In this document: positions 1 to 64,000 of the stretch, piece by piece
How positions within the stretch are numbered: position 1 is the stretch's first letter
Layout of the letters: every line of letters begins with the position of its first letter
Assembly (NCBI GenBank): GCA_019232905.1
Contig: JAFANA010000097.1
Location: 1-64,000, forward strand
From: Vulcanimicrobiota bacterium
GTDB taxonomy: Bacteria > Vulcanimicrobiota > Vulcanimicrobiia > Vulcanimicrobiales > Vulcanimicrobiaceae
DNA: 64,000 nucleotides
Direction of reading: 5' to 3'
Made by a program: the position numbers and the translations under genes
The notes under the pieces: generated by a model
What the model was told of the DNA's origin: nothing
What the model saw: the letters and a program-made list of their open reading frames with translations, nothing else
The model's database searches: none

Positions 1-314
1 ACCCGGAACTCGTCGACCGCTTGCGCGACAACGTCGCCTACTTTCGCGATGGACTCAAGCGTCTCGGATTCAATCCGCTCGAGGGCCCAAGTGCGATCGT
101 GCCGATCATCGTCGGCGAAACATCGTTTGCGATTGCGATGAGCGACAAACTGCTCGAGCACGGCGTGTTCGTAACCGGGTTCGGCTTCCCGGTTGTGCCG
201 GAAGGTACGGCTCGCATTCGTACGCAGCTCTCGGCTGCGCTGACGAAAGAAGAGATGGATCGCGCGCTGGACGCGTTCGAGTCGGTCGGCAAAGAGGTCG
301 GTTTACTGAAGTAG
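1..314 (+). CDS. kbl: Glycine C-acetyltransferase (2-amino-3-ketobutyrate CoA ligase), C-terminal part
   Basis: The reading frame is open from the window edge to a TAG at 312-314, so this is the 3' end of a longer gene. The visible ~103 residues contain GFGFPVVPEG followed by ARIRTQLSAALT, the C-terminal signature of PLP-dependent alpha-oxoamine synthases of the Kbl type. These condense glycine and acetyl-CoA, or run in reverse during threonine breakdown. The catalytic lysine and PLP site lie upstream, outside the window. BioF and other family members share this tail, so the exact substrate is inferred from the closeness of the motif to Kbl. The thymidine kinase gene follows after 4 bp, suggesting co-transcription. 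Confidence 0.8.
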   Translation, partial: PELVDRLRDNVAYFRDGLKRLGFNPLEGPSAIVPIIVGETSFAIAMSDKLLEHGVFVTGFGFPVVPEGTARIRTQLSAALTKEEMDRALDAFESVGKEVGLLK

Positions 315-318
315 CCGC

Positions 319-885
319 ATGGCCAAACTCTACTTCCGGTATTCCGCGATGAACGCGGGTAAATCGACGGCGCTCATCCAGGTCGCACACAACTACGAGG
401 AAAACGGTCGCCGCGTTGCGCTCTACACCGCGGCGATCGATCATCGCTTCGGCGTTGGAATGATCGCGTCGCGCATCGGCCCGCGCCGCGAAGCGAAGAC
501 GTTCGATGCGGCTTTGGACTTTTTCGACGAAATGTCGAAGATGCGCGATATTGCCTGCGTGCTCATCGACGAAGCCCAGTTTCTTTCACCGGAGCAAGTG
601 CGCGAGCTGCACCGCGGTGCGCATTTGCTGAACGTTCCGGTGATCTGTTATGGAATCCGGACCGATTTTCTCGGTGAGCCGTTTCCGGGTTCGATTTATT
701 TGTTGGGCCTTGCCGACAGCGTAGAAGAGCTGAAGAACATCTGCTCGTGCGGCCGCAAGGCTACAATGAATCCGCGTTTCGACAGCGCGGGAAAACGCAT
801 TCGAACCGGCGAGCAAGTCGCCATTGAAGGCGATGTCGAGTATCGGCCCATGTGCGCGCGCTGTTTTTACGGAGGCGATGCATGA
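319..885 (+). CDS. tdk: Thymidine kinase (type II)
   Basis: This 188-aa protein phosphorylates thymidine to dTMP in the salvage pathway. The P-loop SAMNAGKS is at residues 9-16, and the DEAQF Walker B/lid motif at 84-88. A structural zinc site is formed by CSCG near residue 141 and CARC near 178. Length and motif order match bacterial type II (tetrameric) TdK. ATG at 319 puts the P-loop at its normal distance from the N terminus. The TGA stop overlaps the ATG of the next gene (ATGA at 882-885). Confidence 0.95.
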   Translation: MAKLYFRYSAMNAGKSTALIQVAHNYEENGRRVALYTAAIDHRFGVGMIASRIGPRREAKTFDAALDFFDEMSKMRDIACVLIDEAQFLSPEQVRELHRGAHLLNVPVICYGIRTDFLGEPFPGSIYLLGLADSVEELKNICSCGRKATMNPRFDSAGKRIRTGEQVAIEGDVEYRPMCARCFYGGDA

Positions 886-1355
886 TTGCGGCGGTGTTCG
901 CGCTCGTCTTGGTGATGCCGTCGGGTTGGGAACGTGTCGCCGTCGATAATGCGCCGGGAAGCACGGTCGAGATGCTCGATATCGGGCGCGGACCGACGAT
1001 TCAGGGCTTTGCGCAGCAGATCAACGTGTTGCGTCATCGATTGGCCGATCCGGCGATATCGATTTCCGCGTGGGCGGATCAGTCGGTGAGCTATTTGCAA
1101 TCTCACGGCGATGCCCGTGTATTGTCGTCGCATCCGGAACGCTTGTGCAACGGAACGCAAGACGGGTGGTGGATTGAATCGAACGGGACGTATTCAGGGC
1201 GGAAGCTCGATCTCGTTCAAGTCGCATTGCTCGACGGAGGTTACGAGTATGTCGCAACATACTCTCGTCCGGACGGAACTGATTTTGACGTTGCCGCGGT
1301 GAAGGCGCTCGATAGTCTCTGTCCAGCTCGTGAAGGAGAAGATCGTGCGCCGTGA
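882..1355 (+). CDS. Small exported protein of unknown function
   Basis: This 157-aa protein begins MIAAVFALVLVMPSG, a short hydrophobic export signal. I chose ATG 882 over an upstream in-frame ATG at 852 because GGAGG at 871-875 sits six bases before it and because it overlaps the tdk stop as ATGA. The mature part has two cysteines (in RLCNGTQDG and DSLCPA) that could form a disulphide, and a compact alternating pattern. I do not recognise the family. It overlaps the start of the RidA gene and is probably co-expressed with tdk. Confidence 0.6.
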   Translation: MIAAVFALVLVMPSGWERVAVDNAPGSTVEMLDIGRGPTIQGFAQQINVLRHRLADPAISISAWADQSVSYLQSHGDARVLSSHPERLCNGTQDGWWIESNGTYSGRKLDLVQVALLDGGYEYVATYSRPDGTDFDVAAVKALDSLCPAREGEDRAP

Positions 1356-1734
1356 TGTCATAGAAGTCTCCGGAATCTCCGACGTCTCTCGTGCGGCGAA
1401 GGTCCCCATCTCCGCAGCGATTCGCGCAAACGGATTCGTCTTCGTCTCCGGCACGCCGCCGATCGACGTCGAGCGCGGCGGGTTCGTCAAAGGCGACATC
1501 ACCGTTCAAACCGAGCAGTGTCTGCGCAACCTGCGCTTCGTCCTCGAAGAGGCCGGCACGTCGCTCGAAAAAGTCTGTATGGTACGCGTCTATGCGAAGT
1601 CCGAGCACTACAAAGCCATTAATGAGGTCTATGCGACATTCTTCGCGCTCGAACCGCCGGCGCGGACGTTCGTTCCGGTCGGCGACTGGCCGTTCGACTT
1701 CGACGTCGAAATCGATTGCGTCGCGCTCGCTTAG
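1345..1734 (+). CDS. RidA/YjgF/UK114 family protein (enamine/imine deaminase)
   Basis: RidA-type proteins hydrolyse reactive 2-aminoacrylate and related enamines released by PLP enzymes, protecting metabolism. The 129-aa sequence shows the family pattern: FVFVSGTPPID, then QTEQCLRNL, VCMVRVYAK, and the PARTFVPV segment carrying the conserved arginine that binds the carboxylate, ending VEIDCVALA. GTG 1345 is preferred over GTG 1330 because AAGGAG at 1333-1338 has ideal spacing. It overlaps the previous gene by 11 bp. Whether it is a RidA deaminase proper or one of the Rid paralogues cannot be told from sequence alone. Confidence 0.88.
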   Translation: MRRDVIEVSGISDVSRAAKVPISAAIRANGFVFVSGTPPIDVERGGFVKGDITVQTEQCLRNLRFVLEEAGTSLEKVCMVRVYAKSEHYKAINEVYATFFALEPPARTFVPVGDWPFDFDVEIDCVALA

Positions 1735-1813
1735 TGCGCGGCGCAATTGATCTTTTTTGACCCTCGTTGCGTCTTCCGGTGGTACGCTTCCCCTCACTAG
1801 CGGAGGGTTGCCG

Positions 1814-2536
1814 ATGAACAGAAGAGCTGCCATCGTCAGTGCCGGGATGACGGTGCTCGCGACCTCGTTCATGAGCGGCGTGCAAGCCGCCACGCCAAAG
1901 CAAATCGAGCGCGGTATTCGCGTGGCATTCGTGCTCGGGCCCAATTCGAACTTGATCGACGTCGCCGGTCCGTTCGAGGTGTTCTCCGACGCGCAAATGC
2001 CCGTAAAACCCGGTCCGCCGCCCCACGGACTGGACTACTATCCCGACGACAATTCGCAGGCGTTCGTGCCGTACACGGTTAGCGACGCGAAGGAAGCTCT
2101 CACCATCGGGAGCAGCCTCACCGTCCTTCCGACCTACACGTACGCGGACGCGCCCGTTCCACAGGTCATCGTGATGGGTGCGCAATCCGGGCAGACTCCT
2201 GCAAAGGTCGCTTGGATCCGAGAGATGTCAAAGTCTGCGGACGTCGTCATGTCGGTCTGCACCGGAGCGTTTCTCTTGGCGAAAACGGGTTTGCTCGACG
2301 GTCTGCGCGCGACGACGCATCACGACTATTACGACGCTTTTGAGAAGGCGTATCCGAATGTTACCCTTGTTCGCGGCCCGCGATTCGTCGACAACGGAAA
2401 GTACAAGACCGCCGGCGGCCTGACCTCAGGCTTCGAATTGGCGTTGCACGTTGTGGAGCAATACTACGGCGATCAACGCGCGTCGATGCTCGCGCGGTAC
2501 CTCGAATACAATCGCATGTCGGAGCGGCCGGCCTAA
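1814..2536 (+). CDS. Exported DJ-1/PfpI family protein
   Basis: This 240-aa protein has an Arg-Arg signal (MNRRAAIVSAG, hydrophobic stretch, VQAA), possibly a Tat or Sec export signal, followed by a DJ-1/PfpI fold. The nucleophile-elbow cysteine is in SVCTGAFLLAKTG, and the ligand-side HHDY and GLTSGFELAL match the GATase1-like domain also used by AraC-type regulators and isonitrile hydratases. No AraC HTH follows, so this is a stand-alone domain. GGAGG at 1802-1806 is seven bases before ATG 1814, which decides the start against an upstream in-frame codon at 1757. The substrate is unknown. It converges on the winged-helix/DUF1272 gene with an 8-bp gap. Confidence 0.82.
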   Translation: MNRRAAIVSAGMTVLATSFMSGVQAATPKQIERGIRVAFVLGPNSNLIDVAGPFEVFSDAQMPVKPGPPPHGLDYYPDDNSQAFVPYTVSDAKEALTIGSSLTVLPTYTYADAPVPQVIVMGAQSGQTPAKVAWIREMSKSADVVMSVCTGAFLLAKTGLLDGLRATTHHDYYDAFEKAYPNVTLVRGPRFVDNGKYKTAGGLTSGFELALHVVEQYYGDQRASMLARYLEYNRMSERPA

Positions 2537-2544
2537 GGCCGCAT

Positions 2545-3123
2545 TCAGACCGCGTGAAGGCGCGCGGCGCGCTTGGGACGGGGCTGAAGTTCGCCGCCGC
2601 AGTTTTTGCACACCCGGTGCAGCGCTTGCGCGCACGCGTCGCAATAGGTGCACTCGTAGCTGCAGATGTTTGCCGCGGCATCCGCACTGAGGTGACTTTG
2701 ACAGCGCTCGCAGTGAGATTTCATGGCCAGGCCGATCTTGCTTTCCGTGCGGCATCCGAGCCGATAGCCTTTTCCCGAGACGGTCAGAATGAACCGTTCG
2801 TCGCCGCCCAACTCGCGAAGGAGCCGGCGAAGCATGAAAATGTGTTGCGTGAGATTTGCGTCGGATAGATTTTCATCGGGCCAGATCCGAAAGAAGAACG
2901 TGTCGCGGTCCACGACCTCGCCGTTTGCTTCCATCAGCACCATCAGCACTTCAAAGAGCTTTTCCGGAAGCGAATGGGCCCGGTCGTCGACCAGGATTTC
3001 GCGGCGGGAAACGTCTACGATGAACGGCCCGAACCGATGAAAGACGGGAACGTCGAGCGCAGGCGACGGCGGAATGGAAAACATCAATGCGCGTGTGACC
3101 CTCCCATCACGATTCTGCGCCAT
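2545..3123 (-). CDS. Winged-helix (OmpR/CadC-type) regulator fused to a DUF1272 zinc-binding tail
   Basis: This 192-aa protein has two parts. Residues ~28-125 form a Trans_reg_C winged helix: FGPFIVDVSRREI, LPEKLFEVLMVLMEA, then TQHIFMLRRLLRELG and FILTVSGKGYRL. From about residue 138 the chain is a DUF1272 domain: HCERC, CSYECTYCDAC and VCKNCGGEL give about eight cysteines for two likely zinc sites. There is no receiver domain and no membrane segment, so the cysteine module may act as sensor (metal or redox); that is inference. The internal methionine before the DUF1272 part has no ribosome-binding site, so this is a true fusion. The start may instead be ATG at 3084, which has GGGAGG upstream. 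Confidence 0.8.
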   Translation of the reverse strand: MAQNRDGRVTRALMFSIPPSPALDVPVFHRFGPFIVDVSRREILVDDRAHSLPEKLFEVLMVLMEANGEVVDRDTFFFRIWPDENLSDANLTQHIFMLRRLLRELGGDERFILTVSGKGYRLGCRTESKIGLAMKSHCERCQSHLSADAAANICSYECTYCDACAQALHRVCKNCGGELQPRPKRAARLHAV

Positions 3124-3630
3124 TGCGACGGGCGTGTCTCAAAAAAACTTTAAAAGAGTTCTTTGCCGGTGACGATGTGCACGAAGCGCTCGACGAAGGG
3201 TTCGCGCTCGTTCATGGGCAGATTGGTGGCGATTGCCAGGCGAGCAGATTCAGCGAGGAGCGTCTCGTGCTGCGCGACGGCGGCGGATAAGGTCCATGCG
3301 CCAAGCATACGGCGAAGACGCTCGCAACATGCGTCCACGAGCGGCTCCGGGGAGTCAAACGTCCCGTATCGGCGCGCCCGGCAAGCCGGCCCCCGTAAAC
3401 GCGCTTAATCCTATCCATCGATCTCCGGTCGCAACGATGCCCCGCAGTGCCGCGACATAGAGTGCGAGTAACGGACGCCGGAACGCTGATGGTTTCATGC
3501 GTCTGATTCCTCTGGAAGTGTCTCGCCGGTCAACCTTTGAAATCAGCCGTGCATGAACAACGATGGTCACACATGATGATTTTTTACATATTTATACTTT
3601 TTTCATGGGTTCGAGCTACGGTGCCGTATT
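3124..3630. other. Intergenic stretch, about 500 bp
   Basis: This lies between the leftward regulator gene and the rightward lipoprotein gene. It holds a weak leftward small reading frame (3150-3338), a second leftward frame at 3355-3570 with a signal-peptide-like start (MKPSAFRRPLLALYVAALRG), and an AT-rich patch at 3570-3610 that could contain the promoter for the gene at 3631. The two leftward frames are adjacent and differ by one frame, so they could be one small exported-protein gene broken by a frameshift. I see no clear terminator or repeat. Confidence 0.4.
3150..3338 (-). CDS. Possible small protein, unrecognised
   Basis: A GTG-started frame encodes 62 residues with regular amphipathic helical character (ERLRRMLGAWTL, EREPFVERFVHIV). 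The frame stays open upstream of the GTG to about 3405. No convincing ribosome-binding site is visible. It could be the C-terminal half of a frameshifted gene whose N-terminal half is the signal-peptide-like frame ending at 3355. Low confidence that it is expressed. Confidence 0.25.
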   Translation of the reverse strand: MDACCERLRRMLGAWTLSAAVAQHETLLAESARLAIATNLPMNEREPFVERFVHIVTGKELF

Positions 3631-4194
3631 ATGACCAAGAACAGTTTATCCGCAGCCGTAGGCGCCGCGGTGTTTGCACTTTCTGGTTGTGCCGCTCACA
3701 GTGATGCGGGTCCTCCGATGAGCGGGTTGCCGCAGACTCAAGATGTCGCGCTTGAATCTCCGGTTATTGACGCGAGAGTAATTCCGCTGACCATTCATGT
3801 TGGGTTCGATCATGGTGAGCACACCGATCGCACGTTCGGACCGGTCTATTTCTATTCGCCGCTTGTCAGCGGAACCGCGCAAGTAATCCGCGTGCGGACC
3901 GGCTCGAAAGTCGTGTTCGTCAACGACGATACAAGCGGCATTCCGCACACGGCGTCGGGTTTTGGCCCGACCTCGTTTCCGGCGCAATTCGATAATAAAA
4001 GCGGTATGCGTCGCGCCGGAACGACCATAAATAGTTCGCTGACGTGGTCCACGGGCACGCTTCTCCACGGCCAGCGATCGCAAACATTCACGATCGGTGC
4101 ACGCGGACATTATTTCTTCGGCTGCGCATTCCATTACACGACGAGGCCGACGGCCGTCAACGGCTCTATGGGTGATGTGATCGTTTCAATGTAA
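3631..4194 (+). CDS. Cupredoxin-like lipoprotein
   Basis: This 187-aa protein starts with a lipoprotein signal ending in a lipobox (FALSGC, Cys at residue 20). The C-terminal ~110 residues look like a single plastocyanin/cupredoxin domain: VIRVRTGSKVVFVND, then GIPHTASG with the first candidate copper-ligand His, and later GCAFHYTT and NGSMGDVIVSM, supplying Cys, His and Met in the order of a type 1 copper site. The stretch between His and Met is longer than usual, so copper binding is likely but not certain. It would sit in the periplasm, anchored to a membrane, as an electron carrier or copper-binding protein. Confidence 0.7.
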   Translation: MTKNSLSAAVGAAVFALSGCAAHSDAGPPMSGLPQTQDVALESPVIDARVIPLTIHVGFDHGEHTDRTFGPVYFYSPLVSGTAQVIRVRTGSKVVFVNDDTSGIPHTASGFGPTSFPAQFDNKSGMRRAGTTINSSLTWSTGTLLHGQRSQTFTIGARGHYFFGCAFHYTTRPTAVNGSMGDVIVSM

Positions 4195-4299
4195 CCACGC
4201 GCTCAGAGGCCCTGGTGCAGAATGAATTGGTTGCCTTCGGGAGTCGTTATCATTTTTGCGCGTGTTAATAACATACGTCATGAACTCGGCCGCTCCGAG

Positions 4300-4319
4300 G
4301 GGTAGTGGAGGCACTACCC
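4300..4319 (+). promoter_or_regulatory. Perfect 8-bp hairpin just upstream of the BNR-repeat gene
   Basis: GGGTAGTG at 4300-4307 and CACTACCC at 4312-4319 form a perfect stem with a four-base loop, ending 22 bp before ATG 4342. No T-run follows, so it is not a standard terminator. It could be a 5'-UTR structure or an operator palindrome; neither can be decided from one copy. Confidence 0.4.
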
Positions 4320-4341
4320 TGCGTTCGTCAAAAAGCGCTTC

Positions 4342-7300
4342 ATGTGGAGATATAAGCGCTTTGCAGCGATAGCTGCATTGTTGTTCATTGCTGCTATTCC
4401 GGCCGGTGCGCAAAGTGCCGCGCCCACGGCACAGACGGTTCTCAAGGCACTGCATTGGCGTAACGTCGGTCCCGGAATCGGAGGACGCTCCGTCGCGGTC
4501 GATGCGGTACCCGGAAACCCGTTCACCTTTTACTTCGGCGGCGTTGACGGCGGTGTCTGGCGCTCGACGAATTACGGCCTCACCTGGACGAACATCAGCG
4601 ACGGACAGCTCAATGCGTCGAACAGCATCGGTGCAATCGCCGTCGCGCCGTCGAATCCGAATGTAATTTATGCGGGTACCGGAGAGAGTGACATCCGTAA
4701 CACGTTCATCACCGGCGACGGGATCTACAAGACCACGGACGCGGGCAAAACCTGGCACTACACGGGTTTGAAAGACACGCATACAATCGGAAAAATTGTT
4801 GTTGACCCGCGCAATTCGAACATCGTGTATGCGGCGTCCATGGGTCATGTGTACGCGAATAATAGCGAACGCGGTATCTTTAAATCGACCGACGGCGGCG
4901 CGCACTGGAACAGGGTGCTCTACGTTGACGACGCCACCGGCGCAATCGATCTCGTGATGGACCGTTCGCACCCGAACACGCTGTACGCTTCGATGTGGCA
5001 AGCATATCGCCGCGCGTACGGATTGAACTCCGGTGGTCCGGGCAGCGGTCTCTACAAGACGACCGACGGCGGCGTGCACTGGACGAAGATCTCAACGAAT
5101 ACCGGGTTTCCAACCGGCGTGCTCGGTCGTATCGGCGTAACCATCGCGCAGAGCAATCCTAAAATCGTGTACGCGATCGTGCAAGCGAAAGCGGGCGGTG
5201 TCTTCCGTTCGGATGACGGCGGGGGCAGTTGGAAGCGCGTCAACGACAGTATGGAGATGCGGCAACGCGCCTTCTACTACACGGCAATCTACGCAGACCC
5301 GACCGATCCCAACACGATCTACGTGCCCAACGCGCGTTTCTTCGTCTCGCATGACGGCGGCCGGAACTTTAGTGTTCTGCGTCCGCCGCACGGCGACAAC
5401 CACATCGTGTGGATCGATCCGAAGAATCCCAAAATTATCCTTGAGGGCAACGACGGCGGCGCGACGGTTTCAACCGACGGCGGTACGACGTGGAGCAGCG
5501 AGCACAATCAGCTCACCGCGCAGTTCTATCACGTCGCGCTCGATGAAGCGTTTCCGTTCAATATCTACGGCGCGCAACAAGACGACGGTTCGTGGGAAGG
5601 GCCGAGCGCATCATCAAGCGGTATCGTTTTGACGACGGACTGGCGACGCACCGCGCTCGGCGAGAGTACCTGGATCGCACCGCAGCCGGGCAACACCAAC
5701 GTCGATTACGGTAGCGGATACTACAGCATCATGATGCGACACGACAACATGACGGACGAATACAACAGCGTCAGTCCGTATCCGCTCTATCGCGAAGGCG
5801 CAAGCTCCGGCGAACTCGAGGACCGGCTCGCGTGGACGCATCCGATTTTCTTCTCGGTTGCCAATCCGAAAGAGTTGCTGGTCGGCGCGCAGTTCGTGCT
5901 GAGCAGCACTGATTACGGCCGGACGTGGAAGAAGATCAGTCCCGATCTCACGCGGAACGATAAGACGAGCGAAGCCCCGAGCGGTGGACCGATCGACGTC
6001 GACGCGTCGAGTGCGGAGATCTTCCCGTATGTGTCCGCGCTCGCGGTTTCTCCGCTCGATGCCGACGAGATGTGGGCCGGATCGGCTGACGGTCTCGTGC
6101 ACATCACGACGGATCACGGTGCGCACTGGAGCACGATCACGCCGCCGGCGTTGCCGCAGTGGGCGGACATCACGTCGATCGAGCCGTCGCACAGCGACAA
6201 AGGCACGGCGTATCTGACGGCGTCGCGCTATCAGTACGACGACTTCCATCCGTACATCTACAAGACGACGGACTTCGGCAGGACGTGGACGTCGATCGGC
6301 AACGGTCTTCCTTCGAATCAGTATCTGTACACGGTGCGGCAAGATCCGCGCACACCGAATCTTATGTTCGTGACGACGAAGAGCACGATCTATGCGAGTT
6401 TCGACGGGGCCGCGAGCTGGCAACCGTTGACGCTCAATCTGCCGAACGTGCAGGTTCGCGATGTTGCGATCAATGCACGTGAAGGCAAGGTCGTGATCGC
6501 GACGCACGGGCGGTCGATGTGGATCCTCGATAACCTCACGGTGCTCGAGCAACTCGCAAAGGCCGCGCAGAACAACGCAAACGGTGCGGTGCTCTACGCG
6601 CCCGAGCGCGCATGGTTGACGCACGCGTACGGCGCTCCGATGTTCGGCGGCTCGCCGAACGCCGCGGGCAACGGTGAGAATCCACCCTTCGGCGCGACCG
6701 TGATCTTCTATGTGCCGCCGTCGTACAACGGAAGCACGCCGGCAACGCTGACGTTTAAAGACAGCGCAGGCAACGTGGTGCGTTCGTTTGCGCTCCATTT
6801 GAAGTCGAACGCGAAGCCCGAAGCGCCTAGCGAGCGGTACCATCCCGCAGAAGATGCTGAACGCGCATACCAACGTCTCACGGGCATCGCGCCGGGAATG
6901 AACGTGTTCCAATGGGATCTCCGCTATCCAAGTGCAACGGAGATCACCGGCTTCGAACCATCGGGTTCGGGCGGCGGACTCGACGATTCATTGCTCGGAC
7001 CGCAAATCGTGCCCGGTAACTACACGGTAACGCTCTCGTACGGCGGCACGACCGTATCTCAACCGCTCGTATTGACACTCGATCCGCGGAGCACCGCAAC
7101 CGCAGACGATCTCACTGCGAGACGCGATCTCGGCTTGAAGATCCATGCGTTGCAAGAGCAACTCGATCGAACCGTCAACGAAGCCGTCGCCGCTCGTAAG
7201 AAGGTTTCCGCCGGCAGCGCCGCTGCGAAGCAACTCGACGACGCGATCGGCGCAGTCATCGATCTCGTTCATCCGCAAGCCGACGAAGGCGCACTGCTGT

Positions 7301-7461
7301 ATGAATCTCGCTTACGCAACTTCATAGCGTATCTCAACGCGGAAGTCGATACGGGTTACGTCCGGCCGACAGCCGCCGAATACGACGTCTTCGATAAACT
7401 GAGTTCCGACGCTGCAAGCGCCGAGGCAAAGTTGAAGGCAGCTCTTAGCGCCGCTCACTAA
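4342..7461 (+). CDS. Exported VPS10/BNR-repeat (sortilin-like propeller) protein
   Basis: This 1039-aa protein has a signal peptide (FAAIAALLFIAAIPAGAQS) and a long series of BNR/Asp-box repeats: GVWRSTNYGLTW, GIYKTTDAGKTW, GIFKSTDGGAHW, GLYKTTDGGVHW, GVFRSDDGGGSW and others, up to about residue 720. These build one or two large beta-propellers as in the sortilin N-terminal and exo-xyloglucanase folds. The last ~300 residues are a beta-rich domain (FQWDLRYPSA) and a helical tail. Such proteins are annotated only as glycosyl-hydrolase-like; no catalytic residues can be assigned. It is followed by a shared terminator region. Confidence 0.82.
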   Translation: MWRYKRFAAIAALLFIAAIPAGAQSAAPTAQTVLKALHWRNVGPGIGGRSVAVDAVPGNPFTFYFGGVDGGVWRSTNYGLTWTNISDGQLNASNSIGAIAVAPSNPNVIYAGTGESDIRNTFITGDGIYKTTDAGKTWHYTGLKDTHTIGKIVVDPRNSNIVYAASMGHVYANNSERGIFKSTDGGAHWNRVLYVDDATGAIDLVMDRSHPNTLYASMWQAYRRAYGLNSGGPGSGLYKTTDGGVHWTKISTNTGFPTGVLGRIGVTIAQSNPKIVYAIVQAKAGGVFRSDDGGGSWKRVNDSMEMRQRAFYYTAIYADPTDPNTIYVPNARFFVSHDGGRNFSVLRPPHGDNHIVWIDPKNPKIILEGNDGGATVSTDGGTTWSSEHNQLTAQFYHVALDEAFPFNIYGAQQDDGSWEGPSASSSGIVLTTDWRRTALGESTWIAPQPGNTNVDYGSGYYSIMMRHDNMTDEYNSVSPYPLYREGASSGELEDRLAWTHPIFFSVANPKELLVGAQFVLSSTDYGRTWKKISPDLTRNDKTSEAPSGGPIDVDASSAEIFPYVSALAVSPLDADEMWAGSADGLVHITTDHGAHWSTITPPALPQWADITSIEPSHSDKGTAYLTASRYQYDDFHPYIYKTTDFGRTWTSIGNGLPSNQYLYTVRQDPRTPNLMFVTTKSTIYASFDGAASWQPLTLNLPNVQVRDVAINAREGKVVIATHGRSMWILDNLTVLEQLAKAAQNNANGAVLYAPERAWLTHAYGAPMFGGSPNAAGNGENPPFGATVIFYVPPSYNGSTPATLTFKDSAGNVVRSFALHLKSNAKPEAPSERYHPAEDAERAYQRLTGIAPGMNVFQWDLRYPSATEITGFEPSGSGGGLDDSLLGPQIVPGNYTVTLSYGGTTVSQPLVLTLDPRSTATADDLTARRDLGLKIHALQEQLDRTVNEAVAARKKVSAGSAAAKQLDDAIGAVIDLVHPQADEGALLYESRLRNFIAYLNAEVDTGYVRPTAAEYDVFDKLSSDAASAEAKLKAALSAAH

Positions 7462-7482
7462 ACGCGCGACGCGTAAATAAAA

Positions 7483-7512
7483 AGGGTCCGGAATCTTCTG
7501 ATTCCGGACCCT
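7483..7512 (-). terminator. Rho-independent terminator between convergent genes
   Basis: A 13-bp perfect stem (AGGGTCCGGAATC and its complement) with a TTCT loop. On the minus strand it is followed by TTTTATTTA, so it terminates the porin transcript. It may also stop the rightward BNR-gene transcript. Confidence 0.85.
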
Positions 7513-7532
7513 GTCGTTTGTTCCAGACCGGG

Positions 7533-9056
7533 TTAGAAGTCGTATTCCGCCTGGAAGCGGTTGTACTTGAAGAGCGGTGCAACGCCGGCCGGCGCGAACT
7601 GCTCCGTGCGCTCCGCGTAACGGTAGCGCAGCGAGAAGCCCTTATACGAGCCGCTCTTCGGGATTTTGCTGAAGAAGTATTGGGTGTCGAAGTCCGTTTC
7701 TTGCGTCGGCGCCATTCCGACCGTGGCGTTTCCGTACGCGTAGAGCGCGCGCGAAACCGTCGTGATCGAACGGTGATTGTCCGACGTGTAGGTCAGCGCG
7801 AGTTTACCGCCGTCGCCGAAGCTGCGGCGATCGACCGTACCTTGGCTGATCGACGTCGTGAAGAACGGGTCCGTTGCGTAGCTATCCGTGTACGGCGAAG
7901 CCCAGCCGCCGTAGTACACGACCATCGTTCCCGGTGCGCTTCCCGGTGTACAGTTGTAGCTGCTGGACGCTACAAAGTAGTTTGCAGCGCCTTTATTCGT
8001 CGGAAGAACGTGGTTCGCGGGACAGGTGCCGGCGATCGTTGCCGTATGCGACGGCAGGTGATCGTAGCCCGCAACGAGCGAGAAGTTGCGGTTGAACGAG
8101 ACGCCGCCTTGGAGTCCGAAGACTTGCGAGCTGATGATGCCGACTTGCGATGCGCCGGTGTTGGATTCGGTACCAAATTGCGCAGCGACGAACGGCTTGA
8201 GGTCGCCCTTGAGCGCGTACTTCGCATCCCACCACACGGCATTGGCGATATCCGCGAAGCCGTAGTAGTAGAGGTTCGACGTGAGGCCGTTGCCCGAGAA
8301 ACCGATGCGGCCGTCAACGACGCCGCTGTTTCCGACCATGGTCAGACCGCCGGCGCCCTTCGACGCGACGAGCGACGTGTAGCCGGGAGCATCGACGGGG
8401 CTGTACGTCAGCAACGTGCTGCGGAAGAACGACGAGCTGACGCGATCTTCGAAGCCGTTGTAATAGCCGACTTGCGCCGACCAATTCTTGTTGAGGTGAT
8501 AGGCGAAATCGTAGCCGAAAAACGCATCCGGTTTGAGACGCGAATCCGACGGGCTGAGCCACGGGCTATCCGTAACGACTTGCCAGCCGGCCTTCGCGAG
8601 CGCGTCTGCGTTTGCATAAGAAACGTACGCTTCGTAAAGCGTGCTCATCTCGAAGCCGGGAAGCGTGTTGTCCGGTTGAAGTCCCGGAGCAGCGCCTTTG
8701 CACGGCTGCGTGTAGAAGGACGCCGACGACGTGCAATTATTGAGCGGGTTTGAATAGAAGTACGAGGCTCCGACCTTGAAGCCCGAGTCCATGATGTTGT
8801 AGTCGCCGTGCAGGCTGATGCCCGGATCGAACGACTGCTGGTTCGCCTTTGAGAAGCCGTTGCTGGCGTTCTGCCGCGTGAAATCGTACGCGCGGACATA
8901 GGCTTTAAAGTTAAACGGTGAGGGCGTAGGCGTTGCGCTTACGGTCGCCGCGACCTGCTTTGCTGGTGTTGCCGATGTTTCCGCCAGCACGATGGTCGTG
9001 GTTCCCAATAGCACCGCCGCAGCCGTCATACCGACGATTGCGAGACGTCTAAACAC
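7533..9056 (-). CDS. Outer-membrane porin-like beta-barrel protein
   Basis: This 507-aa protein begins with a signal peptide (LAIVGMTAAAVLLGTTTIVLA) and a Ser/Thr/Pro linker (ATPTPSP). The rest alternates hydrophobic and polar residues in many short strands rich in aromatic residues (FKVGASYFYS, WSAQVGYYNGF, FSLVAGYDHLP, FSLRYRYAERT) and ends in YNRFQAEYDF, a C-terminal phenylalanine as expected for BAM-inserted barrels. The start is GTG at 9056, with AGGAGG about ten bases upstream. It resembles the porins seen in alginate-export/OprD-like annotations, but the cargo is unknown. It has its own terminator at 7483-7512. Confidence 0.8.
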   Translation of the reverse strand: MFRRLAIVGMTAAAVLLGTTTIVLAETSATPAKQVAATVSATPTPSPFNFKAYVRAYDFTRQNASNGFSKANQQSFDPGISLHGDYNIMDSGFKVGASYFYSNPLNNCTSSASFYTQPCKGAAPGLQPDNTLPGFEMSTLYEAYVSYANADALAKAGWQVVTDSPWLSPSDSRLKPDAFFGYDFAYHLNKNWSAQVGYYNGFEDRVSSSFFRSTLLTYSPVDAPGYTSLVASKGAGGLTMVGNSGVVDGRIGFSGNGLTSNLYYYGFADIANAVWWDAKYALKGDLKPFVAAQFGTESNTGASQVGIISSQVFGLQGGVSFNRNFSLVAGYDHLPSHTATIAGTCPANHVLPTNKGAANYFVASSSYNCTPGSAPGTMVVYYGGWASPYTDSYATDPFFTTSISQGTVDRRSFGDGGKLALTYTSDNHRSITTVSRALYAYGNATVGMAPTQETDFDTQYFFSKIPKSGSYKGFSLRYRYAERTEQFAPAGVAPLFKYNRFQAEYDF

Positions 9057-9227
9057 GAAAAAAAGACCTCCTAAGAAGGGGGACGGGTACGTCCGTAAGC
9101 TTACTAGCGCCCGATTAGGAGATTATTAAGGTCAGTTTAAATCAACCAGGTTCTTGCTGAACTTTATCCATCAATCTTCTTACGTGTGAACCACAATGCC
9201 CCAATAAGGGCGTGGGGGTGCTTTGTT

Positions 9228-10087
9228 ATGAAAGTTCGCACGTGCGCGCAAATTGCGCTTACTATCTGCTGCTTACTCATCTCGGCTTGCAACGGTGGAA
9301 CCTGATTCGTGGTGGGTATGCGGGCAGCTTTTCCAAGCTTTTTCCTGCGATCCGCAGCAGCCGGTGTACAATTTTATTGAAGGGTACTCGCTGTCAACCC
9401 TCAACGTTCTGACTTCAATCACGCTGCAGCCACGCGGGAACGGCTTCGCAAGCCAAACCGTTGCATCGGCTGGAGACCACTACTTCTTGTCCTCAGAGTC
9501 CACTCCTCAGGTGGAAGTCGACAGGACGAATGGTTTGATAGGAACCATCCGAAGCTTTGGACCCGCCTTCTTGTTGATGTCTTCGGATCTTACGACGGCC
9601 CTCGTGGTTGGTGCGAGCGGGCAGTTCGGCGTCTATCGCGCTCCCTTTCTAGCTGCCTCCGATCCTGGAGAACGAATCAAAGCGTGTCGCAGTTTAATAC
9701 GGGCTTTTACGATGCCAGACACGCTTGGTACTACATCTTCTCTGAGCCTGCGGCTAGCGGCCGATATCAGATCCAAATCGTCGACGTCGCGCGCGGCAAA
9801 TACTTGGGGTACATCAACATCGCCGGTTCCCCTGATTATGCCAATGCCAGCGTTAGCATCGACCGACGAGCTCTGATTTATATGTCTCCATCGGCGCGGC
9901 TATATCGATCCACAGAAACAATCAGCATTTAATAGCTTATGTGACGACTTGTTGCAATTCGCAACTCGGCACCGATTCGCTATTCGACGATCTTAATCCG
10001 CAGACCGGTGCCGTACAGCAACAGTTTCCGACTATGTCCGCGGATGCGTACACCTTGATAGCGATCAACAGCGTACTCGCGCAGTAG
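9228..10087 (+). pseudogene. Frameshifted lipoprotein pseudogene
   Basis: Four pieces in three frames read as one protein. ATG 9228 begins a lipoprotein signal (LTICCLLISAC) but hits TGA after 25 codons. The sequence continues one frame over from about 9285 (PDSWWVCGQLFQAF onward), shifts again near 9680 (VSQFNTGFYDARHAWYYIF, IQIVDVARGKYLGYI), and again near 9885 (AISIHRNNQHLIAYVTTCC) to end at TAG 10085-10087. The repeated 'value-plus-Gly' strand pattern suggests a beta-propeller lipoprotein, perhaps like the intact one at 10481-11524. At least three indels are needed, so decay is more likely than one sequencing error. Confidence 0.65.
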
Positions 10088-10109
10088 CACCGGTCGAGTT
10101 CCTAAGCGC

Positions 10110-10230
<121 letters not shown>

Positions 10231-10480
10231 CGCTTCTAACCCGGCAATTTTTCTGCAAGTCCCTTTGGTGAAGCAAGGCCGAAAGAACGCTCGACTTCGC
10301 TTGTGCCAGAAGCGTGATCGTGGCTATCGTCCGGGCTGCTGGTGCTGCACGCGCGGCATAGGTTGCGGACGTTGGCGCTCAATCTTCGGCTGCGAAGTGG
10401 TTTGCAAGAAAGAGGTCAATGCGCTGTTACATCTGTTATGGCAACCACAAAAGCGGTTCCAATAAAGTGCACGGAGATTG

Positions 10481-11524
10481 TTACGGACCTGGTTCCGGAA
10501 CCGACGCGGAGCCGATGAAAACCCCGACCGGCGGAAAGTAGAAGCCCAGCGGACTGCCCGATGGATAGCTGATCAGCTTCACGTAACCATGGGTTGTGTT
10601 CGCCGCAATGATTTCGTTCTCGGCGTCGTGGAGCGCGAACGTTTCTATTTGCGACCCGTTCGTTTGAATCGTTATCGAGCGCGACGGCGTAAATTTTCCG
10701 GGAGCGTAAACGTGGATGATCGAACCGAGGTTCGCGGCGCCTTGTTGATCGTCCAAAAGCAGATTGCCTTTGTTGTCAAAAGCTAAGCCCCCCGGATACT
10801 TCAGGGCAATCGGCTGCTTCCGAAACGTGTGGTATGTGCCTGAGACTAGCGGCCAATAACCAATTTCAGGCTGCTGTAAAGAATTGAAGCCGTCTCCCCA
10901 GACGTTCCCTTTGGAATCGACAGTCACAAATTCAACGGCGGCCGGTCCGCCCGGAAGTACTTTGGGCGTGGTCGAGCCATGTACGTATTCGATCGCATTA
11001 CCGTTGCCGCTCCCGCCTGCGGAGGATTGGTTTGCGACGAAGATGTTACCATGACTGTCGACGTGTATGCCGATCGCAAAAAAATTCGTGTCCGGGATGA
11101 TCTTCGGGGTCCCGGTATAGGGAGGCGCATAAACGTGAATGGACTGTGTCCCTTGATCCACCTCATACAGGTTTTTCCCGGTCCCGGCCGGATTTGAAGC
11201 CAGACCCTCCGGATTGCTGAGGCCCTTGATCTGTCCTATCAGTGCTTTGGTCTTTGGATTGATGATGTCGACATCTTCGTTATTGAAATCCGAAACGAAG
11301 TCAGCTGTTGTCACAGCGGCCGCATCGCTTACCCACGAGTGAACCTGGGTGCCCGGATTCATGGCTTCCGGCGCTCGCGAGACCGAATCCGGCCCTCGGG
11401 GAAGCGAATAGGGTTCTGCACTTTGTGGAGCGGGGGTGAGATGGGAACCGCTGGAGCAACCAGCAACGAATGCAAGCGAAATCGCCTTTGCGAGGAGCTT
11501 CGCAGTCAAGATTTTCTTACGCAT
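10481..11524 (-). CDS. NHL/SMP-30-like beta-propeller lipoprotein
   Basis: This 347-aa protein has a lipoprotein signal (SLAFVAGC, Cys ~23). The mature chain shows repeated propeller-type blades: DIINPKTKALIGQIKGL, IGIHVDSHGNIFVAN, FVTVDSKGNVWGDG, GLAFDNKGNLLLDDQ. No enzymatic motif is evident; a structural or binding role on the membrane surface is likely. GGAGGT eight bases before ATG 11524 supports the start. It lies alone between the two copies of the tRNA-end repeat and may be accessory DNA. The 250 bp between it and copy A (10231-10480) contain nothing I can assign. Confidence 0.72.
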   Translation of the reverse strand: MRKKILTAKLLAKAISLAFVAGCSSGSHLTPAPQSAEPYSLPRGPDSVSRAPEAMNPGTQVHSWVSDAAAVTTADFVSDFNNEDVDIINPKTKALIGQIKGLSNPEGLASNPAGTGKNLYEVDQGTQSIHVYAPPYTGTPKIIPDTNFFAIGIHVDSHGNIFVANQSSAGGSGNGNAIEYVHGSTTPKVLPGGPAAVEFVTVDSKGNVWGDGFNSLQQPEIGYWPLVSGTYHTFRKQPIALKYPGGLAFDNKGNLLLDDQQGAANLGSIIHVYAPGKFTPSRSITIQTNGSQIETFALHDAENEIIAANTTHGYVKLISYPSGSPLGFYFPPVGVFIGSASVPEPGP

Positions 11525-11768
11525 TTAGGTGACCTCCGAAAAAGGAGTGACCACCTCACGGAACTGCAAAAATGCTAGACCGAATCAACCGCAAGATGTT
11601 TGAACAAGACGCGTGTTTGTCAATGCAACACCGCCGAGACCGGTTCGCGTAGTATAGTATAGCGCAAACGGACGGGTTTTCGCTGCGGGCGCCCGCATTG
11701 CGGTTGAACGCGAACTGAACGATAACGGGACATTTAAGCTCCAATCATGTTGATGATTGGAAAGCCGG

Positions 11769-11902
<134 letters not shown>

Positions 11903-11958
11903 GTGCGACTGACCGAGATACGGCGGGTTCCACCGCATTCCCTCCGAACGTCGGCAAA

Positions 11959-12996
11959 ATGCACGATATCGATCCGGCAATCGCGAGTCTACCAAAGATC
12001 CATCTGCATTGCCACCTCGAAGGCACGCTTCAGGCGGAGACTTTTGTCGAACTCACGCGTCGGTACGGGATATCCACGCGGTATGTGCCGGGCGGCGACG
12101 TGTCCGGACCCACCGACCCAAGCGACGTTTACCGCTTCGAGAATTTTCAAGAATTTCTGTTCACCTTTGCTGCGGTCAGTCGAGCGCTCGCGAGGCCCGA
12201 CGACTACGCGCGGCTTGCGCGTGAATTCGTCGCCGACGCGCTCGCGCAAAACGTCGTCTACGGTGAACTGTTTATCTCGCCGTCGGTTTGGTCGTATTTC
12301 AATCCGAACATCGACGTGCACGCGACGATCCGGTCGATTGTCGCTGAACTCAATGCGGTGCACGGCGCTGCATTTGCACTCATCGTAGACGTCACGCGCA
12401 ATTTCGGTGCGGAATCGGCCATGCGCACGGCGCGTCTCGCTGCCGATCTTGCCGGTGAAGGCGTCATCGGCATCGGTCTCGGCGGCGACGAGGCGCGTTA
12501 TCCGGCGCCGCTCTTCGGAGAAGCCTTTGCGTTCGCGCGCGCGCAAGGATTGAACGTTGTCGCGCATGCGGGTGAAGCGGCCGGCGCGCAGAGCGTACGC
12601 GACGCGGTCGAAATCCTTGGTGCGCAGCGGATCGGACACGGTATCCGCGCACTCGAGGATCCGGCGGTGATGGACTTGTTGCGGGATCGGCTCGTTCCGC
12701 TCGAAATCTGTCCTACGTCGAATTTTCTGACTGGAGCGGCGTCGCGCGAACGTCCGCATCCGTTACGCGAGCTGGATGCCGCCGGCCTTGTGATCGCGAT
12801 CGATGCCGACGATCCTACGCTCTTTGGAACGTCGATTTCGCAAGAGTATGCCTGCGTCGCTCAAGACATGGGCATGGACGCGCTGCGGCGGTTCGTTCAT
12901 CAGGCCGTCGACATATCGTTCTTGGACGGGATCGCAAAGCAAGCGCTACACGGCCACATCAGCGCGGAACCCACGCCGCCGCTCGCGAAGTCTTAG
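11959..12996 (+). CDS. Adenosine deaminase family protein
   Basis: This 345-aa metal-dependent amidohydrolase has the family zinc ligands: HLHCHLEG near the N terminus, VVAHAGEAAG mid-chain (His and catalytic Glu), RIGHGIRALED, CPTSNFLTG and a terminal AIDADDPTLFGTSISQEY carrying the Asp ligand. It deaminates adenosine or a related purine; adenine deaminase and aminofutalosine deaminase share these motifs, so the substrate is open. ATG 11959 gives the usual short N terminus before the first metal motif. The DtxR-type gene follows 6 bp later. Confidence 0.85.
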   Translation: MHDIDPAIASLPKIHLHCHLEGTLQAETFVELTRRYGISTRYVPGGDVSGPTDPSDVYRFENFQEFLFTFAAVSRALARPDDYARLAREFVADALAQNVVYGELFISPSVWSYFNPNIDVHATIRSIVAELNAVHGAAFALIVDVTRNFGAESAMRTARLAADLAGEGVIGIGLGGDEARYPAPLFGEAFAFARAQGLNVVAHAGEAAGAQSVRDAVEILGAQRIGHGIRALEDPAVMDLLRDRLVPLEICPTSNFLTGAASRERPHPLRELDAAGLVIAIDADDPTLFGTSISQEYACVAQDMGMDALRRFVHQAVDISFLDGIAKQALHGHISAEPTPPLAKS

Positions 12997-13002
12997 CGTC
13001 AC

Positions 13003-13671
13003 ATGTCGGGGCACAGCCATTTCGCGGAGTCCATCGAGGAGTATCTCGAGGCCGTCTACCGATTAGAACGCGAAGGGCCTGGCGTTACAACGTCGGGTCT
13101 TGCTTCGTCGCTCGGCGTCGCGCCCGCCTCAGTTTCCGGAATGTTGAAAAAGCTTGCGAAGGACGGCTACGTTCAGCAAGTTGCGCGCGGTGAAGTGAAA
13201 TTGACGCGAAAAGGGCTTGAAGTTGCAGTTCGCGTGCTGCGCCGTCACCGGCTCGCGGAGCGGTTACTCACGGACGTGCTCGGCATGCCGTGGGATGAGG
13301 TGCACTCGGAAGCTTGCATGCTCGAGCACGCGATTTCCGATCGCGTCGAGGCGCAACTGATGCGGTTGCTCGAGAATCCGAGTACGTGTCCGCATGGACA
13401 GCCGATTCCACCACGCGATTTGAGCGATCCGCCGGCATTTGGGGAACCACTTGCGCAAATGCCCGAAGGCACGCATGCGCGCATTGAAAGCGTGACGGAA
13501 GAGTTGCCGGAGATTTTACGCTATCTCGGCGACATCGGCATCCGCCCGGGCGTCGAAGTCTCCGTCGAACACAAAGCGCCGCTCGGCGGCCCAGTCACGA
13601 TTCGCGTGAACGGCTCGACGCACGCGATTTCGCTCGAACTCGCGCGCATGGTTACGGTTCGAACCGCGTGA
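13003..13671 (+). CDS. DtxR/MntR-family metal-dependent transcriptional repressor
   Basis: This 222-aa protein has the three-part DtxR layout. The N-terminal winged helix is SIEEYLEAVYRLE, ASSLGVAPASVSGMLKKL, YVQQVARGEVKLT. A dimerisation/metal domain follows (HRLAERLLTDVLGMPWDEVHSEACMLEHAISDRVE) with the His, Glu, Cys and Glu-His ligands of the two metal sites, then an SH3-like FeoA domain (LPEILRYLGDIGIRPG). DtxR proteins bind Fe2+ or Mn2+ and repress metal uptake genes at TTAGGTTA-type palindromes. One such box lies before the Nramp gene at 61.9-63.1 kb. Its stop overlaps the rhomboid GTG. Confidence 0.92.
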   Translation: MSGHSHFAESIEEYLEAVYRLEREGPGVTTSGLASSLGVAPASVSGMLKKLAKDGYVQQVARGEVKLTRKGLEVAVRVLRRHRLAERLLTDVLGMPWDEVHSEACMLEHAISDRVEAQLMRLLENPSTCPHGQPIPPRDLSDPPAFGEPLAQMPEGTHARIESVTEELPEILRYLGDIGIRPGVEVSVEHKAPLGGPVTIRVNGSTHAISLELARMVTVRTA

Positions 13672-14327
13672 TCACTCGTTTTCTCATCTTCGTCAATGTC
13701 ATCGCGTTCTTGTGGGAAGCCTCGATCGCGGGCCCCGGCGCGTTTACGATGCTGGGCAGTGAGTCGATGCAGCCGGTGCTCGAACGCGGAGCGTTATGGC
13801 CGGACGCCGTGCTCGTTTATCATCAGTGGTGGCGAATCATCACGTCGGCGTTCCTGCACGGCAGCTTGCTGCACATCTTCGTGAACATGGTTTCGCTGTG
13901 GTCTCTCGGCCGCTTCATCGAATACATCGCGGGCAGCAGGCGAATGGCGATCATTTACACGATTTCGCTCGTGGCGTCGGGACTCGGCGTCGTGTTCCTG
14001 AGCTCGCCTGCGTATCACGACACGCCGACGCTCGGCGCGAGCGGCGCGATTTTCGGACTCTTTGGCGCGCTCTTTGCGATCGGCGTGAAGCTCGGGCGGC
14101 CCGGCATGCAACTCGTGCGCGACAACATCGGGATTTTGATTCTCAATCTCATCATCACGTTTACGGTGCCGGCAATTTCGTGGCAGGCGCACGTAAGCGG
14201 GTTGATTACCGGATTTATCGTGACGTTGCTGATCTACTATCCGCCGCGTCGAGTTGCCCCTGCGGTCGTCGATGCGAAGACCGGCGATGCGTACGAAACC
14301 GAATATCAAGCGCCGCAGCAGCAATGA
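13668..14327 (+). CDS. Rhomboid-family intramembrane serine protease
   Basis: This 219-aa protein has about six membrane helices. Family features are the HGSLLHIFVNMVSLWSLG segment (the L1-loop side and oxyanion Asn), the catalytic serine in GASGAIFGLFG, and the catalytic histidine in WQAHVSGLITGF. It cleaves membrane proteins within the bilayer; the substrate is unknown. GTG 13668 overlaps the stop of the DtxR gene (GTGA), and its own TGA overlaps the helicase ATG (ATGA), so the three form one transcription unit. Confidence 0.9.
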   Translation: MITRFLIFVNVIAFLWEASIAGPGAFTMLGSESMQPVLERGALWPDAVLVYHQWWRIITSAFLHGSLLHIFVNMVSLWSLGRFIEYIAGSRRMAIIYTISLVASGLGVVFLSSPAYHDTPTLGASGAIFGLFGALFAIGVKLGRPGMQLVRDNIGILILNLIITFTVPAISWQAHVSGLITGFIVTLLIYYPPRRVAPAVVDAKTGDAYETEYQAPQQQ

Positions 14328-16225
14328 CCCCGACCACCATCGAGCACGTCTTCTCGCCGGAAGGCCCGCTCGTGCGCGCGTTGCCCGGCTTCGAGGCGCG
14401 TCCCGGACAAGTACAGATGGCGCAACTCGTCGAGCGCGGGATTCTCGAAGGCATGCACACGATCGTCGAAGCAGGAACCGGCGTCGGCAAGTCGCTCGCA
14501 TATCTCGTGCCTGCGGTCCGAAGCGGCAAGAAGATCGTGCTCTCGACCGGGACGATTGCATTGCAAGAGCAGCTCGTGCGCAAAGATCTGCCGCTCGTGG
14601 AACGCGCGCTCGGCGTTCCGTTGCGGGTCACGCTGCTCAAAGGACGCAATCACTACCTTTGCAAGCAGAAGTACGAGCGGATGCGCGCGGATCGATTGGT
14701 TCCGTCGTCGCGCAGCATGCAAGACATGTGGGCGTGGGCGTCGCGCACGACGACCGGCGATCGCGCGGAGCTGACCTTCGTACCGAGCGGCGACGAATGG
14801 GAACAGCTCGATGCAGATGCCGATGATTGCACGGGCGAATTTTGCGAGCGTTTCCGCGATTGCTTTTTCTTCAAGAAACGTGACGAAGCGAAATACGCCG
14901 ACATCGTCGTGGTCAATCACGCCTTGTTCTTTTTGGACCTTGCCGTCGGCGGCGGGCTGATTCCGCCCTACGACGTTGCGATTCTCGATGAAGCACACCA
15001 ATGCGAACGCTGGGCAATCGACGCACTGACCGCGACGCTTTCGCGTTCGACGATCGGACGCATGCTGCGCAAACTTCATCGCGCCTATACGGTTCCAGGT
15101 CATTTTGACGGCGAGTTCGACGAGGGAATCCGCGGGCTCGAATCGGCGCTTGCAACCGTGCCCGGCGAACGCTATCCGCTCTCGGCGAACGAAGCCGCCT
15201 GGCCGGCGCTCGAGCACGTTCGCACGACGCTCTACAAACTCGAGAATTGGCTCTACGCGAATTGGCACTCCGCGCTGAAGAAGAAGCCGGATAACGACGC
15301 GGAGGCCGAGCGCCGGCGCGATCTCGCCATGCGCGCGATTCTCGCGCACCAAGCGGCGATCGATCGCGCGGAGATGCCGAGCGACGAGGCCATCGCATGG
15401 GTCGAGCGCTCCGATGCCGATGGACGCTTCGAGGTCAATAGTGCGCCGTTCGACGTCGCCGAGTTCCTGCGCGCGACGCTGTTTGCACGCACCCAAAGCG
15501 TCGTGTTGACGAGTGCAACGATTTCGGTGAATCAGTCGTCGTTCGAATTCTTGAAACGCTCGCTCGGCATCGAAGATGCCCAAGAACTCGTTGCACCGTC
15601 GCCGTTCGATTACGCGAAACAGGCCCGGCTCTTCATCGCGCCGCCACAATTGAATCCGAAGGCCGTCGATTTTTCTCGCCGTGCGGCGCCGATCGTCGAG
15701 GAATGCTTGGATCGCACGCGCGGCCGTGCCTTTGTGCTCTTTACCTCGTACGCGCGCCTTCGCGAAGTGTATGCCCTCGTGCGCGAACGCGTGCCGTTTC
15801 CAATCAAGCTCCAAGGCGAACTCCCGCGCGCACAACTGCTGCATTGGTTCCGGACAACGCCCAATGCAGTGCTCTTTGCAACCGGAACGTTTTGGGAGGG
15901 CATCGATGTGGTGGGCGAAGCGTTGTCATGCGTAATCATCGACCGTTTGCCGTTCCCCTCGCCGGCCGATCCGCTCGTGGCCGCGCGAGTGCGCTCGTTG
16001 GAAGCTCGCGGACGCGACGGATTCGAGAACTACATGATTCCGGCGGCAATCGTGCGGTTGAAACAGGGCTTCGGACGGCTCATCCGCAGCATGAATGATA
16101 AGGGCGTAGTGGCATTGCTGGATGGTCGCGCCGCCTCTACGCGCTACGGAGCAACCATCCTCTCCGCCTTGCCGCCCGCAACGCGCATCACGCATCTGGA
16201 CGAATTAACGGACTTTTTCGCCTGA
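14324..16225 (+). CDS. DinG/XPD-like iron-sulfur DNA helicase
   Basis: This 633-aa superfamily 2 helicase has Walker A EAGTGVGKS, DEAH box ILDEAHQCERWA, the cysteines LCKQKYE, DDCTGEFCERFRDC that would ligate a 4Fe-4S cluster between motifs Ia and II, VVVNHALFF, and C-terminal motifs ATGTFWEGIDVVGE and LKQGFGRLIRS. It would unwind 5'-3' during repair or R-loop/G-quadruplex removal. No exonuclease domain is fused. ATG 14324 overlaps the rhomboid stop; the longer open frame upstream is antisense-free shadow of the rhomboid gene and is not used. Confidence 0.9.
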   Translation: MTPTTIEHVFSPEGPLVRALPGFEARPGQVQMAQLVERGILEGMHTIVEAGTGVGKSLAYLVPAVRSGKKIVLSTGTIALQEQLVRKDLPLVERALGVPLRVTLLKGRNHYLCKQKYERMRADRLVPSSRSMQDMWAWASRTTTGDRAELTFVPSGDEWEQLDADADDCTGEFCERFRDCFFFKKRDEAKYADIVVVNHALFFLDLAVGGGLIPPYDVAILDEAHQCERWAIDALTATLSRSTIGRMLRKLHRAYTVPGHFDGEFDEGIRGLESALATVPGERYPLSANEAAWPALEHVRTTLYKLENWLYANWHSALKKKPDNDAEAERRRDLAMRAILAHQAAIDRAEMPSDEAIAWVERSDADGRFEVNSAPFDVAEFLRATLFARTQSVVLTSATISVNQSSFEFLKRSLGIEDAQELVAPSPFDYAKQARLFIAPPQLNPKAVDFSRRAAPIVEECLDRTRGRAFVLFTSYARLREVYALVRERVPFPIKLQGELPRAQLLHWFRTTPNAVLFATGTFWEGIDVVGEALSCVIIDRLPFPSPADPLVAARVRSLEARGRDGFENYMIPAAIVRLKQGFGRLIRSMNDKGVVALLDGRAASTRYGATILSALPPATRITHLDELTDFFA

Positions 16226-16306
16226 GGACAGCCGGCACTCATCCAGGCAAGCAATGCGGGCGTACCATAGACATATCTGCTCACGGTGAATGGAGGATTG
16301 TCTCGT

Positions 16307-16561
16307 ATGCGTTTTGCGTCCCTAATGCTCGCTGCGGCGTTTCTTGCCGCGTCGGGAACGGCGATGGCCGATCAGATGAGCGGCGCGTCGCCGAAGCCTA
16401 GCGCCGGAGCGATGCACTCAACCAAGAATTCGTCGATGAAGAACTCATCGATGAAAAGTTCGTCGATGAAGAACGAGAACATGAAATCGAGCTCGGGTTC
16501 GTCGATGAAAAGCAGCAGCGGTCACATGAAGGCCTCGCCGAAGCCAACCGCGCGCCCCTAA
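16307..16561 (+). CDS. Small exported Met-Lys-Ser repeat protein
   Basis: This 84-aa protein has a signal peptide (FASLMLAAAFLAASGTAMA) followed by a low-complexity tail of SSMKN/SSMKS pentapeptides, resembling the 'MxKDx pentapeptide repeat' class of small exported proteins. The function is unknown. A metal or polyanion-binding role is only a guess from the Met/Lys/Ser content. GGAGG at 16292-16296 selects ATG 16307 over an in-frame GTG/ATG 21 bp upstream. Confidence 0.7.
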   Translation: MRFASLMLAAAFLAASGTAMADQMSGASPKPSAGAMHSTKNSSMKNSSMKSSSMKNENMKSSSGSSMKSSSGHMKASPKPTARP

Positions 16562-17457
16562 GAAGCGAGAGCCAAGACACCGGAGGCAACGGAAACGGTA
16601 GAGCCTCCAACTTTAATACTTGCATCATTCGGGCTGGTGCGGACGTGAAGAACGCTGCGCCGGCCCATTTTTACGCCCTGCTCGCTGACGAATCGCGCCG
16701 GCACGTCGCGTGGTAGCAACCCGTAACGCATCATGTACGCGGCGAGTGGGCCGGTAGCACCGCCCGTTGCCGGATCTTCAGTGATTCCGGTCTGGGGCGC
16801 AAACATACGTGAGTACACGTCGAAGTTCTCATCCGACCGCGGTTCCTTTCGCGCGAACACGAACGTTGCGACCGAGTTCACGCTTCCGAGAGCGCGCGGC
16901 AAATACGCGTGCTGCAGTTGCGCCCGGTCCACCGCCTCCGTCGACGTCAGGCAAATGCATAAGAGCGGGCTCCCGGCCGAGATGAACGTCGGTGGAACGC
17001 CGTCACGCACGTCCCGCCGATCGACGCCGAGCAGACGCGTGCAGAATTCCGGATCCAGCGTTTCGAAAAATGCGACCGGGGGAGTCGAGAGCCAAAACAA
17101 TTGCGTTCCGCTCAAATCGGCGTCGCATTCGATGTCGATCGGACCAACGGACTCTTCGATCACGAACGACGGGCCGACGCGTTTGCGTGCCGCCAGCACG
17201 GCTGCGGCGCCAATGGTCGGATGACCGGCAAACGGAAGTTCCCTGCGAGGCGTGAAGATGCGCGCGCGTGCTGCCGCCGTGCCGTTGGAGGGCGGCAGCA
17301 GAAAGACCGTTTCCGAGAGATTGAATTCTGCCGCTACGCGCTGCATTTCGTTGTCGCTAAAGCCGTCTGCATCCGGCACCACTGCTAAGGGGTTTCCCTG
17401 GAATCGCGTCGACGTAAAAACATCGAGCGTTACGTAGTTGTACTGACGGTTCACCAT
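16558..17457 (-). CDS. PhzF-family isomerase/epimerase
   Basis: This 299-aa protein has the PhzF diaminopimelate-epimerase-like fold: YVTLDVFTSTRFQGNPLAVV, the catalytic-Glu segment FNLSETVFLL, FTPRRELPFAGHPTIGAA, and in the second half GITEDPATGGATGPLAAY. Members isomerise substrates such as dihydro-hydroxyanthranilate; most, including probably this one, have no known substrate. No phenazine genes are nearby. It converges on the small repeat protein with a 4-bp overlap. Confidence 0.9.
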   Translation of the reverse strand: MVNRQYNYVTLDVFTSTRFQGNPLAVVPDADGFSDNEMQRVAAEFNLSETVFLLPPSNGTAAARARIFTPRRELPFAGHPTIGAAAVLAARKRVGPSFVIEESVGPIDIECDADLSGTQLFWLSTPPVAFFETLDPEFCTRLLGVDRRDVRDGVPPTFISAGSPLLCICLTSTEAVDRAQLQHAYLPRALGSVNSVATFVFARKEPRSDENFDVYSRMFAPQTGITEDPATGGATGPLAAYMMRYGLLPRDVPARFVSEQGVKMGRRSVLHVRTSPNDASIKVGGSTVSVASGVLALAS

Positions 17458-17508
17458 CGCCGCTTTCTTTCGTCGTTTCCACCGTAGCAGATGCGGACAA
17501 TAGGGACA

Positions 17509-19329
17509 CTATCGGCGTTCGACGTGCAACGCGCTCGGCGTACTTATCCGCCCATCGGGCAAGACCGCGACGGCCATCACGTCGTGCGCCTGCGCCGAAT
17601 CGAGCTGCAGCGCGAATGGAGCGGTGTACGCCGGCGATGTGGCAGTCGGCGTCGAGCCGTCGAGCGTGTAGCGAATCGTCGCGCCCGGAACATCATCGTT
17701 TATTGAAACCGTCACTTGCGCGGAGCTCGTCAAGGCCGAAACCGTTCGCGGGCTCGACGACACGTTCGCGTAAGAAACCGCCGTATCAGCCGCCAGCGTA
17801 AATGACGGATTCGGAATCCGGAACGGATAGCCGTGACGCGTGAGCCACGCATATTGCGCGCCTGCTCGCTGCGCGTATGCCGCCCAAGCGCGCGGACGTT
17901 CGTCGCTCCACGCGACGTCGGCGAGTGCCATCAGTCGCGGCAGCAGCATGTAGAAGAGTTGATGCGGCGTCGGAATGTATTCCGTCCAGAGGTTGCCTTG
18001 GATGCCGATTGCGCCGGCCGGAGGAACGAAACCGTACACCATCTGCGGCGTCGTGAGGCCGCCGATCCCGAGCGGTTCGTCGTTTTCATCGCCTTGTAAC
18101 GCATCGAAATACAGCAAACCGTCAGGACTCATCACGGTCGGGTGACCCGCGCGTATCGCCTTGATTCCGCGTTCGGTATTTTGCCAGGCCATGATTGTGG
18201 CGGACTGCGTCACGCCGCCGTCGAGAATTTCATCCCAGCCGATCATGCGGCGCCCGTGCGCGCGTAAAAACGCCTCGATCCTCCGGTCGAAATAGCCTTG
18301 TACCGCGTCGTAGTTTGCGAGATGTTCGCGCGCCATCAACTGATGAACCACGCTGCTGCGTTCCCATTCCGCCTTGGGAACCTCATCGCCGCCCGTGTGA
18401 ATGTAGACTGAAGGGAAGAGCGTCATCACCTCGGTCAGCACGTTTTCGAGAAACGTAAACGTGCGATCGGTGGGGCAGTAGATGTGCTCGCTAACGCCCC
18501 ACGTTTCACGCACGCCGATGCGTTCGCCGCCGCACGAAAGCCACGGATAGGCGGCGACGGCTGCGTCGGAATGTCCCGGCATCTCGATCTCGGGAACGAT
18601 CGTGACATATCGCGCCTTCGCGTACGCAACGACTTCACGAATTTGCGCTTGGGTGTAAAAGCCGCAGTACCGATGGGGATCGATGTCCGTTGCATCGTTA
18701 TCGCGCATCGTTCCGTTGCGACACGAAGCGACGCTCGTCAAGCGCGGATAGCGGTTGATTTGGATGCGCCAGCCTTGATCGTCGGTGAGATGTCAGTGAA
18801 AAACATTCAGCTTGAAATGCGCTGCGACGTCGATATAGCGTTCGACGACCGGCACCGGGAAGAAGTGGCGGCTGACGTCGAGATGAATACCGCGCCACGC
18901 AAACGCGGGCGAATCAACGATCGATACGGCTGGAACGCTTGCCCCGCCGCCGCGATACGGCAGCAGTTCGTCGAGTGTCTGCACGGCGTAGAACGCACCG
19001 GCGGGTGCGGCGGCCGCGATCGTAATTCCCGCCTGCCTGACATCGAGGCGGTAGCCCTCACGGCCGAGCGACGTATCGGACACGGAGCGGCGGATCGCAA
19101 TCCACCCGCCGATTTCGTGCGCATGCAGGACGTCCAGCGCGGCATCGCGCGAGGATTTGAGAAGCGGCGAATCCGTCGTGACCGATACCGTCGAAGGTAA
19201 GCGATACTCGCCCGAGCCCGTGACGATCGAGCGCGGTTGAGGGAGCAGCGATTGCGCGCGAGTAGGCGCGGTCGCAAGGATGATGAGGCTCACAAGCGCA
19301 ACGAGAGCGGCCGTGGAACTCGGCCGCAA
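17509..19329 (-). pseudogene. GH20 beta-N-acetylhexosaminidase interrupted by one in-frame TGA
   Basis: The frame reads from a TTG at 19329 (MRPSSTAALVALVSLIILA signal peptide) through LNVFH, a TGA at 18795-18793, then HLTDDQGWRIQINRYP and the rest. In GH20 enzymes this segment is FHWHLTDDQGWR, so the stop occupies exactly the conserved Trp codon (TGG to TGA). Everything else is intact: YVTIVPEIEMPGH, catalytic Asp-Glu in IHTGGDEVP, MIGWDEIL, GIQGNLWTEY, and a C-terminal chitobiase-type beta domain (ATIRYTLDGSTPTATS). Full length would be ~606 aa, exported, releasing terminal GlcNAc/GalNAc. It is divergent from the SIS isomerase gene, with overlapping 5' ends; GTG 19293 is an alternative start. 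Confidence 0.85.
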
Positions 19330-20320
19330 CTTCGAGCGCGAGATCCGCGAGCAACCCGGCGTGTGGGAACGGCTCGCACACTCCGACGTGTCTGCCCGCC
19401 TGGCGGAAGCCGTGGATGACGACGTCGTCCTCGTCGGGAGCGGAAGTTCGCTCTTTGCCGGCCAGCTCGGCGCAATTGCGTTGCGGCGTCGCGCCATCAC
19501 GGCGCATGCCTTAGCCGCCACTGAAGCTCGCGGCGACAACCGCGCGTACCACGATCGCATCGTTATCGCCGTGTCGCAGAGCGGCCGCTCGACGGATGTG
19601 CTCGAGGCGCTCGATGCGTTGCGCCCGCGCCGCATTATCGCACTCACGAATACGGCGGACTCGCCGCTCGGCGCGCGGGCCGATCTCACGCTCGATGTAG
19701 GGGCGGGTAGAGAAGTGGCAATTCCGGCGACCAAAAGCGTCTCGGCCACGATCGCGATCCTCCTCTCGGCGGCAACGCTGCTCGGCGGCGAACGTTCGCG
19801 CGATGCGCAAACGCTCATCGATACCGCGCAAACGATTCGCGCGTGGCTCGACGATTCCGCCGCAACCGAACACGTGAAGCGCGCCGCCGAACGGATTGCA
19901 AAACGGCGCGACGTGATGATTCTGGGCACGGACTACGGCGCGCCCATCGCGCGCGAAGCGGCACTGAAGTTTAAAGAAGCGACGTATCTGCACGCCGAGG
20001 GGTTCGACGCCGGTGAGTTCCGTCACGGAAGCGCGGCGATGGTCGACGCGTCGGGTGTGGTCGTCGGCATTATCGATGACGATGCCCTGCGTGTCGTTGC
20101 CCGCCCGTTACGCGAGATCGCATCGACCGGTGCGCTGCGCTACGCAATCGGCACGACGACGATCGACGACGTCGAACGCCTTGGTCCGCTCGTAACCGAT
20201 CCGTTTAACACGCTCGCGTGGCTCGTCACGGTCCAACTGCTGGCACTCTATACCGCTCGCGCGCGCGGCATCGACAGTGATGCGCCGCGCGGCTTGACGA
20301 AGGCGGTCGTCACCGAATGA
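19280..20320 (+). CDS. SIS-domain sugar isomerase/deaminase (GlmS/AgaS-like)
   Basis: This 346-aa protein has two SIS domains. The first carries REIREQPGVWERL and VVLVGSGSSLFAGQLGAIAL with VSQSGRSTDVLEAL (phosphosugar-binding serines); the second has VMILGTDYGAPIAREAALKFKEATYLHAEGFDAGEFRHG, the catalytic-type segment of GlmS-like isomerases and AgaS/NagB-II deaminases. There is no glutaminase domain, so it should act on amino-sugar phosphates in catabolism. Starts at 19280, 19283 (ATG) or 19313 (GTG) are all possible; the 5' end overlaps that of the divergent GH20 gene. Its stop overlaps the permease ATG. Confidence 0.85.
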   Translation: MMRLTSATRAAVELGRNFEREIREQPGVWERLAHSDVSARLAEAVDDDVVLVGSGSSLFAGQLGAIALRRRAITAHALAATEARGDNRAYHDRIVIAVSQSGRSTDVLEALDALRPRRIIALTNTADSPLGARADLTLDVGAGREVAIPATKSVSATIAILLSAATLLGGERSRDAQTLIDTAQTIRAWLDDSAATEHVKRAAERIAKRRDVMILGTDYGAPIAREAALKFKEATYLHAEGFDAGEFRHGSAAMVDASGVVVGIIDDDALRVVARPLREIASTGALRYAIGTTTIDDVERLGPLVTDPFNTLAWLVTVQLLALYTARARGIDSDAPRGLTKAVVTE

Positions 20321-21732
20321 ACGGTAAGCAGCGCGCGCTCTCCCTCTGGGATTTGATTTTCTACGGTATCGTCCTGATCCAGCCGATCGCGCCGGTGCCG
20401 CTCTACGGCGTCGCGCAGCAGCTCTCAAACGGCCACTTCGCAACGATTATTCTGATCGCGATGTTCGCGATGATGATTACGGCCGTCAGCTACGGCCGTA
20501 TGGCGGCGCTCTATCCTTCTGCCGGCTCGGCGTATACGTACGTCGGGCGCGGTTTGAACGTCCATCTCGGATTTCTCGTCGGCTGGGCGATGTTCATGGA
20601 TTATTTGCTGCAGCCGCTGATCAATACCGTCTGGATCTCGGGTGCGCTGCGCGCCCCGAACGTCCATTACGTGCCGAAGTTGCCGTTCGAAGTGTGGGCG
20701 TTGCTGCTCGCCGCGATTTTTACGATCCTCAACTTGCGCGGCATCAAGACCTCGGCGCTCGCAAACCGCATTTTGCTCGCCGCGATGATCGTGGTGGTAA
20801 CCGTTTTCGTCGTCCTTGCCGTGCGGTTTTTGGTCGCGAACGGCGGCGGCTTTGCGGCGCTCTTCTCGACGAAGCCGTTCTACGATCCGCGCACGTTCAA
20901 CTGGGGCCGGATCTGGGGCGCGACATCGTTCGCGGCGTTGACGTACATCGGGTTTGACGGCATCACGACGCTCGCGGAAGATGCGAAGAATCCCAAGCGC
21001 AACGTCTTGCTTGCAACGGTGCTCGTGTGCGCATTCACGGGCGTTTTCGGCGGATTTCTCGCCTATCTTGGTTCCCTCGTGTGGCCCAATTGGCACGCGT
21101 TCACGAATCTCGAGACGGCGTTCATGGATGTCGCAAGCCGTGTCGGCGGTCCGTGGCTTTTCAACGCAATGGGCGTCATCTTGATCGTCGCGGCGTTCGG
21201 CAGCGCGTTGACGGGCGGCCTGGGCGCGGCGAAATTGCTTTTCGGAATGGGGCGCGATAACGTGCTGCCGCGCCGGGTCTTCGGTCACATCACGAGCGAT
21301 CATACACCGACGTACAATCTGCTGATTGTGGGCGTTCTCACGCTCGCAGGCGCAATTTTGTTGAATTACTACGGCAACGCGTACGAGCACGCAGGCGAAA
21401 TTCTGAACTTTGGCGCGTTCCTTGCGTTCATGGGCGTCAATCTCGCGACGTTCTGGCAGTTCACGTTCCATCCGCAGCCGGGATATCGGCGAAACGCGCT
21501 GATCGACACGGTGCTGCCGCTCGTAGGATTCATCTTTTGCGCGGCGATTTGGTGGAATTTGAATCCCCTCGCGAAGATCGTCGGCGGCGTGTGGCTCGCG
21601 ATCGGGTTCTGTTATCTGGCCCTTGCCACGCGCGGTTTCCGTACGGCGCCGGTTGCGCTAGACTTCAGCGAATCGCTTGGCGAGCCGCGCGCAACGGACA
21701 CGAAGGAGAACGCATCCTTAGAAAAAATTTAA
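20317..21732 (+). CDS. APC-superfamily amino acid (or amino-sugar) permease
   Basis: This 471-aa protein has 12 predicted membrane helices. The APC signature is present: LIFYGIVLIQPIAPVPLYG in helix 1, YPSAGSAYTYVGRGLNVHLGFLVGW, TYIGFDGITTLAEDAKNPKRN, and GGLGAAKLLFGMGRDNVLP. Members are H+ or Na+ coupled importers or exchangers of amino acids and amines. Translational coupling to the SIS gene (ATGA) suggests the cargo is linked to amino-sugar use, which is inference. Confidence 0.88.
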   Translation: MNGKQRALSLWDLIFYGIVLIQPIAPVPLYGVAQQLSNGHFATIILIAMFAMMITAVSYGRMAALYPSAGSAYTYVGRGLNVHLGFLVGWAMFMDYLLQPLINTVWISGALRAPNVHYVPKLPFEVWALLLAAIFTILNLRGIKTSALANRILLAAMIVVVTVFVVLAVRFLVANGGGFAALFSTKPFYDPRTFNWGRIWGATSFAALTYIGFDGITTLAEDAKNPKRNVLLATVLVCAFTGVFGGFLAYLGSLVWPNWHAFTNLETAFMDVASRVGGPWLFNAMGVILIVAAFGSALTGGLGAAKLLFGMGRDNVLPRRVFGHITSDHTPTYNLLIVGVLTLAGAILLNYYGNAYEHAGEILNFGAFLAFMGVNLATFWQFTFHPQPGYRRNALIDTVLPLVGFIFCAAIWWNLNPLAKIVGGVWLAIGFCYLALATRGFRTAPVALDFSESLGEPRATDTKENASLEKI

Positions 21733-21835
21733 AAGCGTAACGCGAGGCGACCCGCGCCTTGCCAGCGTTCACGTGGACTCCGCGTGAGTTCACGCCATAG
21801 CGAAGACTCCTGATTGTGAAACGAGGGGGTTTTCG

Positions 21836-24800
21836 ATGTTACGCACTGTTCACGCTCTCTTGGCACTCGTCGCCTTCGTCGCGACGTCCACCGGCGCTGC
21901 GTGGTCCGCCGGCGGCGTGACCGGAACGATGCGCGGTACCCTCGTCGATTCGGCATCGAACGCTCCCGTAGCCGGAGCGACGGTCGAGGCGCGCGCGGAA
22001 TCCGGAATTCGCCGGACGACGACCGACGCACGCGGATTTTTCACGTTCCTGGATATTGCGCCGGACACATATACCGTTCACATCACGGCAAAAGGCTACG
22101 AAGACGAAGCGATTGCGGGCATTACGGTCTTCGGCGACGAGACGCAGAACGTCGGCACGATCAAACTTACCAAAGGTCTAAAGACGATCGCGTCGGTTAA
22201 GACGCGTAATACGAACTCGGCGTTTCAGCCGAATCAGACGATCGACGTCACGACGTTTCAAGGACAGCGCATCGATCAAGCGCTCGGCGAAAAAGGGTCG
22301 ACGAATTTCAACCAGCTCGTGCTCTCGGCGCCGGGCGTCATTCAAAATACGAACTATGTCCCCGGTCCCGGCAACAGCAGCAACGCATTTACCATTCGCG
22401 GTTCTGCGAGTGTCGAGATCGGCTATCAATTCGACGGCATCGATTATCGCGGCTCGTTCTTCGACGAAAACCCGAGTCAAGGATACTTGAACGGCGTGGG
22501 CGGCGGTGCGGGGTCGATGCAAGTCGTCAGCGGCGCCGGCGATGCAACGCAAGGCGGTATCGGCGCGGGCGTCGTGAACATCGTTCCCGGTCGCGGCGTG
22601 TATCCCGGTAACGGGTTCATCAGCTTTGACGTGGGCGGTCCCTGGTACGATCACTCGATGGCCGGTCAGTACGGCATCGCCACGGAAAACGGCAAAGTCT
22701 CCGATTTCTTTTCGTTCCGCTCGACGCGTTCAGCGCCGCAGTGGGCGCCGTACGGCGTCGACGTTTCGGATATTAGCCAGTACTACGGGACGTCGTTCAA
22801 CTACGACGACGATGTGCTGAACAATTTCTACTACCGCTTCGGCAAAAACAACAACCAGCAGATACAGGTTCTGACGGATTACATCGATCACCGCGCGTGG
22901 GCGAATGCGGGCGGATTGCAATACGCGAACTTTTATCCCTACGATCAGTATTCGCAGGCGTACTTTACCACAGACGGCGCGGGAAACGCGATGTGGCCTG
23001 CTCGGGGCGCCGATACATCGGGCGAGGGCTGGTACCAGTCGGTCATTCCTTACGAACAGCACGTGCCGACGTGCAGCACGCAACCCTGCCAGAACGTGCC
23101 TGCGCCGACGTCCCCCGAGCAGTACGTGATCGGACCGACCAATCTCTTGAAGATCGGATATACGCGTTCGCTTGGAAACGAGACGTCGCTCAATACATTT
23201 TTCTACAACTGGGGTGGCCTCGTCGCGAATAACGTCACCGGGTCGACGTCGGATCTCACGCTCGGTTCGTATCTCCCGGGTTATAACTACGCCGGCGGAA
23301 GAAAAGTCGGTTTTCAGGCGCAAGCGACGACGATCGCGAGCGACAAGCATACACTTACACTCGTCGGAAAGTTCGAGAACGGTTTCCCGTATTGGTACCA
23401 ACAGAATTACGGCAATACGTGGCAAGGGTTTCTCGGCGGACGCGGCGTCGATCAAGCGGCGAGCAGTCCGTGCAGTTTAACCGGGTCGACGCCCGTTACG
23501 TCGAACTGCTATGCGCCGGTCGGGCCGCGCGTTGAAGATTGGTATCTCCCGGCAAACACGAACGCTCCGCTGACACCCGTGGGCGGTGGAAATCCTTGCA
23601 TCGGCCCCGCACTCGACAATGGGTATGCGCAGAGCGGTCAGACGAACGAAGGCTGCTATCTCTACAACTACATGTTCTCGCATGGAATGTGGAAAGGCGT
23701 CTTGCCGACGATTCCGTCAACCGGTTTCGACTACATGGGCTCGGACTTCCAGCAATTCGGTATCGGCTTGCGCGATCAGTGGGTGCCGAATTCGCGGCTA
23801 ACCGTCGACTACGGCGTTCGGATGGACGGACAGAACCTGAAGTGGGCCGGAAATACGGCGCTCAATAAGGATCTCAACAATACAGCGGATATTGGAACCG
23901 GTTACGCGCAGCTTTCCGACAGTTATCTCTATCCTCGCGTCATTCAGCCGCGTATTGCCGTCAACTATTTATTGACGCAACACGACAGCGTGCGCTTTTC
24001 CTACGGCCGGTCGGCAAGTTTCTTCTTCGGGCAAACGGCGGGAACGCCGACGAATATCAGCGGTGTCGATCCGATTCTCTGGGACATTCCGGCAAAAGAT
24101 AATCCGGGCAATTCCTACTACACGCCCTACGCGAACTTATCCGGCGCAGGACCGACATGCGGCAGCGGCTGGCATCCGCCCGGACAAAGTGTGAACGGCA
24201 ACTACGTTCCAAATCCGAACGTGTATTGGTCCGGCGCGGGCACGGTCGGCACCGTCGGCAACTATTTTCAATGTTCGAATTACGCGCAATCGGTGTATTG
24301 GGCGTTCGATCAAGCATATGCAGCGCCGGACATCGGTGGTCAAACGGTAGCAACGTACAACAACTACGATCTCGCCTACAGCCACTTGTTCAAGAATGGC
24401 TGGGGTGCAAAACTCACAGGCTACATCCGCCGCGGCTACGACACGTATCAAACGGTGCTGCTCAATGCCGGTCCCCCCGACCCGGTGACCGGGCAGCAGA
24501 CCGCTGGTTCATTCCAAGAGCGACAAGTCGGAACGACCAAGACGTATGGTGTCGAGTTCATGCTGACGACGCCCGACGCGCCGATCGGGTGGAGCGGATT
24601 CCTCACGATGAACTATGTCAACGCGTTGACGACGACCCCGCCGGTTTCTAACTCCGACAGCATTCCGGCCGTCGCGCAGTATCTGTATGAAACCGGCGCG
24701 CTCTTCCATGCATCGTACTTGCCGCCGCTCTCCGCGGTCGCCGGCATTCAGTACACGACGAAGAATCAAATCACGATCAATCCGATCTTCACGGCGAACG

Positions 24801-25375
24801 GCGGCATTCCGTTCGGCGTCGGCACCACGTCGTACGGATTCATCAACGGGCAGCTCTTTCAAATCCCGACCGGAAATATCGGTGCAGGTTTGCCGTACGC
24901 GGGGCCCGGGCAGCCGCTGCAATCGTACAATTCCGAGTGTTATTACGATCCAGCTTTCCCCGGAAAGTATCAGAATCCGAAATACTTCGCATGTCGCGGC
25001 GACGCCGAGTCGGTGCTCGCCGGCGAAACGCTGACCCGCCCTCGGCTGTACATGGATTTGAATTTGCAGTACACGCACCACTTCGTTACCTACGGCGTGT
25101 ACATCACAAACATTTTCGATAACTATCGCGGTCAGCCCGGCGTGAATCAAGCCTGGCAGCCCGTCGCGACCGGCGTCGGCGGCGCGCAAACAGGACAATT
25201 TGCCGGCGCGTATCCGTACATCTTGCAAAACGGACAACTCGTCCCGAATCCGCTGTATCAAGCCGGCGGCCGCAATGAACCAGCCTTCAACCAATTCTGG
25301 CTGCCGTTTCCCGAGCTGTACGTGCCCGGACGTTCCATCCGCGCGTACCTGCAATTCCAACTCGGTAAACCGTAA
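21836..25375 (+). CDS. TonB-dependent receptor with carboxypeptidase-like N-terminal domain
   Basis: This 1179-aa outer-membrane protein has a signal peptide (LLALVAFVATSTGAAWSA), then a CarboxypepD_reg-like domain (GTLVDSASNAPVAGATVEA, FLDIAPDTYTVHITAKGYE) up to about residue 115, then a plug (FNQLVLSAPGVIQNTN, FTIRGSASVEIGYQFDGIDY) and a very large barrel rich in aromatic strands, ending in AYLQFQLGKP. SusC-like and oligosaccharide receptors have this layout. Next to a GH20 enzyme and followed by a lipoprotein and a glycosidase, it probably imports an oligosaccharide. Confidence 0.88.
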   Translation: MLRTVHALLALVAFVATSTGAAWSAGGVTGTMRGTLVDSASNAPVAGATVEARAESGIRRTTTDARGFFTFLDIAPDTYTVHITAKGYEDEAIAGITVFGDETQNVGTIKLTKGLKTIASVKTRNTNSAFQPNQTIDVTTFQGQRIDQALGEKGSTNFNQLVLSAPGVIQNTNYVPGPGNSSNAFTIRGSASVEIGYQFDGIDYRGSFFDENPSQGYLNGVGGGAGSMQVVSGAGDATQGGIGAGVVNIVPGRGVYPGNGFISFDVGGPWYDHSMAGQYGIATENGKVSDFFSFRSTRSAPQWAPYGVDVSDISQYYGTSFNYDDDVLNNFYYRFGKNNNQQIQVLTDYIDHRAWANAGGLQYANFYPYDQYSQAYFTTDGAGNAMWPARGADTSGEGWYQSVIPYEQHVPTCSTQPCQNVPAPTSPEQYVIGPTNLLKIGYTRSLGNETSLNTFFYNWGGLVANNVTGSTSDLTLGSYLPGYNYAGGRKVGFQAQATTIASDKHTLTLVGKFENGFPYWYQQNYGNTWQGFLGGRGVDQAASSPCSLTGSTPVTSNCYAPVGPRVEDWYLPANTNAPLTPVGGGNPCIGPALDNGYAQSGQTNEGCYLYNYMFSHGMWKGVLPTIPSTGFDYMGSDFQQFGIGLRDQWVPNSRLTVDYGVRMDGQNLKWAGNTALNKDLNNTADIGTGYAQLSDSYLYPRVIQPRIAVNYLLTQHDSVRFSYGRSASFFFGQTAGTPTNISGVDPILWDIPAKDNPGNSYYTPYANLSGAGPTCGSGWHPPGQSVNGNYVPNPNVYWSGAGTVGTVGNYFQCSNYAQSVYWAFDQAYAAPDIGGQTVATYNNYDLAYSHLFKNGWGAKLTGYIRRGYDTYQTVLLNAGPPDPVTGQQTAGSFQERQVGTTKTYGVEFMLTTPDAPIGWSGFLTMNYVNALTTTPPVSNSDSIPAVAQYLYETGALFHASYLPPLSAVAGIQYTTKNQITINPIFTANGGIPFGVGTTSYGFINGQLFQIPTGNIGAGLPYAGPGQPLQSYNSECYYDPAFPGKYQNPKYFACRGDAESVLAGETLTRPRLYMDLNLQYTHHFVTYGVYITNIFDNYRGQPGVNQAWQPVATGVGGAQTGQFAGAYPYILQNGQLVPNPLYQAGGRNEPAFNQFWLPFPELYVPGRSIRAYLQFQLGKP

Positions 25376-25383
25376 GGAAGAAG

Positions 25384-26817
25384 ATGACCATTCAACGCAT
25401 ACCAGGCGCTCTTTCCATCGTTGCTGTGATTGCCGTGACCGGATGCGGCGGCGGTGCAACGGGCGGACCTGCGATCACCAGCGTGAACCCGACGAGTCCC
25501 AGCTATTCTTCGCTACAGTTTGCCGTCGGAACCGCAAATATTTACGGCAATGCGCAGATCGGGTTGAACGTCGTCGCGACGTTTCGTCAAACGAACGGTA
25601 CGAGCGCAACCGGCGTGAATACGCCGCAGATCAAAGGGCCGTTCTCGTTTATTCCGGGCATCGTGCCGCAAACCGGAGGCGGTCCCGATCCGTACAGCAC
25701 GGTGTTGAACGGAGGCCCGAGCGTTACGGAAGTCCTGGGGCAAAACGGAATCACCGGCACCCCGCAAACGGTCGCGCCCGGCACGCCTTACTGCGACGGC
25801 ACGCCTCCGCTTCCAAGCAACAATCCCAAGGTCACGTTGGTCCCGTGCCCTTCGGGGCTCTCGCCGAATACCACGACCTTCGGTCAAAGCGGCGGCGTCT
25901 TCGCAATGGGGCTTGCGCCATACAATCACGTGGCGGCGACGGGACAGTCTTATAGCTACCAACCGTATGCGCAGCCGTTTTACGGCGCTCAGGATCCGAC
26001 GAGTACCTTCCAGTTCATTCCGTGGGGCGGTCCGCCCGCGTTCGATCCCGACGGAACGAAACTCGGTGAACGCGACGGTGCCGGTTCGATCAACGGCGTT
26101 GATTCGTTCAACGATCCCTATTTTCTCGGCGTCGCCGAAGGCATCGGCGTCTTTGATGCCGTCGTGCCGGCGACGGGAACGTACACGCTCAACGTTGGGG
26201 TCGCAACGGTCGGGAACGGCGGTGCGGTCTCGACGTCGACGGTAACAAAGACCGCTCAACTCGGAAGCCTGACTCCGTTGCCGACGCTTACTGCGCCCGT
26301 GCTGACGTTCGACGGCAACGGCGGCGCCTCGTTCACGGCATCGCTCCCGCCCGGTGTTACCGAAGCGTACGTGCAAATCGTCGACTACGGGCCGGGCGGT
26401 GGTCCAAATGATGGCGCCGTATCGAAGCCGGCAAATTGCCAAGGCGCGCGCGGCACGCAATTCGCGCCGGTGTATTACACGATTCACATCACGAGCGCCG
26501 CGTCTGCGACCTACACGCTCCCGGACACCATCGGTCCCAATCTCGCGACGAGCGGCGGCCCGACGAACATTCAACCGAGTCCATCAATCTGTACGGCTGG
26601 TCAAAACAATGCCGCCGGCGACGACGTCGTCGTGCAGATGATCGGATTTGATTATCCTGTCTATCAGGCTGCGCTCGGATTGACGCAATCGTCCACGCCG
26701 CAGAACCCCGCGATTACCGGCGCCTCGGGACAAGCCGATATCACAATTTCACAAGCTGTAGAGCAAGATAATAATGGTTCGACGACTACGCCGCTGCGCC
26801 GCATTCGTCCCCGCTAG
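25384..26817 (+). CDS. Large lipoprotein partner of the TonB receptor, unrecognised
   Basis: This 477-aa protein has lipobox AVTGC (Cys ~20) followed by a Gly-rich linker. The rest is beta-rich with Ig-like strands (GTYTLNVGVATVGNGG, VTEAYVQIVDYGPG). It has no detectable similarity to SusD that I can see, but its position 8 bp after a TonB receptor with GGAAG before its ATG is that of a surface substrate-binding lipoprotein. Six or more cysteines in the mature part may form disulphides. The 3' end overlaps the following gene by 44 bp. Function is inferred from context only. Confidence 0.65.
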   Translation: MTIQRIPGALSIVAVIAVTGCGGGATGGPAITSVNPTSPSYSSLQFAVGTANIYGNAQIGLNVVATFRQTNGTSATGVNTPQIKGPFSFIPGIVPQTGGGPDPYSTVLNGGPSVTEVLGQNGITGTPQTVAPGTPYCDGTPPLPSNNPKVTLVPCPSGLSPNTTTFGQSGGVFAMGLAPYNHVAATGQSYSYQPYAQPFYGAQDPTSTFQFIPWGGPPAFDPDGTKLGERDGAGSINGVDSFNDPYFLGVAEGIGVFDAVVPATGTYTLNVGVATVGNGGAVSTSTVTKTAQLGSLTPLPTLTAPVLTFDGNGGASFTASLPPGVTEAYVQIVDYGPGGGPNDGAVSKPANCQGARGTQFAPVYYTIHITSAASATYTLPDTIGPNLATSGGPTNIQPSPSICTAGQNNAAGDDVVVQMIGFDYPVYQAALGLTQSSTPQNPAITGASGQADITISQAVEQDNNGSTTTPLRRIRPR

Positions 26818-28879
26818 TCTGTTTCTGCTCGCCGTTGCGCCGATCACGGTGCGCGTCGATACGAACCCGGCGCATGCGATTCAAACCGTGCGCACGCAAA
26901 GCGCGCTCGGCAGCGCGGTGGACTCCGACGATCGCGGCAAGATCCCGATGCTCTATGCGCCCGAGCGCGTGCAGCAGATGCTCGCTTCGGGTCTCGGAAC
27001 GATAACGTACCGTCTGTACACCGAGTTGTCGATTCAGGACTGGCATTGGAATCCGAGCGGAGCGTTCAGCGATGCCGCGCACCAGCAAGGGTATTGGACG
27101 AGCAGCGCGCAGCCCGGCACGTCCATCGTCGATTCGTTCGGATACACGCTGCCGCATCGCGGCGACACGCGCGACCAAGGTGATGATAACGGCTACTCGC
27201 GGATCGACGACGGCGATTCGTCGACCTATTGGAAGAGCAATCCGTACCTTGCCGATCGCCCGCAGTGGGTCGTCGTCGACCTCGGGAAGACGGTGGCGGT
27301 CAACGCCGTGCGTATTGCATGGACGAACCCCTATGCGACTCGCTATCGCGTCGAGTACTGGCGTGGCGAAGGCGATGCAATCCTCGATCAAGGAAACGGA
27401 AGTTGGGTGCCGTTCGCGCAAGGTGACGTAAGCAATACGTCAGCCGATGCGCGCGTCGTGCAGGTTGCCACAGCGCCGCAAACCGTCCGCTGGGTGCGGT
27501 TGTGGATGACCGCCTCTTCGAATACATGTGACACGCACGGCTCCGCAGATAAACGAAACTGCGCCGGGTACGCGATTCAAGACATCGGCGTCGGCACCGG
27601 TGACGCGAGCGGTTTTCACGACCTCGTTAATCGCTCCACGTGCGGCGGCAATCCGGACGCCGATAAACCATGTCAAAATCGGCAGACGACGATGTGGACG
27701 TCGTCGACCGATCCGTGGCACAGCGAAAACGACCGCGTCAAAGGCGATCAAGATCAACCCGGCGTTGATATCGTCTCGACGAGCGGCATCACGCGCGGCT
27801 TACCGATGATCTACGCGGTTCCGGTCTTTTACAGCACCCCGGAAAACGCGGCGAACGAGCTGCGTTATCTCGAGGCGCGCCACTATCCGATCCGCTACGT
27901 CGAAATGGGCGAAGAAGTCGACGGGCAATACGCCTTACCCGAAGACTACGCTGACCTCTACCTGCAATTCGCGACGGCGTTGCATCGCGTCGATCCGCAC
28001 GTGAAGCTCGGCGGTCCGATCTTCGAGGGATTCAATACCGATCTCGCCGCGTGGCCGGACGAAGCGGGCCGAACGTCGTGGTTTGGCCGCTTTATCAGCT
28101 ATCTTCGCGAACGCGGACGGTTGGACGACTTGGGATTCATGTCGTTCGAACACTATCCGTTCCACGCATGCGACGATGGCGACGCACTACAGGACGACCT
28201 CGTTCGTGAACCCGCGCTTATTCGCGGCATGGTTGACATCTGGCATTCCGAAGGCTTGCCGAAGTCGACGCCGATTCTTGTTACCGAGTCCAACTTCGCA
28301 GCGGACGGAGGTTCGCAACCGCAACGTATATCAGGCGCACTGTGGGTTGCGGACTATATGGCCGGCGCGCTCTCGAGCGGAATTGAGTACGCGACCTACT
28401 ATCAGTATGAAGCCGAGCCGCTGCGGTATAACAGCCACTGCGACCGTTACGGTTCGTACGGATTGTTCTTAACCGGTGACGACTTCGCCATTCACGGTCG
28501 CGGCGCTTCGTTTTATGCGGCACAGATGCTTACGCGAGAATGGCTCTTGCCGGGCAACGCCACGCAGACGATCTATCCCGTTACGACCAGCCTTGGCGAC
28601 TCGCGCGCGGTCGTGACCGCGTATGCCGCCAAACGTCCGAACGGCACGTGGTCGGTATTGCTTGTAAACAAAGACTTTATCGATCGTCCCGTGCGCGTGG
28701 TGCTCGGCTCGCGGGACGCGAGAGCGCGCGGCATGGCGACGTTCGGTCCGAAACAATACACGTGGTCGGCGAGAAGCGCGAGTGAACTGCCGAGTCCCGA
28801 CAGCGGCATTTCGCACGTCGATCCCGCCGGCGACACCTACGTCCTGCCGGCGAGATCGCTCACCGTGCTGACGTTTTAA
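26774..28879 (+). CDS. Exported clan-A glycoside hydrolase with discoidin-type domain
   Basis: This 701-aa protein has an N-terminal signal (VPASLFLLAVAPITV), then a galactose-binding/F5-8C-like beta domain around residues 130-260 (GDSSTYWKSNPYLA, WVVVDLGKTVAVNAVRIAW, VRWVRLWMTAS). A TIM-barrel follows: RYVEMGEEVDGQY offers the acid/base Glu at the end of strand 4, GFMSFEHYPFHAC, and ILVTESNFAADGG offers the nucleophile Glu. The layout resembles GH39/GH5-like or related families; I cannot fix the family. The final ~100 residues are a beta sandwich. It probably acts on the glycan imported by the neighbouring TonB receptor. Confidence 0.72.
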   Translation: MVRRLRRCAAFVPASLFLLAVAPITVRVDTNPAHAIQTVRTQSALGSAVDSDDRGKIPMLYAPERVQQMLASGLGTITYRLYTELSIQDWHWNPSGAFSDAAHQQGYWTSSAQPGTSIVDSFGYTLPHRGDTRDQGDDNGYSRIDDGDSSTYWKSNPYLADRPQWVVVDLGKTVAVNAVRIAWTNPYATRYRVEYWRGEGDAILDQGNGSWVPFAQGDVSNTSADARVVQVATAPQTVRWVRLWMTASSNTCDTHGSADKRNCAGYAIQDIGVGTGDASGFHDLVNRSTCGGNPDADKPCQNRQTTMWTSSTDPWHSENDRVKGDQDQPGVDIVSTSGITRGLPMIYAVPVFYSTPENAANELRYLEARHYPIRYVEMGEEVDGQYALPEDYADLYLQFATALHRVDPHVKLGGPIFEGFNTDLAAWPDEAGRTSWFGRFISYLRERGRLDDLGFMSFEHYPFHACDDGDALQDDLVREPALIRGMVDIWHSEGLPKSTPILVTESNFAADGGSQPQRISGALWVADYMAGALSSGIEYATYYQYEAEPLRYNSHCDRYGSYGLFLTGDDFAIHGRGASFYAAQMLTREWLLPGNATQTIYPVTTSLGDSRAVVTAYAAKRPNGTWSVLLVNKDFIDRPVRVVLGSRDARARGMATFGPKQYTWSARSASELPSPDSGISHVDPAGDTYVLPARSLTVLTF

Positions 28880-29241
28880 CTATTGAGCAAACGGTTGAAG
28901 AAACTGCGATAGCGCTGCAGTGTGACGCGAAGCGCTTCGGTATCGGCGGTGCCTCCGTTATTCCATTGAGATTCGAGACCTTCGCGTTCGCGACGGAACG
29001 TGTCGGTCAATTCGTCGACCAGCGTGCGGACCAGCCCCTGTGCGTCTTGCACCGCGCGGCGTGGATCGTCGACGAATTCAGCTTGGACGTCGTTCCAACG
29101 GTCTCGCAGATCGTCCATGCGATCGTCGGGAAGAAATCCGGCATCGCTGTCGGCATCTTCCATGCGCGTTCGGGTGACTTCCCCGCGTTCAACCTGCGGC
29201 CGGTCGGCAGTCGCTGCCGGGTCGTTGAGGCGTTCGTTCAT
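28876..29241 (-). CDS. Small acidic helical protein, paralogue of the next gene's C-terminal half
   Basis: This 121-aa cytoplasmic protein, very charged, has LRDRWNDVQAEFVDDPRRAVQDAQGLVRTLVDELTD and VTLQRYRSFFNRLLNS. This matches in order the pattern WRTVQTRFVDEPEAALIKADRLITNVMRD and MVQYRSLFDDLM in the neighbouring membrane-anchored protein, so the two are paralogues. I chose ATG 29241 because upstream sequence in the same frame is a shadow of the neighbour. The function is unknown; similar soluble/membrane pairs are seen in other genomes without assigned roles. It overlaps the end of the glycosidase gene by 4 bp. Confidence 0.7.
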   Translation of the reverse strand: MNERLNDPAATADRPQVERGEVTRTRMEDADSDAGFLPDDRMDDLRDRWNDVQAEFVDDPRRAVQDAQGLVRTLVDELTDTFRREREGLESQWNNGGTADTEALRVTLQRYRSFFNRLLNS

Positions 29242-29260
29242 TTTGAACCTTTCGTTGCTA

Positions 29261-29800
29261 TTACATGAGATCGTCGAAGAGCGAGCGGTATTGCACCATG
29301 GCTTGACGGAGGTCTTCCGTGGTGACTTCGCCCGTTTCACTGCGGCGCGTAATATCGTGCGCCGTCCGGTAGTTTTGCAACACGTTCGGGTGGTCGGGGG
29401 ACAGATCGGCCACGGTTTGATCGTAATTATCGACGGTGTATCCCCGATCGCGCATGACGTTCGTAATGAGCCGGTCCGCCTTGATGAGTGCGGCTTCGGG
29501 CTCATCGACGAATCGCGTTTGAACCGTGCGCCATTCCTCGGTGTAGCGCGTCTTTGCACCAGCCGGAAGTTCTTCGATGTGCATGCGTTTGACGCGTTCT
29601 TGACGGCGCGCGAGTTCGCGCTCCGCGTCCGCGCGGCTGCCCCCTGATTCACGCACCGCGCGTTCGTATTCGGGACCGAAACGGTCTTGCATAGATTTGG
29701 AGCGGTTGCGCCGTGCTAACGCAACCGCTCCGATGATGATGATCGCTACAACGATGACTGCGATAGCGATGGTGACGGTCGAGCTGGTCGATGCTGGCAT
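29261..29800 (-). CDS. Membrane-anchored helical protein, unknown function
   Basis: This 179-aa protein has one N-terminal transmembrane helix (TIAIAVIVVAIIIIGAVALA) followed by positively charged residues, so the bulk should be cytoplasmic. It contains YERAVRESGGSRADAERELARRQERVKR, probably a coiled helix, and the C-terminal domain shared with the downstream gene. Both genes are transcribed leftward, 19 bp apart, this one first. No enzymatic motif is visible. Confidence 0.7.
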   Translation of the reverse strand: MPASTSSTVTIAIAVIVVAIIIIGAVALARRNRSKSMQDRFGPEYERAVRESGGSRADAERELARRQERVKRMHIEELPAGAKTRYTEEWRTVQTRFVDEPEAALIKADRLITNVMRDRGYTVDNYDQTVADLSPDHPNVLQNYRTAHDITRRSETGEVTTEDLRQAMVQYRSLFDDLM

Positions 29801-29853
29801 AACTCTCTCCGTTCGAATTGAGATATGCCACTATACCCGACCCGCCGGGGGAT

Positions 29854-31818
29854 TTAGTCTTCTTGCGTTACCTCGACCTTAGCGCGCTCTTGCAACTCAT
29901 GCACGATTGCCGAGTCGGCAAGCGTCGTCGTATCACCGAGCGTGCGTCCCTCCGCAATATCCCGCAGCAAGCGGCGCATGATCTTTCCGCTGCGCGTCTT
30001 CGGAAGTTCTTGCGTGAACGTGATGTACTTCGGACGTGTGAATTTTCCGAGCTTGTCGGCGACGTGATCGCGTAATTCGTCAGCGAGTTCCGCGCTGCCC
30101 GAGTTGCCGGCTTTGAGCGATACGAATGCGTACACGGCTTGTCCGGTCATCTCGTCGAGTTTTCCGCAGACTGCGGCTTCAGCGACGTTCGGGTGGTCGA
30201 CGAGCGCGCTTTCGATTTCGGCCGACGAAATGCGGTGGCCGCTCACGTTCATGACGTCGTCGATCCGTCCCATGAACCAGAAGTTGCCGTCGGTGTCGCG
30301 GCGGCTTCCGTCGCCTGCGAGGAACTTTCCGGGGAATTTCGACCAATACGTATCGATGAAACGTTGGTCATCACCCCAAATGCCGCGCGTCATTCCAGGC
30401 CACGGACGTGTGATAACTGCGTAACCTCCGCCGCCGAGCGGGACCGATTCGCCTTTGTCATCGACGATGTCCGCTGCAATGCCGGGAAGCGGCCGTGTCG
30501 CGGAACCGGGAAGAAGCGTCGTCACGCCGGGCAACGGCGAGATCATGATTCCGCCGGTTTCGGTCATCCACCACGTGTCGACGACCGGCGTCTTGTTGCC
30601 GCCGATCCATTCGCGGTACCACATCCACGCTTCGGGATTGATCGGTTCACCGACGGAACCAAGTACGCGCAGCGACGAAAGGTCGTGTTTTGCCGGGTAC
30701 TCCGTTCCCCACTTCATGAACGTTCGAATTGCGGTTGGCGCAGTGTAGAGAATCGTGACCTTGTAGCGCTCGACGATCTCCCACAACCGGTCCTTGCCGG
30801 GGAAGTCCGGCGTGCCTTCGTACATGACGCTCGTCGCGCCGTTCGCGAGCGGACCGTACACGATGTACGAGTGTCCGGTCACCCAACCGACGTCCGCCGC
30901 GCACCAATACACGTCACTGTCTTCTTTTAAATCGAAGACGAGTTTGTGCGTCATGGTCGCCTGCGTGAGATAACCGCCCGTCGTGTGTTTGATGCCTTTC
31001 GGTTTCGCGGTCGTGCCGCTGGTGTAGAGGAGGAAGAGTAAATCCTCGGCGTTCATCGGTTCGGGCTCGCACGTCGACGGCGCTCCCTTGACGACTTCGT
31101 TCCACCAAAGGTCTCGCGTTTCGTGCATGAACACCTCGTCGCCGACACGCTGTGCGACGATACAGTGTTTAATCGAAGGCGTACTCTCCATCGCGATGTC
31201 GCAATTGCGTTTGAGCGCAACCTTGTTGCCGCGGCGCCACCCGTAATCCGCGGTGATGAGGGCCACGCACTGCGAGTCGTTGACGCGGTCGATGATCGAA
31301 TCAGGCGAAAAACCGCCGAAAATCACGGAATGCGCTGCACCGATGCGCGCGCACGCAAGCATCGCTACCGGCAACTCGGGAATCATCGGCATGTAGATCG
31401 CGACCCGATCGCCTTTCTTGATGCCGAGTTTGCGCAGCCCATTGGCGAATTGACAGACGCGTTCGAGCAACTGCGCGTACGTGATCGTCCACCGGTCCCC
31501 GGGCTCGCCTTCGTAGTAGTACGCGATCTGGTCGCCCTTGCCGGCGCGCACGTGACGGTCCAGGCAATTGACGGACACATTCAATTCGCCGTCCGCAAAC
31601 CACCGCGCAAACGGTTCGTTCCACTCAAGCGTCTGCGTGAATGGTTTGCTCCACTCGAGCTTACGGGCCCAGCTCTCCCAAAACGCGAGGTAGTCACGTT
31701 CCGCCTCTTCGTAAATCCCGGGCTGCGCGTTGGCTTGCGCCGTGAATTCGGGCGATGGGGGAAAGCGGCGGCTCTCGTTGGAGAGCGCTTCAATCGTTTG
31801 CGAGATTTGCGTGCTCAT
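29854..31818 (-). CDS. acs: Acetyl-CoA synthetase (AMP-forming)
   Basis: This 654-aa enzyme activates acetate through acetyl-AMP to acetyl-CoA. Visible motifs are FADGELNVSVNCLDRH, YMPMIPELPVAMLACARIGA, the P-loop-like LLYTSGTTAKPKG, VTGHSYIVYGPLANG, DTWWMTETGG, and the C-terminal VSGHRISSAEIESALV with KTRSGKIMRRLLR, which carries the catalytic lysine that is commonly acetylated. ATG 31818 gives the standard length; the frame continues upstream but without family similarity. It is divergent from the TlpA-like gene with a ~50-bp gap, which must hold both promoters. Confidence 0.95.
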   Translation of the reverse strand: MSTQISQTIEALSNESRRFPPSPEFTAQANAQPGIYEEAERDYLAFWESWARKLEWSKPFTQTLEWNEPFARWFADGELNVSVNCLDRHVRAGKGDQIAYYYEGEPGDRWTITYAQLLERVCQFANGLRKLGIKKGDRVAIYMPMIPELPVAMLACARIGAAHSVIFGGFSPDSIIDRVNDSQCVALITADYGWRRGNKVALKRNCDIAMESTPSIKHCIVAQRVGDEVFMHETRDLWWNEVVKGAPSTCEPEPMNAEDLLFLLYTSGTTAKPKGIKHTTGGYLTQATMTHKLVFDLKEDSDVYWCAADVGWVTGHSYIVYGPLANGATSVMYEGTPDFPGKDRLWEIVERYKVTILYTAPTAIRTFMKWGTEYPAKHDLSSLRVLGSVGEPINPEAWMWYREWIGGNKTPVVDTWWMTETGGIMISPLPGVTTLLPGSATRPLPGIAADIVDDKGESVPLGGGGYAVITRPWPGMTRGIWGDDQRFIDTYWSKFPGKFLAGDGSRRDTDGNFWFMGRIDDVMNVSGHRISSAEIESALVDHPNVAEAAVCGKLDEMTGQAVYAFVSLKAGNSGSAELADELRDHVADKLGKFTRPKYITFTQELPKTRSGKIMRRLLRDIAEGRTLGDTTTLADSAIVHELQERAKVEVTQED

Positions 31819-31869
31819 GGGCACCGATTCACCGGGGACGCAGCGGAACGCCTGCCGAAAAGGTCGCAG

Positions 31870-32370
31870 ATGCTGGCCGCCCTCGTCCTTGCAGTCGTCA
31901 CCGGAACCGGTCTCGCGACAATTCATTTTAACTCTGCTCCGCCCGACTTCACGATCGCGACCACAAAGGGCGTCGAGCGGCTTTCCGACTTGCGTGGAAA
32001 GCCCGTCGTCCTCAATTTTTGGGCGTCGTGGTGTCATCCGTGCACGGATGAATTAAAAGATTTCGTCCGCGCTCGCGAAGCGTACGGAAACAAGATCGAG
32101 GTCGTGACGATTTCATCCGAACCGCACGATGTAGCCGCAAGCTATTTGCGGCTCTGGAACATCGAGTTGCCGCTGGTAGAAGATCTCGACAACAAGATTT
32201 CGACCGCCTACTCCGTCCCGCCGATCCCGGTCACGATCGTGCTCGACCGCACCGGGGTCGTCACGCACGTATCCGTTGGAGAGCTCGATTGGACCGAGCT
32301 CCACCAAGCAATAGACGAAGTCTTAGCACCCGGAAATCTTGGCAGTCCCGGCGCCGGAGTGCTAAGATAG
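31870..32370 (+). CDS. TlpA/ResA-like thiol-disulphide oxidoreductase
   Basis: This 166-aa protein has an N-terminal signal anchor (MLAALVLAVVTGTGLATI) and a thioredoxin fold with redox motif WASWCHPC, followed by EVVTISSEP and the cis-proline region SVPPIPVTIVLDRTG. It would reduce periplasmic disulphides, for example in cytochrome c maturation. ATG 31870 is the first good start. The 3' end of the coding sequence contains a CIRCE-like inverted repeat (32323-32365), and hrcA starts 6 bp after the stop. Confidence 0.85.
   Translation: MLAALVLAVVTGTGLATIHFNSAPPDFTIATTKGVERLSDLRGKPVVLNFWASWCHPCTDELKDFVRAREAYGNKIEVVTISSEPHDVAASYLRLWNIELPLVEDLDNKISTAYSVPPIPVTIVLDRTGVVTHVSVGELDWTELHQAIDEVLAPGNLGSPGAGVLR
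32323..32365. promoter_or_regulatory. CIRCE-like inverted repeat with long spacer, upstream of hrcA
   Basis: TTAGCACCC at 32323-32331 and GAGTGCTAA at 32357-32365 match the CIRCE half-sites (TTAGCACTC and GAGTGCTAA) with a single mismatch, but the spacer is 25 bp instead of the usual 9. CGG next to the left arm and CCG next to the right arm can extend the pairing. The element ends 11 bp before the hrcA ATG, the right place for HrcA autoregulation, while lying inside the TlpA-like coding region. Confidence 0.55.
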
Positions 32371-32376
32371 GAGGCT

Positions 32377-33417
32377 ATGAAGGGCGAAGGCGGGCTCGAC
32401 AAGCGCAAGGCGTACATTCTTGCAACGGTCGTCTACGAATATATTGCGACCGCTGAACCGGTCGGCTCGAACACGCTGACGCAGAAATACAATCTCGGCG
32501 TCAGTTCCGCGACGGTTCGCAACGAAATGGCGGAACTCGAGGCCGGCGGCTACCTCATTCAGCCTCACACCTCGGCCGGACGCATCCCCTCCGACGCCGG
32601 CTATCGCACCTATGTCGACGACCTGATGGCTCCCGAGCAGTTGGGTGCGGACGATCGCCGGCGCATTCGCGACGACCTTCGCGAAGCGAGCCGCGAGCTC
32701 GACGAGATCATCGAACAGGCTAGCCGCTTGCTCGGCCGCTTGTCGAATAATCTGGCGTTCATCACCAAGCCGCAGCTCGACACGCAAAGCTTCAAACACA
32801 TTCAATTGATTTGGTTGTCGCCGCACACCGGTGTGGCGATCGTGGTGACGTCGCTCGGGGTTGCCGCACAAACGCTCTTCGAACTCTCGATCGGCGTCGA
32901 CGCCGATTCGCTCACGCGTCTCTCGAATGCCCTCAATTCGCGTTTGAGCAATCGCTTATTGCGAGAAATCTCCGATAACGATGTCGCCGCGACCGTTTCC
33001 GAGCTCGGACTTCCCGACGACCTGCGTGGTGCCGTCACCGCTGCGCTGCATAGCGCGCGCTCGAATGAAAGCCCCGGCGTTGCGGCGGCCGGCGCGCAAA
33101 ACTTGCTCGATCAGCCCGAGTTCCACGATCTACGCAAAGTGCGTTCGATCTTGCGGATGGTCGAGGAACAGAAGACGCTCTACGATCTCGTCGCCGATGC
33201 GATCGGTACGGAGTCGCCGAGCGTGAAGATCGGCGCGGAACTCGGCGTCGATGAGATGGCCGATCTCTCCGTCGTTACCGTGCCGTATCGCTTCGGTGAA
33301 AGCGCGATCGGCATGCTCTCGATTCTCGGTCCGCGCCGGATGCCGTATGCCAGGTTACTCGCGCTTGCGTCCGGAACTGCCGAGACGCTCTCCGAGCGGC
33401 TCTCCGACGTCAAATAA
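32377..33417 (+). CDS. hrcA: Heat-inducible transcription repressor HrcA
   Basis: This 346-aa protein has the HrcA layout: N-terminal winged helix (ILATVVYEYIATAEPVGSNTL, GVSSATVRNEMAELEAGGYL, HTSAGRIPSDAGYRTYVD), a central GAF-like domain, and a C-terminal segment DLSVVTVPYRFGESAIGMLSILGPRRMPYARL. It represses chaperone genes at CIRCE until unfolded protein titrates GroE. GGAGG sits just before ATG 32377. It is followed directly by dnaJ and rsmE, but grpE and dnaK, which usually stand between hrcA and dnaJ, are absent here. Confidence 0.95.
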   Translation: MKGEGGLDKRKAYILATVVYEYIATAEPVGSNTLTQKYNLGVSSATVRNEMAELEAGGYLIQPHTSAGRIPSDAGYRTYVDDLMAPEQLGADDRRRIRDDLREASRELDEIIEQASRLLGRLSNNLAFITKPQLDTQSFKHIQLIWLSPHTGVAIVVTSLGVAAQTLFELSIGVDADSLTRLSNALNSRLSNRLLREISDNDVAATVSELGLPDDLRGAVTAALHSARSNESPGVAAAGAQNLLDQPEFHDLRKVRSILRMVEEQKTLYDLVADAIGTESPSVKIGAELGVDEMADLSVVTVPYRFGESAIGMLSILGPRRMPYARLLALASGTAETLSERLSDVK

Positions 33418-33436
33418 GGTCCAGCTCTTTTAAGTC

Positions 33437-34564
33437 ATGCCCACTAAGGATTACTACGAAGTCCTCGGCGTTACGCGCAGCGCGTCGCCCGACGAAATCA
33501 AACGCGCGTATCGAACGCTCGCGCGCACGCATCATCCCGACGTTGCCGAGGATAAAGCGCAAGCCGAGCATCGCTTCAAAGAGATCAACGAAGCCTACGA
33601 AGTGCTCTCGGATCCGCAGAAGCGCGCGCAATACGATCGATTCGGAACGGTCAGCGGCCCGCAACAGGGCGGTGATTTCGGATTCGGCGGCTTCGGTCCG
33701 GCGGGCTTCGGCGATATTTTCGACATGTTCTTCGGCGACATGCGGGGTGGCGCGCAGCAACCGCGGCGCAGTGGTCCGCAACGCGGATCCGATTTACGTT
33801 ACGATCTCGAGATCACGCTCGACGAAGCATTCACGGGCACGACGAAAGAGATTCAGTTTTCGCACTTGGCGCAATGCGAAACATGTAAAGGTTCGGGTGC
33901 GCAACCCGGTTCGTTGATCGTCGCGTGCGATCGTTGCGCGGGTTCGGGCGTGATGCGCACGGTGCGTCAAACGCCGCTCGGCCAATTCGTCACGCAAACG
34001 ACCTGCACGCAGTGTGGCGGTGAAGGAACCGTCATCGCGCATCCCTGTACGACGTGTCACGGGCGCGGACGTCATGAAGTCGAGCGAAAGCTCACGGTAA
34101 GAGTTCCGGCCGGTGTCGACGACGGTTCGCGCATCCGCATCGCCGGCAACGGAGAAGCCGGCATTCGCGGCGGCCCCGCGGGCGATCTCTACGTGTATCT
34201 CAGCATCGCCGCGCACCCGCTCTTCAAGCGCGACGGCCTCGATACATACGTCGATATCCCGCTGAGTTTTCCGCAAGCGGCGCTCGGAGCCACGATCGAG
34301 ATTCCTTCGCTCGAAGGACACTTACCGCTGACCGTTCCGGCGGGCACGCAGACCGGCACGACGTTGCGCTTGCGCGGCCGCGGAATGCCGAGCGTTCGCG
34401 GGTCGCAGCGCGGGGATCATCACGTCACGGTTCACGTCGTCATCCCGACGAAGATGAGTAAACGCCAGCGCGAGTTGCTCGAAGAGTATGCGCGCGCCGG
34501 CGGCGATGCGATCGAGGAAAAGAGCTTCTTCGATCGCGTGAAAGACGCGTTCAAACCGGATTAA
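33437..34564 (+). CDS. dnaJ: Chaperone DnaJ (Hsp40)
   Basis: This 375-aa type I DnaJ has a J domain at residues 1-70 with the HPD tripeptide (THHPDVAED), a Gly/Phe-rich linker ([18 protein letters not shown]), four zinc-finger repeats ([32 protein letters not shown]) and the C-terminal beta domains ([10 protein letters not shown]). It stimulates DnaK ATPase and delivers substrate. It lies in hrcA-dnaJ-rsmE order. Confidence 0.95.
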
Positions 34565-34566
34565 GG

Positions 34567-35301
34567 ATGGCTGCGCGCCGCTTCTTCATCGAGAACACGC
34601 ACGGCGCGGGCGAACGGGTCGTCGTTGCAAACGCGGACGCGCATAAGATTCGCGACGTCTTGCGCTTGCGGGCGGGCGATACGATCGAAATCGTCGACTC
34701 ATCGGGACAGATCTTCGACGCGCTGCTCGCGGACGTCGACGGCGGCGTCACGGTGGAATTGCGTGCGCTGATCGATGCGCGCGACGCCGAGCCTTCGCTG
34801 CAGATCGATGTCGCGCAGGGCATCCCGAAGGGGCAAAAGATGGACTTCGTCGTCGAGAAGCTTTCAGAACTCGGCGTTGCGTCGATCCTCCCGCTCGCTT
34901 CGGAACGCGCGGTCGTACGCGATCCCGGAGACGGGAAAGTCGAACGTTGGCGGCGTTTGGCGAAAACTGCAGCACAGCAGAGCGGGCGGCGCTCGATTCT
35001 CACGGTGAACGAGCCGATCGGATTCGAAGATTTGCTCGGCCGCTTCGGCGGCTACGATGTCGTGCTCTTTCCGTGGGAAGTCGCTTCCGGCGACCACAAC
35101 CTTCGCGCGGAATTGCCCGCGATCGTGGAGCGTGCCCGCCGGGTGCTGGTCGTCGTCGGTCCCGAAGGCGGGTTTTCACATGCGGAGGCCGGGCGGGCGC
35201 GCGATGCGGGAGCACGCGTGATTTCACTCGGGCGACGGATTCTTCGGACCGAAACGGCAGCGCTCGTGCTGGTTGCGATACTGCAGTATCTTAGCGAGTA
35301 G
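34567..35301 (+). CDS. rsmE: 16S rRNA m3U1498 methyltransferase RsmE
   Basis: This 244-aa SPOUT-class methyltransferase starts with the PUA-like domain (RRFFIENTHGAGERV, HKIRDVLRLRAGD) and continues with DVAQGIPKGQKMDFVVEKLSELGV, AAQQSGRR, VVVGPEGGFSHAEA and ISLGRRILRTETAAL, which are the knot and SAM-binding loops of RsmE. It methylates U1498 of 16S rRNA. It starts 2 bp after the dnaJ stop, a common bacterial arrangement. Confidence 0.95.
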   Translation: MAARRFFIENTHGAGERVVVANADAHKIRDVLRLRAGDTIEIVDSSGQIFDALLADVDGGVTVELRALIDARDAEPSLQIDVAQGIPKGQKMDFVVEKLSELGVASILPLASERAVVRDPGDGKVERWRRLAKTAAQQSGRRSILTVNEPIGFEDLLGRFGGYDVVLFPWEVASGDHNLRAELPAIVERARRVLVVVGPEGGFSHAEAGRARDAGARVISLGRRILRTETAALVLVAILQYLSE

Positions 35302-35325
35302 GCGTCGTATATCGAGCGGTTGATC

Positions 35326-36042
35326 ATGGGTAATTTTCCGTTCTCGATCGTTATTCCGACGTACAACGAAGCCGGCGGCATCGAACGCCTTCTGCGTGCG
35401 CTCGATAAAGTGTTCAAGGCGAACAATCTCGACGGCGAACTTATCGTCGTCGACGACAACTCGCCCGACGGCACGGGCGCGATCGTCGACCGCCTTTCCA
35501 CGGAATTACCCGTGCGCTGCTTGCACCGGCCCGGCAAACTCGGCCTCTCGAGCGGCGTCATCGATGGATGGAAGTATGCGCGGCCGCAGTCGGTTGCACT
35601 CGGCGCAATGGATGCCGACTTCAGTCACGACATCAACATATTGCCGAAGATGGTCGCCGCAGTTGCGTCGGGACAATACGGACTCGCGATCGGAAGCCGT
35701 TACGTCAAAGGCGGCGGCATCACGAACTGGCCTGCGAGACGGATCATCACATCGAAGGTTGCGTGCTGGCTCGCGCGCCCGCTCACGAACGTGAAAGATA
35801 TTACGAGCGGGTACTTCTTGGTCAAGCGCGAGGCGCTTGACGGCGTGCATCTCGATCCGATCGGTTTCAAAATCGGATTGGAAGTCGTCGCAAAAGCACG
35901 TTACGGCCGTGCGATCGAAATTCCGTATGTCTTCACCGATCGCATCGTCGGCCAATCGAAACTCAATCAAAAAGAAATTTTCAACTATCTCAAGCAGCTG
36001 CGCAAACTCTATACGGCGCGGCTCTTCCCGGGAAAGGCGTAA
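35326..36042 (+). CDS. Polyprenol-phosphate mannosyl/glycosyltransferase (GT2)
   Basis: This 238-aa GT-A fold enzyme has VIPTYNEAGGIERLL, IVVDDNSPDGTG, the DXD-type ALGAMDADFSHD, and KDITSGYFLVKREAL, the pattern of dolichyl/polyprenyl-phosphate mannose synthases. No C-terminal membrane helices are present, so it is the short soluble type. It would transfer a sugar from a nucleotide donor to a lipid phosphate for envelope glycosylation. The ATG at 35326 is used rather than TTG 35320. Confidence 0.85.
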   Translation: MGNFPFSIVIPTYNEAGGIERLLRALDKVFKANNLDGELIVVDDNSPDGTGAIVDRLSTELPVRCLHRPGKLGLSSGVIDGWKYARPQSVALGAMDADFSHDINILPKMVAAVASGQYGLAIGSRYVKGGGITNWPARRIITSKVACWLARPLTNVKDITSGYFLVKREALDGVHLDPIGFKIGLEVVAKARYGRAIEIPYVFTDRIVGQSKLNQKEIFNYLKQLRKLYTARLFPGKA

Positions 36043-36047
36043 CTCGC

Positions 36048-36920
36048 ATGCCGATGCCCGATTGGCTGCGCAGCCGCCGCGGCAAAGGCGCGGATACGCG
36101 CGACGCCGCGCTGTGGAGCAAATGCCCCGTGTGCGGCGAGGTACTCTATCGCCGCGACCTGGCGGCAAATCTTTTCGTGTGCACGAAATGCGAGCATCAT
36201 TTTCGGATGCACGCCTACGATCGTATCAACATGCTCATCGACGGGGACTTCACCGAGATCGGTGCGGCCGTGCAGGCCGGCGATCCGCTCGAATGGGTCG
36301 ATAAGAAGACGTATCCGGTGAAGATTGCCGGCGACAAAGAGAAGAGCGGTTTGAGCGAAGGCGTCGTTGCCGGTATTGGGACGATGGACGGCTTCGAAGT
36401 CGCTCTCGGTGTTATGGACTTCCATTTCCGCGGCGGCACGATGGGAACGGTGGTCGGCGAGCGCCTGACGATGCTGCTCGAAGAAGCGCGCCGCCGTCAT
36501 CTTCCGTGCATCATTTTCACCGCGTCTGGCGGCGCGCGCATGGAAGAAGGCATGTTCGCCTTGATGCAAATGGCAAAAACCACCGCCGCGGTCACGCGCT
36601 TAATGGACGACGGAAATCTCTTTGTCACCGTGCTGACCGATCCGACGACCGGCGGCGTGTCGGCCTCGTTCGCCTTTGAATCCGACGTCGTCGTTGCCGA
36701 GCCCAAAGCTATGATCGGCTTTGCGGGCCGGCGCGTGATCGAGCAGACGATTCGCCAAAAACTTCCCGATCAGTTTCAGACCGCAGAATTCTTGCTCGAG
36801 AAGGGCGCAATCGACATGGTCGTCGATCGCCACGATCTGAAAAACACGCTCGTGCGGCTCTTGCAGTATACGTCGCAAAAGCAGGTGCGCGCCCTTCAAC
36901 AGGTTCAGGACAAGCTGTGA
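36048..36920 (+). CDS. accD: Acetyl-CoA carboxylase carboxyltransferase subunit beta
   Basis: This 290-aa protein has the N-terminal zinc ribbon (KCPVCGEVLYRRDL, FVCTKCEHHFRMHA, four Cys) and the crotonase-like carboxyltransferase core (FTASGGARMEEGMFALMQMAKT, VLTDPTTGGVSASFA, IGFAGRRVIEQT). With AccA it transfers carboxyl from biotin to acetyl-CoA for fatty-acid synthesis. Its TGA overlaps the accA GTG, giving coupled translation. The biotin carrier and carboxylase genes are not in the window. Confidence 0.95.
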   Translation: MPMPDWLRSRRGKGADTRDAALWSKCPVCGEVLYRRDLAANLFVCTKCEHHFRMHAYDRINMLIDGDFTEIGAAVQAGDPLEWVDKKTYPVKIAGDKEKSGLSEGVVAGIGTMDGFEVALGVMDFHFRGGTMGTVVGERLTMLLEEARRRHLPCIIFTASGGARMEEGMFALMQMAKTTAAVTRLMDDGNLFVTVLTDPTTGGVSASFAFESDVVVAEPKAMIGFAGRRVIEQTIRQKLPDQFQTAEFLLEKGAIDMVVDRHDLKNTLVRLLQYTSQKQVRALQQVQDKL

Positions 36921-37900
36921 ACAACTCGATCGTCGAGCGCGAGCGTGGTCTGCTCGAACTCGAGCGGCGCATCGCCGAGCTGCGCAATGCGAACGTCAGT
37001 CAGCCCGTCGATATGTCGGCCGAGATTGCGGCGCTTCAGCAAAAATACGAGGAACTGCAACGCGAGATCTTCGGTCATTTGACGCCGTGGGAGAAAGTCC
37101 ACATGGCGCGCCATCCGAACCGTCCGACCTCGCTCGATTATATTTCGCAACTCGACCGCTTCGACGAATTGCACGGCGACCGCATGTTCCGCGACGATCC
37201 CGCAATTGTTGCGGGGTTCGCGCTGCTGCATGGCCGCCCCGTTATGGTGATGGGGCAACAGCGCGGGCGCGACACCAAAGAAAATCTGCGCCGCAACTTC
37301 GGGATGGTAACCCCCGAAGGGTATCGCAAGGTGCAGCGTCTGGCGCACACCGCTTCGCGTCTGGACGTGCCGATCGTCACGTTCATCGACACGAAAGGCG
37401 CGGACCCGGGCATCACTTCCGAAGAGCACGCGCAATCCGAAGCGATCGCGAAGTGCCTGTATGAGTTCACGGAGGCACGCGTTCCGATCGTCGCCTCGAT
37501 CATCGGCGAAGGCGGATCGGGCGGCGCCCTTGCACTAGGGATCGCCGACCATGTCATCATGCTCGAGCATTCCGTCTATAGCGTCGCGTCGCCGGAAGGC
37601 TGTGCTGCCATTCTCTGGGGTGATGCAACAAAGGCGGAAGAAGCCGCCGCGCGGTTGAAGTTGACGGCGGCGGATTTACGAGCATTCGGGATCATCGACG
37701 AGATCGTTCCGGAACCGCTCGGAGGTGCGCACCGCGAACCGGCGACGGTCGTGTCGACGGTCCTCGGATCGGTTTCTATGGCTTTGCAGCGTCTCGGCGC
37801 GATGTCGACCGATGCGCTACGTGAGGCACGTTATCAGAAATATCGACGAATAGGCGCATGGGAAACGGAGCGCCTCGAGGTGATCGGGACAAGCCGGTGA
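36917..37900 (+). CDS. accA: Acetyl-CoA carboxylase carboxyltransferase subunit alpha
   Basis: This 327-aa protein has an N-terminal helical segment (LLELERRIAELR), HMARHPNRPTSLDYI, VMVMGQQRGRDTKENLRRNFGMVTPEGYRK, FIDTKGADPGITSEEHAQSEAIA, and IGEGGSGGALALGIADHVIMLEHSVYSVASPEGCAAILW, all typical of AccA. GTG 36917 overlaps the accD stop. Its TGA overlaps the following GTG, extending the operon. Confidence 0.95.
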   Translation: MNNSIVERERGLLELERRIAELRNANVSQPVDMSAEIAALQQKYEELQREIFGHLTPWEKVHMARHPNRPTSLDYISQLDRFDELHGDRMFRDDPAIVAGFALLHGRPVMVMGQQRGRDTKENLRRNFGMVTPEGYRKVQRLAHTASRLDVPIVTFIDTKGADPGITSEEHAQSEAIAKCLYEFTEARVPIVASIIGEGGSGGALALGIADHVIMLEHSVYSVASPEGCAAILWGDATKAEEAAARLKLTAADLRAFGIIDEIVPEPLGGAHREPATVVSTVLGSVSMALQRLGAMSTDALREARYQKYRRIGAWETERLEVIGTSR

Positions 37901-38217
37901 AGCGAGCGACGCGGACACCGCTTGTTTTTCGTCTCCTTGGCCGCGTCAGCGCCACCCTTGTCGCTCTCGTTATCTTCAGTCTCGTCGGCGTGCAATTCGC
38001 TCGCGTCATCCATCAAAACATCGCGCTCGCGCAAGACCTCTCGTCCACGCAAAACGACCTCACCGCACTTCAAGCGCGCAAGCAATGGCAGGTGCGTGAA
38101 TTGCAGCGCCTGTCCGATCCCGAAGGCGCGGTTCCCGATATTCACGACCGCTTGCGCCTCGTGCGCCACAACGAAGCGATCATCTTTGTGAGCCCGGCAC
38201 CCTCGTCCGCTCCGTGA
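37897..38217 (+). CDS. FtsB/DivIC-like septum protein
   Basis: This 106-aa protein has one transmembrane helix (ATLVALVIFSLVGVQFARVI) followed by a coiled coil (IALAQDLSSTQNDLTALQARKQWQVRELQRL) and a short tail (RLRLVRHNEAIIFV), the topology of DivIC/FtsB, which bridges FtsL and FtsQ at the division site. GTG 37897 overlaps the accA stop (GTGA); an ATG 39 bp upstream inside accA is the alternative. The function is inferred from topology and tail pattern. Confidence 0.7.
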   Translation: MKRATRTPLVFRLLGRVSATLVALVIFSLVGVQFARVIHQNIALAQDLSSTQNDLTALQARKQWQVRELQRLSDPEGAVPDIHDRLRLVRHNEAIIFVSPAPSSAP

Positions 38218-38579
38218 ACGATCGCGTTTTCGGTCTCGTCATCAATTTGAATGCGTATGGGGCGACCGTGCGCCTGGAATCGGGCGAGCTGGCAAGCGCG
38301 CCTGCCGGCGACGTCGAGGCGCACCGCACCCAGTACGAGCGCAGCATCTCCGGGCGCAAATCGATTCCGTTCGTGAGACACCCCGGCAGCCGCCGTCCGA
38401 TGGTCACCATTGCGCCGCAGATCGAGGAACCCGAGCTCGACGAGCAGATCGCCGAGTATTTCAAGAGTACGGAGTCCTGGGAGACGGACGAAGAAGGGCG
38501 CCCCGCGCACGAGCGTCATTTCTTGCGCAAAAAAAAACGCGCCGCGCTCTTTCAATCAAAGCATAGCGACGAGACGTAG
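38214..38579 (+). CDS. Small S1-like RNA-binding-domain protein
   Basis: This 121-aa protein begins DRVFGLVINLNAYGATVRLESGELASAPAGDVE, which fits one S1/OB-fold domain as found in small regulators next to divIC in other bacteria (for example the YabR type). The C terminus is acidic and then basic (FLRKKKRAALF). GTG 38214 overlaps the preceding stop. An RNA- or ribosome-related role is inferred from the fold. Confidence 0.65.
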   Translation: MNDRVFGLVINLNAYGATVRLESGELASAPAGDVEAHRTQYERSISGRKSIPFVRHPGSRRPMVTIAPQIEEPELDEQIAEYFKSTESWETDEEGRPAHERHFLRKKKRAALFQSKHSDET

Positions 38580-38593
38580 CGAAGAGGCGCGCT

Positions 38594-39535
38594 GTGAAGC
38601 ACTGGGCGATCGTTTCGATCGGCACGAATTCGACGCGTGCGTTGATCGCGGATATGCAGCCGGAGATTCCTCGGATCGAACTCTCGCGTTCGATCGGAAC
38701 GCGCATCGGCGAAGGATTGCAAGAGCGGGGCCATCTCGGCGACGAGCCGATGCAGCGAACGCTCGACGCGATTCGCGACCATTTCCGCGCGATTCGCGGG
38801 CACTACATTCGTCTCTATGCGATCTCGACGAGCGCGCTGCGCCGCGCGGATAACGGCGACGTGTTTGCCGAAGCCGTTCATGACGCGCTGGGCGTTCCGT
38901 TGCGCGTCTTGACCGGAGATGAAGAAGCGGCGGGGTCGTATCGCGGCGCAATCACCGCCTTCGGTCAACTGCACCACGAAGAAGTCGGCGTGATCGATAC
39001 GGGCGGGGGCAGCACCGAATATGCAATCGGGGCCGGCCATTCGCCCGAACGCACCGTCTCGTGTGAAATCGGTGCGGTGCGCTTGACGGAGGCCGTTCCG
39101 GAACTTGCGGGGCGCGAATCGACGGTCGATTTGGATACCATCGAGCGCGCGCGAAAGATCGCGCGTCACGCGCTTGCGCCGATTGTAGACTTTCGTAAAG
39201 TTGAACGTCTTGCGTTCGTCGGAGGCTCGGCGACGACGGCAGCGCAAGTTACACTCGGCAAGAAAACGAAAGTGGATCGCGTAGAACTGACGCGTGCCGA
39301 TTTCCAACGCGCGCTCGTGCGCTTGTGCGGAATGACGTACAAAGAGCGCCGTGAGATTGCGGGCATGAAACCGAATCGTGCCGACATTCTTCCGGCGGGG
39401 ATCATCGTGCTCGAAACCGCGCTCGATCTTCTCGGCCACGATCGCGCGGTCACGACGACCGCCGATCTACTCGTGGGTTACTTGCTTCAGCAACGCGACC
39501 GCCAGCCGATCACCGCGCAAGCCATCCCGCACTAG
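38594..39535 (+). CDS. ppx: Ppx/GppA-family exopolyphosphatase
   Basis: This 313-aa member of the ASKHA superfamily has phosphate 1 motif WAIVSIGTNSTRALI, AISTSALRRADNG, TGDEEAAGSYRGA, phosphate 2 motif VGVIDTGGGSTEYAIG and the adenosine-type FVGGSATTAAQV. It releases phosphate from polyphosphate ends or hydrolyses pppGpp; the short form without the C-terminal HD domain favours exopolyphosphatase/GppA-like activity without resolving which. The start is GTG 38594. It follows divIC-like and S1-like genes, the order seen in several phyla. Confidence 0.9.
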   Translation: MKHWAIVSIGTNSTRALIADMQPEIPRIELSRSIGTRIGEGLQERGHLGDEPMQRTLDAIRDHFRAIRGHYIRLYAISTSALRRADNGDVFAEAVHDALGVPLRVLTGDEEAAGSYRGAITAFGQLHHEEVGVIDTGGGSTEYAIGAGHSPERTVSCEIGAVRLTEAVPELAGRESTVDLDTIERARKIARHALAPIVDFRKVERLAFVGGSATTAAQVTLGKKTKVDRVELTRADFQRALVRLCGMTYKERREIAGMKPNRADILPAGIIVLETALDLLGHDRAVTTTADLLVGYLLQQRDRQPITAQAIPH

Positions 39536-39579
39536 GCGGTTCGGCAGGACGCCCATGCCGTGGTCCCGGAGTGGACGGC

Positions 39580-39822
39580 ATGGACGACAAGACGATTCAG
39601 CAGCACATCGAGGACCTCGTCGACGAGGAACACCGTCTGCTCGAACACGGCGACAGCCACAAGCTGACGGCGGACGACCGCAAACGTCTCGATGCGGTGC
39701 AAGTGCAGCTCGACCGCTACTACGACCTTTTACGCCAGCGGCGCGCCCGCCGCGATGCAGGACAAGATCCGGACATCGCGCACATGCGTTCCGCAGAAAC
39801 CGTCGAACACTACCAACAGTAG
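39580..39822 (+). CDS. DUF2630-family small protein
   Basis: This 80-aa protein consists of IQQHIEDLVDEEHRLLEH, LDAVQVQLDRYYDLLRQRRARRDAGQDP and a tail with ETVEHYQQ, matching DUF2630, a family of small highly charged helical proteins of unknown function. GGAG at 39568-39571 favours ATG 39580 over GTG 39571. It ends 11 bp before the tRNA-Leu gene. Confidence 0.82.
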   Translation: MDDKTIQQHIEDLVDEEHRLLEHGDSHKLTADDRKRLDAVQVQLDRYYDLLRQRRARRDAGQDPDIAHMRSAETVEHYQQ

Positions 39823-39833
39823 ACCACAGTCAA

Positions 39834-40263
39834 GGGACGGTGGTGGAACTGGCAGACACAGCAGACTTGAGGGAACTCCTTGAGCCGTACGTTGGGAAAC
39901 TGCGTGCGGGATGCGCTCAAAGTCGGCGAACTCTACGTGCGAAAGCATACGACAACGCCGAGCCAAGCTCGGAATTGCTCAAACACTTCGGGGGACCCAC
40001 CGAAAGTGAGGGCGCTGAGGAACGAAGTTCCGAAGTGCTTTCAGACCTATGAGGTCCCCGAATTGCGAAGCAATTTGGAGAAGGTGTAGAGACTGGATGG
40101 GCGCGACCTACCGGCGACCGTTACGACGATCGCTCATGGTCATGGCACAGTCCGGACCAACAAACGCGTTCGCGCTAAACGCGCGAACCCGGTAGCGAAA
40201 GCTATAGTGGTGCGAAAATTTGCCGCTCGAAAGAGCATGCGGGTTCGATTCCCGCCCGTCCCA
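39834..40263 (+). tRNA. tRNA-Leu (UAA) interrupted by a group I intron
   Basis: The 5' exon is 39834-39868 (acceptor GGGACGG, D-arm, anticodon 5' strand GCAGA, then CUU ending at U34). The 3' exon is 40215-40263: AAAA, 3' strand UUUGC, long variable arm GCUC-GAAA-GAGC, T-arm GCGGG-UUCGAUU-CCCGC, acceptor CCGUCCC and A73. The spliced anticodon is UAA, and the junction lies between U34 and A35, exactly as in cyanobacterial tRNA-Leu. CCA is not encoded; five T's follow at once and probably terminate transcription. The long variable arm confirms a class II tRNA. Confidence 0.93.
39869..40214 (+). ncRNA. Self-splicing group I intron (IC3-like) in tRNA-Leu
   Basis: The 346-nt intron ends in G (omega-G, 40214). 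P1 forms between exon CUU plus intron GAGG and CCUUGAG, with a U-G pair at the splice site. Core elements, as I remember the Azoarcus tRNA-Ile intron: TCAAAGTCGGCGAA at 39917-39930, CAACGCCGAGCCAAGCT at 39953-39969, GTGTAGAGACTGG at 40083-40095 (P7 with the guanosine site) and CACAGTCC at 40146-40153 completing P7. A ~90-nt extension in the P6 region (39975-40078) carries a REP-like hairpin. No homing endonuclease is encoded. Confidence 0.92.
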
Positions 40264-41526
40264 TTTTTCCGTGTCAGCGGCACGCTCAGCTGACAGACTC
40301 TGCGCGAATTGTTCCGCTTGAGCGCGGATTTCCGGAATTGCAGTGGTTTCGAAGAATGAACCGAAGCGAAGCGGACCGATCGCGAAGAGTCGCGACGATG
40401 CAACGCCGTTGCGGTCGATCAGCGCGCCGTCACCGGCGACACACGATCCCACGCCCACCGGGTGCGGCGTCAGCAAACCGCGGTCGAGCAAGGAGCGCAG
40501 AAACGGATTCGCCGTTTTCCGGACGTCTTGATCGCTTCCGGTACAGTCGATCACACGCGCGACATCGAGCATTCGTTCTGTCTGCGATCCTCGCAAACGA
40601 ATCGTGAGTGACAATCCCTCGGCGCCTGCGGCGATGGAACGAACGCGGCCGGCGACGACGTTGAGCGTGCCGACGGCAAGAAGCTGGCCGATTTCTTGCG
40701 CGATTTGCGGCGCCATGCGATGACGGTGCGCGTTCCAATACGACGCGTAGTGACGAAGAAATCTCCGCTGCTCGACGAGGCTCATCGCTTGCCAGCGCGC
40801 ATTGGTCACCGCCCGCAAATCGTCGACTGATGCTCGCCAGTCCAAAGGATCGTCCGTGAGCCGGTGTTCGTGCGGTAACAGACCGCGCGTCGAAATCAAC
40901 GTGATGCCGCCGCGATGTCCGTTGCCGCGAAGACCCAGAACCGCATCGATCGCCGTAAGGCCGCTGCCGAGGATCGCAACCGGCTCATCGGCATCAGCGG
41001 GAACGAGTGCCCCGTCGATCCAGGCGCTCGAGAAAACTTGCGGCAAATCGGCATGCTGGCCCGCGCGCGATACTTTCGCATGTCCGGTCGCGACAATACA
41101 ACGATCGACGGAGAGCGTATCTCCATTCGCGCAAACGATGCCGAGACGGTCACCGTCTCGTTTCACATCGACCGCGCAGTCGCGTACATGGACAAAGCGA
41201 CCGGGATAGTCCACGAAAAATCGAGACGCGATATCCGTAAGGTAATCGCCATAAATAATGCGCGGCACAAACGACGTCACGCCGTATCGTCCCGGGAAAC
41301 GCGTTTCGAGCCAGCGCAAAAAGTGCGAAGAATCTTCGGCCAATGCGGACATCTTTGCAGCCGGAACGTTGAGCAGATGCGATGCGTATGTCGTGCTGTA
41401 CGCGATCCCTCGCGCGAGTTCACCCGGTTCGATGAGGACCACGCGATGCTCGGTACGCGCGAGGAGCTGCGCGGCCGCAAGGACGCCGCTCGCCCCGCCG
41501 CCGACGATCCCGATCGTTTCAGGCAT
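40108..41526 (-). CDS. FAD/NAD(P)-binding oxidoreductase (NAD_binding_9 type)
   Basis: This 472-aa frame starts IGIVGGGASGVLAAAQLLA (dinucleotide-binding GXGXXG), with LLNVPAAKMSALAED, CIVATGHAKVSRAG, and a second Rossmann segment PVAILGSGLTAIDAVLGLRGNGHRG, as in PF13454 proteins (FAD-NAD(P) binding, hydroxylase-like). The last ~52 residues, after ERAADTEK, are an antisense translation of the tRNA-Leu 3' exon and intron, so the ancestral protein probably ended near 40265 and its own stop has been lost. It overlaps the cysteine-dioxygenase-like gene by 8 bp upstream, suggesting a two-gene unit. Confidence 0.8.
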   Translation of the reverse strand: MPETIGIVGGGASGVLAAAQLLARTEHRVVLIEPGELARGIAYSTTYASHLLNVPAAKMSALAEDSSHFLRWLETRFPGRYGVTSFVPRIIYGDYLTDIASRFFVDYPGRFVHVRDCAVDVKRDGDRLGIVCANGDTLSVDRCIVATGHAKVSRAGQHADLPQVFSSAWIDGALVPADADEPVAILGSGLTAIDAVLGLRGNGHRGGITLISTRGLLPHEHRLTDDPLDWRASVDDLRAVTNARWQAMSLVEQRRFLRHYASYWNAHRHRMAPQIAQEIGQLLAVGTLNVVAGRVRSIAAGAEGLSLTIRLRGSQTERMLDVARVIDCTGSDQDVRKTANPFLRSLLDRGLLTPHPVGVGSCVAGDGALIDRNGVASSRLFAIGPLRFGSFFETTAIPEIRAQAEQFAQSLSAERAADTEKWDGRESNPHALSSGKFSHHYSFRYRVRAFSANAFVGPDCAMTMSDRRNGRR

Positions 41527-42055
41527 CGTAACTCAACTCGACGGAGCGCGCGTGATACGATCCGTCGCCGAGTTCGTCGAACGCACGCGAACGCGTAAGA
41601 TCGGCCGAATAAATGTGCAGCGTATGCGCGGTGGTGTCGCCTGCATTGCGCAAGGCGTGATACTCGTTCGGGGGTGAGAGCAGGCCGACGCTTCCCGCCG
41701 CGACAAGGTGCTCTTCACCACGAACGAATCGCCAGCGATCGTCGATCCGCTCCGTCAATTCGTAGGTCGTTTCGGCCATGACGCCGTGGATGACGATCTC
41801 GCCGCCCCAGAGACCGCCGTGATCGTGCAGCGGCGTGCCTTGGCCGGGCGCCCACGTCATTCCGACGATCACGAATCGCAGGCCGGGGTCCGCCCACACG
41901 AGCTTGCGCGCGTAGCGGCCGAAATTCGGTTCGGGAAAGAGCGCCGGGTCGTCGAGCGCCCCCGACGTACGCAGGGCGCCGAGAGCGGCCGCGAGCGCCG
42001 TGACGCGATCGTCCTTGATCGCTCGTGCGATGGGTGCGACGAGAGCGGGTGCCAT
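41519..42055 (-). CDS. Cysteine dioxygenase type I-like cupin
   Basis: This 178-aa protein shows the CDO cupin motif GQGTPLHDHGGLWGGEIVIHG (two of the three iron His ligands) and a third His in HTLHIYSADL; RYARKLVW near the start binds substrate in the family. It oxidises cysteine or a related thiol to the sulfinate with ferrous iron. The Cys-Tyr crosslink cysteine of eukaryotic CDO is not present, as in most bacterial homologues. It is divergent from the Crp-type gene, with which it shares an intergenic region, and precedes the FAD oxidoreductase. Confidence 0.82.
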   Translation of the reverse strand: MAPALVAPIARAIKDDRVTALAAALGALRTSGALDDPALFPEPNFGRYARKLVWADPGLRFVIVGMTWAPGQGTPLHDHGGLWGGEIVIHGVMAETTYELTERIDDRWRFVRGEEHLVAAGSVGLLSPPNEYHALRNAGDTTAHTLHIYSADLTRSRAFDELGDGSYHARSVELSYDA

Positions 42056-42140
42056 AACGTCTCTCCTTGACTGGCTTTAGTCTCCATATCGGCCACTCCG
42101 GCGCATAATTTATCGACTTTTGCCGATTATTGACGGTGAG

Positions 42141-42845
42141 ATGCGAAAAGAGGCGATCGACGCGGGACGTTATGCGATGGTGCGCGGCCTCGCTCAGGAC
42201 GAGGCGTTCCGTGACGTCCCGGCGGGGGTGCTGCAGACGCTCGTGGATGAGGCCTCGATCGACGAGGCGAGCAAAGGTCATGTCGTCTATGACGCCGGCG
42301 AACAGTGGAGCAAGCTGGGCTTTGTCGTCGACGGATGCATCGCTATGATCGCGCAGGGTGACGACGCAAAAGAACATCTGTACGAGCACACGTACGCAGG
42401 GCAGTTCTTCGGCGTCTCCGCGATGTTCGACGGGGGTCCGGAAATGGCGCGCACGCTCGTCGTATCGAGCAAAGCGCGCTATGCGACGATTCCTAGTGAC
42501 ACCGTCATGTCGTTATGCAAACAGCATGGAGCGCTCGCCGTCGCGTTTGCAATAACGCTTGCGCGCCGGCTGCGCCGTACGACCGGTCTTCTTGCCGATC
42601 AAGTGAATTTGACCGCGCAGCAACGCATCGCACGGTATTTGCTGACGTTCTCCACCGCTGACGACATGGCGCCTGCGAGCGAGCCGCTTCCGCTCATGAC
42701 CCAGGCGCAGATCGGCGCCGCCGCCGGAACCGTCAAAGACGTTGCGTCACGAACGATCGGCATGTTCGAAAGAGAAGGCGCGCTCAAACGCGAGCGCGGG
42801 AACATCACGTGGCTCGATCGTTCGCGATTGCGTGAGCTCTCATAA
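42141..42845 (+). CDS. Crp/Fnr-family transcriptional regulator
   Basis: This 234-aa protein has an N-terminal cyclic-nucleotide-binding-like beta roll (GHVVYDAGEQWSKLGFVVDGCIAMIAQ, YAGQFFGVSAMFDGG) and a C-terminal helix-turn-helix (LTAQQRIARYLLTF, LMTQAQIGAAAGTVKDVASRTIGMFEREGAL). The cAMP phosphate-binding Arg/Ser pair and Fnr cysteines are not evident, so the effector is unknown. It is divergent from the cysteine-dioxygenase-like gene and may control it. ATG 42141 is preferred over TTG 42120. It ends inside the convergent PaiB-like gene (41-bp overlap). Confidence 0.87.
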   Translation: MRKEAIDAGRYAMVRGLAQDEAFRDVPAGVLQTLVDEASIDEASKGHVVYDAGEQWSKLGFVVDGCIAMIAQGDDAKEHLYEHTYAGQFFGVSAMFDGGPEMARTLVVSSKARYATIPSDTVMSLCKQHGALAVAFAITLARRLRRTTGLLADQVNLTAQQRIARYLLTFSTADDMAPASEPLPLMTQAQIGAAAGTVKDVASRTIGMFEREGALKRERGNITWLDRSRLRELS

Positions 42846-43452
42846 ACGACGCGAGCGCCGCTGAATCCGCCGTTCCTAGGGCTTCGAGTGACGCGATAAC
42901 GCTGTCGATGTTCTCGCGCGGGTGATTTTGATTGAGTTTGAACGTTCCCGTCAGCGTTTCGACGCGCATCTCGACGCCGACGATCGCTTTGACCTGAGAC
43001 TCTACATAGTCCGCCGGCGCATCATCGACGGACCACGTGCCGCTGACGCGCAGTTCCTGCGATTCCGTCAAGCGGCGCGTGAAGGCGTACAACCACTGCG
43101 CGTCTTGGATGAAACGAATCGAACCGCGCGCTTCGACCGCGACGTAGTCGTATGTCGGAACCGTGCGCGGATTCGTTCGCTTCGACGGATACCACGTCGG
43201 AGAGATATAGTGCCCGGCGATTTGGAACGCGGCGACGGCCGCCGAAGGCTGGTGTTTCCACTGATCGTTCGCGCGCGCAATATGGCCTTCTAGGAAGACC
43301 GCATCGTCTTCAACGCGTGCGAGCAGGGGAAGATGCGTGAGTGAGAGATCGCCGTCATGAGCGGTGACGAGCATGGCGAGTGGATGCGCCGAAATGACGT
43401 GCAGTAGCTCGGTGCGATCGTCGATTCGGAAATACGGCGGCCGGTAGGTCAT
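42805..43452 (-). CDS. PaiB-type FMN-binding protein
   Basis: This 215-aa protein has the FMN_bind_2/PaiB pattern: YRPPYFRIDDRTELLHVISAHPLAMLVT, LTHLPLLA, LEGHIARANDQWKH, IAGHYISPTWYPSK and VPTYDYVAVEARG, then LTGTFKLNQNHPREN. PaiB homologues bind FMN or haem-like cofactors and are annotated as negative regulators or detoxifying proteins. ATG 43452 overlaps by two bases a possible upstream ATG of the divergent OYE gene, so the two genes share a very short promoter region. Confidence 0.87.
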   Translation of the reverse strand: MTYRPPYFRIDDRTELLHVISAHPLAMLVTAHDGDLSLTHLPLLARVEDDAVFLEGHIARANDQWKHQPSAAVAAFQIAGHYISPTWYPSKRTNPRTVPTYDYVAVEARGSIRFIQDAQWLYAFTRRLTESQELRVSGTWSVDDAPADYVESQVKAIVGVEMRVETLTGTFKLNQNHPRENIDSVIASLEALGTADSAALASFMRAHAIANDRAT

Positions 43453-43480
43453 GGCGTTTGCAATATGCAACGGACTCGCG

Positions 43481-44551
43481 ATGAGCCTCCTTTTCTCGCC
43501 CATTACGCTGCGCGATATGGAGTTCGAAAATCGCGTCGTCGTCTCGCCGATGTGCCAGTACTCGTCCGAGGACGGCAACGCCAACGATTGGCACGTCGTC
43601 AATCTCGGTCACTACGCGATCTCCGGCCCGGCGCTTGCGTTTTTCGAAGCGACGGCGGTCAGTCCGGAAGCGCGCATCACCGACCAGGATCTCGGGTTGT
43701 ACTCCGACTCGAATCAAGAGGCGATGGCACGCGTGGTCGCATTCATTCGGCGTTGGACGCGCGCCAAAATCGGCGTGCAGCTTGCGCATGCCGGACGCAA
43801 AGCGTCGACGCTTCCGCCGTGGGAGGGCGGTAACGCTGCGCCGGCGGAGCGCGCATATCAAACGTTCGCTCCCTCCGCGATCCCGTATGCACCCGATTGG
43901 CATACGCCGGCCGCGCTTGATGAAGCGGGGTTGCGCAAAGTCCGTGATGACTTCGTACGCACGACGAAGCGCTGCATCGATCTCGGGATCGATGCAATCG
44001 AAGTGCATTTTGCGCACGGATACCTCGGCCACCAGTTTCTCTCGCCGCTGACCAATCATCGCACCGACGCGTACGGCGGCTCGCTCGAGAATCGAATGCG
44101 TTTCCCGTTAGAGCTGTTTGACGCGGTGCGGGCGGTGTGGCCCGAAGGCCGCCCGCTGGGCGTTCGTATCTCCGCGACGGACTGGGCCGAAGGTGGTTGG
44201 GATCTCGAGCAATCGACTGCGTTCGTCGCCGAAACGAAAAAACGCGGGTGCGATTTTGCCGACGTGTCCAGCGGTGGCCTCGTGCCGCATCAAAAAATCA
44301 CCGTCGGCCCCGGCTATCAAGTGCCGTTTTCCGCGCACATCAAACGTGCAACCGGCATGCCGACCATGACCGTGGGCATGATCAGCGATCCGCGACAAGC
44401 CGAAACCATTCTGCGCAGCGGTCAGGCCGATTTCGTCGAACTCGCGCGCGGCTTTATTCGCGCGCCGAACTGGACGTGGGATGCCGCCGACCTGCTCGGC
44501 GGTGACGCGTTCGTTCCACAGCAATATCAGCGTGGACGAACGCGCCATTAG
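43481..44551 (+). CDS. Old yellow enzyme (YqjM-like NADH:flavin oxidoreductase)
   Basis: This 356-aa TIM-barrel flavoenzyme begins FSPITLRDMEFENRVVVSPMCQYSSEDG, containing the YqjM-type Cys in SPMCQYS. It has GVQLAHAGRKAS, the substrate-binding EVHFAHGYLGHQFLSPLTNHRTDAYGG and RPLGVRISATDW. OYEs reduce activated C=C bonds with NAD(P)H via FMN. The start is taken as ATG 43481, matching the homologous N terminus; ATG 43451 is the alternative. Confidence 0.92.
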   Translation: MSLLFSPITLRDMEFENRVVVSPMCQYSSEDGNANDWHVVNLGHYAISGPALAFFEATAVSPEARITDQDLGLYSDSNQEAMARVVAFIRRWTRAKIGVQLAHAGRKASTLPPWEGGNAAPAERAYQTFAPSAIPYAPDWHTPAALDEAGLRKVRDDFVRTTKRCIDLGIDAIEVHFAHGYLGHQFLSPLTNHRTDAYGGSLENRMRFPLELFDAVRAVWPEGRPLGVRISATDWAEGGWDLEQSTAFVAETKKRGCDFADVSSGGLVPHQKITVGPGYQVPFSAHIKRATGMPTMTVGMISDPRQAETILRSGQADFVELARGFIRAPNWTWDAADLLGGDAFVPQQYQRGRTRH

Positions 44552-44559
44552 CCTGTGCG

Positions 44560-44850
44560 CTAACCGGGTCTCTCTTGAGAATCTCCGGTAAACATCCCGG
44601 ATACAACGAGTACCGTCAGAAAGACGATCAGGACCGCAGCGGGGGATGCGATTGCGGTGACCATCGCCGTTTCCCGCTGCTTTTCACGTAACTCCTCACG
44701 ATCGGCGCTTTCGGTTGTCGGTCTCGCCGGTGCAACGACCGGCGGCAACGCCGAGAGCGTATTCCCAAGCCACGCGCCGCTCACGAAGCACGCGATAACG
44801 AAAACCGCTGCAACCAGCCATAAGACGCGTGAAAGACGTACGGCCTTCAT
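44560..44850 (-). CDS. Small two-helix membrane protein
   Basis: This 96-aa protein has two membrane helices (VLWLVAAVFVIACFVSGAWLG; TAIASPAAVLIVFLTVLVVSG) flanking a charged loop of ~35 residues (ESADREELREKQRET). The family is unrecognised. ATG 44850 overlaps the LCP gene stop (ATGA), so it belongs to that operon and may assist envelope assembly; that is inference. Confidence 0.68.
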   Translation of the reverse strand: MKAVRLSRVLWLVAAVFVIACFVSGAWLGNTLSALPPVVAPARPTTESADREELREKQRETAMVTAIASPAAVLIVFLTVLVVSGMFTGDSQERPG

Positions 44851-45968
44851 TCTTCGTCGGGAGCTAGATCGGCGCCGATCACGAGCGTCGTCGCTTTCGC
44901 TGGTTTGAGTGAGACTGCAAAGGTTTTCGAGAGCGAATGTGCCGCAAGCGTTCCGCCCGTCACGAAACTCGACGCGCGCGCGGGTTGATCGACGAACGTC
45001 GGCACGTTCCATCCCGCGCCGCGCAGCGCTCCGATCAGCGTCTTGTCGAACTCGGTGTTGCCGGTGGCATTCGCGACGACGACTTCGTCGGGCGGCGGTT
45101 GCACTTTCGAGAAGAGCAGTGTGCCGATGAGCGACGCCCAGCGCTGATCCGCAAAGACCACCGATGCATCGCCGACCCATCCCGGTTTGCTCGGCAGCGT
45201 AAAGCTCCGGATGTTGTCGTCAGGGACGTTGCGGTAGATTTCGAGCAGCGCCGCCAGCTGCTGATCGCCGAGCGACGTTTTGACGTCTTTACGCGCGAAC
45301 TGCAGAATGCGCGGCAATTTCGCCCAGTTCTGCGGCTGGCTCAGTTCGGCCATGAGCAGTTTGAGCACTTGTTGCTGACGGTGCACGCGCCCGAAGTCGG
45401 ATGCCGCATCGTGCCGGAACCGCATGTAGCCGACGACCTGGCTGCCGGTGAGATACTGTTCACCCTTTTTCAAATGGATGTGCAGATCGCCGTAATTGTC
45501 GTCGTAATCCATGTCCTCATCGACGTTCACGTTCAAGCCGCCCATGGCGTCGACAATTTGCGCCGCGCCCTCCGGCTGAATTGCGACCGTCGCGTCGATC
45601 GGAACCCCGCCGAGCAGCTTGCTCACCACGGCGGTCGTGGTTTTCGCACCGCCGAACGCATATGCAGCGTTGATTTTGTCGTGCCCGTCACGGGGAATCG
45701 GCACCCACGTGTCGCGCGGGATCGACACGAGCGTCGCGGTGCGGCGGTCGACGTCGAGATGCGCGAGAATAATGGTGTCGGTCGTATTTTCGTCGTCCTG
45801 ATAGCCGAGCAGCAAGATGTTGAGTTGGTTTTGTCCGAACGCGGTCTGCGCGGAATGCTCGGCGATTTGCTGTTGCACGGGTTGACGGAAGATGAAGAAG
45901 CCTGCGACCGCGGCGACTGCGGCCAGCGCCGCGAAGCCCGCGGCGCGAAGCCACTGCTTGGAAACCAT
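44847..45968 (-). CDS. LytR-CpsA-Psr (LCP) family protein
   Basis: This 373-aa protein has one N-terminal transmembrane helix, then an LCP catalytic domain (ILLLGYQDDENTTDTIILAHLDVDRRTATLVSIPRDTW, HDKINAAYAFGG, VVGYMRFRHDAASDFGRVHRQQQVL) whose Asp/Arg residues bind polyprenyl pyrophosphate. A C-terminal LytR_C domain (EVVVANATGNTEFDK) follows. LCP enzymes ligate glycopolymers to peptidoglycan or other acceptors; in a diderm the acceptor is unclear. Its stop overlaps the small membrane protein start. Confidence 0.9.
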   Translation of the reverse strand: MVSKQWLRAAGFAALAAVAAVAGFFIFRQPVQQQIAEHSAQTAFGQNQLNILLLGYQDDENTTDTIILAHLDVDRRTATLVSIPRDTWVPIPRDGHDKINAAYAFGGAKTTTAVVSKLLGGVPIDATVAIQPEGAAQIVDAMGGLNVNVDEDMDYDDNYGDLHIHLKKGEQYLTGSQVVGYMRFRHDAASDFGRVHRQQQVLKLLMAELSQPQNWAKLPRILQFARKDVKTSLGDQQLAALLEIYRNVPDDNIRSFTLPSKPGWVGDASVVFADQRWASLIGTLLFSKVQPPPDEVVVANATGNTEFDKTLIGALRGAGWNVPTFVDQPARASSFVTGGTLAAHSLSKTFAVSLKPAKATTLVIGADLAPDEE

Positions 45969-46003
45969 ATGGGAACTCCTACGCTAAAAGGTGGTTGTTT
46001 GGA

Positions 46004-46645
46004 TTAGCGAGCGTAGGAAGGCGGCGCGCGTCCGCCGGCCGTGGAGAGCTCGGGAGCGAGTTGCTTTCGCACGACGACGAGCAGGCGCCGGACGATCACC
46101 GTAACCGCATCGTTGCGCGTCAGGATCGCGCGAATGATCTTTACGACGCGCAGTGTTGCCCATGCGAGCTCGTGCATCACGGCGGTTGCAACAAAGAAAG
46201 CGACGACGCACATAAGCGCGTGTACCGCGAGTGCGATGACCGCGGGCGCGCCGAGCCACACGAGTCCGCCGAGCGGATGTCCCGCGACGACGACCTGCTC
46301 GATGGTCTCCATGGAATACAACACGAGGAGCTGCGTCGCAAACGTCAACGGCAAAAGCGTGGCCGCACGCGAACGCAGCGCACTATCCCAGCGGCGCAGC
46401 CGCTCTTTCATCGTTTCCCGATCGGCGTCCACGTTCACGTTTATGCGCAAACCGATGTGAATCGCAAGCGCAACGAGCCCAATCGCCAGCGCCGGAAGCA
46501 CGTCGAGATTGCTGTGATCGGTGTAGCTTCCGTGCCCGAACGCGCCCGCATTTGACGCCGCTTCCAGTAACGGGTCCGCAACGGCGGCCGAGATGACGGC
46601 AACCGCGAGGGAAAACCAGAACCGGACGGAGCGAACGAAGGACAC
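46004..46645 (-). CDS. Integral membrane protein, unknown function
   Basis: This 213-aa protein has about four membrane helices (FWFSLAVAVISAAVADPLL; VLPALAIGLVALAIHIGL; TFATQLLVLYSME; APAVIALAVHALMCVVAFFVATAV). I do not recognise the family. Transcribed leftward ahead of the LCP gene (36-bp gap), it may share its promoter. A GC-rich His-poor cytoplasmic tail follows the last helix. Confidence 0.65.
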   Translation of the reverse strand: MSFVRSVRFWFSLAVAVISAAVADPLLEAASNAGAFGHGSYTDHSNLDVLPALAIGLVALAIHIGLRINVNVDADRETMKERLRRWDSALRSRAATLLPLTFATQLLVLYSMETIEQVVVAGHPLGGLVWLGAPAVIALAVHALMCVVAFFVATAVMHELAWATLRVVKIIRAILTRNDAVTVIVRRLLVVVRKQLAPELSTAGGRAPPSYAR

Positions 46646-46710
46646 GGCATCTGGCCCCTTAAGCGGTCCGGGGGCGAGGTCCTTGAACGCAGCCGCATAA
46701 GTGAGGAAGA

Positions 46711-47424
46711 ATGACGACGGCGGACTTTGTCGTTCGTGTGCTCCTTGCGCTCGCGCTCGGCATCCTCATCGGCGTCGAACGGCAGTGGCGCCAACGCGGG
46801 GCGGGGCTGCGAACGAACGCGCTGGTATCGCTCGGCGCCGCCCTCTTTTCGTCACTCTCGATTCTGCTCGACGGCGGCAATCCGACGCAAATCGCCGCCT
46901 ACATCGTCTCCGGAACCGGTTTTCTCGCCGGCGCCGTCATCTTCAAAGAGAACTTCAGCGTACGCGGACTCAACACGGCCGCGACGCTTTGGGCAACGGC
47001 TGCAGTCGGTACGCTGGTTGGTTCCGGCTTCTATCTCGATGCAACGATCGGCGCCGTTGCGATTCTCGCAACGAACATCGTGTTGCGTCCGATCGTGCAG
47101 CGCATCAACCGCCAGCCGTTCGAACAGACGGAGTTGAGCCGTGAATTCGTTATTCGCGTCACGTGCGACGCCAGTAAAGAATCGAGCGTGCGTGCGCTGC
47201 TGCTCGCGCGTATCCGCGAGACACCGCAGGTCGTTTTGCGGGCCATAGAGAGCCGGAATCTCGATGAGGGCGAGGTTGAAGTCGTTGCGACCGTTGTCGC
47301 TGCCGCGCATGCCGAACTCGATTTGGAGCGCATCGTCGGGCGCATGAGTTTGGAGCGCGCGATCCTCGCAGCCAGTTGGCGCGCCGGCGAATTGACGAGT
47401 TCGCAAGACGAAAGCGAGGAATAA
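46711..47424 (+). CDS. MgtC/SapB-family membrane protein
   Basis: This 237-aa protein has the MgtC signature: VLLALALGILIGVERQWRQRGAGLRTNALVSLGAALFSSLS, followed by IAAYIVSGTGFLAGAVIFKENFSVRGLNTAATLWATAAVG, about five helices, and a cytosolic ACT-like C-terminal domain (FVIRVTCDASKESSVRALLL). MgtC proteins support growth at low Mg2+. It lies just upstream of the M-box riboswitch, so the whole neighbourhood looks dedicated to magnesium. Confidence 0.88.
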   Translation: MTTADFVVRVLLALALGILIGVERQWRQRGAGLRTNALVSLGAALFSSLSILLDGGNPTQIAAYIVSGTGFLAGAVIFKENFSVRGLNTAATLWATAAVGTLVGSGFYLDATIGAVAILATNIVLRPIVQRINRQPFEQTELSREFVIRVTCDASKESSVRALLLARIRETPQVVLRAIESRNLDEGEVEVVATVVAAAHAELDLERIVGRMSLERAILAASWRAGELTSSQDESEE

Positions 47425-47439
47425 GGCTTGACTCAACGC

Positions 47440-47645
47440 GTATGATGAATGTGGATTCCTCGTTAGGTGAGGCGTCTGCACGAGAACAAGCCGCTGCCCG
47501 GAAAGGTCGAGAGACCCCAATGGGTTACCAGGCACCGTCGAATCAAGGCGGTACCTAACGCGGCTGACCGGAGCAACCGGTCTACGGCGTGCAGTGCTAA
47601 AACTCGACGTTGAGGGGAACTCCGGGCCGCTAAGGCCTCGGAAGT
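47440..47645 (+). promoter_or_regulatory. M-box (ykoK-leader) Mg2+ riboswitch
   Basis: The conserved M-box segments appear in order: CGTTAGGTGAGGC at 47461-47473, CTGCCC at 47494-47499, CCCCAATGGGTTACCAGG at 47515-47532, ACCTAACG at 47553-47560 (pairing with CGTTAGGT), and CAGTGCTAAAACTC at 47592-47605. M-boxes fold when Mg2+ is plentiful and stop transcription. A terminator with a T-run stands 8 bases downstream. The first gene downstream is an Nramp-family transporter. Confidence 0.88.
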
Positions 47646-47652
47646 CTTATCG

Positions 47653-47687
47653 ACTGTCGCGCGCGAGGAGCCGTGACAGTTTTTTTA
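47653..47687 (+). terminator. Terminator of the M-box expression platform
   Basis: ACTGTC (47653-47658) pairs with GACAGT (47675-47680), followed by seven or more T's. It matches a riboswitch terminator that forms when Mg2+ is bound. Confidence 0.75.
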
Positions 47688-47702
47688 TTTGTGCATTTGG
47701 GG

Positions 47703-47884
47703 GCCCCGCCGTAGCGGGGGGCGCGCAGCTGCGATAGCAGCGGAGTGCCTTTCAAACAAACGGGGTCCCCAAAGTGCGAAGCACTTTGGGGGAGCCCCGC
47801 CATAGCGGGGGGCGCGCAGCTGCGATAGCAGCGGAGTGCCTTTCAAACAAACGGGGTCCCCAAAGTGCGAAGCACTTTGGGGGA
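47703..47884. repeat. Two tandem copies of a 91-bp REP-like palindromic repeat
   Basis: Units 47703-47793 and 47794-47884 are almost identical (one visible difference, G/A at 47711/47802). Each contains three hairpins: GCCCCGCC/GGCGGGGC-like, GCTGCGATAGCAGC, and CCCCAAAGTGC-GAA-GCACTTTGGGG (47767-47791 and 47858-47882, perfect 11-bp stems). The GCGAAGC apex is a known very stable mini-hairpin. Related sequence recurs inside the tRNA-Leu intron at 40051-40078. Confidence 0.9.
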
Positions 47885-47972
47885 GAGGGGGTGATGAACG
47901 TGGACGATGGTCCGAGTCGATTATGCAAGCCGGTTTTAACAAGCCGTGATTTGACTGCGCCCGTCCATAGGG
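47884..47972 (+). promoter_or_regulatory. Candidate structured leader RNA, copy 1 (upstream of Nramp 1)
   Basis: Shares blocks TGGACGATGG, CCGAGTCGA, ATGCA, GCCGG, AAGCCGT and GCGCCCGT with copy 2 at 49471-49572. The closing stem is 47900-47906 (GTGGACG) with 47962-47968 (CGTCCAT). The inner hairpin is CGGTTT at 47931-47936 with AAGCCG at 47941-47946. It does not match any riboswitch class I know. Confidence 0.6.
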
Positions 47973-48007
47973 TGCGATATCACTAGAATCCACTGGGGTA
48001 CTGTGCC

Positions 48008-48139
48008 ATGAACAAAATGCTGGCATTCTTCTTTCGCCGTCCGAACGAGACGGCTCACGATGACACCTTGCGTGCCGGAGCGGACGTCCGCCACGGCTGC
48101 GTAAGCCCGTACATCGCCATGCTGCCGCGAGTCGACTAG
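48008..48139 (+). CDS. Possible 43-aa leader peptide before Nramp 1
   Basis: ATG 48008 opens a 43-codon frame (MNKMLAFFFRRPNETAHDD at the start) ending in TAG at 48137-48139, a single base before the Nramp ATG. GGGG at 47995-47998 is a weak ribosome-binding site. There is no export signal or known domain. The tight coupling to the transporter gene suggests a translated upstream frame that controls it, but it could be chance. No comparable frame precedes Nramp 2. Confidence 0.45.
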   Translation: MNKMLAFFFRRPNETAHDDTLRAGADVRHGCVSPYIAMLPRVD

Positions 48140-48140
48140 T

Positions 48141-49454
48141 ATGGCCGCCACGCGCGCACTTCCGCAAATCCCAATCTGGCGCCGCATCGCAATCTTTCTC
48201 TCAATTGTGGGCCCGGGCATCATCACTGCGAACGCCGACAACGACGTCGGCGGTGTATTGACCTATTCGCAGGCAGGTGCTCAATTCGGATACGGGCTTC
48301 TGTGGCTCTTGGTTCCCGTTACGATCGCGTTGATCGTAACGCAAGAGATGTGCGCGCGCATGGGCGCAGTTACGGGAAAGGGCCTCGCCGATCTCATTCG
48401 TGAGAACTTCGGCGTTAAAGTGACCTTTTGGGTCTTGGTTCTCTTCGTAATTTGCGACCTCGGAAATACGGCAACCGAGTTTGCCGGCGTTGCATCGGTC
48501 GCGCCGATTTTTGCCGGCTTCGGTCATCTCAATCCCGGCTTAGTCAAAGTCGCCATGGTCGCAGGCGCCGCGGCGTTCGTCTACATCATGGTGACGAAGG
48601 GAAACTATAAGGTCGTCGAGCGCGTCTTTTTCGTGTTCTGTTCGATCTACCTGACGTACGTGGTCAGCGCGATACTCGTCCATCCGAATTGGAAGGACGT
48701 CGTCTACCAGACGATTTTCCCGCACTTCTCGGCGTCGAAAGCCTATCTGTTAATGATCATCGCGGTCATCGGAACGACGATCTCGCCGTGGATGCAGTTC
48801 TACATTCAGGCGGCGGTCGTCGATAAAGGCGTTCGCGAAGAGAACTATGCGGATTCACGGATCGACGTCGTAACGGGCGCGCTGATCACCGATATCATTG
48901 CGTTCTTTATCATCGTATCGTGCGCGGCGACGATTTTCATCCACAATTTGCACGTGCCCGCCGCACATCAGATTCAGGTGAACGATGCGAGCGATGTTGC
49001 GGTTGCATTGCAGCCGCTTGCCGGGAAATTCGCCTCGCTGCTCTTTGCGCTCGGGCTGCTCAACGCCGCAATCTTCACGGCTTCGATTCTCCCGCTCTCG
49101 ACCGCATATTACGTCTGTGAAGCGTTCGGCTTCGAGCGGGGCGTGGATCATCGCTTCACGGATGCTCCGATCTTCTACACGCTCTATCTGTCGCTGATCG
49201 TGATCGGAGCCGGCGTCGTCATCATTCCGAATGCGCCGCTGCTCGCGATCATTTTCTACTCGCAGGTGCTCAACGGTGTCTTGCTTCCCGTAGTCCTGGT
49301 CTTGATGCTCTTGCTGATCAATAATCCGCGCATCATGGGCACCTGGACGAACGGAAGTGTCTTCAACGCGATCGCCTGGATCACAGTCGTCGTCGTCGCG
49401 CTGCTCACAGGCATCTCGACGATCCAATTAATCTTCCCATCACTGGGAAGCTAA
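48141..49454 (+). CDS. Nramp-family divalent-metal transporter 1 (divergent, probable Mg2+ type)
   Basis: This 437-aa protein has 11 membrane helices. Helix 1 reads SIVGPGIITANADNDVGG instead of the canonical DPGN motif, and helix 6 reads VIGTTISPWMQFYIQ where classical Nramps have a metal-binding Met followed by Pro-His. The Asp of helix 1 is kept. Loss of the thioether ligand is known from Nramp branches that transport harder ions such as Mg2+. Together with an M-box riboswitch and an MgtC gene upstream, Mg2+ import is the best inference. Mn2+ or another metal is not excluded. Confidence 0.87.
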   Translation: MAATRALPQIPIWRRIAIFLSIVGPGIITANADNDVGGVLTYSQAGAQFGYGLLWLLVPVTIALIVTQEMCARMGAVTGKGLADLIRENFGVKVTFWVLVLFVICDLGNTATEFAGVASVAPIFAGFGHLNPGLVKVAMVAGAAAFVYIMVTKGNYKVVERVFFVFCSIYLTYVVSAILVHPNWKDVVYQTIFPHFSASKAYLLMIIAVIGTTISPWMQFYIQAAVVDKGVREENYADSRIDVVTGALITDIIAFFIIVSCAATIFIHNLHVPAAHQIQVNDASDVAVALQPLAGKFASLLFALGLLNAAIFTASILPLSTAYYVCEAFGFERGVDHRFTDAPIFYTLYLSLIVIGAGVVIIPNAPLLAIIFYSQVLNGVLLPVVLVLMLLLINNPRIMGTWTNGSVFNAIAWITVVVVALLTGISTIQLIFPSLGS

Positions 49455-49470
49455 ACCTGAACGTTATTTA

Positions 49471-49572
49471 GAGAGAGGAGGTGAGGAGTCCGCATGGACG
49501 ATGGGCCGAGTCGAATTGACGATGCAGCCGGCTTAGATAAGCCGTTCCTTCAACGCGCCCGTTTGTGCGGCG
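49471..49572 (+). promoter_or_regulatory. Candidate structured leader RNA, copy 2 (upstream of Nramp 2)
   Basis: Second copy of the motif at 47884-47972. The closing stem is 49490-49500 (CCGCATGGACG) with 49560-49570 (CGTTTGTGCGG), 11 bp including wobbles. The inner hairpin is CGGCTT at 49529-49534 with AAGCCG at 49539-49544 (a perfect 6-bp stem; copy 1 has T-G at one position). Differences between copies mostly keep pairing. Confidence 0.6.
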
Positions 49573-49607
49573 CAATTACGCATTTGTTTTAGGAGTTTTT
49601 ATCTGCC

Positions 49608-51230
49608 ATGATTCGGGCGGAACAACGGATGACCGCGCGTCTCGACGCCATGCACACGGGCGATATTCGAGGCGCACTCGGAACGATCAAGAGCGGTGAT
49701 ATCGCGCCGCGCAAAGGACTGTGGGCGAAGCTCGTCACGTTTCTTGCTATTCTCGGACCCGGCCTCATCGTGATGGTCGGCGACAACGACGCCGGCGCGT
49801 TCGGAACGTATACGCAAGCCGGCCAAAACTACGGAACGTCGCTGCTGTGGACGATGCTGCTGCTCGTTCCGGTGCTCTACATCAACCAAGAAATGGTCTT
49901 GCGGCTCGGTGCCGTGAGCGGCGTCGGGCACGCTCGGCTCATTCTCGAGCGCTTCGGGAAATTCTGGGGCGCATTCAGCGTCATCGATCTCTTCATTCTC
50001 AACGCGCTTACGATCGTCACGGAATTTATCGGCGTGAGTCTTGCTGCGGACTTCTTCGGAATTCCGAAATTGCTCGGGGTCGCCGTTGCCGCGGCGCTCG
50101 TGATGTTCGCCGTGACGACGGGAAGTTTTCGCCGTTTCGAACGCTTCGCGATTGTTCTCTGCATCGGCAGTTTGTTGCTCGTTCCGGTCTTGATCGCAGT
50201 GCATGCGCCCGTCGGTCAGAGCGTGCATGATTTCTTCATTCCGAATCTTCCGAAGGGCGACTTGAGCGTCATCATGCTGCTCATCATCGGAATCGTCGGG
50301 ACGACCGTTGCTCCGTGGCAGCTTTTCTTTCATCAAAGCTACGTGATCGACAAGCGCATTACGCCGCGTTTTATCCGCTACGAGCGCTGGGATCTCGTCG
50401 TCGGCATCGCGTTCGTCTTGATCGGTGCGATTGCCATGATTTCGTTCGCTGCCGCCACGTTCGCCGGGCATCCGGAATTCGGAAATTTCGCCGACGCCGG
50501 TCAAGTCGCAGCGGGAATTGCAAAATACGTCGGACACGTTCCGGCAACGCTCTTCGCGATTGCATTGGTCGATGCGTCGATCATCGGTGCTGCTGCAGTC
50601 GGTCTCTCGACCGCCTATGCCATCGGCGATGTCATGTCATACCGTCACTCGCTACACCGCGGCGTGGCCGACGCGCCCCAATTCTATGCGGTCTACTTCG
50701 GCCTGATCGCCGTCGCCGCGGCAATCGTGCTCATTCCCGGAAGCCCGCTCGGGCTTTTGACGAACGCCGTGCAAGTGCTCGCCGGCGTGTTGCTGCCCAG
50801 CGCTACGGTGTTTCTACTTTTACTTTCGAACGATCGCGCGGTGCTCGGTCCCTGGGCAAACGGCCGTTGGGTCAATGCCGCGACGGCGCTCGTGATCGGC
50901 GCGCTCGTGATGCTGTCGGTTATCCTGACCGCCTCGGTTCTCTTCCCGTCCTTCGGAACCACGCAGATCGTGTGGACGCTTGCGCTCGGCTCCCTTGCCG
51001 CCGTGGCAGCAGCGGTAGGAAGCGCTATCATGCATCGTGATCCGGAAGAACCAGTCGACCGCGCAACGAAGCTCGCGTGGCAGATGCCGCCGCTTGACGA
51101 GTTACCGAAAGCGTTCCTAACGCCCCTTAATCGTCTCTGGCTCATCGTGTTGCGGTTGTATCTGATCGGCGCGGTTGCGCTCGTCGTTATTCGCGTCACA
51201 CAAATCGCACTTCGACACGGATCGCTCTAA
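49608..51230 (+). CDS. Nramp-family divalent-metal transporter 2 (divergent)
   Basis: This 540-aa protein has a ~35-residue soluble N-terminal extension, then LGPGLIVMVGDNDAGAFGTY in helix 1 and GIVGTTVAPWQLFFHQSYV in helix 6, again without DPGN and with Ala in place of the metal-binding Met. A C-terminal extension adds a cytosolic segment (HRDPEEPVDRATKLAWQMPPL) and one more helix. TTTTAGGAG precedes ATG 49608. It is followed 14 bp later by an outer-membrane barrel gene, so the pair may move metal across both membranes. Confidence 0.87.
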   Translation: MIRAEQRMTARLDAMHTGDIRGALGTIKSGDIAPRKGLWAKLVTFLAILGPGLIVMVGDNDAGAFGTYTQAGQNYGTSLLWTMLLLVPVLYINQEMVLRLGAVSGVGHARLILERFGKFWGAFSVIDLFILNALTIVTEFIGVSLAADFFGIPKLLGVAVAAALVMFAVTTGSFRRFERFAIVLCIGSLLLVPVLIAVHAPVGQSVHDFFIPNLPKGDLSVIMLLIIGIVGTTVAPWQLFFHQSYVIDKRITPRFIRYERWDLVVGIAFVLIGAIAMISFAAATFAGHPEFGNFADAGQVAAGIAKYVGHVPATLFAIALVDASIIGAAAVGLSTAYAIGDVMSYRHSLHRGVADAPQFYAVYFGLIAVAAAIVLIPGSPLGLLTNAVQVLAGVLLPSATVFLLLLSNDRAVLGPWANGRWVNAATALVIGALVMLSVILTASVLFPSFGTTQIVWTLALGSLAAVAAAVGSAIMHRDPEEPVDRATKLAWQMPPLDELPKAFLTPLNRLWLIVLRLYLIGAVALVVIRVTQIALRHGSL

Positions 51231-51244
51231 GAAGAAGAAGACGA

Positions 51245-53128
51245 ATGCGAAAAATCTTCTTATACGGCGCGGCGGCATCGCTTGCGTTCATACTTCTGTG
51301 CGCGGCCGCTCAAGCGGATCAATCGCCGTCACCGAGCGCATCGCCGTCTCCGAGTCCAACGCCGGGCTTCTCGACGTCGGTTTCCGGATCGAACGTCTTC
51401 ATCGATCAAGCCGCCAGCGGGCCTGGAATCACGCCGCCTGAGGCGGCCGATTTTCAGGCGGGTCTTCCGAACTCTCCGATGTCGCCATACGATTGGTTTT
51501 CCAGCGCCCCGACCATACCCGGCATCTCGGGCGTCGCGCAATGGTTGCTGACCGCAACGGAACGTACACCCGGCGTGACCGCGCAAGCTACGTTTGGTTT
51601 TGACGGTTTCGTCGGCGACGGAACAAACGCCGCGTTTTGGGCCGAACCGCTGCTGGGCAACGCGAGTCCGCATTGGAATCATCTCTATAACCCCGGCATC
51701 GTCTTTCCGACGCAGCCGGGGAAGAACGACTTCATCGGTGCGCAACTATCGGTGCCCGTTTCAGCATCGCTTGCCGATAACGGCGGAAACTGGCAGATTC
51801 GGGGCGGATATTTCGATCTTGCGCAAACGGATCGTTTCGTGTTTGCGCCGCCACCCGTGCCAAATGTGCTGACTTTGCCGACGATTACCACCGCCGAAAC
51901 GTTCGGACCCGGCGCACCGAACCTGAACGCGTGGACTCCGGCGTCGGCCAACATGCAGTTGCTGGGCGCGGATGCGCAAGTAAAAATCCGCTCGGCATCG
52001 ATCGAACTAACGGACGCATTGTTACCTGCGCTCGGCGGCACCGGCGTCCGTATGCTCAACGGATCGATCGTCGTCGATCGCGGTGATTACGGGCGTTTCT
52101 CGGCGCAGGTGTCGCACATCGACACGAGCGGCGATCCAATCAGCACGACAACCTTTTTCGGAGTCAACCAAACGTTGTATCCGGGTCCGCAAGGCCGGCT
52201 CTTTGCGAGCACCCTGGCAGATCAGCATCAAACGCTTGCGGGTGTCCGCGCATTCTTCCATCCGTTCAGCGGCTACGACACGTTGTTCGAACTCGGGCGC
52301 GGCTGGTACAATGCGGGCCTTGTTGCCGAACCCGGGACGAATGCTCCAGGGAACTATCAGCACTATGCGCTGACGCGGCACTTCAATACGGAATCCGATG
52401 TTACGGTCGAGTACTACCGCTTCGATCCCCGATACGCCACGGTAATTTTACCGTACGGCGTTCCGGAAAATATCTGGGCCGTTGCATGGTCGTGGCCGGG
52501 ACAGTGGTTGAAATCGAACTATCAATCCATCGATAACACAATCATCGGTATCAACCGTGCCGGATATCGCGTGCATGTCGATGTCACGCACGGTCGTCTG
52601 GAAGTCCACGCCGCCGGCTACGTCTGGCGGCAACTCGAACCGATCACGCTCGCGCAGGGGTCGCAAGAAGGCTGGGTCGACGGCTATTTCCTTCCGCAGT
52701 TCAATGGACAAGGCACCCAGGGCTGGCAGCGGCAAGCGGGCATTTTTGCCGCTTGGCATTTCTTGCGTGACGATGTCATCGCGGATACCGTTTGGGATCG
52801 CTCGTACCGTCCGGTCAACAACGACCCGGTAGATCTGGTCAGCATGAACTATCCGCAAATCGTGTTCTCGCTCCAGCATCATTGGAACAAGAAGGCGCTC
52901 GGCATTGTTTCCTATGGGCGATACTCCGCCAACGGGATGTGGTCGACGACCCCGGTGCAAGGCATCTACGGCGTCGGGATGCTCGGAGGCGAATGGGACT
53001 TCGGGAAGCAGCAGCTTCTGGTGGCTTTACGCCACGCGGGACTCGTCGGGTTGCCGTCCATCCCTGACGGACCGCCACCGACGCTTCGCGGGACGACCTT
53101 GGTGGTGAACGAGCAGTTCTCGCTCTAA
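51245..53128 (+). CDS. Outer-membrane beta-barrel protein linked to Nramp 2
   Basis: This 627-aa protein has a signal peptide (AAASLAFILLCAAAQA) and an SPSPSASPSPSP linker, then many amphipathic strands with aromatic girdles (WQIRGGYFDLA, VTVEYYRFDPRY, VHVDVTHGRLEVHAAGYVW, GVGMLGGEWDF), ending LVVNEQFSL. This fits a large porin of ~16 or more strands; I do not recognise the family. Operon position behind an Nramp suggests a role in metal entry through the outer membrane, which is inference only. Confidence 0.72.
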   Translation: MRKIFLYGAAASLAFILLCAAAQADQSPSPSASPSPSPTPGFSTSVSGSNVFIDQAASGPGITPPEAADFQAGLPNSPMSPYDWFSSAPTIPGISGVAQWLLTATERTPGVTAQATFGFDGFVGDGTNAAFWAEPLLGNASPHWNHLYNPGIVFPTQPGKNDFIGAQLSVPVSASLADNGGNWQIRGGYFDLAQTDRFVFAPPPVPNVLTLPTITTAETFGPGAPNLNAWTPASANMQLLGADAQVKIRSASIELTDALLPALGGTGVRMLNGSIVVDRGDYGRFSAQVSHIDTSGDPISTTTFFGVNQTLYPGPQGRLFASTLADQHQTLAGVRAFFHPFSGYDTLFELGRGWYNAGLVAEPGTNAPGNYQHYALTRHFNTESDVTVEYYRFDPRYATVILPYGVPENIWAVAWSWPGQWLKSNYQSIDNTIIGINRAGYRVHVDVTHGRLEVHAAGYVWRQLEPITLAQGSQEGWVDGYFLPQFNGQGTQGWQRQAGIFAAWHFLRDDVIADTVWDRSYRPVNNDPVDLVSMNYPQIVFSLQHHWNKKALGIVSYGRYSANGMWSTTPVQGIYGVGMLGGEWDFGKQQLLVALRHAGLVGLPSIPDGPPPTLRGTTLVVNEQFSL

Positions 53129-53210
53129 GGGCTGCCGCAGAGGACAACGGGCCCGCTCGTCATAACTTGGGCGGGTTCTCCCCAAGCATCCGAGGAGGTC
53201 ATTACTCCAC

Positions 53211-53999
53211 GTGAAGATCGTGGTTACGGTCAAACTTGTGCCCGACCCGAACGCCGAAAAGCGTATCGATCCGGGCACGAAGCGTTTGGTTCGCACGGGC
53301 GTTGAAACCGTGTTGAACCCCTACGACGAGTACGCGCTCGAAGCGGCGCTGCAACTCAAAGAAAAAATCGGCGGCGACACGACGGTCACCGTTTTTTCGA
53401 TGGCGCCCGAGTCGCTCAAAGAGACGCTTCGCAAAGCGCTCGCGATGGGTGCCGATGACGCGGTGCTGCTCAGCGACGCGGCGCTCGAAGGCAGCGACGT
53501 CTGGGCGACGTCGTATGCCGTCGCGCACGCGCTCAAGAAAATTGGCTTCGACCTCTTGATCGTCGGCGGACTCTCCGATGATGGTTCCACCGGCGCGACG
53601 CCCGGCGCACTTGCCGAATATCTGCAGACGCCGCTCGTGACGAACGTTCGCAAAGCGGACGTTGCGGACGGCAAGCTGCATTTGGAACGCGAAACCGATA
53701 CGGGGTTCCAAGACGTGATTGCGCCGCTGCCGTCCGTCATTACGACGGCGCTGACATTCGGCGAGCCGCGTTATGCATCGCTCAAAGGCATCATGGGCGC
53801 GAAGAAAAAGACGATCGCGCCGTTGACCGTTGCAGATCTCGCGCTCGATCACGCGGTCGGACTGAACGGTTCGAAAACGGAGCTCCTCGATGCGCAGCCG
53901 CCGGCGGTGCGCGGCAAAGGTCAAGTCGTCGAAGCGGCTGACGGCGCTTCGGGCGCTCAAGCCATCTTCGCCTTTCTCAAAGAGCGGAAACTCGTCTGA
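53211..53999 (+). CDS. etfB: Electron transfer flavoprotein subunit beta
   Basis: This 262-aa protein begins KIVVTVKLVPDPNAEKR and carries the ETF-beta signature with NPYDEYALEAALQLKE, VFSMAPESLKETLRKALAMGADDAVLLSD and LIVGGLSDDGSTGATPGALAEYL. ETF passes electrons from acyl-CoA and other dehydrogenases to the quinone pool. The start is GTG 53211, with AGGAGG about twelve bases upstream. The stop overlaps the etfA ATG by one base. Confidence 0.93.
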   Translation: MKIVVTVKLVPDPNAEKRIDPGTKRLVRTGVETVLNPYDEYALEAALQLKEKIGGDTTVTVFSMAPESLKETLRKALAMGADDAVLLSDAALEGSDVWATSYAVAHALKKIGFDLLIVGGLSDDGSTGATPGALAEYLQTPLVTNVRKADVADGKLHLERETDTGFQDVIAPLPSVITTALTFGEPRYASLKGIMGAKKKTIAPLTVADLALDHAVGLNGSKTELLDAQPPAVRGKGQVVEAADGASGAQAIFAFLKERKLV

Positions 54000-54976
54000 T
54001 GCAAAACGTTCTCGTCTACGTTCAACACAAAGGCGGACATACGCCGAAGGTTACGTTCGAAATGGCAACGCAGGCGCGAGTACTCGCCGACAAACTCGGT
54101 GGTAAGGCGCACGCGCTCGTCGTTGGAAACGGTGCGACGCAACTTGCCGAGTCGTTGAAGGCCTATCCGCTCGACGTCATTCACGTCAATGACGACGCCG
54201 ATGTCGATACGTTCTTGCTCGATCCGGTCGTCGATTTTATCGACGCAGCGGCGCGCGCGATCGGACCGTCGCTCATCCTGATTCCCAATACGCTCACCGG
54301 CAAAGACATTGCCGGCCGCATCATGGCGCGCTTGAACGCCGGCATTTGCGCCGACGCGGTCGACTTCAAGATTGAAGGCGGTCGCGTTGAGGCGATCATG
54401 CCGAAGATGGGCGGCGCCGCGATCACGACCTGCGCGCTCAAACCGGGTGACTACGGCGTCGTGACCATTCGTCCGAATGCGTTTGCCGTGCAAGCAAGCG
54501 GCGCCGGTGCAACCGTGCAAGCAATCGAGAAACCGTCCGGCAAGACCTATACGGTGACGGTCGAGAAGGACATCGAAGAAGGCTCCGGGGAGCTCGCGTT
54601 GGAGGAAGCGCCCGTCGTTATCGCCGGCGGCCGCGGACTCGGCGGGCCGGAACCGTTCGACACCCTGTTGAAGCCGCTCGCGCAAGCGCTCGGCGGCGCA
54701 GTGGGTGCGTCGCGTGCGGCCGCCGATGCGGGTTGGGTGCCGTATAGCTTGCAGATCGGTCAAACCGGCAAGACGGTGAGCCCGAATCTTTACATCGCGG
54801 TCGGAATTTCGGGCGCGATACAACATAAGGTCGGCATGCGTTCTTCCGGTACGATCGTTGCGATCAATAAGGATGGCCAATCGCCGATCGCCGAGTTTTC
54901 GGACCTCACGGTCGTCGGCGATGCGTTCGCCATCGTGCCGGAGCTCACGAAACTCGTCGCGGCCTCCAAATCCTAA
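53999..54976 (+). CDS. etfA: Electron transfer flavoprotein subunit alpha
   Basis: This 325-aa protein has the N-terminal nucleotide-binding-like domain and the C-terminal FAD domain typical of EtfA: VVIAGGRGLGGPEPFDTLLKPLAQALGGAVGASRAAADAGWVPYSLQIGQTGKTVSPNLYIAVGISGAIQHKVGM followed by IVAINKDGQSPIAEFSDLTVVGD is read in short blocks across residues ~205-310. It forms the FAD-holding partner of EtfB and is translated in tandem with it. Confidence 0.93.
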   Translation: MQNVLVYVQHKGGHTPKVTFEMATQARVLADKLGGKAHALVVGNGATQLAESLKAYPLDVIHVNDDADVDTFLLDPVVDFIDAAARAIGPSLILIPNTLTGKDIAGRIMARLNAGICADAVDFKIEGGRVEAIMPKMGGAAITTCALKPGDYGVVTIRPNAFAVQASGAGATVQAIEKPSGKTYTVTVEKDIEEGSGELALEEAPVVIAGGRGLGGPEPFDTLLKPLAQALGGAVGASRAAADAGWVPYSLQIGQTGKTVSPNLYIAVGISGAIQHKVGMRSSGTIVAINKDGQSPIAEFSDLTVVGDAFAIVPELTKLVAASKS

Positions 54977-54997
54977 ACTTCAGGAAGTTAGTGTAAC

Positions 54998-56509
54998 TTG
55001 AAACGTTTCGCAGTTCTGCTCATGATGGCCGTCGCGTTTATCGCCGCGGCTATCGGCACGACGCCGAAGGCCCAAGCCGGCCTCTTCGGCGGCGCCAAGT
55101 CGGCGGCATCGCCGAGCCCGTCCCCTTCGCCGTCCGCGATTCCGACGGCGACGCCCGAGCCGCCCGATGTCGCGATTCCGCGCCTCGAAGCCAAGCTCAA
55201 GGCAAATCCCAACGATCAACAGACGATGACGGAGCTTGCGGGACAACTGCTCGGGATCAACCGTCCGGATCTCTCGATTCAACTCACGCAGCGTCTGCTG
55301 CAGATGGGTGATAAGACCTCGCAGGTCTACTACCTCGACGGCTACGCGCAACAGGCGCTGGGCCGTATCGATGGTGCGATCGCCGATCTCGAGCAAGCCG
55401 AGAACTTGGATCCGAGCAATCCCGGCGTCCTCGAGCAATTGACGAGCCTCTATCTGCGTGCAAACCGTTTCACCGACGCGGAACGGATCGCCAACCGCGC
55501 GATCGTCCTTAATAAGGGCGACGCGCAGTCGATCACGACGCTCGGCTCGGTCTACGCTGCCGAGGGCAAGTACGACGATGCGCGCGCGCAATTCGAAAAA
55601 GCGTCGACGATGGATCCGAAGAACAGCGCGCCCCTCTTCCAAATTGCGTCGACCTACGCCGCGCAGAACAACATTCCGCAAGCGCTGGATTGGGTGGCGA
55701 AAGTGCTAGCGCTCGATCCGAAGAACGTCCAGGCGCTCGTGTTCAAGGCCGACCTCTATGCGCGTCAGCACGACGATGCGAATGCGTCGGCCGCCTATGA
55801 CGATGCCATCGTCGCCGCGACGAGCGACGATCAGCGCGGTGCGATCATCGTTCGCAAAGCGACGTATTTCGCCGGCGAACACAAGGATGCGCAAGCGCAG
55901 GCCGTTTACCAGCAAGCGATCGCGCAATATCCGAAACTCACCGATCTGCACACGAGCTTCGGCGATTACTGGGTGCAGCAAAAGAACTATGCTAACGCGC
56001 AGCGTGAATGGCTCGCGGCGCTGGCGATTAACAAGGACGACCCGCAAGCGCTCTTGCGTCTCGGCCAGATGTCGATGCAGCAAGGCAAGATGTCCGATGC
56101 GGTCGGCTATCTGAAGCATCTCTCCGACCTCGAGCCCGACCCGCGCACGTTCGCGATGCTCGGCCAGGCGTATTCGTTCTTGCACGACTACAGCAAGTCG
56201 AAGGATGCATGCGCGAAGAGCTTCTCGATGGAGAAGAATCCGTCGACGCTCGGCTGCATCGCCGGGGCGGACTTCGAGTTGAAGAACTACAAAGAGGCCT
56301 CGCAAATCTTCGACGTCCTCGATAAGAACGCGAAAGGCTTCTTGGAGCAAAATCCGCAGCTGCTGTGGGTCGCGGGCAAAACCTACACCCAGACCAACGA
56401 AAAGCAAAAAGCGGTCGGTGCATATAAGCGTCTGCTCCCGATGATCAAAAAAGGCACCAAAGAATACAACGAGATCCAATCTCAGATAGCGATGCTCAGT
56501 AAGAAGTAG
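54998..56509 (+). CDS. Exported TPR-repeat protein
   Basis: This 503-aa protein has a signal peptide (LLMMAVAFIAAAIGTTPKAQA), an SPSPSPSPS linker, and about ten tetratricopeptide repeats (for example YLDGYAQQALGRIDGAIADLEQAENLDPSNP, SVYAAEGKYDDARAQFEKASTMDPKN, DYWVQQKNYANAQREWLAALAINKDD). TPR arrays scaffold protein complexes; here in the periplasm, partner unknown. The start is TTG 54998 with AGGAA upstream. It follows etfA by 21 bp and may be in the same operon. It is terminated at 56556-56588. Confidence 0.85.
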   Translation: MKRFAVLLMMAVAFIAAAIGTTPKAQAGLFGGAKSAASPSPSPSPSAIPTATPEPPDVAIPRLEAKLKANPNDQQTMTELAGQLLGINRPDLSIQLTQRLLQMGDKTSQVYYLDGYAQQALGRIDGAIADLEQAENLDPSNPGVLEQLTSLYLRANRFTDAERIANRAIVLNKGDAQSITTLGSVYAAEGKYDDARAQFEKASTMDPKNSAPLFQIASTYAAQNNIPQALDWVAKVLALDPKNVQALVFKADLYARQHDDANASAAYDDAIVAATSDDQRGAIIVRKATYFAGEHKDAQAQAVYQQAIAQYPKLTDLHTSFGDYWVQQKNYANAQREWLAALAINKDDPQALLRLGQMSMQQGKMSDAVGYLKHLSDLEPDPRTFAMLGQAYSFLHDYSKSKDACAKSFSMEKNPSTLGCIAGADFELKNYKEASQIFDVLDKNAKGFLEQNPQLLWVAGKTYTQTNEKQKAVGAYKRLLPMIKKGTKEYNEIQSQIAMLSKK

Positions 56510-56511
56510 AC

Positions 56512-56633
56512 CCCTCCGTGTCATCCTGAGCGTAGTCGAAGGATCGCCTCGATACAAAAGCCTGCCGCAACATTTTCGGCGGGCTTTTCTTTGCGTCGCG
56601 GTCCTTCGACTACGCTCAGGATGACACGGAGGG
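56512..56633. repeat. 32-bp perfect inverted repeat around a terminator
   Basis: Arms 56512-56543 and 56602-56633 are perfect 32-bp complements of the 'GTCATCCTGAGC...GTCGAAGGA' type, a repeat seen in many unrelated bacterial genomes. The 58-bp spacer contains a nested terminator. It looks like a small mobile palindromic (MITE/REP-like) element, inserted directly behind the TPR gene. Confidence 0.85.
56556..56588 (+). terminator. Terminator nested in the inverted repeat
   Basis: AAAAGCCTGCCG (56556-56567) pairs with CGGCGGGCTTTT (56577-56588), 12 bp with one wobble, followed by CTTTG. It probably ends the etfBA-TPR transcript. Confidence 0.75.
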
Positions 56634-56660
56634 TTCGCGAGGAACGTAAGCGGCAGTGCA

Positions 56661-57665
56661 ATGCTAGTAGTGAGGGACGCAATGTATGGCGACCATCTTC
56701 GCGGCATCGGACATCCGGAATCGCCGGACCGCGTGGAAGTGGTCGCTGCGCGTTTAGCGGAGCGTGGTTTGCTCGACGAACTCCTCGCAGCGCGCGATGC
56801 AACAGACGAAGAGTTGTTGCGCGTGCATTCGCCGCAGTATCTCGAACTCGTCAAACGCGAAACGTCCGATGTGCACAGGGCGCAGTATCTCTCGACGGGT
56901 GACGTCGTCATTGACGAACATTCTCTTGCGACGGCACGGCGCGCCGCCGGCGGGGCCATCGTGGCGGTCGAAACCGCCGTGCAACTGAAACGTCCCACGT
57001 TCGCGCTGGTGCGTCCTCCGGGGCATCACGCAGAGCAGCGGCGTGGCATGGGATTTTGTCTCTTCAACAACGCGGCGATCGCCGCGCGCGCCTACCAGCA
57101 GACGCACGGCGGAAACGTCCTCGTCGTCGACTTCGATTATCATCACGGAAACGGAACGCAAGACGTAGCGGGCGCCGGACTCTCGTATGTATCGACGCAC
57201 GCCTCGCCGGCGTATCCCGGGACGGGGTTCGAAATCGAATCACTCCACGGCGACGCGCTCGTTAACGTTCCGCTTCCCGCTACGGGCATTGCGACCGAAG
57301 CGTTCATCGCGGTGTGGGAAGCGCTCTTGCGCCGCACCGCGGCCGCGATTCGTCCTCGAGCAATCGTCGTGAGCGCCGGCTTCGATTACGTGGCCGGAGA
57401 TCCGGTCGGTGATCTCGGCGTCGATGTGGCCGCCGCGCAGATGCTGGCACGCGCCATCAACCGTGCGGCCGCGGAGTATTGCGACGGTACCGTCGCCTAC
57501 GTGTTGGAAGGCGGCTACGACATCGATGCGCTTACCGAATCGATCGCGCAGATTCTCACGAGCGAGCGCGATATCGCACAGAACGCCGCGGAGGACGCGG
57601 CGATTCCGTCGCGCGTGCGCGAACGGCTCGCGCTCCTGAACGACATCGACCTCGGCGCGCCTTAA
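56661..57665 (+). CDS. Histone-deacetylase-family (AcuC/acetylpolyamine-type) deacetylase
   Basis: This 334-aa zinc hydrolase of the arginase/HDAC fold has HPESPDRVEVVAARL, the substrate-channel ALVRPPGHHAEQRRGMGFCLFNN (tandem catalytic His), VVDFDYHHGNGTQ (zinc Asp and His), VSAGFDYVAGDPVGDLGV (second zinc Asp) and VLEGGYDIDAL. Bacterial members deacetylate polyamines, acetoin-pathway proteins such as acetyl-CoA synthetase, or other small substrates; acs is present at 29.9 kb but not adjacent, so the target is open. Confidence 0.92.
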   Translation: MLVVRDAMYGDHLRGIGHPESPDRVEVVAARLAERGLLDELLAARDATDEELLRVHSPQYLELVKRETSDVHRAQYLSTGDVVIDEHSLATARRAAGGAIVAVETAVQLKRPTFALVRPPGHHAEQRRGMGFCLFNNAAIAARAYQQTHGGNVLVVDFDYHHGNGTQDVAGAGLSYVSTHASPAYPGTGFEIESLHGDALVNVPLPATGIATEAFIAVWEALLRRTAAAIRPRAIVVSAGFDYVAGDPVGDLGVDVAAAQMLARAINRAAAEYCDGTVAYVLEGGYDIDALTESIAQILTSERDIAQNAAEDAAIPSRVRERLALLNDIDLGAP

Positions 57666-57814
57666 ATGGCTTGGCTCGGTATCGCTGAAATGATGGCACC
57701 AACTCGCGTGCGACACTGTTGGGGTGCGTACTCTACGGACACCGCGACGGCGATGCCGCGCTATGGCGCCGGCGTGCCATGACGATGGGAACTGTTCCGG
57801 CCGTCAAGCCGTCG

Positions 57815-58231
57815 CTAGAGAACGTTGCGAGCGCGTTGAGCGCTCAGTGATTCCAGGACGTGCAACGCTTCTTCGGCCCGCTCAACCGGGACGAAGATGT
57901 GGTCGTGATAAAACGCGCTCACCACATTCGTCGCGATCATATGCTTGGCGAGTTCGCTCGTGACGGCAGCGATAAACCCGACGGCCTCGAGATCGGAATG
58001 CACGCGTAAGGTGATGCGCCGAGAAGCAAAGGCGTAATCGAGTCCAAGCGATTCGGCGGCGCCGCGTTCGATCACGATCGTCGTGCCTTCGCTTTCGTGA
58101 AAGACGAAGAGCGGACGATGCGCCGAGGTCAGAAACGAATGGTCGACGCCGCAGAAGACCCACTCGCGTGGATCGAGCGCCGGCTTCATGGAAATCAGCA
58201 GCGTGCCGAGGTCGCGTTCCGGAGTGGACAT
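57815..58231 (-). CDS. ACT-domain protein
   Basis: This 138-aa protein has two ACT-like halves: EWVFCGVDHSFLTSAHRPLFVFHESEGTTIVIERG and ITLRVHSDLEAVGFIAAVTSELAKHMIATNVVSAFYHDHIFVPVERAEEAL, corresponding to the ACT_7/DUF2241 group often described as amino-acid-binding regulators. No catalytic domain is attached. It lies 8 bp after the RseB-like gene and is the last member of the leftward run. The 149 bp between it and the convergent deacetylase gene hold nothing clear. Confidence 0.82.
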   Translation of the reverse strand: MSTPERDLGTLLISMKPALDPREWVFCGVDHSFLTSAHRPLFVFHESEGTTIVIERGAAESLGLDYAFASRRITLRVHSDLEAVGFIAAVTSELAKHMIATNVVSAFYHDHIFVPVERAEEALHVLESLSAQRARNVL

Positions 58232-58239
58232 GCTGAAGA

Positions 58240-59265
58240 CTAAGGCACCACGGAGGCTGCGATTTTTTCTAGCTCAGCTAGGCTGAGTTCGCCGACGAGC
58301 GTGAAATGCAAGCCGGATTCCGACCATGCGAGGAGCAGCGTCGATCCGTCCTCGGTGTATTTGGCCTCGTGCTTTTCGACTTTGGTGTCCGTCGCTTTGA
58401 AGTTCTCGAAACCAATATCCGACGAACCTTGATTTTGGAACAGCGACACCGTCCGGATACCGTCGGAATACAGTAAGTGCAGCGTGCGCACGCCCTTGAT
58501 GTCGATGACGTCACCTTCGACTGGCGTGAAACCCTCGGGAAGATACTTGGGGCCTTGCGCCTTGAATCCGGCCGCAGCGATCACATGCTGAAGATCGCTC
58601 GACGGCAGTCCTCGAGACGGGCCGTCGACGTGCTGCATGCCCTTCGGCACGTCGAAAATGCCGGATGGAATCTGCTGCACGTAACGGATTTGTTCGAAAC
58701 GTTCTTGCGTCGAAAGCGCGCCGTTGGCGGCGTAAATCTCTTTTTCGAGCACGAGATTGGTTTTTGCGTCGGTTTTAATACGCATCGTCATCTGACCCGT
58801 GTACTTGTTCGTCAGTAAGATGACGTGGACGCGCCGCCCTTCGACGAAATCGTCCGGCGCGAAGCTCGCGTTGTAGTTGGCGTTGAGCACGGCGAAGTTG
58901 TCGTCTTCAGCGACTTGGTCGTCGATTGCGTCGTCTTGGGCAACGACGACTTTATTGCGTTTGACGTCGATAGAGTACGTGGTTTCGCCGCGTGAAATCA
59001 CCGAGTCGCCGTAATAGCTCTGCGGCGCAAGAAACCACCGCCGCGTTAAATCGGGCGCGCGGTGTTCGATGCGGTACACATCGGCCGCCGTTTTCTGGCT
59101 TCCGAATCGCAGTACTTGAATCTCGCCCACGTACGAAAGATTTTTGGGTGCGGCAATAGCTTCGTGCAGCAAAACCGTCGGCGGGACGGCCGGGGCGTGA
59201 ACGGGGGCGGCGCCGATCAGCGCCGCTGCAAGAACGAGCGCTGCGCCGTTAGCGCGTTTCGGCAA
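58240..59265 (-). CDS. RseB/MucB-like sigma-factor regulatory lipoprotein-type protein
   Basis: This 341-aa protein has a signal peptide (MPKRANGAALVLAAALIGAAPVHA from TTG 59265) and the MucB/RseB layout: N-terminal LolA-like domain (NLSYVGEIQVLRFGSQKTAADVYRIEHR, RRWFLAPQSYYGDSVISRGETTYSIDV, MRIKTDAKTNLVLEKEIY), then a smaller C-terminal domain (GPKYLPEGFTPVEGDV, LHLLYSDGIRTVSLFQNQG). It would bind the anti-sigma factor in the periplasm and sense envelope lipids or protein stress. The start overlaps the anti-sigma stop by 17 bp. Confidence 0.83.
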   Translation of the reverse strand: MPKRANGAALVLAAALIGAAPVHAPAVPPTVLLHEAIAAPKNLSYVGEIQVLRFGSQKTAADVYRIEHRAPDLTRRWFLAPQSYYGDSVISRGETTYSIDVKRNKVVVAQDDAIDDQVAEDDNFAVLNANYNASFAPDDFVEGRRVHVILLTNKYTGQMTMRIKTDAKTNLVLEKEIYAANGALSTQERFEQIRYVQQIPSGIFDVPKGMQHVDGPSRGLPSSDLQHVIAAAGFKAQGPKYLPEGFTPVEGDVIDIKGVRTLHLLYSDGIRTVSLFQNQGSSDIGFENFKATDTKVEKHEAKYTEDGSTLLLAWSESGLHFTLVGELSLAELEKIAASVVP

Positions 59266-59776
59266 CGGCGCTCGCTCCCGTCGAAGCAACCCACTGCTGG
59301 TCGCTGGCCGACTCGTCGCTTCGCAGCGACGTCGGTTCGACCGAGCTCTCACCGAACGGCATCGTGTTATTGATCGACGCATGATCGCGCAAGTAGTAGG
59401 CGGCGTCGATCGTGATCATCGGGGAGGCGTGATGTGTCGCGGAATACCCGAAGAAGGCGCCGACGACGAGCACTGCTGCGACCGGAACCACGATGGCCGG
59501 ACGGAAGAAGGCGGCAATTCGCTGCGTAACCGACGGTTGCGGCGCTTGCGCATCCACCGCATCCCAAATCCGCGCAACGACGCCCTGCGGCAGTTCGCGT
59601 TCCGAGGCGCGCGCGAACGCGCGCAGCGACTCCGAGAGGCGCGCTTGTTCTTCGTACATCGCCGCGCACTGCGCGCACGATTTTAAATGCAGCAGCAGCG
59701 CCGCGTCCGCTTCCGGACCCAGCTCGTGATGCAGATAGTCAATGATGTTTTCTGTTGTCGTATGTTCTTGATTCAT
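59249..59776 (-). CDS. Zinc-finger anti-sigma factor
   Basis: This 175-aa protein has the ZAS motif LLHLKSCAQCAAMYEEQ (His-X3-Cys-X2-Cys) near the N terminus, then one transmembrane helix (AIVVPVAAVLVVGAFFGYS) and a periplasmic tail. It should hold the adjacent ECF sigma factor inactive at the membrane. ATG 59776 overlaps the sigma stop (ATGA), and the RseB-like gene follows, the classic sigma-antisigma-RseB order. Confidence 0.9.
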   Translation of the reverse strand: MNQEHTTTENIIDYLHHELGPEADAALLLHLKSCAQCAAMYEEQARLSESLRAFARASERELPQGVVARIWDAVDAQAPQPSVTQRIAAFFRPAIVVPVAAVLVVGAFFGYSATHHASPMITIDAAYYLRDHASINNTMPFGESSVEPTSLRSDESASDQQWVASTGASAVAETR

Positions 59777-60339
59777 GATTTGGCCGAGTAGTGCTCAACG
59801 AGTTTACGTAACTGTTGCCGGGCTCGATGGAGGCGCGAACGAACCGTGCCGATCGAGCATCCGACGATCTCCGCGATTTCCTGGTAACTATATTCCTCGA
59901 TGTCCGCGAGAACGACCACTTGGCGCTGATCGGGTGAAAGCGCTGCCAGCGCTTTCGACATCGTCTCGCCAAACTGCGACTCGACGAGGTCTTCGATCGG
60001 CTCCACTGCCAGGGGCCGGGCTCCCGAGTACTCTTGGGGCGCGTTATCTTCGGGGATCTCCTCTTGATAACGGCCTTTTCGCCTCCGAAGTTCGTCCCGG
60101 TACAGATTTGTGACAATCCTGTATATCCAGGATACGAATGAGGTCCCCGGCTGGAAACTGCGCCAAGCCCGGTAAACGCGGATAAACGCCTCTTGCGTCA
60201 GGTCGCGGGCGTCGGCCTCGTTATGGGTGAGTCGGAGGGCGAAATTATAGGTCGCCTTGCCGTGCTGTTCGATCGCCCGTTCGAGAAACGCGGTTTGTTC
60301 CGGGGAGGGTGGATCGAACGGCTTGCGCGGTGCTGCCAT
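59773..60339 (-). CDS. ECF RNA polymerase sigma factor (RpoE-like)
   Basis: This 188-aa protein has sigma region 2 (YNFALRLTHNEADARDLTQEAFIRVYRAWRSF, FVSWIYRIVTNLYRDELRRRK) and region 4 (ALAALSPDQRQVVVLADIEEYSYQEIAEIVGCSIGTVRSRLHRARQQLRKLV), with no region 3. It directs transcription of an envelope-stress regulon, probably including its own operon. It is encoded downstream of the two Sco genes on the same strand, 28 bp away. Confidence 0.94.
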   Translation of the reverse strand: MAAPRKPFDPPSPEQTAFLERAIEQHGKATYNFALRLTHNEADARDLTQEAFIRVYRAWRSFQPGTSFVSWIYRIVTNLYRDELRRRKGRYQEEIPEDNAPQEYSGARPLAVEPIEDLVESQFGETMSKALAALSPDQRQVVVLADIEEYSYQEIAEIVGCSIGTVRSRLHRARQQLRKLVEHYSAKS

Positions 60340-60366
60340 GGACTGGCCCAGGATTTTCCCCGATTC

Positions 60367-61332
60367 TCAGGTCTGCCTGCTGCCGCTCCCCCACAGCACA
60401 CGGCCAACCACCCAGAGGCTCACCGCGACGACGGCCAGGATCAGGAAGAATAGACCAATTTCCAGCAGGACGATGCCGGCGAATTGGCTGCCGCCGCACA
60501 GCGCGACGACGTCGGCAATCAGCGAAAGCTTGAAGCGCTCGAGCGGGTTGCTCGCCATGCCTGCGACCGCGGAGGCTTCTGCAATCACGCCGCCGGGATC
60601 CCAGCCCGCGGTGTCGACCAGGTAGGCGACGGTTCCGTTCGGCTGGACGATGTAGAGCTTGTCGTTGTGAATGAAGTTCGCCGAACTGACCCGCAGCGAG
60701 TTGATGCCGAAGGCGTTCAAAAGACGCTGAATCGTCGATCCTGTTCCCGTCAGAAGATGCCAGATGCGGGTGTCGGCTCCATACTGCTTGCCGTAGTCGC
60801 GCAAGACGGCGGGAGAGTCGTACGGCGGATCGAGCGTGATCTCGACCAGGGCGAATCGCGCAGGGTCGAGATGCGACTGCAGGTAGGCATATTTTCCGGA
60901 GATAGCCGGGCAGAGCGTCGCATCGGGGCAGCGTGTGAAGATGAAGCTCAGCAACACGACTTTGCCTGTGAACGCACGATTGAGTCCGACGAGCCGCCCA
61001 TTTTGATCGACGAGCGTCGCGGGCGGCAGTTTTTTGCCGACGTCGACCGGCACCGCGCGTCCTTGATCGGGCATGCCGGGCGAGAACGGCGCGGCGACCG
61101 TCGCTTCTCGCAAGGTCCAAGGCGACGTGGAGCGGTCGATGATCCCGTCGATGCCGACGCCGGAATGAACGCCGATTGCCGGCGAGAGCCGGTAACGGCG
61201 CGTCTGTTGCGCGATCATGTTCGTTACGTCGTCGTTGCGAACGACCGCATCATGCGCGCCGGCCGGGGCGAGCACGAGGCCATGCATCGGTGCAAAGACC
61301 GTCGCAAGAAGCAATGCGAGCAGCGCGATCAT
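60367..61332 (-). CDS. SCO1/SenC-family protein with C-terminal membrane helix
   Basis: This 321-aa protein has an N-terminal signal, then a thioredoxin-like Sco domain: LPPATLVDQNGRLVGLNRAFTGKVVLLSFIFTRCPDATLCPAISG. The copper-site cysteines are spaced C-X5-C rather than the usual C-X3-C. A copper-ligand His may be that in FIHNDKLYIV. The C terminus has one transmembrane helix (FAGIVLLEIGLFFLILAVVAVSLWVVGRVLW). It probably helps load copper into a terminal oxidase or acts as a periplasmic thiol protein. Its start overlaps the stop of the next Sco gene (ATGA). Confidence 0.85.
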   Translation of the reverse strand: MIALLALLLATVFAPMHGLVLAPAGAHDAVVRNDDVTNMIAQQTRRYRLSPAIGVHSGVGIDGIIDRSTSPWTLREATVAAPFSPGMPDQGRAVPVDVGKKLPPATLVDQNGRLVGLNRAFTGKVVLLSFIFTRCPDATLCPAISGKYAYLQSHLDPARFALVEITLDPPYDSPAVLRDYGKQYGADTRIWHLLTGTGSTIQRLLNAFGINSLRVSSANFIHNDKLYIVQPNGTVAYLVDTAGWDPGGVIAEASAVAGMASNPLERFKLSLIADVVALCGGSQFAGIVLLEIGLFFLILAVVAVSLWVVGRVLWGSGSRQT

Positions 61333-61871
61333 TGCCGGGCGCTCCGGATATCGGATGCAAGCGTGGTCACGCTTTCATCTTGATCCGCGATTCCGCGCTC
61401 CCGCCCGTTTGCATCGATGAACGTAACGATCGAAATGTGCGCTTCGTCGTAATCGTAATTGCCGTGTTTGCCCGGGATTTTCTGCGCCCAAATGTGATAC
61501 GCGCGTTCGACGCTTGCGATTTGCTTCGGGCTTCCGGTCAGTCCGATAATGGGCGCACCGGAAAACCGTTGCGCGAATGCGTCGAGCACCGGCGGCGTGT
61601 CGCGCTGCGGATCGACGGTAACGAACGCGATCTCTGCGTTACCGTTCTCGCCGATTGCTTTCGCAAGCTTCGCGACCGTCGCCGGACAGGTATCCGGACA
61701 ATGCGTGAAGCCGAAATACAACGCAACGGCCTTCCCATGCTGCGCCGAGAGCGTCCACAACGCTCCGTGTTGATCGGTCAACGTGAAATCCGGCGCCGCG
61801 GGATAGCGCGAACAGCCCGCACCGCCGAGCAGTGCGAGCGCGACGGCCACCAATCCGAGAACGCGGCGCAT
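61329..61871 (-). CDS. SCO1/SenC-family lipoprotein
   Basis: This 180-aa lipoprotein has a lipobox (LLGGAGC) and a compact Sco domain with the standard copper motif YFGFTHCPDTCPATVA (C-X3-C) and a His in the region EAHISIVTFIDANGRE. It delivers copper to the CuA site of cytochrome c oxidase. ATG 61871 is taken because it directly precedes the signal peptide. It sits 21 bp after the Nramp 3 stop, in the same direction, and is translationally coupled to the second Sco gene. Confidence 0.9.
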   Translation of the reverse strand: MRRVLGLVAVALALLGGAGCSRYPAAPDFTLTDQHGALWTLSAQHGKAVALYFGFTHCPDTCPATVAKLAKAIGENGNAEIAFVTVDPQRDTPPVLDAFAQRFSGAPIIGLTGSPKQIASVERAYHIWAQKIPGKHGNYDYDEAHISIVTFIDANGRERGIADQDESVTTLASDIRSARQ

Positions 61872-61892
61872 AGGTGTAGTGTACCGCACCGT

Positions 61893-63122
61893 TCACGCAC
61901 CAGGATGGAGAATCGTCGTAATCGCCATATAGACGCCCAGGACGATGCAAGCGCCGGAGAGTACGTACGTCACCGCGTTGCCGAGCGGGCGGTTTCCGCG
62001 GTTCCCGATCACGCGGCGGTCGTTCACGAGGACGAGCAAAAAGCCCAGCACAATGGGCAGCACGAATCCGTTGAACGCTTCCACGTAGACGGTGATTTGA
62101 ATGAGCGGGAGGTTCGGAATCAGCACGACGGCGGCGGCGAGTGCGACGCACCCGGCATAGAGCCCGGTAAACCGTTTGCTGCGCAGATCGTCGTTCAGTG
62201 AAGCACGCCATTCGAACGCTTCGCCGAATGCCCACGCCGTCGCGAGCGCGACGACGAATGCGCCGAGCATCGACGCTCCGATGAGCGCGATACCGAACGT
62301 TACACCGGCGAACCGTCCCACGAGCGGCTCGAATGCGAGCGCCGCATGTGCTGCGTCGCTCACCGGAATGTGCCGGACGAACAAGGTGGCAGCCGTCGTG
62401 ATGACGACCGCGCACATAATGGCTTGCGTGACGATCGAGCCGAGCAGCGTGTCGATACGTGCAAAGGTCAAATCGGAGAGTTTGAGCCCTTTGTCGACCG
62501 TCGCGCTTTGTTGGTAGAAGATCATCCACGGCATGATGACCGCGCCGATGTTGGAGGCGATCAGGAGCACGTAGTTGGGATCGTGGAGCGGCTGCGAACC
62601 GAAGATGCCTTCGGCGAGAATCGCGTGCGCCGTCGGATGCGCGGCAAATGCGGCTGGAATGAAGAGCAGTTCGACGAGGCACAGCGCTAATGCAAACACT
62701 TCGGCGCGTTTGTACGATGCGGTGAAAATTACGACGATAAGCAGCGCTGCAGCGGCTAGAACGAGCGGCACCGGATTGAGCCCGAAGATCAACGCCGCAC
62801 CGGCAATGCCGGCGAATTCCGTGATAAGCGCCGCGACGTTCGTTACCAGCATCGTGCCGAGCGAGACCCACGCCCAGCCGAGTCCGTAATGCTCGCGGAT
62901 CAAGCGCGCGTGCCCTTTGCCGGTGACCATGCCGAGGCGCACCGTCATCTCTTGCACGATGTAGAGCGGCACGATCAAGAGCAGCTGCAGTAAGACCAAT
63001 TTGTAGCCGTACTGCGCACCGGAGGTTGCGGCAGTTGTAATACTGCCGGCTTCGGTGTCGGCGAACGTTACGACGAGTCCAGGTCCGGCTACGGCGAGGA
63101 ATCGCAGAATCCAGCGAGACAT
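61893..63122 (-). CDS. Nramp-family divalent-metal transporter 3
   Basis: This 409-aa protein has 11 helices, with AGPGLVVTFADTEAGSIT in helix 1 and ASNIGAVIMPWMIFYQQSATVDKG in helix 6. Unlike the other two Nramps it keeps the metal-binding Met (IMPW), though DPGN is again absent. A 14-bp DtxR-like palindrome lies just before the ATG. This combination suggests Mn2+ or Fe2+ uptake repressed by a DtxR/MntR protein, such as the one at 13003-13671. It leads the leftward run containing two Sco genes. Confidence 0.88.
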   Translation of the reverse strand: MSRWILRFLAVAGPGLVVTFADTEAGSITTAATSGAQYGYKLVLLQLLLIVPLYIVQEMTVRLGMVTGKGHARLIREHYGLGWAWVSLGTMLVTNVAALITEFAGIAGAALIFGLNPVPLVLAAAALLIVVIFTASYKRAEVFALALCLVELLFIPAAFAAHPTAHAILAEGIFGSQPLHDPNYVLLIASNIGAVIMPWMIFYQQSATVDKGLKLSDLTFARIDTLLGSIVTQAIMCAVVITTAATLFVRHIPVSDAAHAALAFEPLVGRFAGVTFGIALIGASMLGAFVVALATAWAFGEAFEWRASLNDDLRSKRFTGLYAGCVALAAAVVLIPNLPLIQITVYVEAFNGFVLPIVLGFLLVLVNDRRVIGNRGNRPLGNAVTYVLSGACIVLGVYMAITTILHPGA

Positions 63123-63128
63123 TGAATG

Positions 63129-63142
63129 TTAGGTTAACCTAA
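63129..63142. promoter_or_regulatory. DtxR-like operator palindrome
   Basis: TTAGGTTAACCTAA is a perfect 14-bp palindrome 7 bp upstream of the Nramp 3 start codon. It matches the outer arms of the DtxR/IdeR box (TTAGGTTAGGCTAACCTAA) without the central spacer. Its place over the ribosome-binding/early-promoter region fits a repressor site. Confidence 0.7.
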
Positions 63143-63199
63143 TTTAGGGGCACATAACCAGGACTTGCGTCGTGTAGGGCGCATCCGCTCATCCGAAAC

Positions 63200-63637
63200 A
63201 TGCAGCTTGCCGTATTCTTGCTCCGCCTAGCTCTCGGGGGTCTTTTGCTCGTGACCGGGGCACTGAAGGCCGGTCACGCTCCAGAACTTGCCGCCGCCAT
63301 CGCCGGCTTCCGATTGTTGCCGGGCGATGTCGTTGCGCCGCTGGCTCTCGTTCTGCCGTACTTCGAGTTGCTCGTCGGGCTTTATCTCGTGATCGGGCTC
63401 TTCACGAGCGTCGCCGCATGGATCAGCGTCGTGCAATTCGTCGTGTATGCAGCCGCGATCGCGTCAGCGGTTATACGCGGCATTCCGGCTAATTGCGGGT
63501 GTTTCGGGCCGAACGATCAGGCGACGGCCGATTGGCCGCACGTGGTGTTCGATCTGGCGCTTGCTCTTATCGCCTATATCATCGCGCGCTTTGCGCCCGG
63601 CATACTCGCTCTGGATCGGAGACTTCAACGGAAATGA
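63200..63637 (+). CDS. MauE/DoxX-like membrane protein
   Basis: This 145-aa protein with four helices has LRLALGGLLLVTGALKAGHAPELAAAIAGFRLLPG, LPYFELLVGLYLVIGLF and GIPANCGCFGP, matching the MauE family, which with a TlpA-like partner supplies reducing equivalents or helps disulphide formation in periplasmic proteins such as methylamine dehydrogenase. The CGC motif is the likely redox pair. Its TGA overlaps the ATG of a thioredoxin-like gene. Confidence 0.85.
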   Translation: MQLAVFLLRLALGGLLLVTGALKAGHAPELAAAIAGFRLLPGDVVAPLALVLPYFELLVGLYLVIGLFTSVAAWISVVQFVVYAAAIASAVIRGIPANCGCFGPNDQATADWPHVVFDLALALIAYIIARFAPGILALDRRLQRK

Positions 63638-64000
63638 ACCAACGGACTCTCGGCGTTCTCTCGATCGTGATTATCGCCGTGCTCGTGATCGGCGGCGTGC
63701 TGTACGTGAAGTTGCGCCCGTCAACACAGTTGCAGAACGCGTCGGTCGCGCCGATTAACGCAACCGCGGCGATCGGACAGAAAGCGCCCGAGTTTCAAAC
63801 GCCGACGACCGCCGGACCGTTCGATCTCGCCGCCACGCAAAAGCCCGTTTTTCTCGAAGTCTTTGCAACCTGGTGCCCGCATTGCCAACGCGAGACGATG
63901 GTGATCGATCGCCTCTACCAAAAATATAGGGACCGCGTAGATTTCATCGCGGTCCCCGGAAGCGACACGGGAATGGACGGCACTTCACCCGAGTCACAGT
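63634..64000 (+). CDS. Membrane-anchored thioredoxin/TlpA-like protein (3' end outside window)
   Basis: The visible 122 residues have a signal anchor (VLSIVIIAVLVIGGVLYVKL), GQKAPEFQTPTTAGPFDLA and the redox motif FATWCPHCQRE of TlpA/ResA/DsbE-type thioredoxins. Translation is coupled to the MauE-like gene (ATGA at 63634). The frame runs off the window, so the length is unknown. The pair probably reduces periplasmic disulphides. Confidence 0.88.
   Translation, partial: MNQRTLGVLSIVIIAVLVIGGVLYVKLRPSTQLQNASVAPINATAAIGQKAPEFQTPTTAGPFDLAATQKPVFLEVFATWCPHCQRETMVIDRLYQKYRDRVDFIAVPGSDTGMDGTSPESQ

Follow-up and report, generated by a model that had tools for sequence, protein, structure and literature searches.

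Short leader ORFs duplicated downstream of an M-box riboswitch and upstream of two NRMT-like Nramp genes: candidate Mg2+ leader peptides in three bacterial phyla

Mg2+ leader peptides, the control of NRMT genes by M-box riboswitches, and one M-box-associated upstream ORF (uORF) are already known. In Salmonella, the 8-aa ORF mgtQ is located between mgtC and mgtB (PMC8092293), and the enterobacterial Mg2+ transporter genes mgtA and corA have leader ORFs (MgtL and CorL) with early acidic and proline residues (PMC11552253). The mycobacterial M-box uORF2 encodes the peptide Rv1805A, which was called mycobacteria-specific, and the role of which was left open by its discoverers (PMC12810186).

The locus described here belongs to a window of 64,000 nucleotides, i.e., the whole stretch of DNA that was analysed (contig JAFANA010000097.1, assembly GCA_019232905.1). 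Two copies of a leader with a common core are found in it, at 47883-47986 and 49474-49592. An earlier sequence-only reading had reported blocks shared by both leaders at corresponding places and in the same order, and the alignment bears this out: the local alignment of the two copies scores 55, against 28 for the best of 2,000 shuffles. The core in its 20-base form occurs at these two sites only. TGGACGATGGNCCGAGTCGA is present in the window at 47901 and 49495 exclusively (0.02 matches expected by chance), and a search of the 3.29 Mb assembly tolerating as many as three mismatches detected no further copy of it. The same reading called for an Rfam scan of both segments and a search for more copies in related genomes. 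The covariance-model search assigned neither copy to an Rfam family at the gathering score or at a plausible E-value, and at the homologous loci L033, L034, L036, L038, L041, L042, and L044 the M-box was the sole match, no other family being detected. More copies were found in related genomes, giving 41 Eremiobacterota sequences with copy 2 included. The description of a duplicated, conserved leader of metal-transport genes that lies outside Rfam, has homologues, and shows some covariation was correct. The proposed undescribed metal-responsive RNA is not supported: the conserved core consists of a ribosome-binding site and the first seven codons of a short ORF. Three features had been overlooked: the M-box at 47452-47621, the ORFs opening within the core, and another small ORF at 48008-48139.

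The M-box (ykoK leader) Mg2+ riboswitch aptamer is encoded on the plus strand at 47452-47621, about 280 nt upstream of copy 1. It matches RF00380 over the full length of the model, with 131.2 bits (gathering cut-off, 44) and an E-value of 4e-31 in the whole-genome search. The metal-sensing RNA for copy 1 is evidently this known upstream M-box, a position in which copy 1 differs from mgtQ (PMC8092293). A hairpin that ends in a T run and resembles a terminator (ACTGTCG...CGTGACAGT-TTTTTTT; 47653-47687, plus strand) is the putative intrinsic terminator of the M-box, and a putative terminator of the same position and form follows many M-boxes in Eremiobacterota, whereas the mycobacterial M-box has a translational/Rho platform (PMC12810186). 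The region between the M-box and copy 1 (47700-47885) holds a G+C-rich inverted-repeat element of ~92 bp in two tandem copies that are 98% alike; diverged copies (73-87%) are found at six further sites of the genome. The gene immediately preceding the M-box (46711-47424) belongs to the MgtC family (PF02308 and MgtC_SapB_C), and the Mg2+ cluster may therefore extend upstream of the riboswitch.

Bioinformatics analysis of the genes downstream of the leaders revealed two Nramp-family genes on the plus strand. The first (48141-49454; PF01566 E-value, 1.4e-90) encodes an NRMT-like protein with DND replacing DPGN in TM1, and the second, nramp2 (49608-51230; PF01566 E-value, 7.4e-80), encodes an NRMT-like protein with a C-terminal extension. 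The nearest solved structure to the first product is 7qia (E-value, 1.2e-95; MntH, 2.9e-21), and the respective E-values for the second are 6e-54 and 3.7e-18. The search labels 7qia just as a "divalent metal cation transporter"; we take it to be the NRMT of Eggerthella lenta. The proteins are therefore nearer to NRMT than to the Mn/Fe Nramps, with DPGN replaced, and by closeness both genes would encode NRMT-type Mg2+ transporters. Given the M-box upstream and the genes for NRMT or MgtE downstream, Mg2+ is the most likely metal, and the leader element almost certainly belongs to Mg2+ transport. In the NrmT operons, M-boxes likewise precede genes for Nramp-related Mg2+ transporters, but targeted look-ups found no leader ORF described there (PMC4072509).

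The second small ORF (sORF2, MNKMLAFFFRRPNETAHDDTLRAGADVRHGCVSPYIAMLPRVD*; 48008-48139, plus strand) separates copy 1 from the first Nramp gene, and its product has no Pfam match. Similarly placed homologues of about 35-60 aa (e.g., in L077, L101, and L151) are found between the leader ORF and the NRMT gene at many uORF loci, and in many of them HDDTLRANQ is combined with a W-rich C-terminus (YWRSLV, FWILHAR). The window contains one more member of the Nramp family, its third, on the minus strand at 61791-63110, with 36% identity to nramp2. Downstream of nramp2, at 51245-53128, a secreted-looking protein of 627 aa without a Pfam match is encoded. Since a similar N-terminus (VFVGQQTGGPGTQPAEGPGFAAG) directly follows the M-box of L068, the sequence suggests a Mg2+-linked envelope protein.

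The common core of the leaders is composed of a Shine-Dalgarno sequence and GTG/ATG-GAC-GAT-GGN-CCG-AGT-CGA, i.e., (M/V)DDGPSR, with which a short ORF opens. In copy 1, the extended Shine-Dalgarno sequence GAGAGGGGGTGAT (47883-47895, plus strand) precedes an ORF of 28 codons with a GTG start (VDDGPSRLCKPVLTSRDLTAPVHRVRYH*; 47900-47986, plus strand), for which an in-frame ATG at 47894 is a possible alternative start. In copy 2, the extended Shine-Dalgarno sequence AGAGGAGGTGA (49474-49484, plus strand) is followed by an ORF of 32 codons (MDDGPSRIDDAAGLDKPFLQRARLCGAITHLF*; 49494-49592, plus strand), the TAG stop of which overlaps the AGGAG Shine-Dalgarno sequence of the second Nramp gene. Like the known Mg2+ leader peptides, each is thus encoded by a short ORF that precedes a Mg2+ transporter gene and has a ribosome-binding site of its own. 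The likeness to mgtQ extends to the AGGAGG-type site, the acidic codon at position 2, the stem-loops overlapping the ORF, and, for copy 2, the intergenic location; the window ORFs are longer, however, and share with mgtQ nothing but acidity at the sequence level (PMC8092293).

Homologues in Eremiobacterota, the phylum of the window, point to translation of these ORFs. A GGRGGTGA-like site is located upstream of the ORF in nearly all copies from this phylum, and in 33 of 37 loci the stop codon lies 4-29 nt upstream of the next start. For codons 2-8, the pN/pS ratio in close pairs is 0.43 in frame 0, and the other two frames give 1.23 and 0.96; as the sequences are related and hence not independent, these ratios and the conservation figures are descriptive. 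The start codon varies between A and G only (ATG/GTG). The third base of the Gly4 codon carries 0.18 bits of information and the first two 1.07 and 1.52 bits. Length variants differ by whole codons, one lineage having gained a codon (MDDDGS) and MDGSS having a codon fewer, and in Micrococcales D2 is replaced by E2, encoded by GAA. Because the constraint is confined to frame 0, the start varies by A/G only, and the indels are of whole codons, the leader ORF is, judging from these sequences, very probably translated. An ORF in the -1 frame was also considered and rejected: the spacing between the Shine-Dalgarno sequence and the core varies modulo 3, some of the upstream frames are closed, and pN/pS is 0.96.

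A 20-base pattern with three mismatches produced mostly chance matches within genes across the phylum, and homologues were therefore gathered by searching for Nramp genes and M-boxes; with 15 candidates scored per genome, a covariance model built from sequence alone (R1) lacked the power for whole-genome use. Of the 149 Eremiobacterota genomes, 96 contain M-box matches, about 120 in total, and the leader ORF follows 40 of the approximately 110 M-boxes whose downstream stretches were read. These 40 ORFs and copy 2 form the set of 41 sequences, in which the best-conserved residues are D2 (41/41), D3 or G3, G4, P5 or S5, S6, and S7/R7. The ORF is present at 24 of 43 NRMT M-box loci and at none of the 44 MgtE/PRC loci (p = 5e-10, uncorrected for relatedness); the other 19 NRMT loci downstream of M-boxes are without it. 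At 16 further M-box loci with the ORF, the next gene is of another type or not yet reached, and at several of these an NRMT gene follows about 2 kb downstream.

To cover other phyla, 84,980 species were scanned with GGRGGTGA-N9-RTGGACGRYGG. Apart from chance matches elsewhere, the pattern was found in Eremiobacterota and in seven species of Arthrobacter. In Micrococcales (the seven Arthrobacter and three more loci), the ORF starts with MDDG[P/N/H]SRS or MEDGHSRS, and the next gene is mgtE (checked by Pfam for L199; the others share the MIKxP start, as read by eye); no M-box was detected at the seven Arthrobacter loci scanned. M-boxes were found in 24 of 251 Chloroflexota genomes, and the ORFs downstream begin with MDAGPSSS, MDAGPSTSS, MDDDGSPH, MDSDSK, MEEGGSH, and similar sequences. 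Where recognisable, the next gene encodes NRMT, MgtE, a P-type ATPase, or an ABC-type permease, the last two being read by eye. In Actinomycetota, M-boxes are present in 27 of 346 genomes, and ORFs beginning with MSSSDSPGR, MSPDDSPYSR, MESDPGSR, MDSEPGS, or VPDDGEQPSR were found at 11 of 28 M-box loci. At three Actinomycetota and Chloroflexota loci (L264, L278, and L290), the M-box precedes a permease-like gene (ABC-type, by eye), an unexpected gene type. Under strict filters, no M-box was found in 247 genomes of Acidobacteriota, and this search was uninformative on the leader ORF.

Two of the Actinomycetota loci, L244 and L272, resemble the Rv1805A type: they precede ileS and a PPE gene, as do two of the mycobacterial M-box types, and the proline at position 7 of their ORFs agrees with the one published for Rv1805A (PMC12810186). 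The mycobacterial uORF2 and the window ORFs are alike in being short ORFs directly downstream of an M-box, with a conserved, proline-containing N-terminus and AGT serine codons, but the proline is at position 7 in the former (MSPDDSP) and at position 5 in the window type (PMC12810186). Based on the large shared stretch ATGGACGNNGGNCCNAGT, common descent of the ORFs of Eremiobacterota, Chloroflexota, and Micrococcales is likely. The ORFs downstream of Actinomycetota M-boxes are either homologues or look-alikes, originating by descent or by convergence.

The encoded N-termini are biased in composition. An acidic residue occupies one of positions 2-4 in 41/41 Eremiobacterota, 10/10 Micrococcales, 21/21 Chloroflexota (a set partly chosen by eye), and 8/11 other actinobacterial sequences. 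With short ORFs selected by a fixed rule, each of the 11 from actinobacteria had an acidic residue in positions 2-8 (long genes, 41%) and a proline in positions 2-10 (long genes, 9%). By the same approach, the mean number of acidic residues in positions 2-8 was 1.53 versus 0.83 in Eremiobacterota (p = 6e-7) and 1.5 versus 0.88 in Chloroflexota, where some unrelated ORFs are included. Early acidic and/or proline residues, as in Mg2+ leader peptides, are therefore present, and their content is modest: D2 is found always, D3 and P5 often, and lineages such as MDGGSS have one acidic residue and zero prolines. In this respect, the ORFs resemble MgtL and CorL, from which they differ in the peptide itself, the phyla, the absence of the mgtA/corA leader fold, and the coupling with an M-box riboswitch instead of PhoPQ (PMC11552253).

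Codon usage is also unusual. AGT accounts for 63%, 56%, 62%, and 82% of the early serine codons in the four sets, compared with 5-9% in long ORFs. A stop codon in the -1 frame within codons 4-9 was found in 33 of 40 Eremiobacterota ORFs (synonymous randomisation, 5.3 ± 2.0; ordinary genes, 8.5%), and such a stop at codons 4-8 together with the rare AGT is seen at most uORF loci, e.g., L077, L130, and Arthrobacter L175-L229. In Arthrobacter, residue 5 varies among P, N, and H while TAGTCGA is constant. The two copies of the window have no -1-frame stop at codons 5-7. Conservation of the AGT codon and of the -1-frame stop goes beyond what the peptide needs, with slow decoding, a frame check, or RNA contact as possible explanations.

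Within each ORF, two hairpins were predicted by consensus folding and covariation on the plus strand, H1 (47931-47946 and 49529-49544 in copies 1 and 2, respectively) and H2 (47956-47976 and 49555-49573). H1 is the inner hairpin of the sequence-only reading, which is present in both copies and backed by homologues. The closing stem of the same reading is absent from the consensus fold of 16 homologues, which comprises the two hairpins, and the long stem is peculiar to copy 2, where the Shine-Dalgarno region of the uORF pairs with the start of nramp2 (z-score, -2.95; 39-locus mean, -0.08). The mean z-score of H1/H2 in homologues is -1.35 (control region, -0.27), and two-sided changes affect 6 of 13 pairs in the 16-sequence alignment. 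The covariation score is 0.309 versus 0.236 ± 0.021 for shuffles (reached by 0 of 500), though relatedness may inflate this test, and slid alignments score at most 0.115. Taken in isolation, the two copies fold no better than shuffles (z-scores, -0.57 and +0.40), and some lineages have one hairpin only. The alignments support H1/H2 as secondary features inside the ORF. Long-range pairing that would hide the next ribosome-binding site, including sequestration of the next gene by an anti-Shine-Dalgarno sequence in the uORF body, gave no signal (mean z-score, +0.23). Competing RNA structures of the kind described for mgtQ (PMC8092293) were looked for in the window-type loci and not found.

Taken together, we give a probability of roughly 0.55 to the leader ORFs being regulatory leader peptides of the MgtL/MgtQ kind, which would add a translation-level Mg2+ check after the riboswitch. 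High Mg2+ makes an M-box terminate transcription, which is the established mechanism of these riboswitches. At low Mg2+, readthrough would allow the transcript to reach the leader ORF of copy 1, where the strong ribosome-binding site would load ribosomes and (M/V)DDGPSR would be made. The acidic/Pro/Gly/Ser N-terminus and the rare AGT codons could render early elongation fragile at low Mg2+, and over the first ~7 codons ribosomes would pause or drop off, as for MgtL and MgtQ; chances for such drop-off are about even, by analogy with those systems. H1/H2 would then remain folded and the next ribosome-binding site, just downstream of the uORF stop, would be free, switching the transporter on. 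With sufficient Mg2+, the ORF would be completed, H1/H2 melted, and the ribosome would end atop the next ribosome-binding site, lowering transporter synthesis. Copy 2 may exert the same check on nramp2 inside the operon, as mgtQ does on mgtB. The sequences directly support several parts of this scheme, namely the conservation of the reading frame, the ribosome-binding site, the position of the stop, the hairpins, and the Mg2+-transport context; the sign of control (on at low Mg2+) is inferred from MgtQ and MgtL/CorL. The on/off step of the model is hypothetical, as the folding analysis yielded no pairing able to mask the next ribosome-binding site.

The closeness of the uORF stop to the next start in most loci, and its overlap with the Shine-Dalgarno sequence in copy 2, would also fit an ORF that loads ribosomes, shields the transcript from Rho, and hands ribosomes on with no Mg2+ sensing of its own, and Rho-dependent termination is known at mycobacterial M-box leaders (PMC12810186). 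We consider such pure coupling unlikely, as it leaves the constrained MDxGPS/acidic N-terminus, the recurrence in three phyla, and the rare AGT codons unaccounted for. Still less probable is a small peptide acting in trans, e.g., by binding a Mg2+ transporter, as proposed for Rv1805A, which was suggested to be a transporter regulator and has a paralogue outside the M-box context (PMC12810186). The conserved N-terminus agrees with such a role, but conservation is limited to ~7 residues, beyond which the remainder ranges in length over 18-65 aa and even the frame differs (L040 versus L042), and the transporters encoded downstream (NRMT, MgtE, P-type ATPase) are unrelated. Finally, a structured metal-binding RNA, the undescribed riboswitch of the sequence-only reading, is very improbable despite the stability and covariation of H1/H2 and the conservation of AGT/CGA codons beyond peptide need: in place of a conserved ligand-binding core with covarying helices there are two short, variable hairpins (one in some lineages) with neither a conserved unpaired core nor a closing stem, conservation is highest where an ORF begins, and the homologues already lie downstream of a Mg2+ riboswitch.

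In the open-licence papers searched, we found no report of a conserved MDxGPSS-type ORF downstream of M-boxes in three phyla, of an M-box-free form before mgtE, or of a duplication within one operon. Under the leader-peptide reading, a presumed riboswitch becomes a testable leader-peptide system, and the M-box operons of three phyla carry a related short ORF, offering a candidate function for the mycobacterial Rv1805A peptide. A wider proposal, to which we assign slightly less than even odds, is that the M-box and a ribosome-sensing ORF act in series as a first and a second Mg2+ sensor, widespread in Eremiobacterota, Chloroflexota, and Actinomycetota, Rv1805A included. In this proposal, the ribosome itself would become a sensor through the initial residues of the ORF (MDxGPSS and acidic/Pro relatives, with rare AGT codons), and a single transcript would combine an RNA sensor with a ribosome sensor. 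If the ribosome-destabilisation model is true, M-box operons would measure Mg2+ two times, each time on a different physical principle, and the enterobacterial mechanism would extend to distant phyla.
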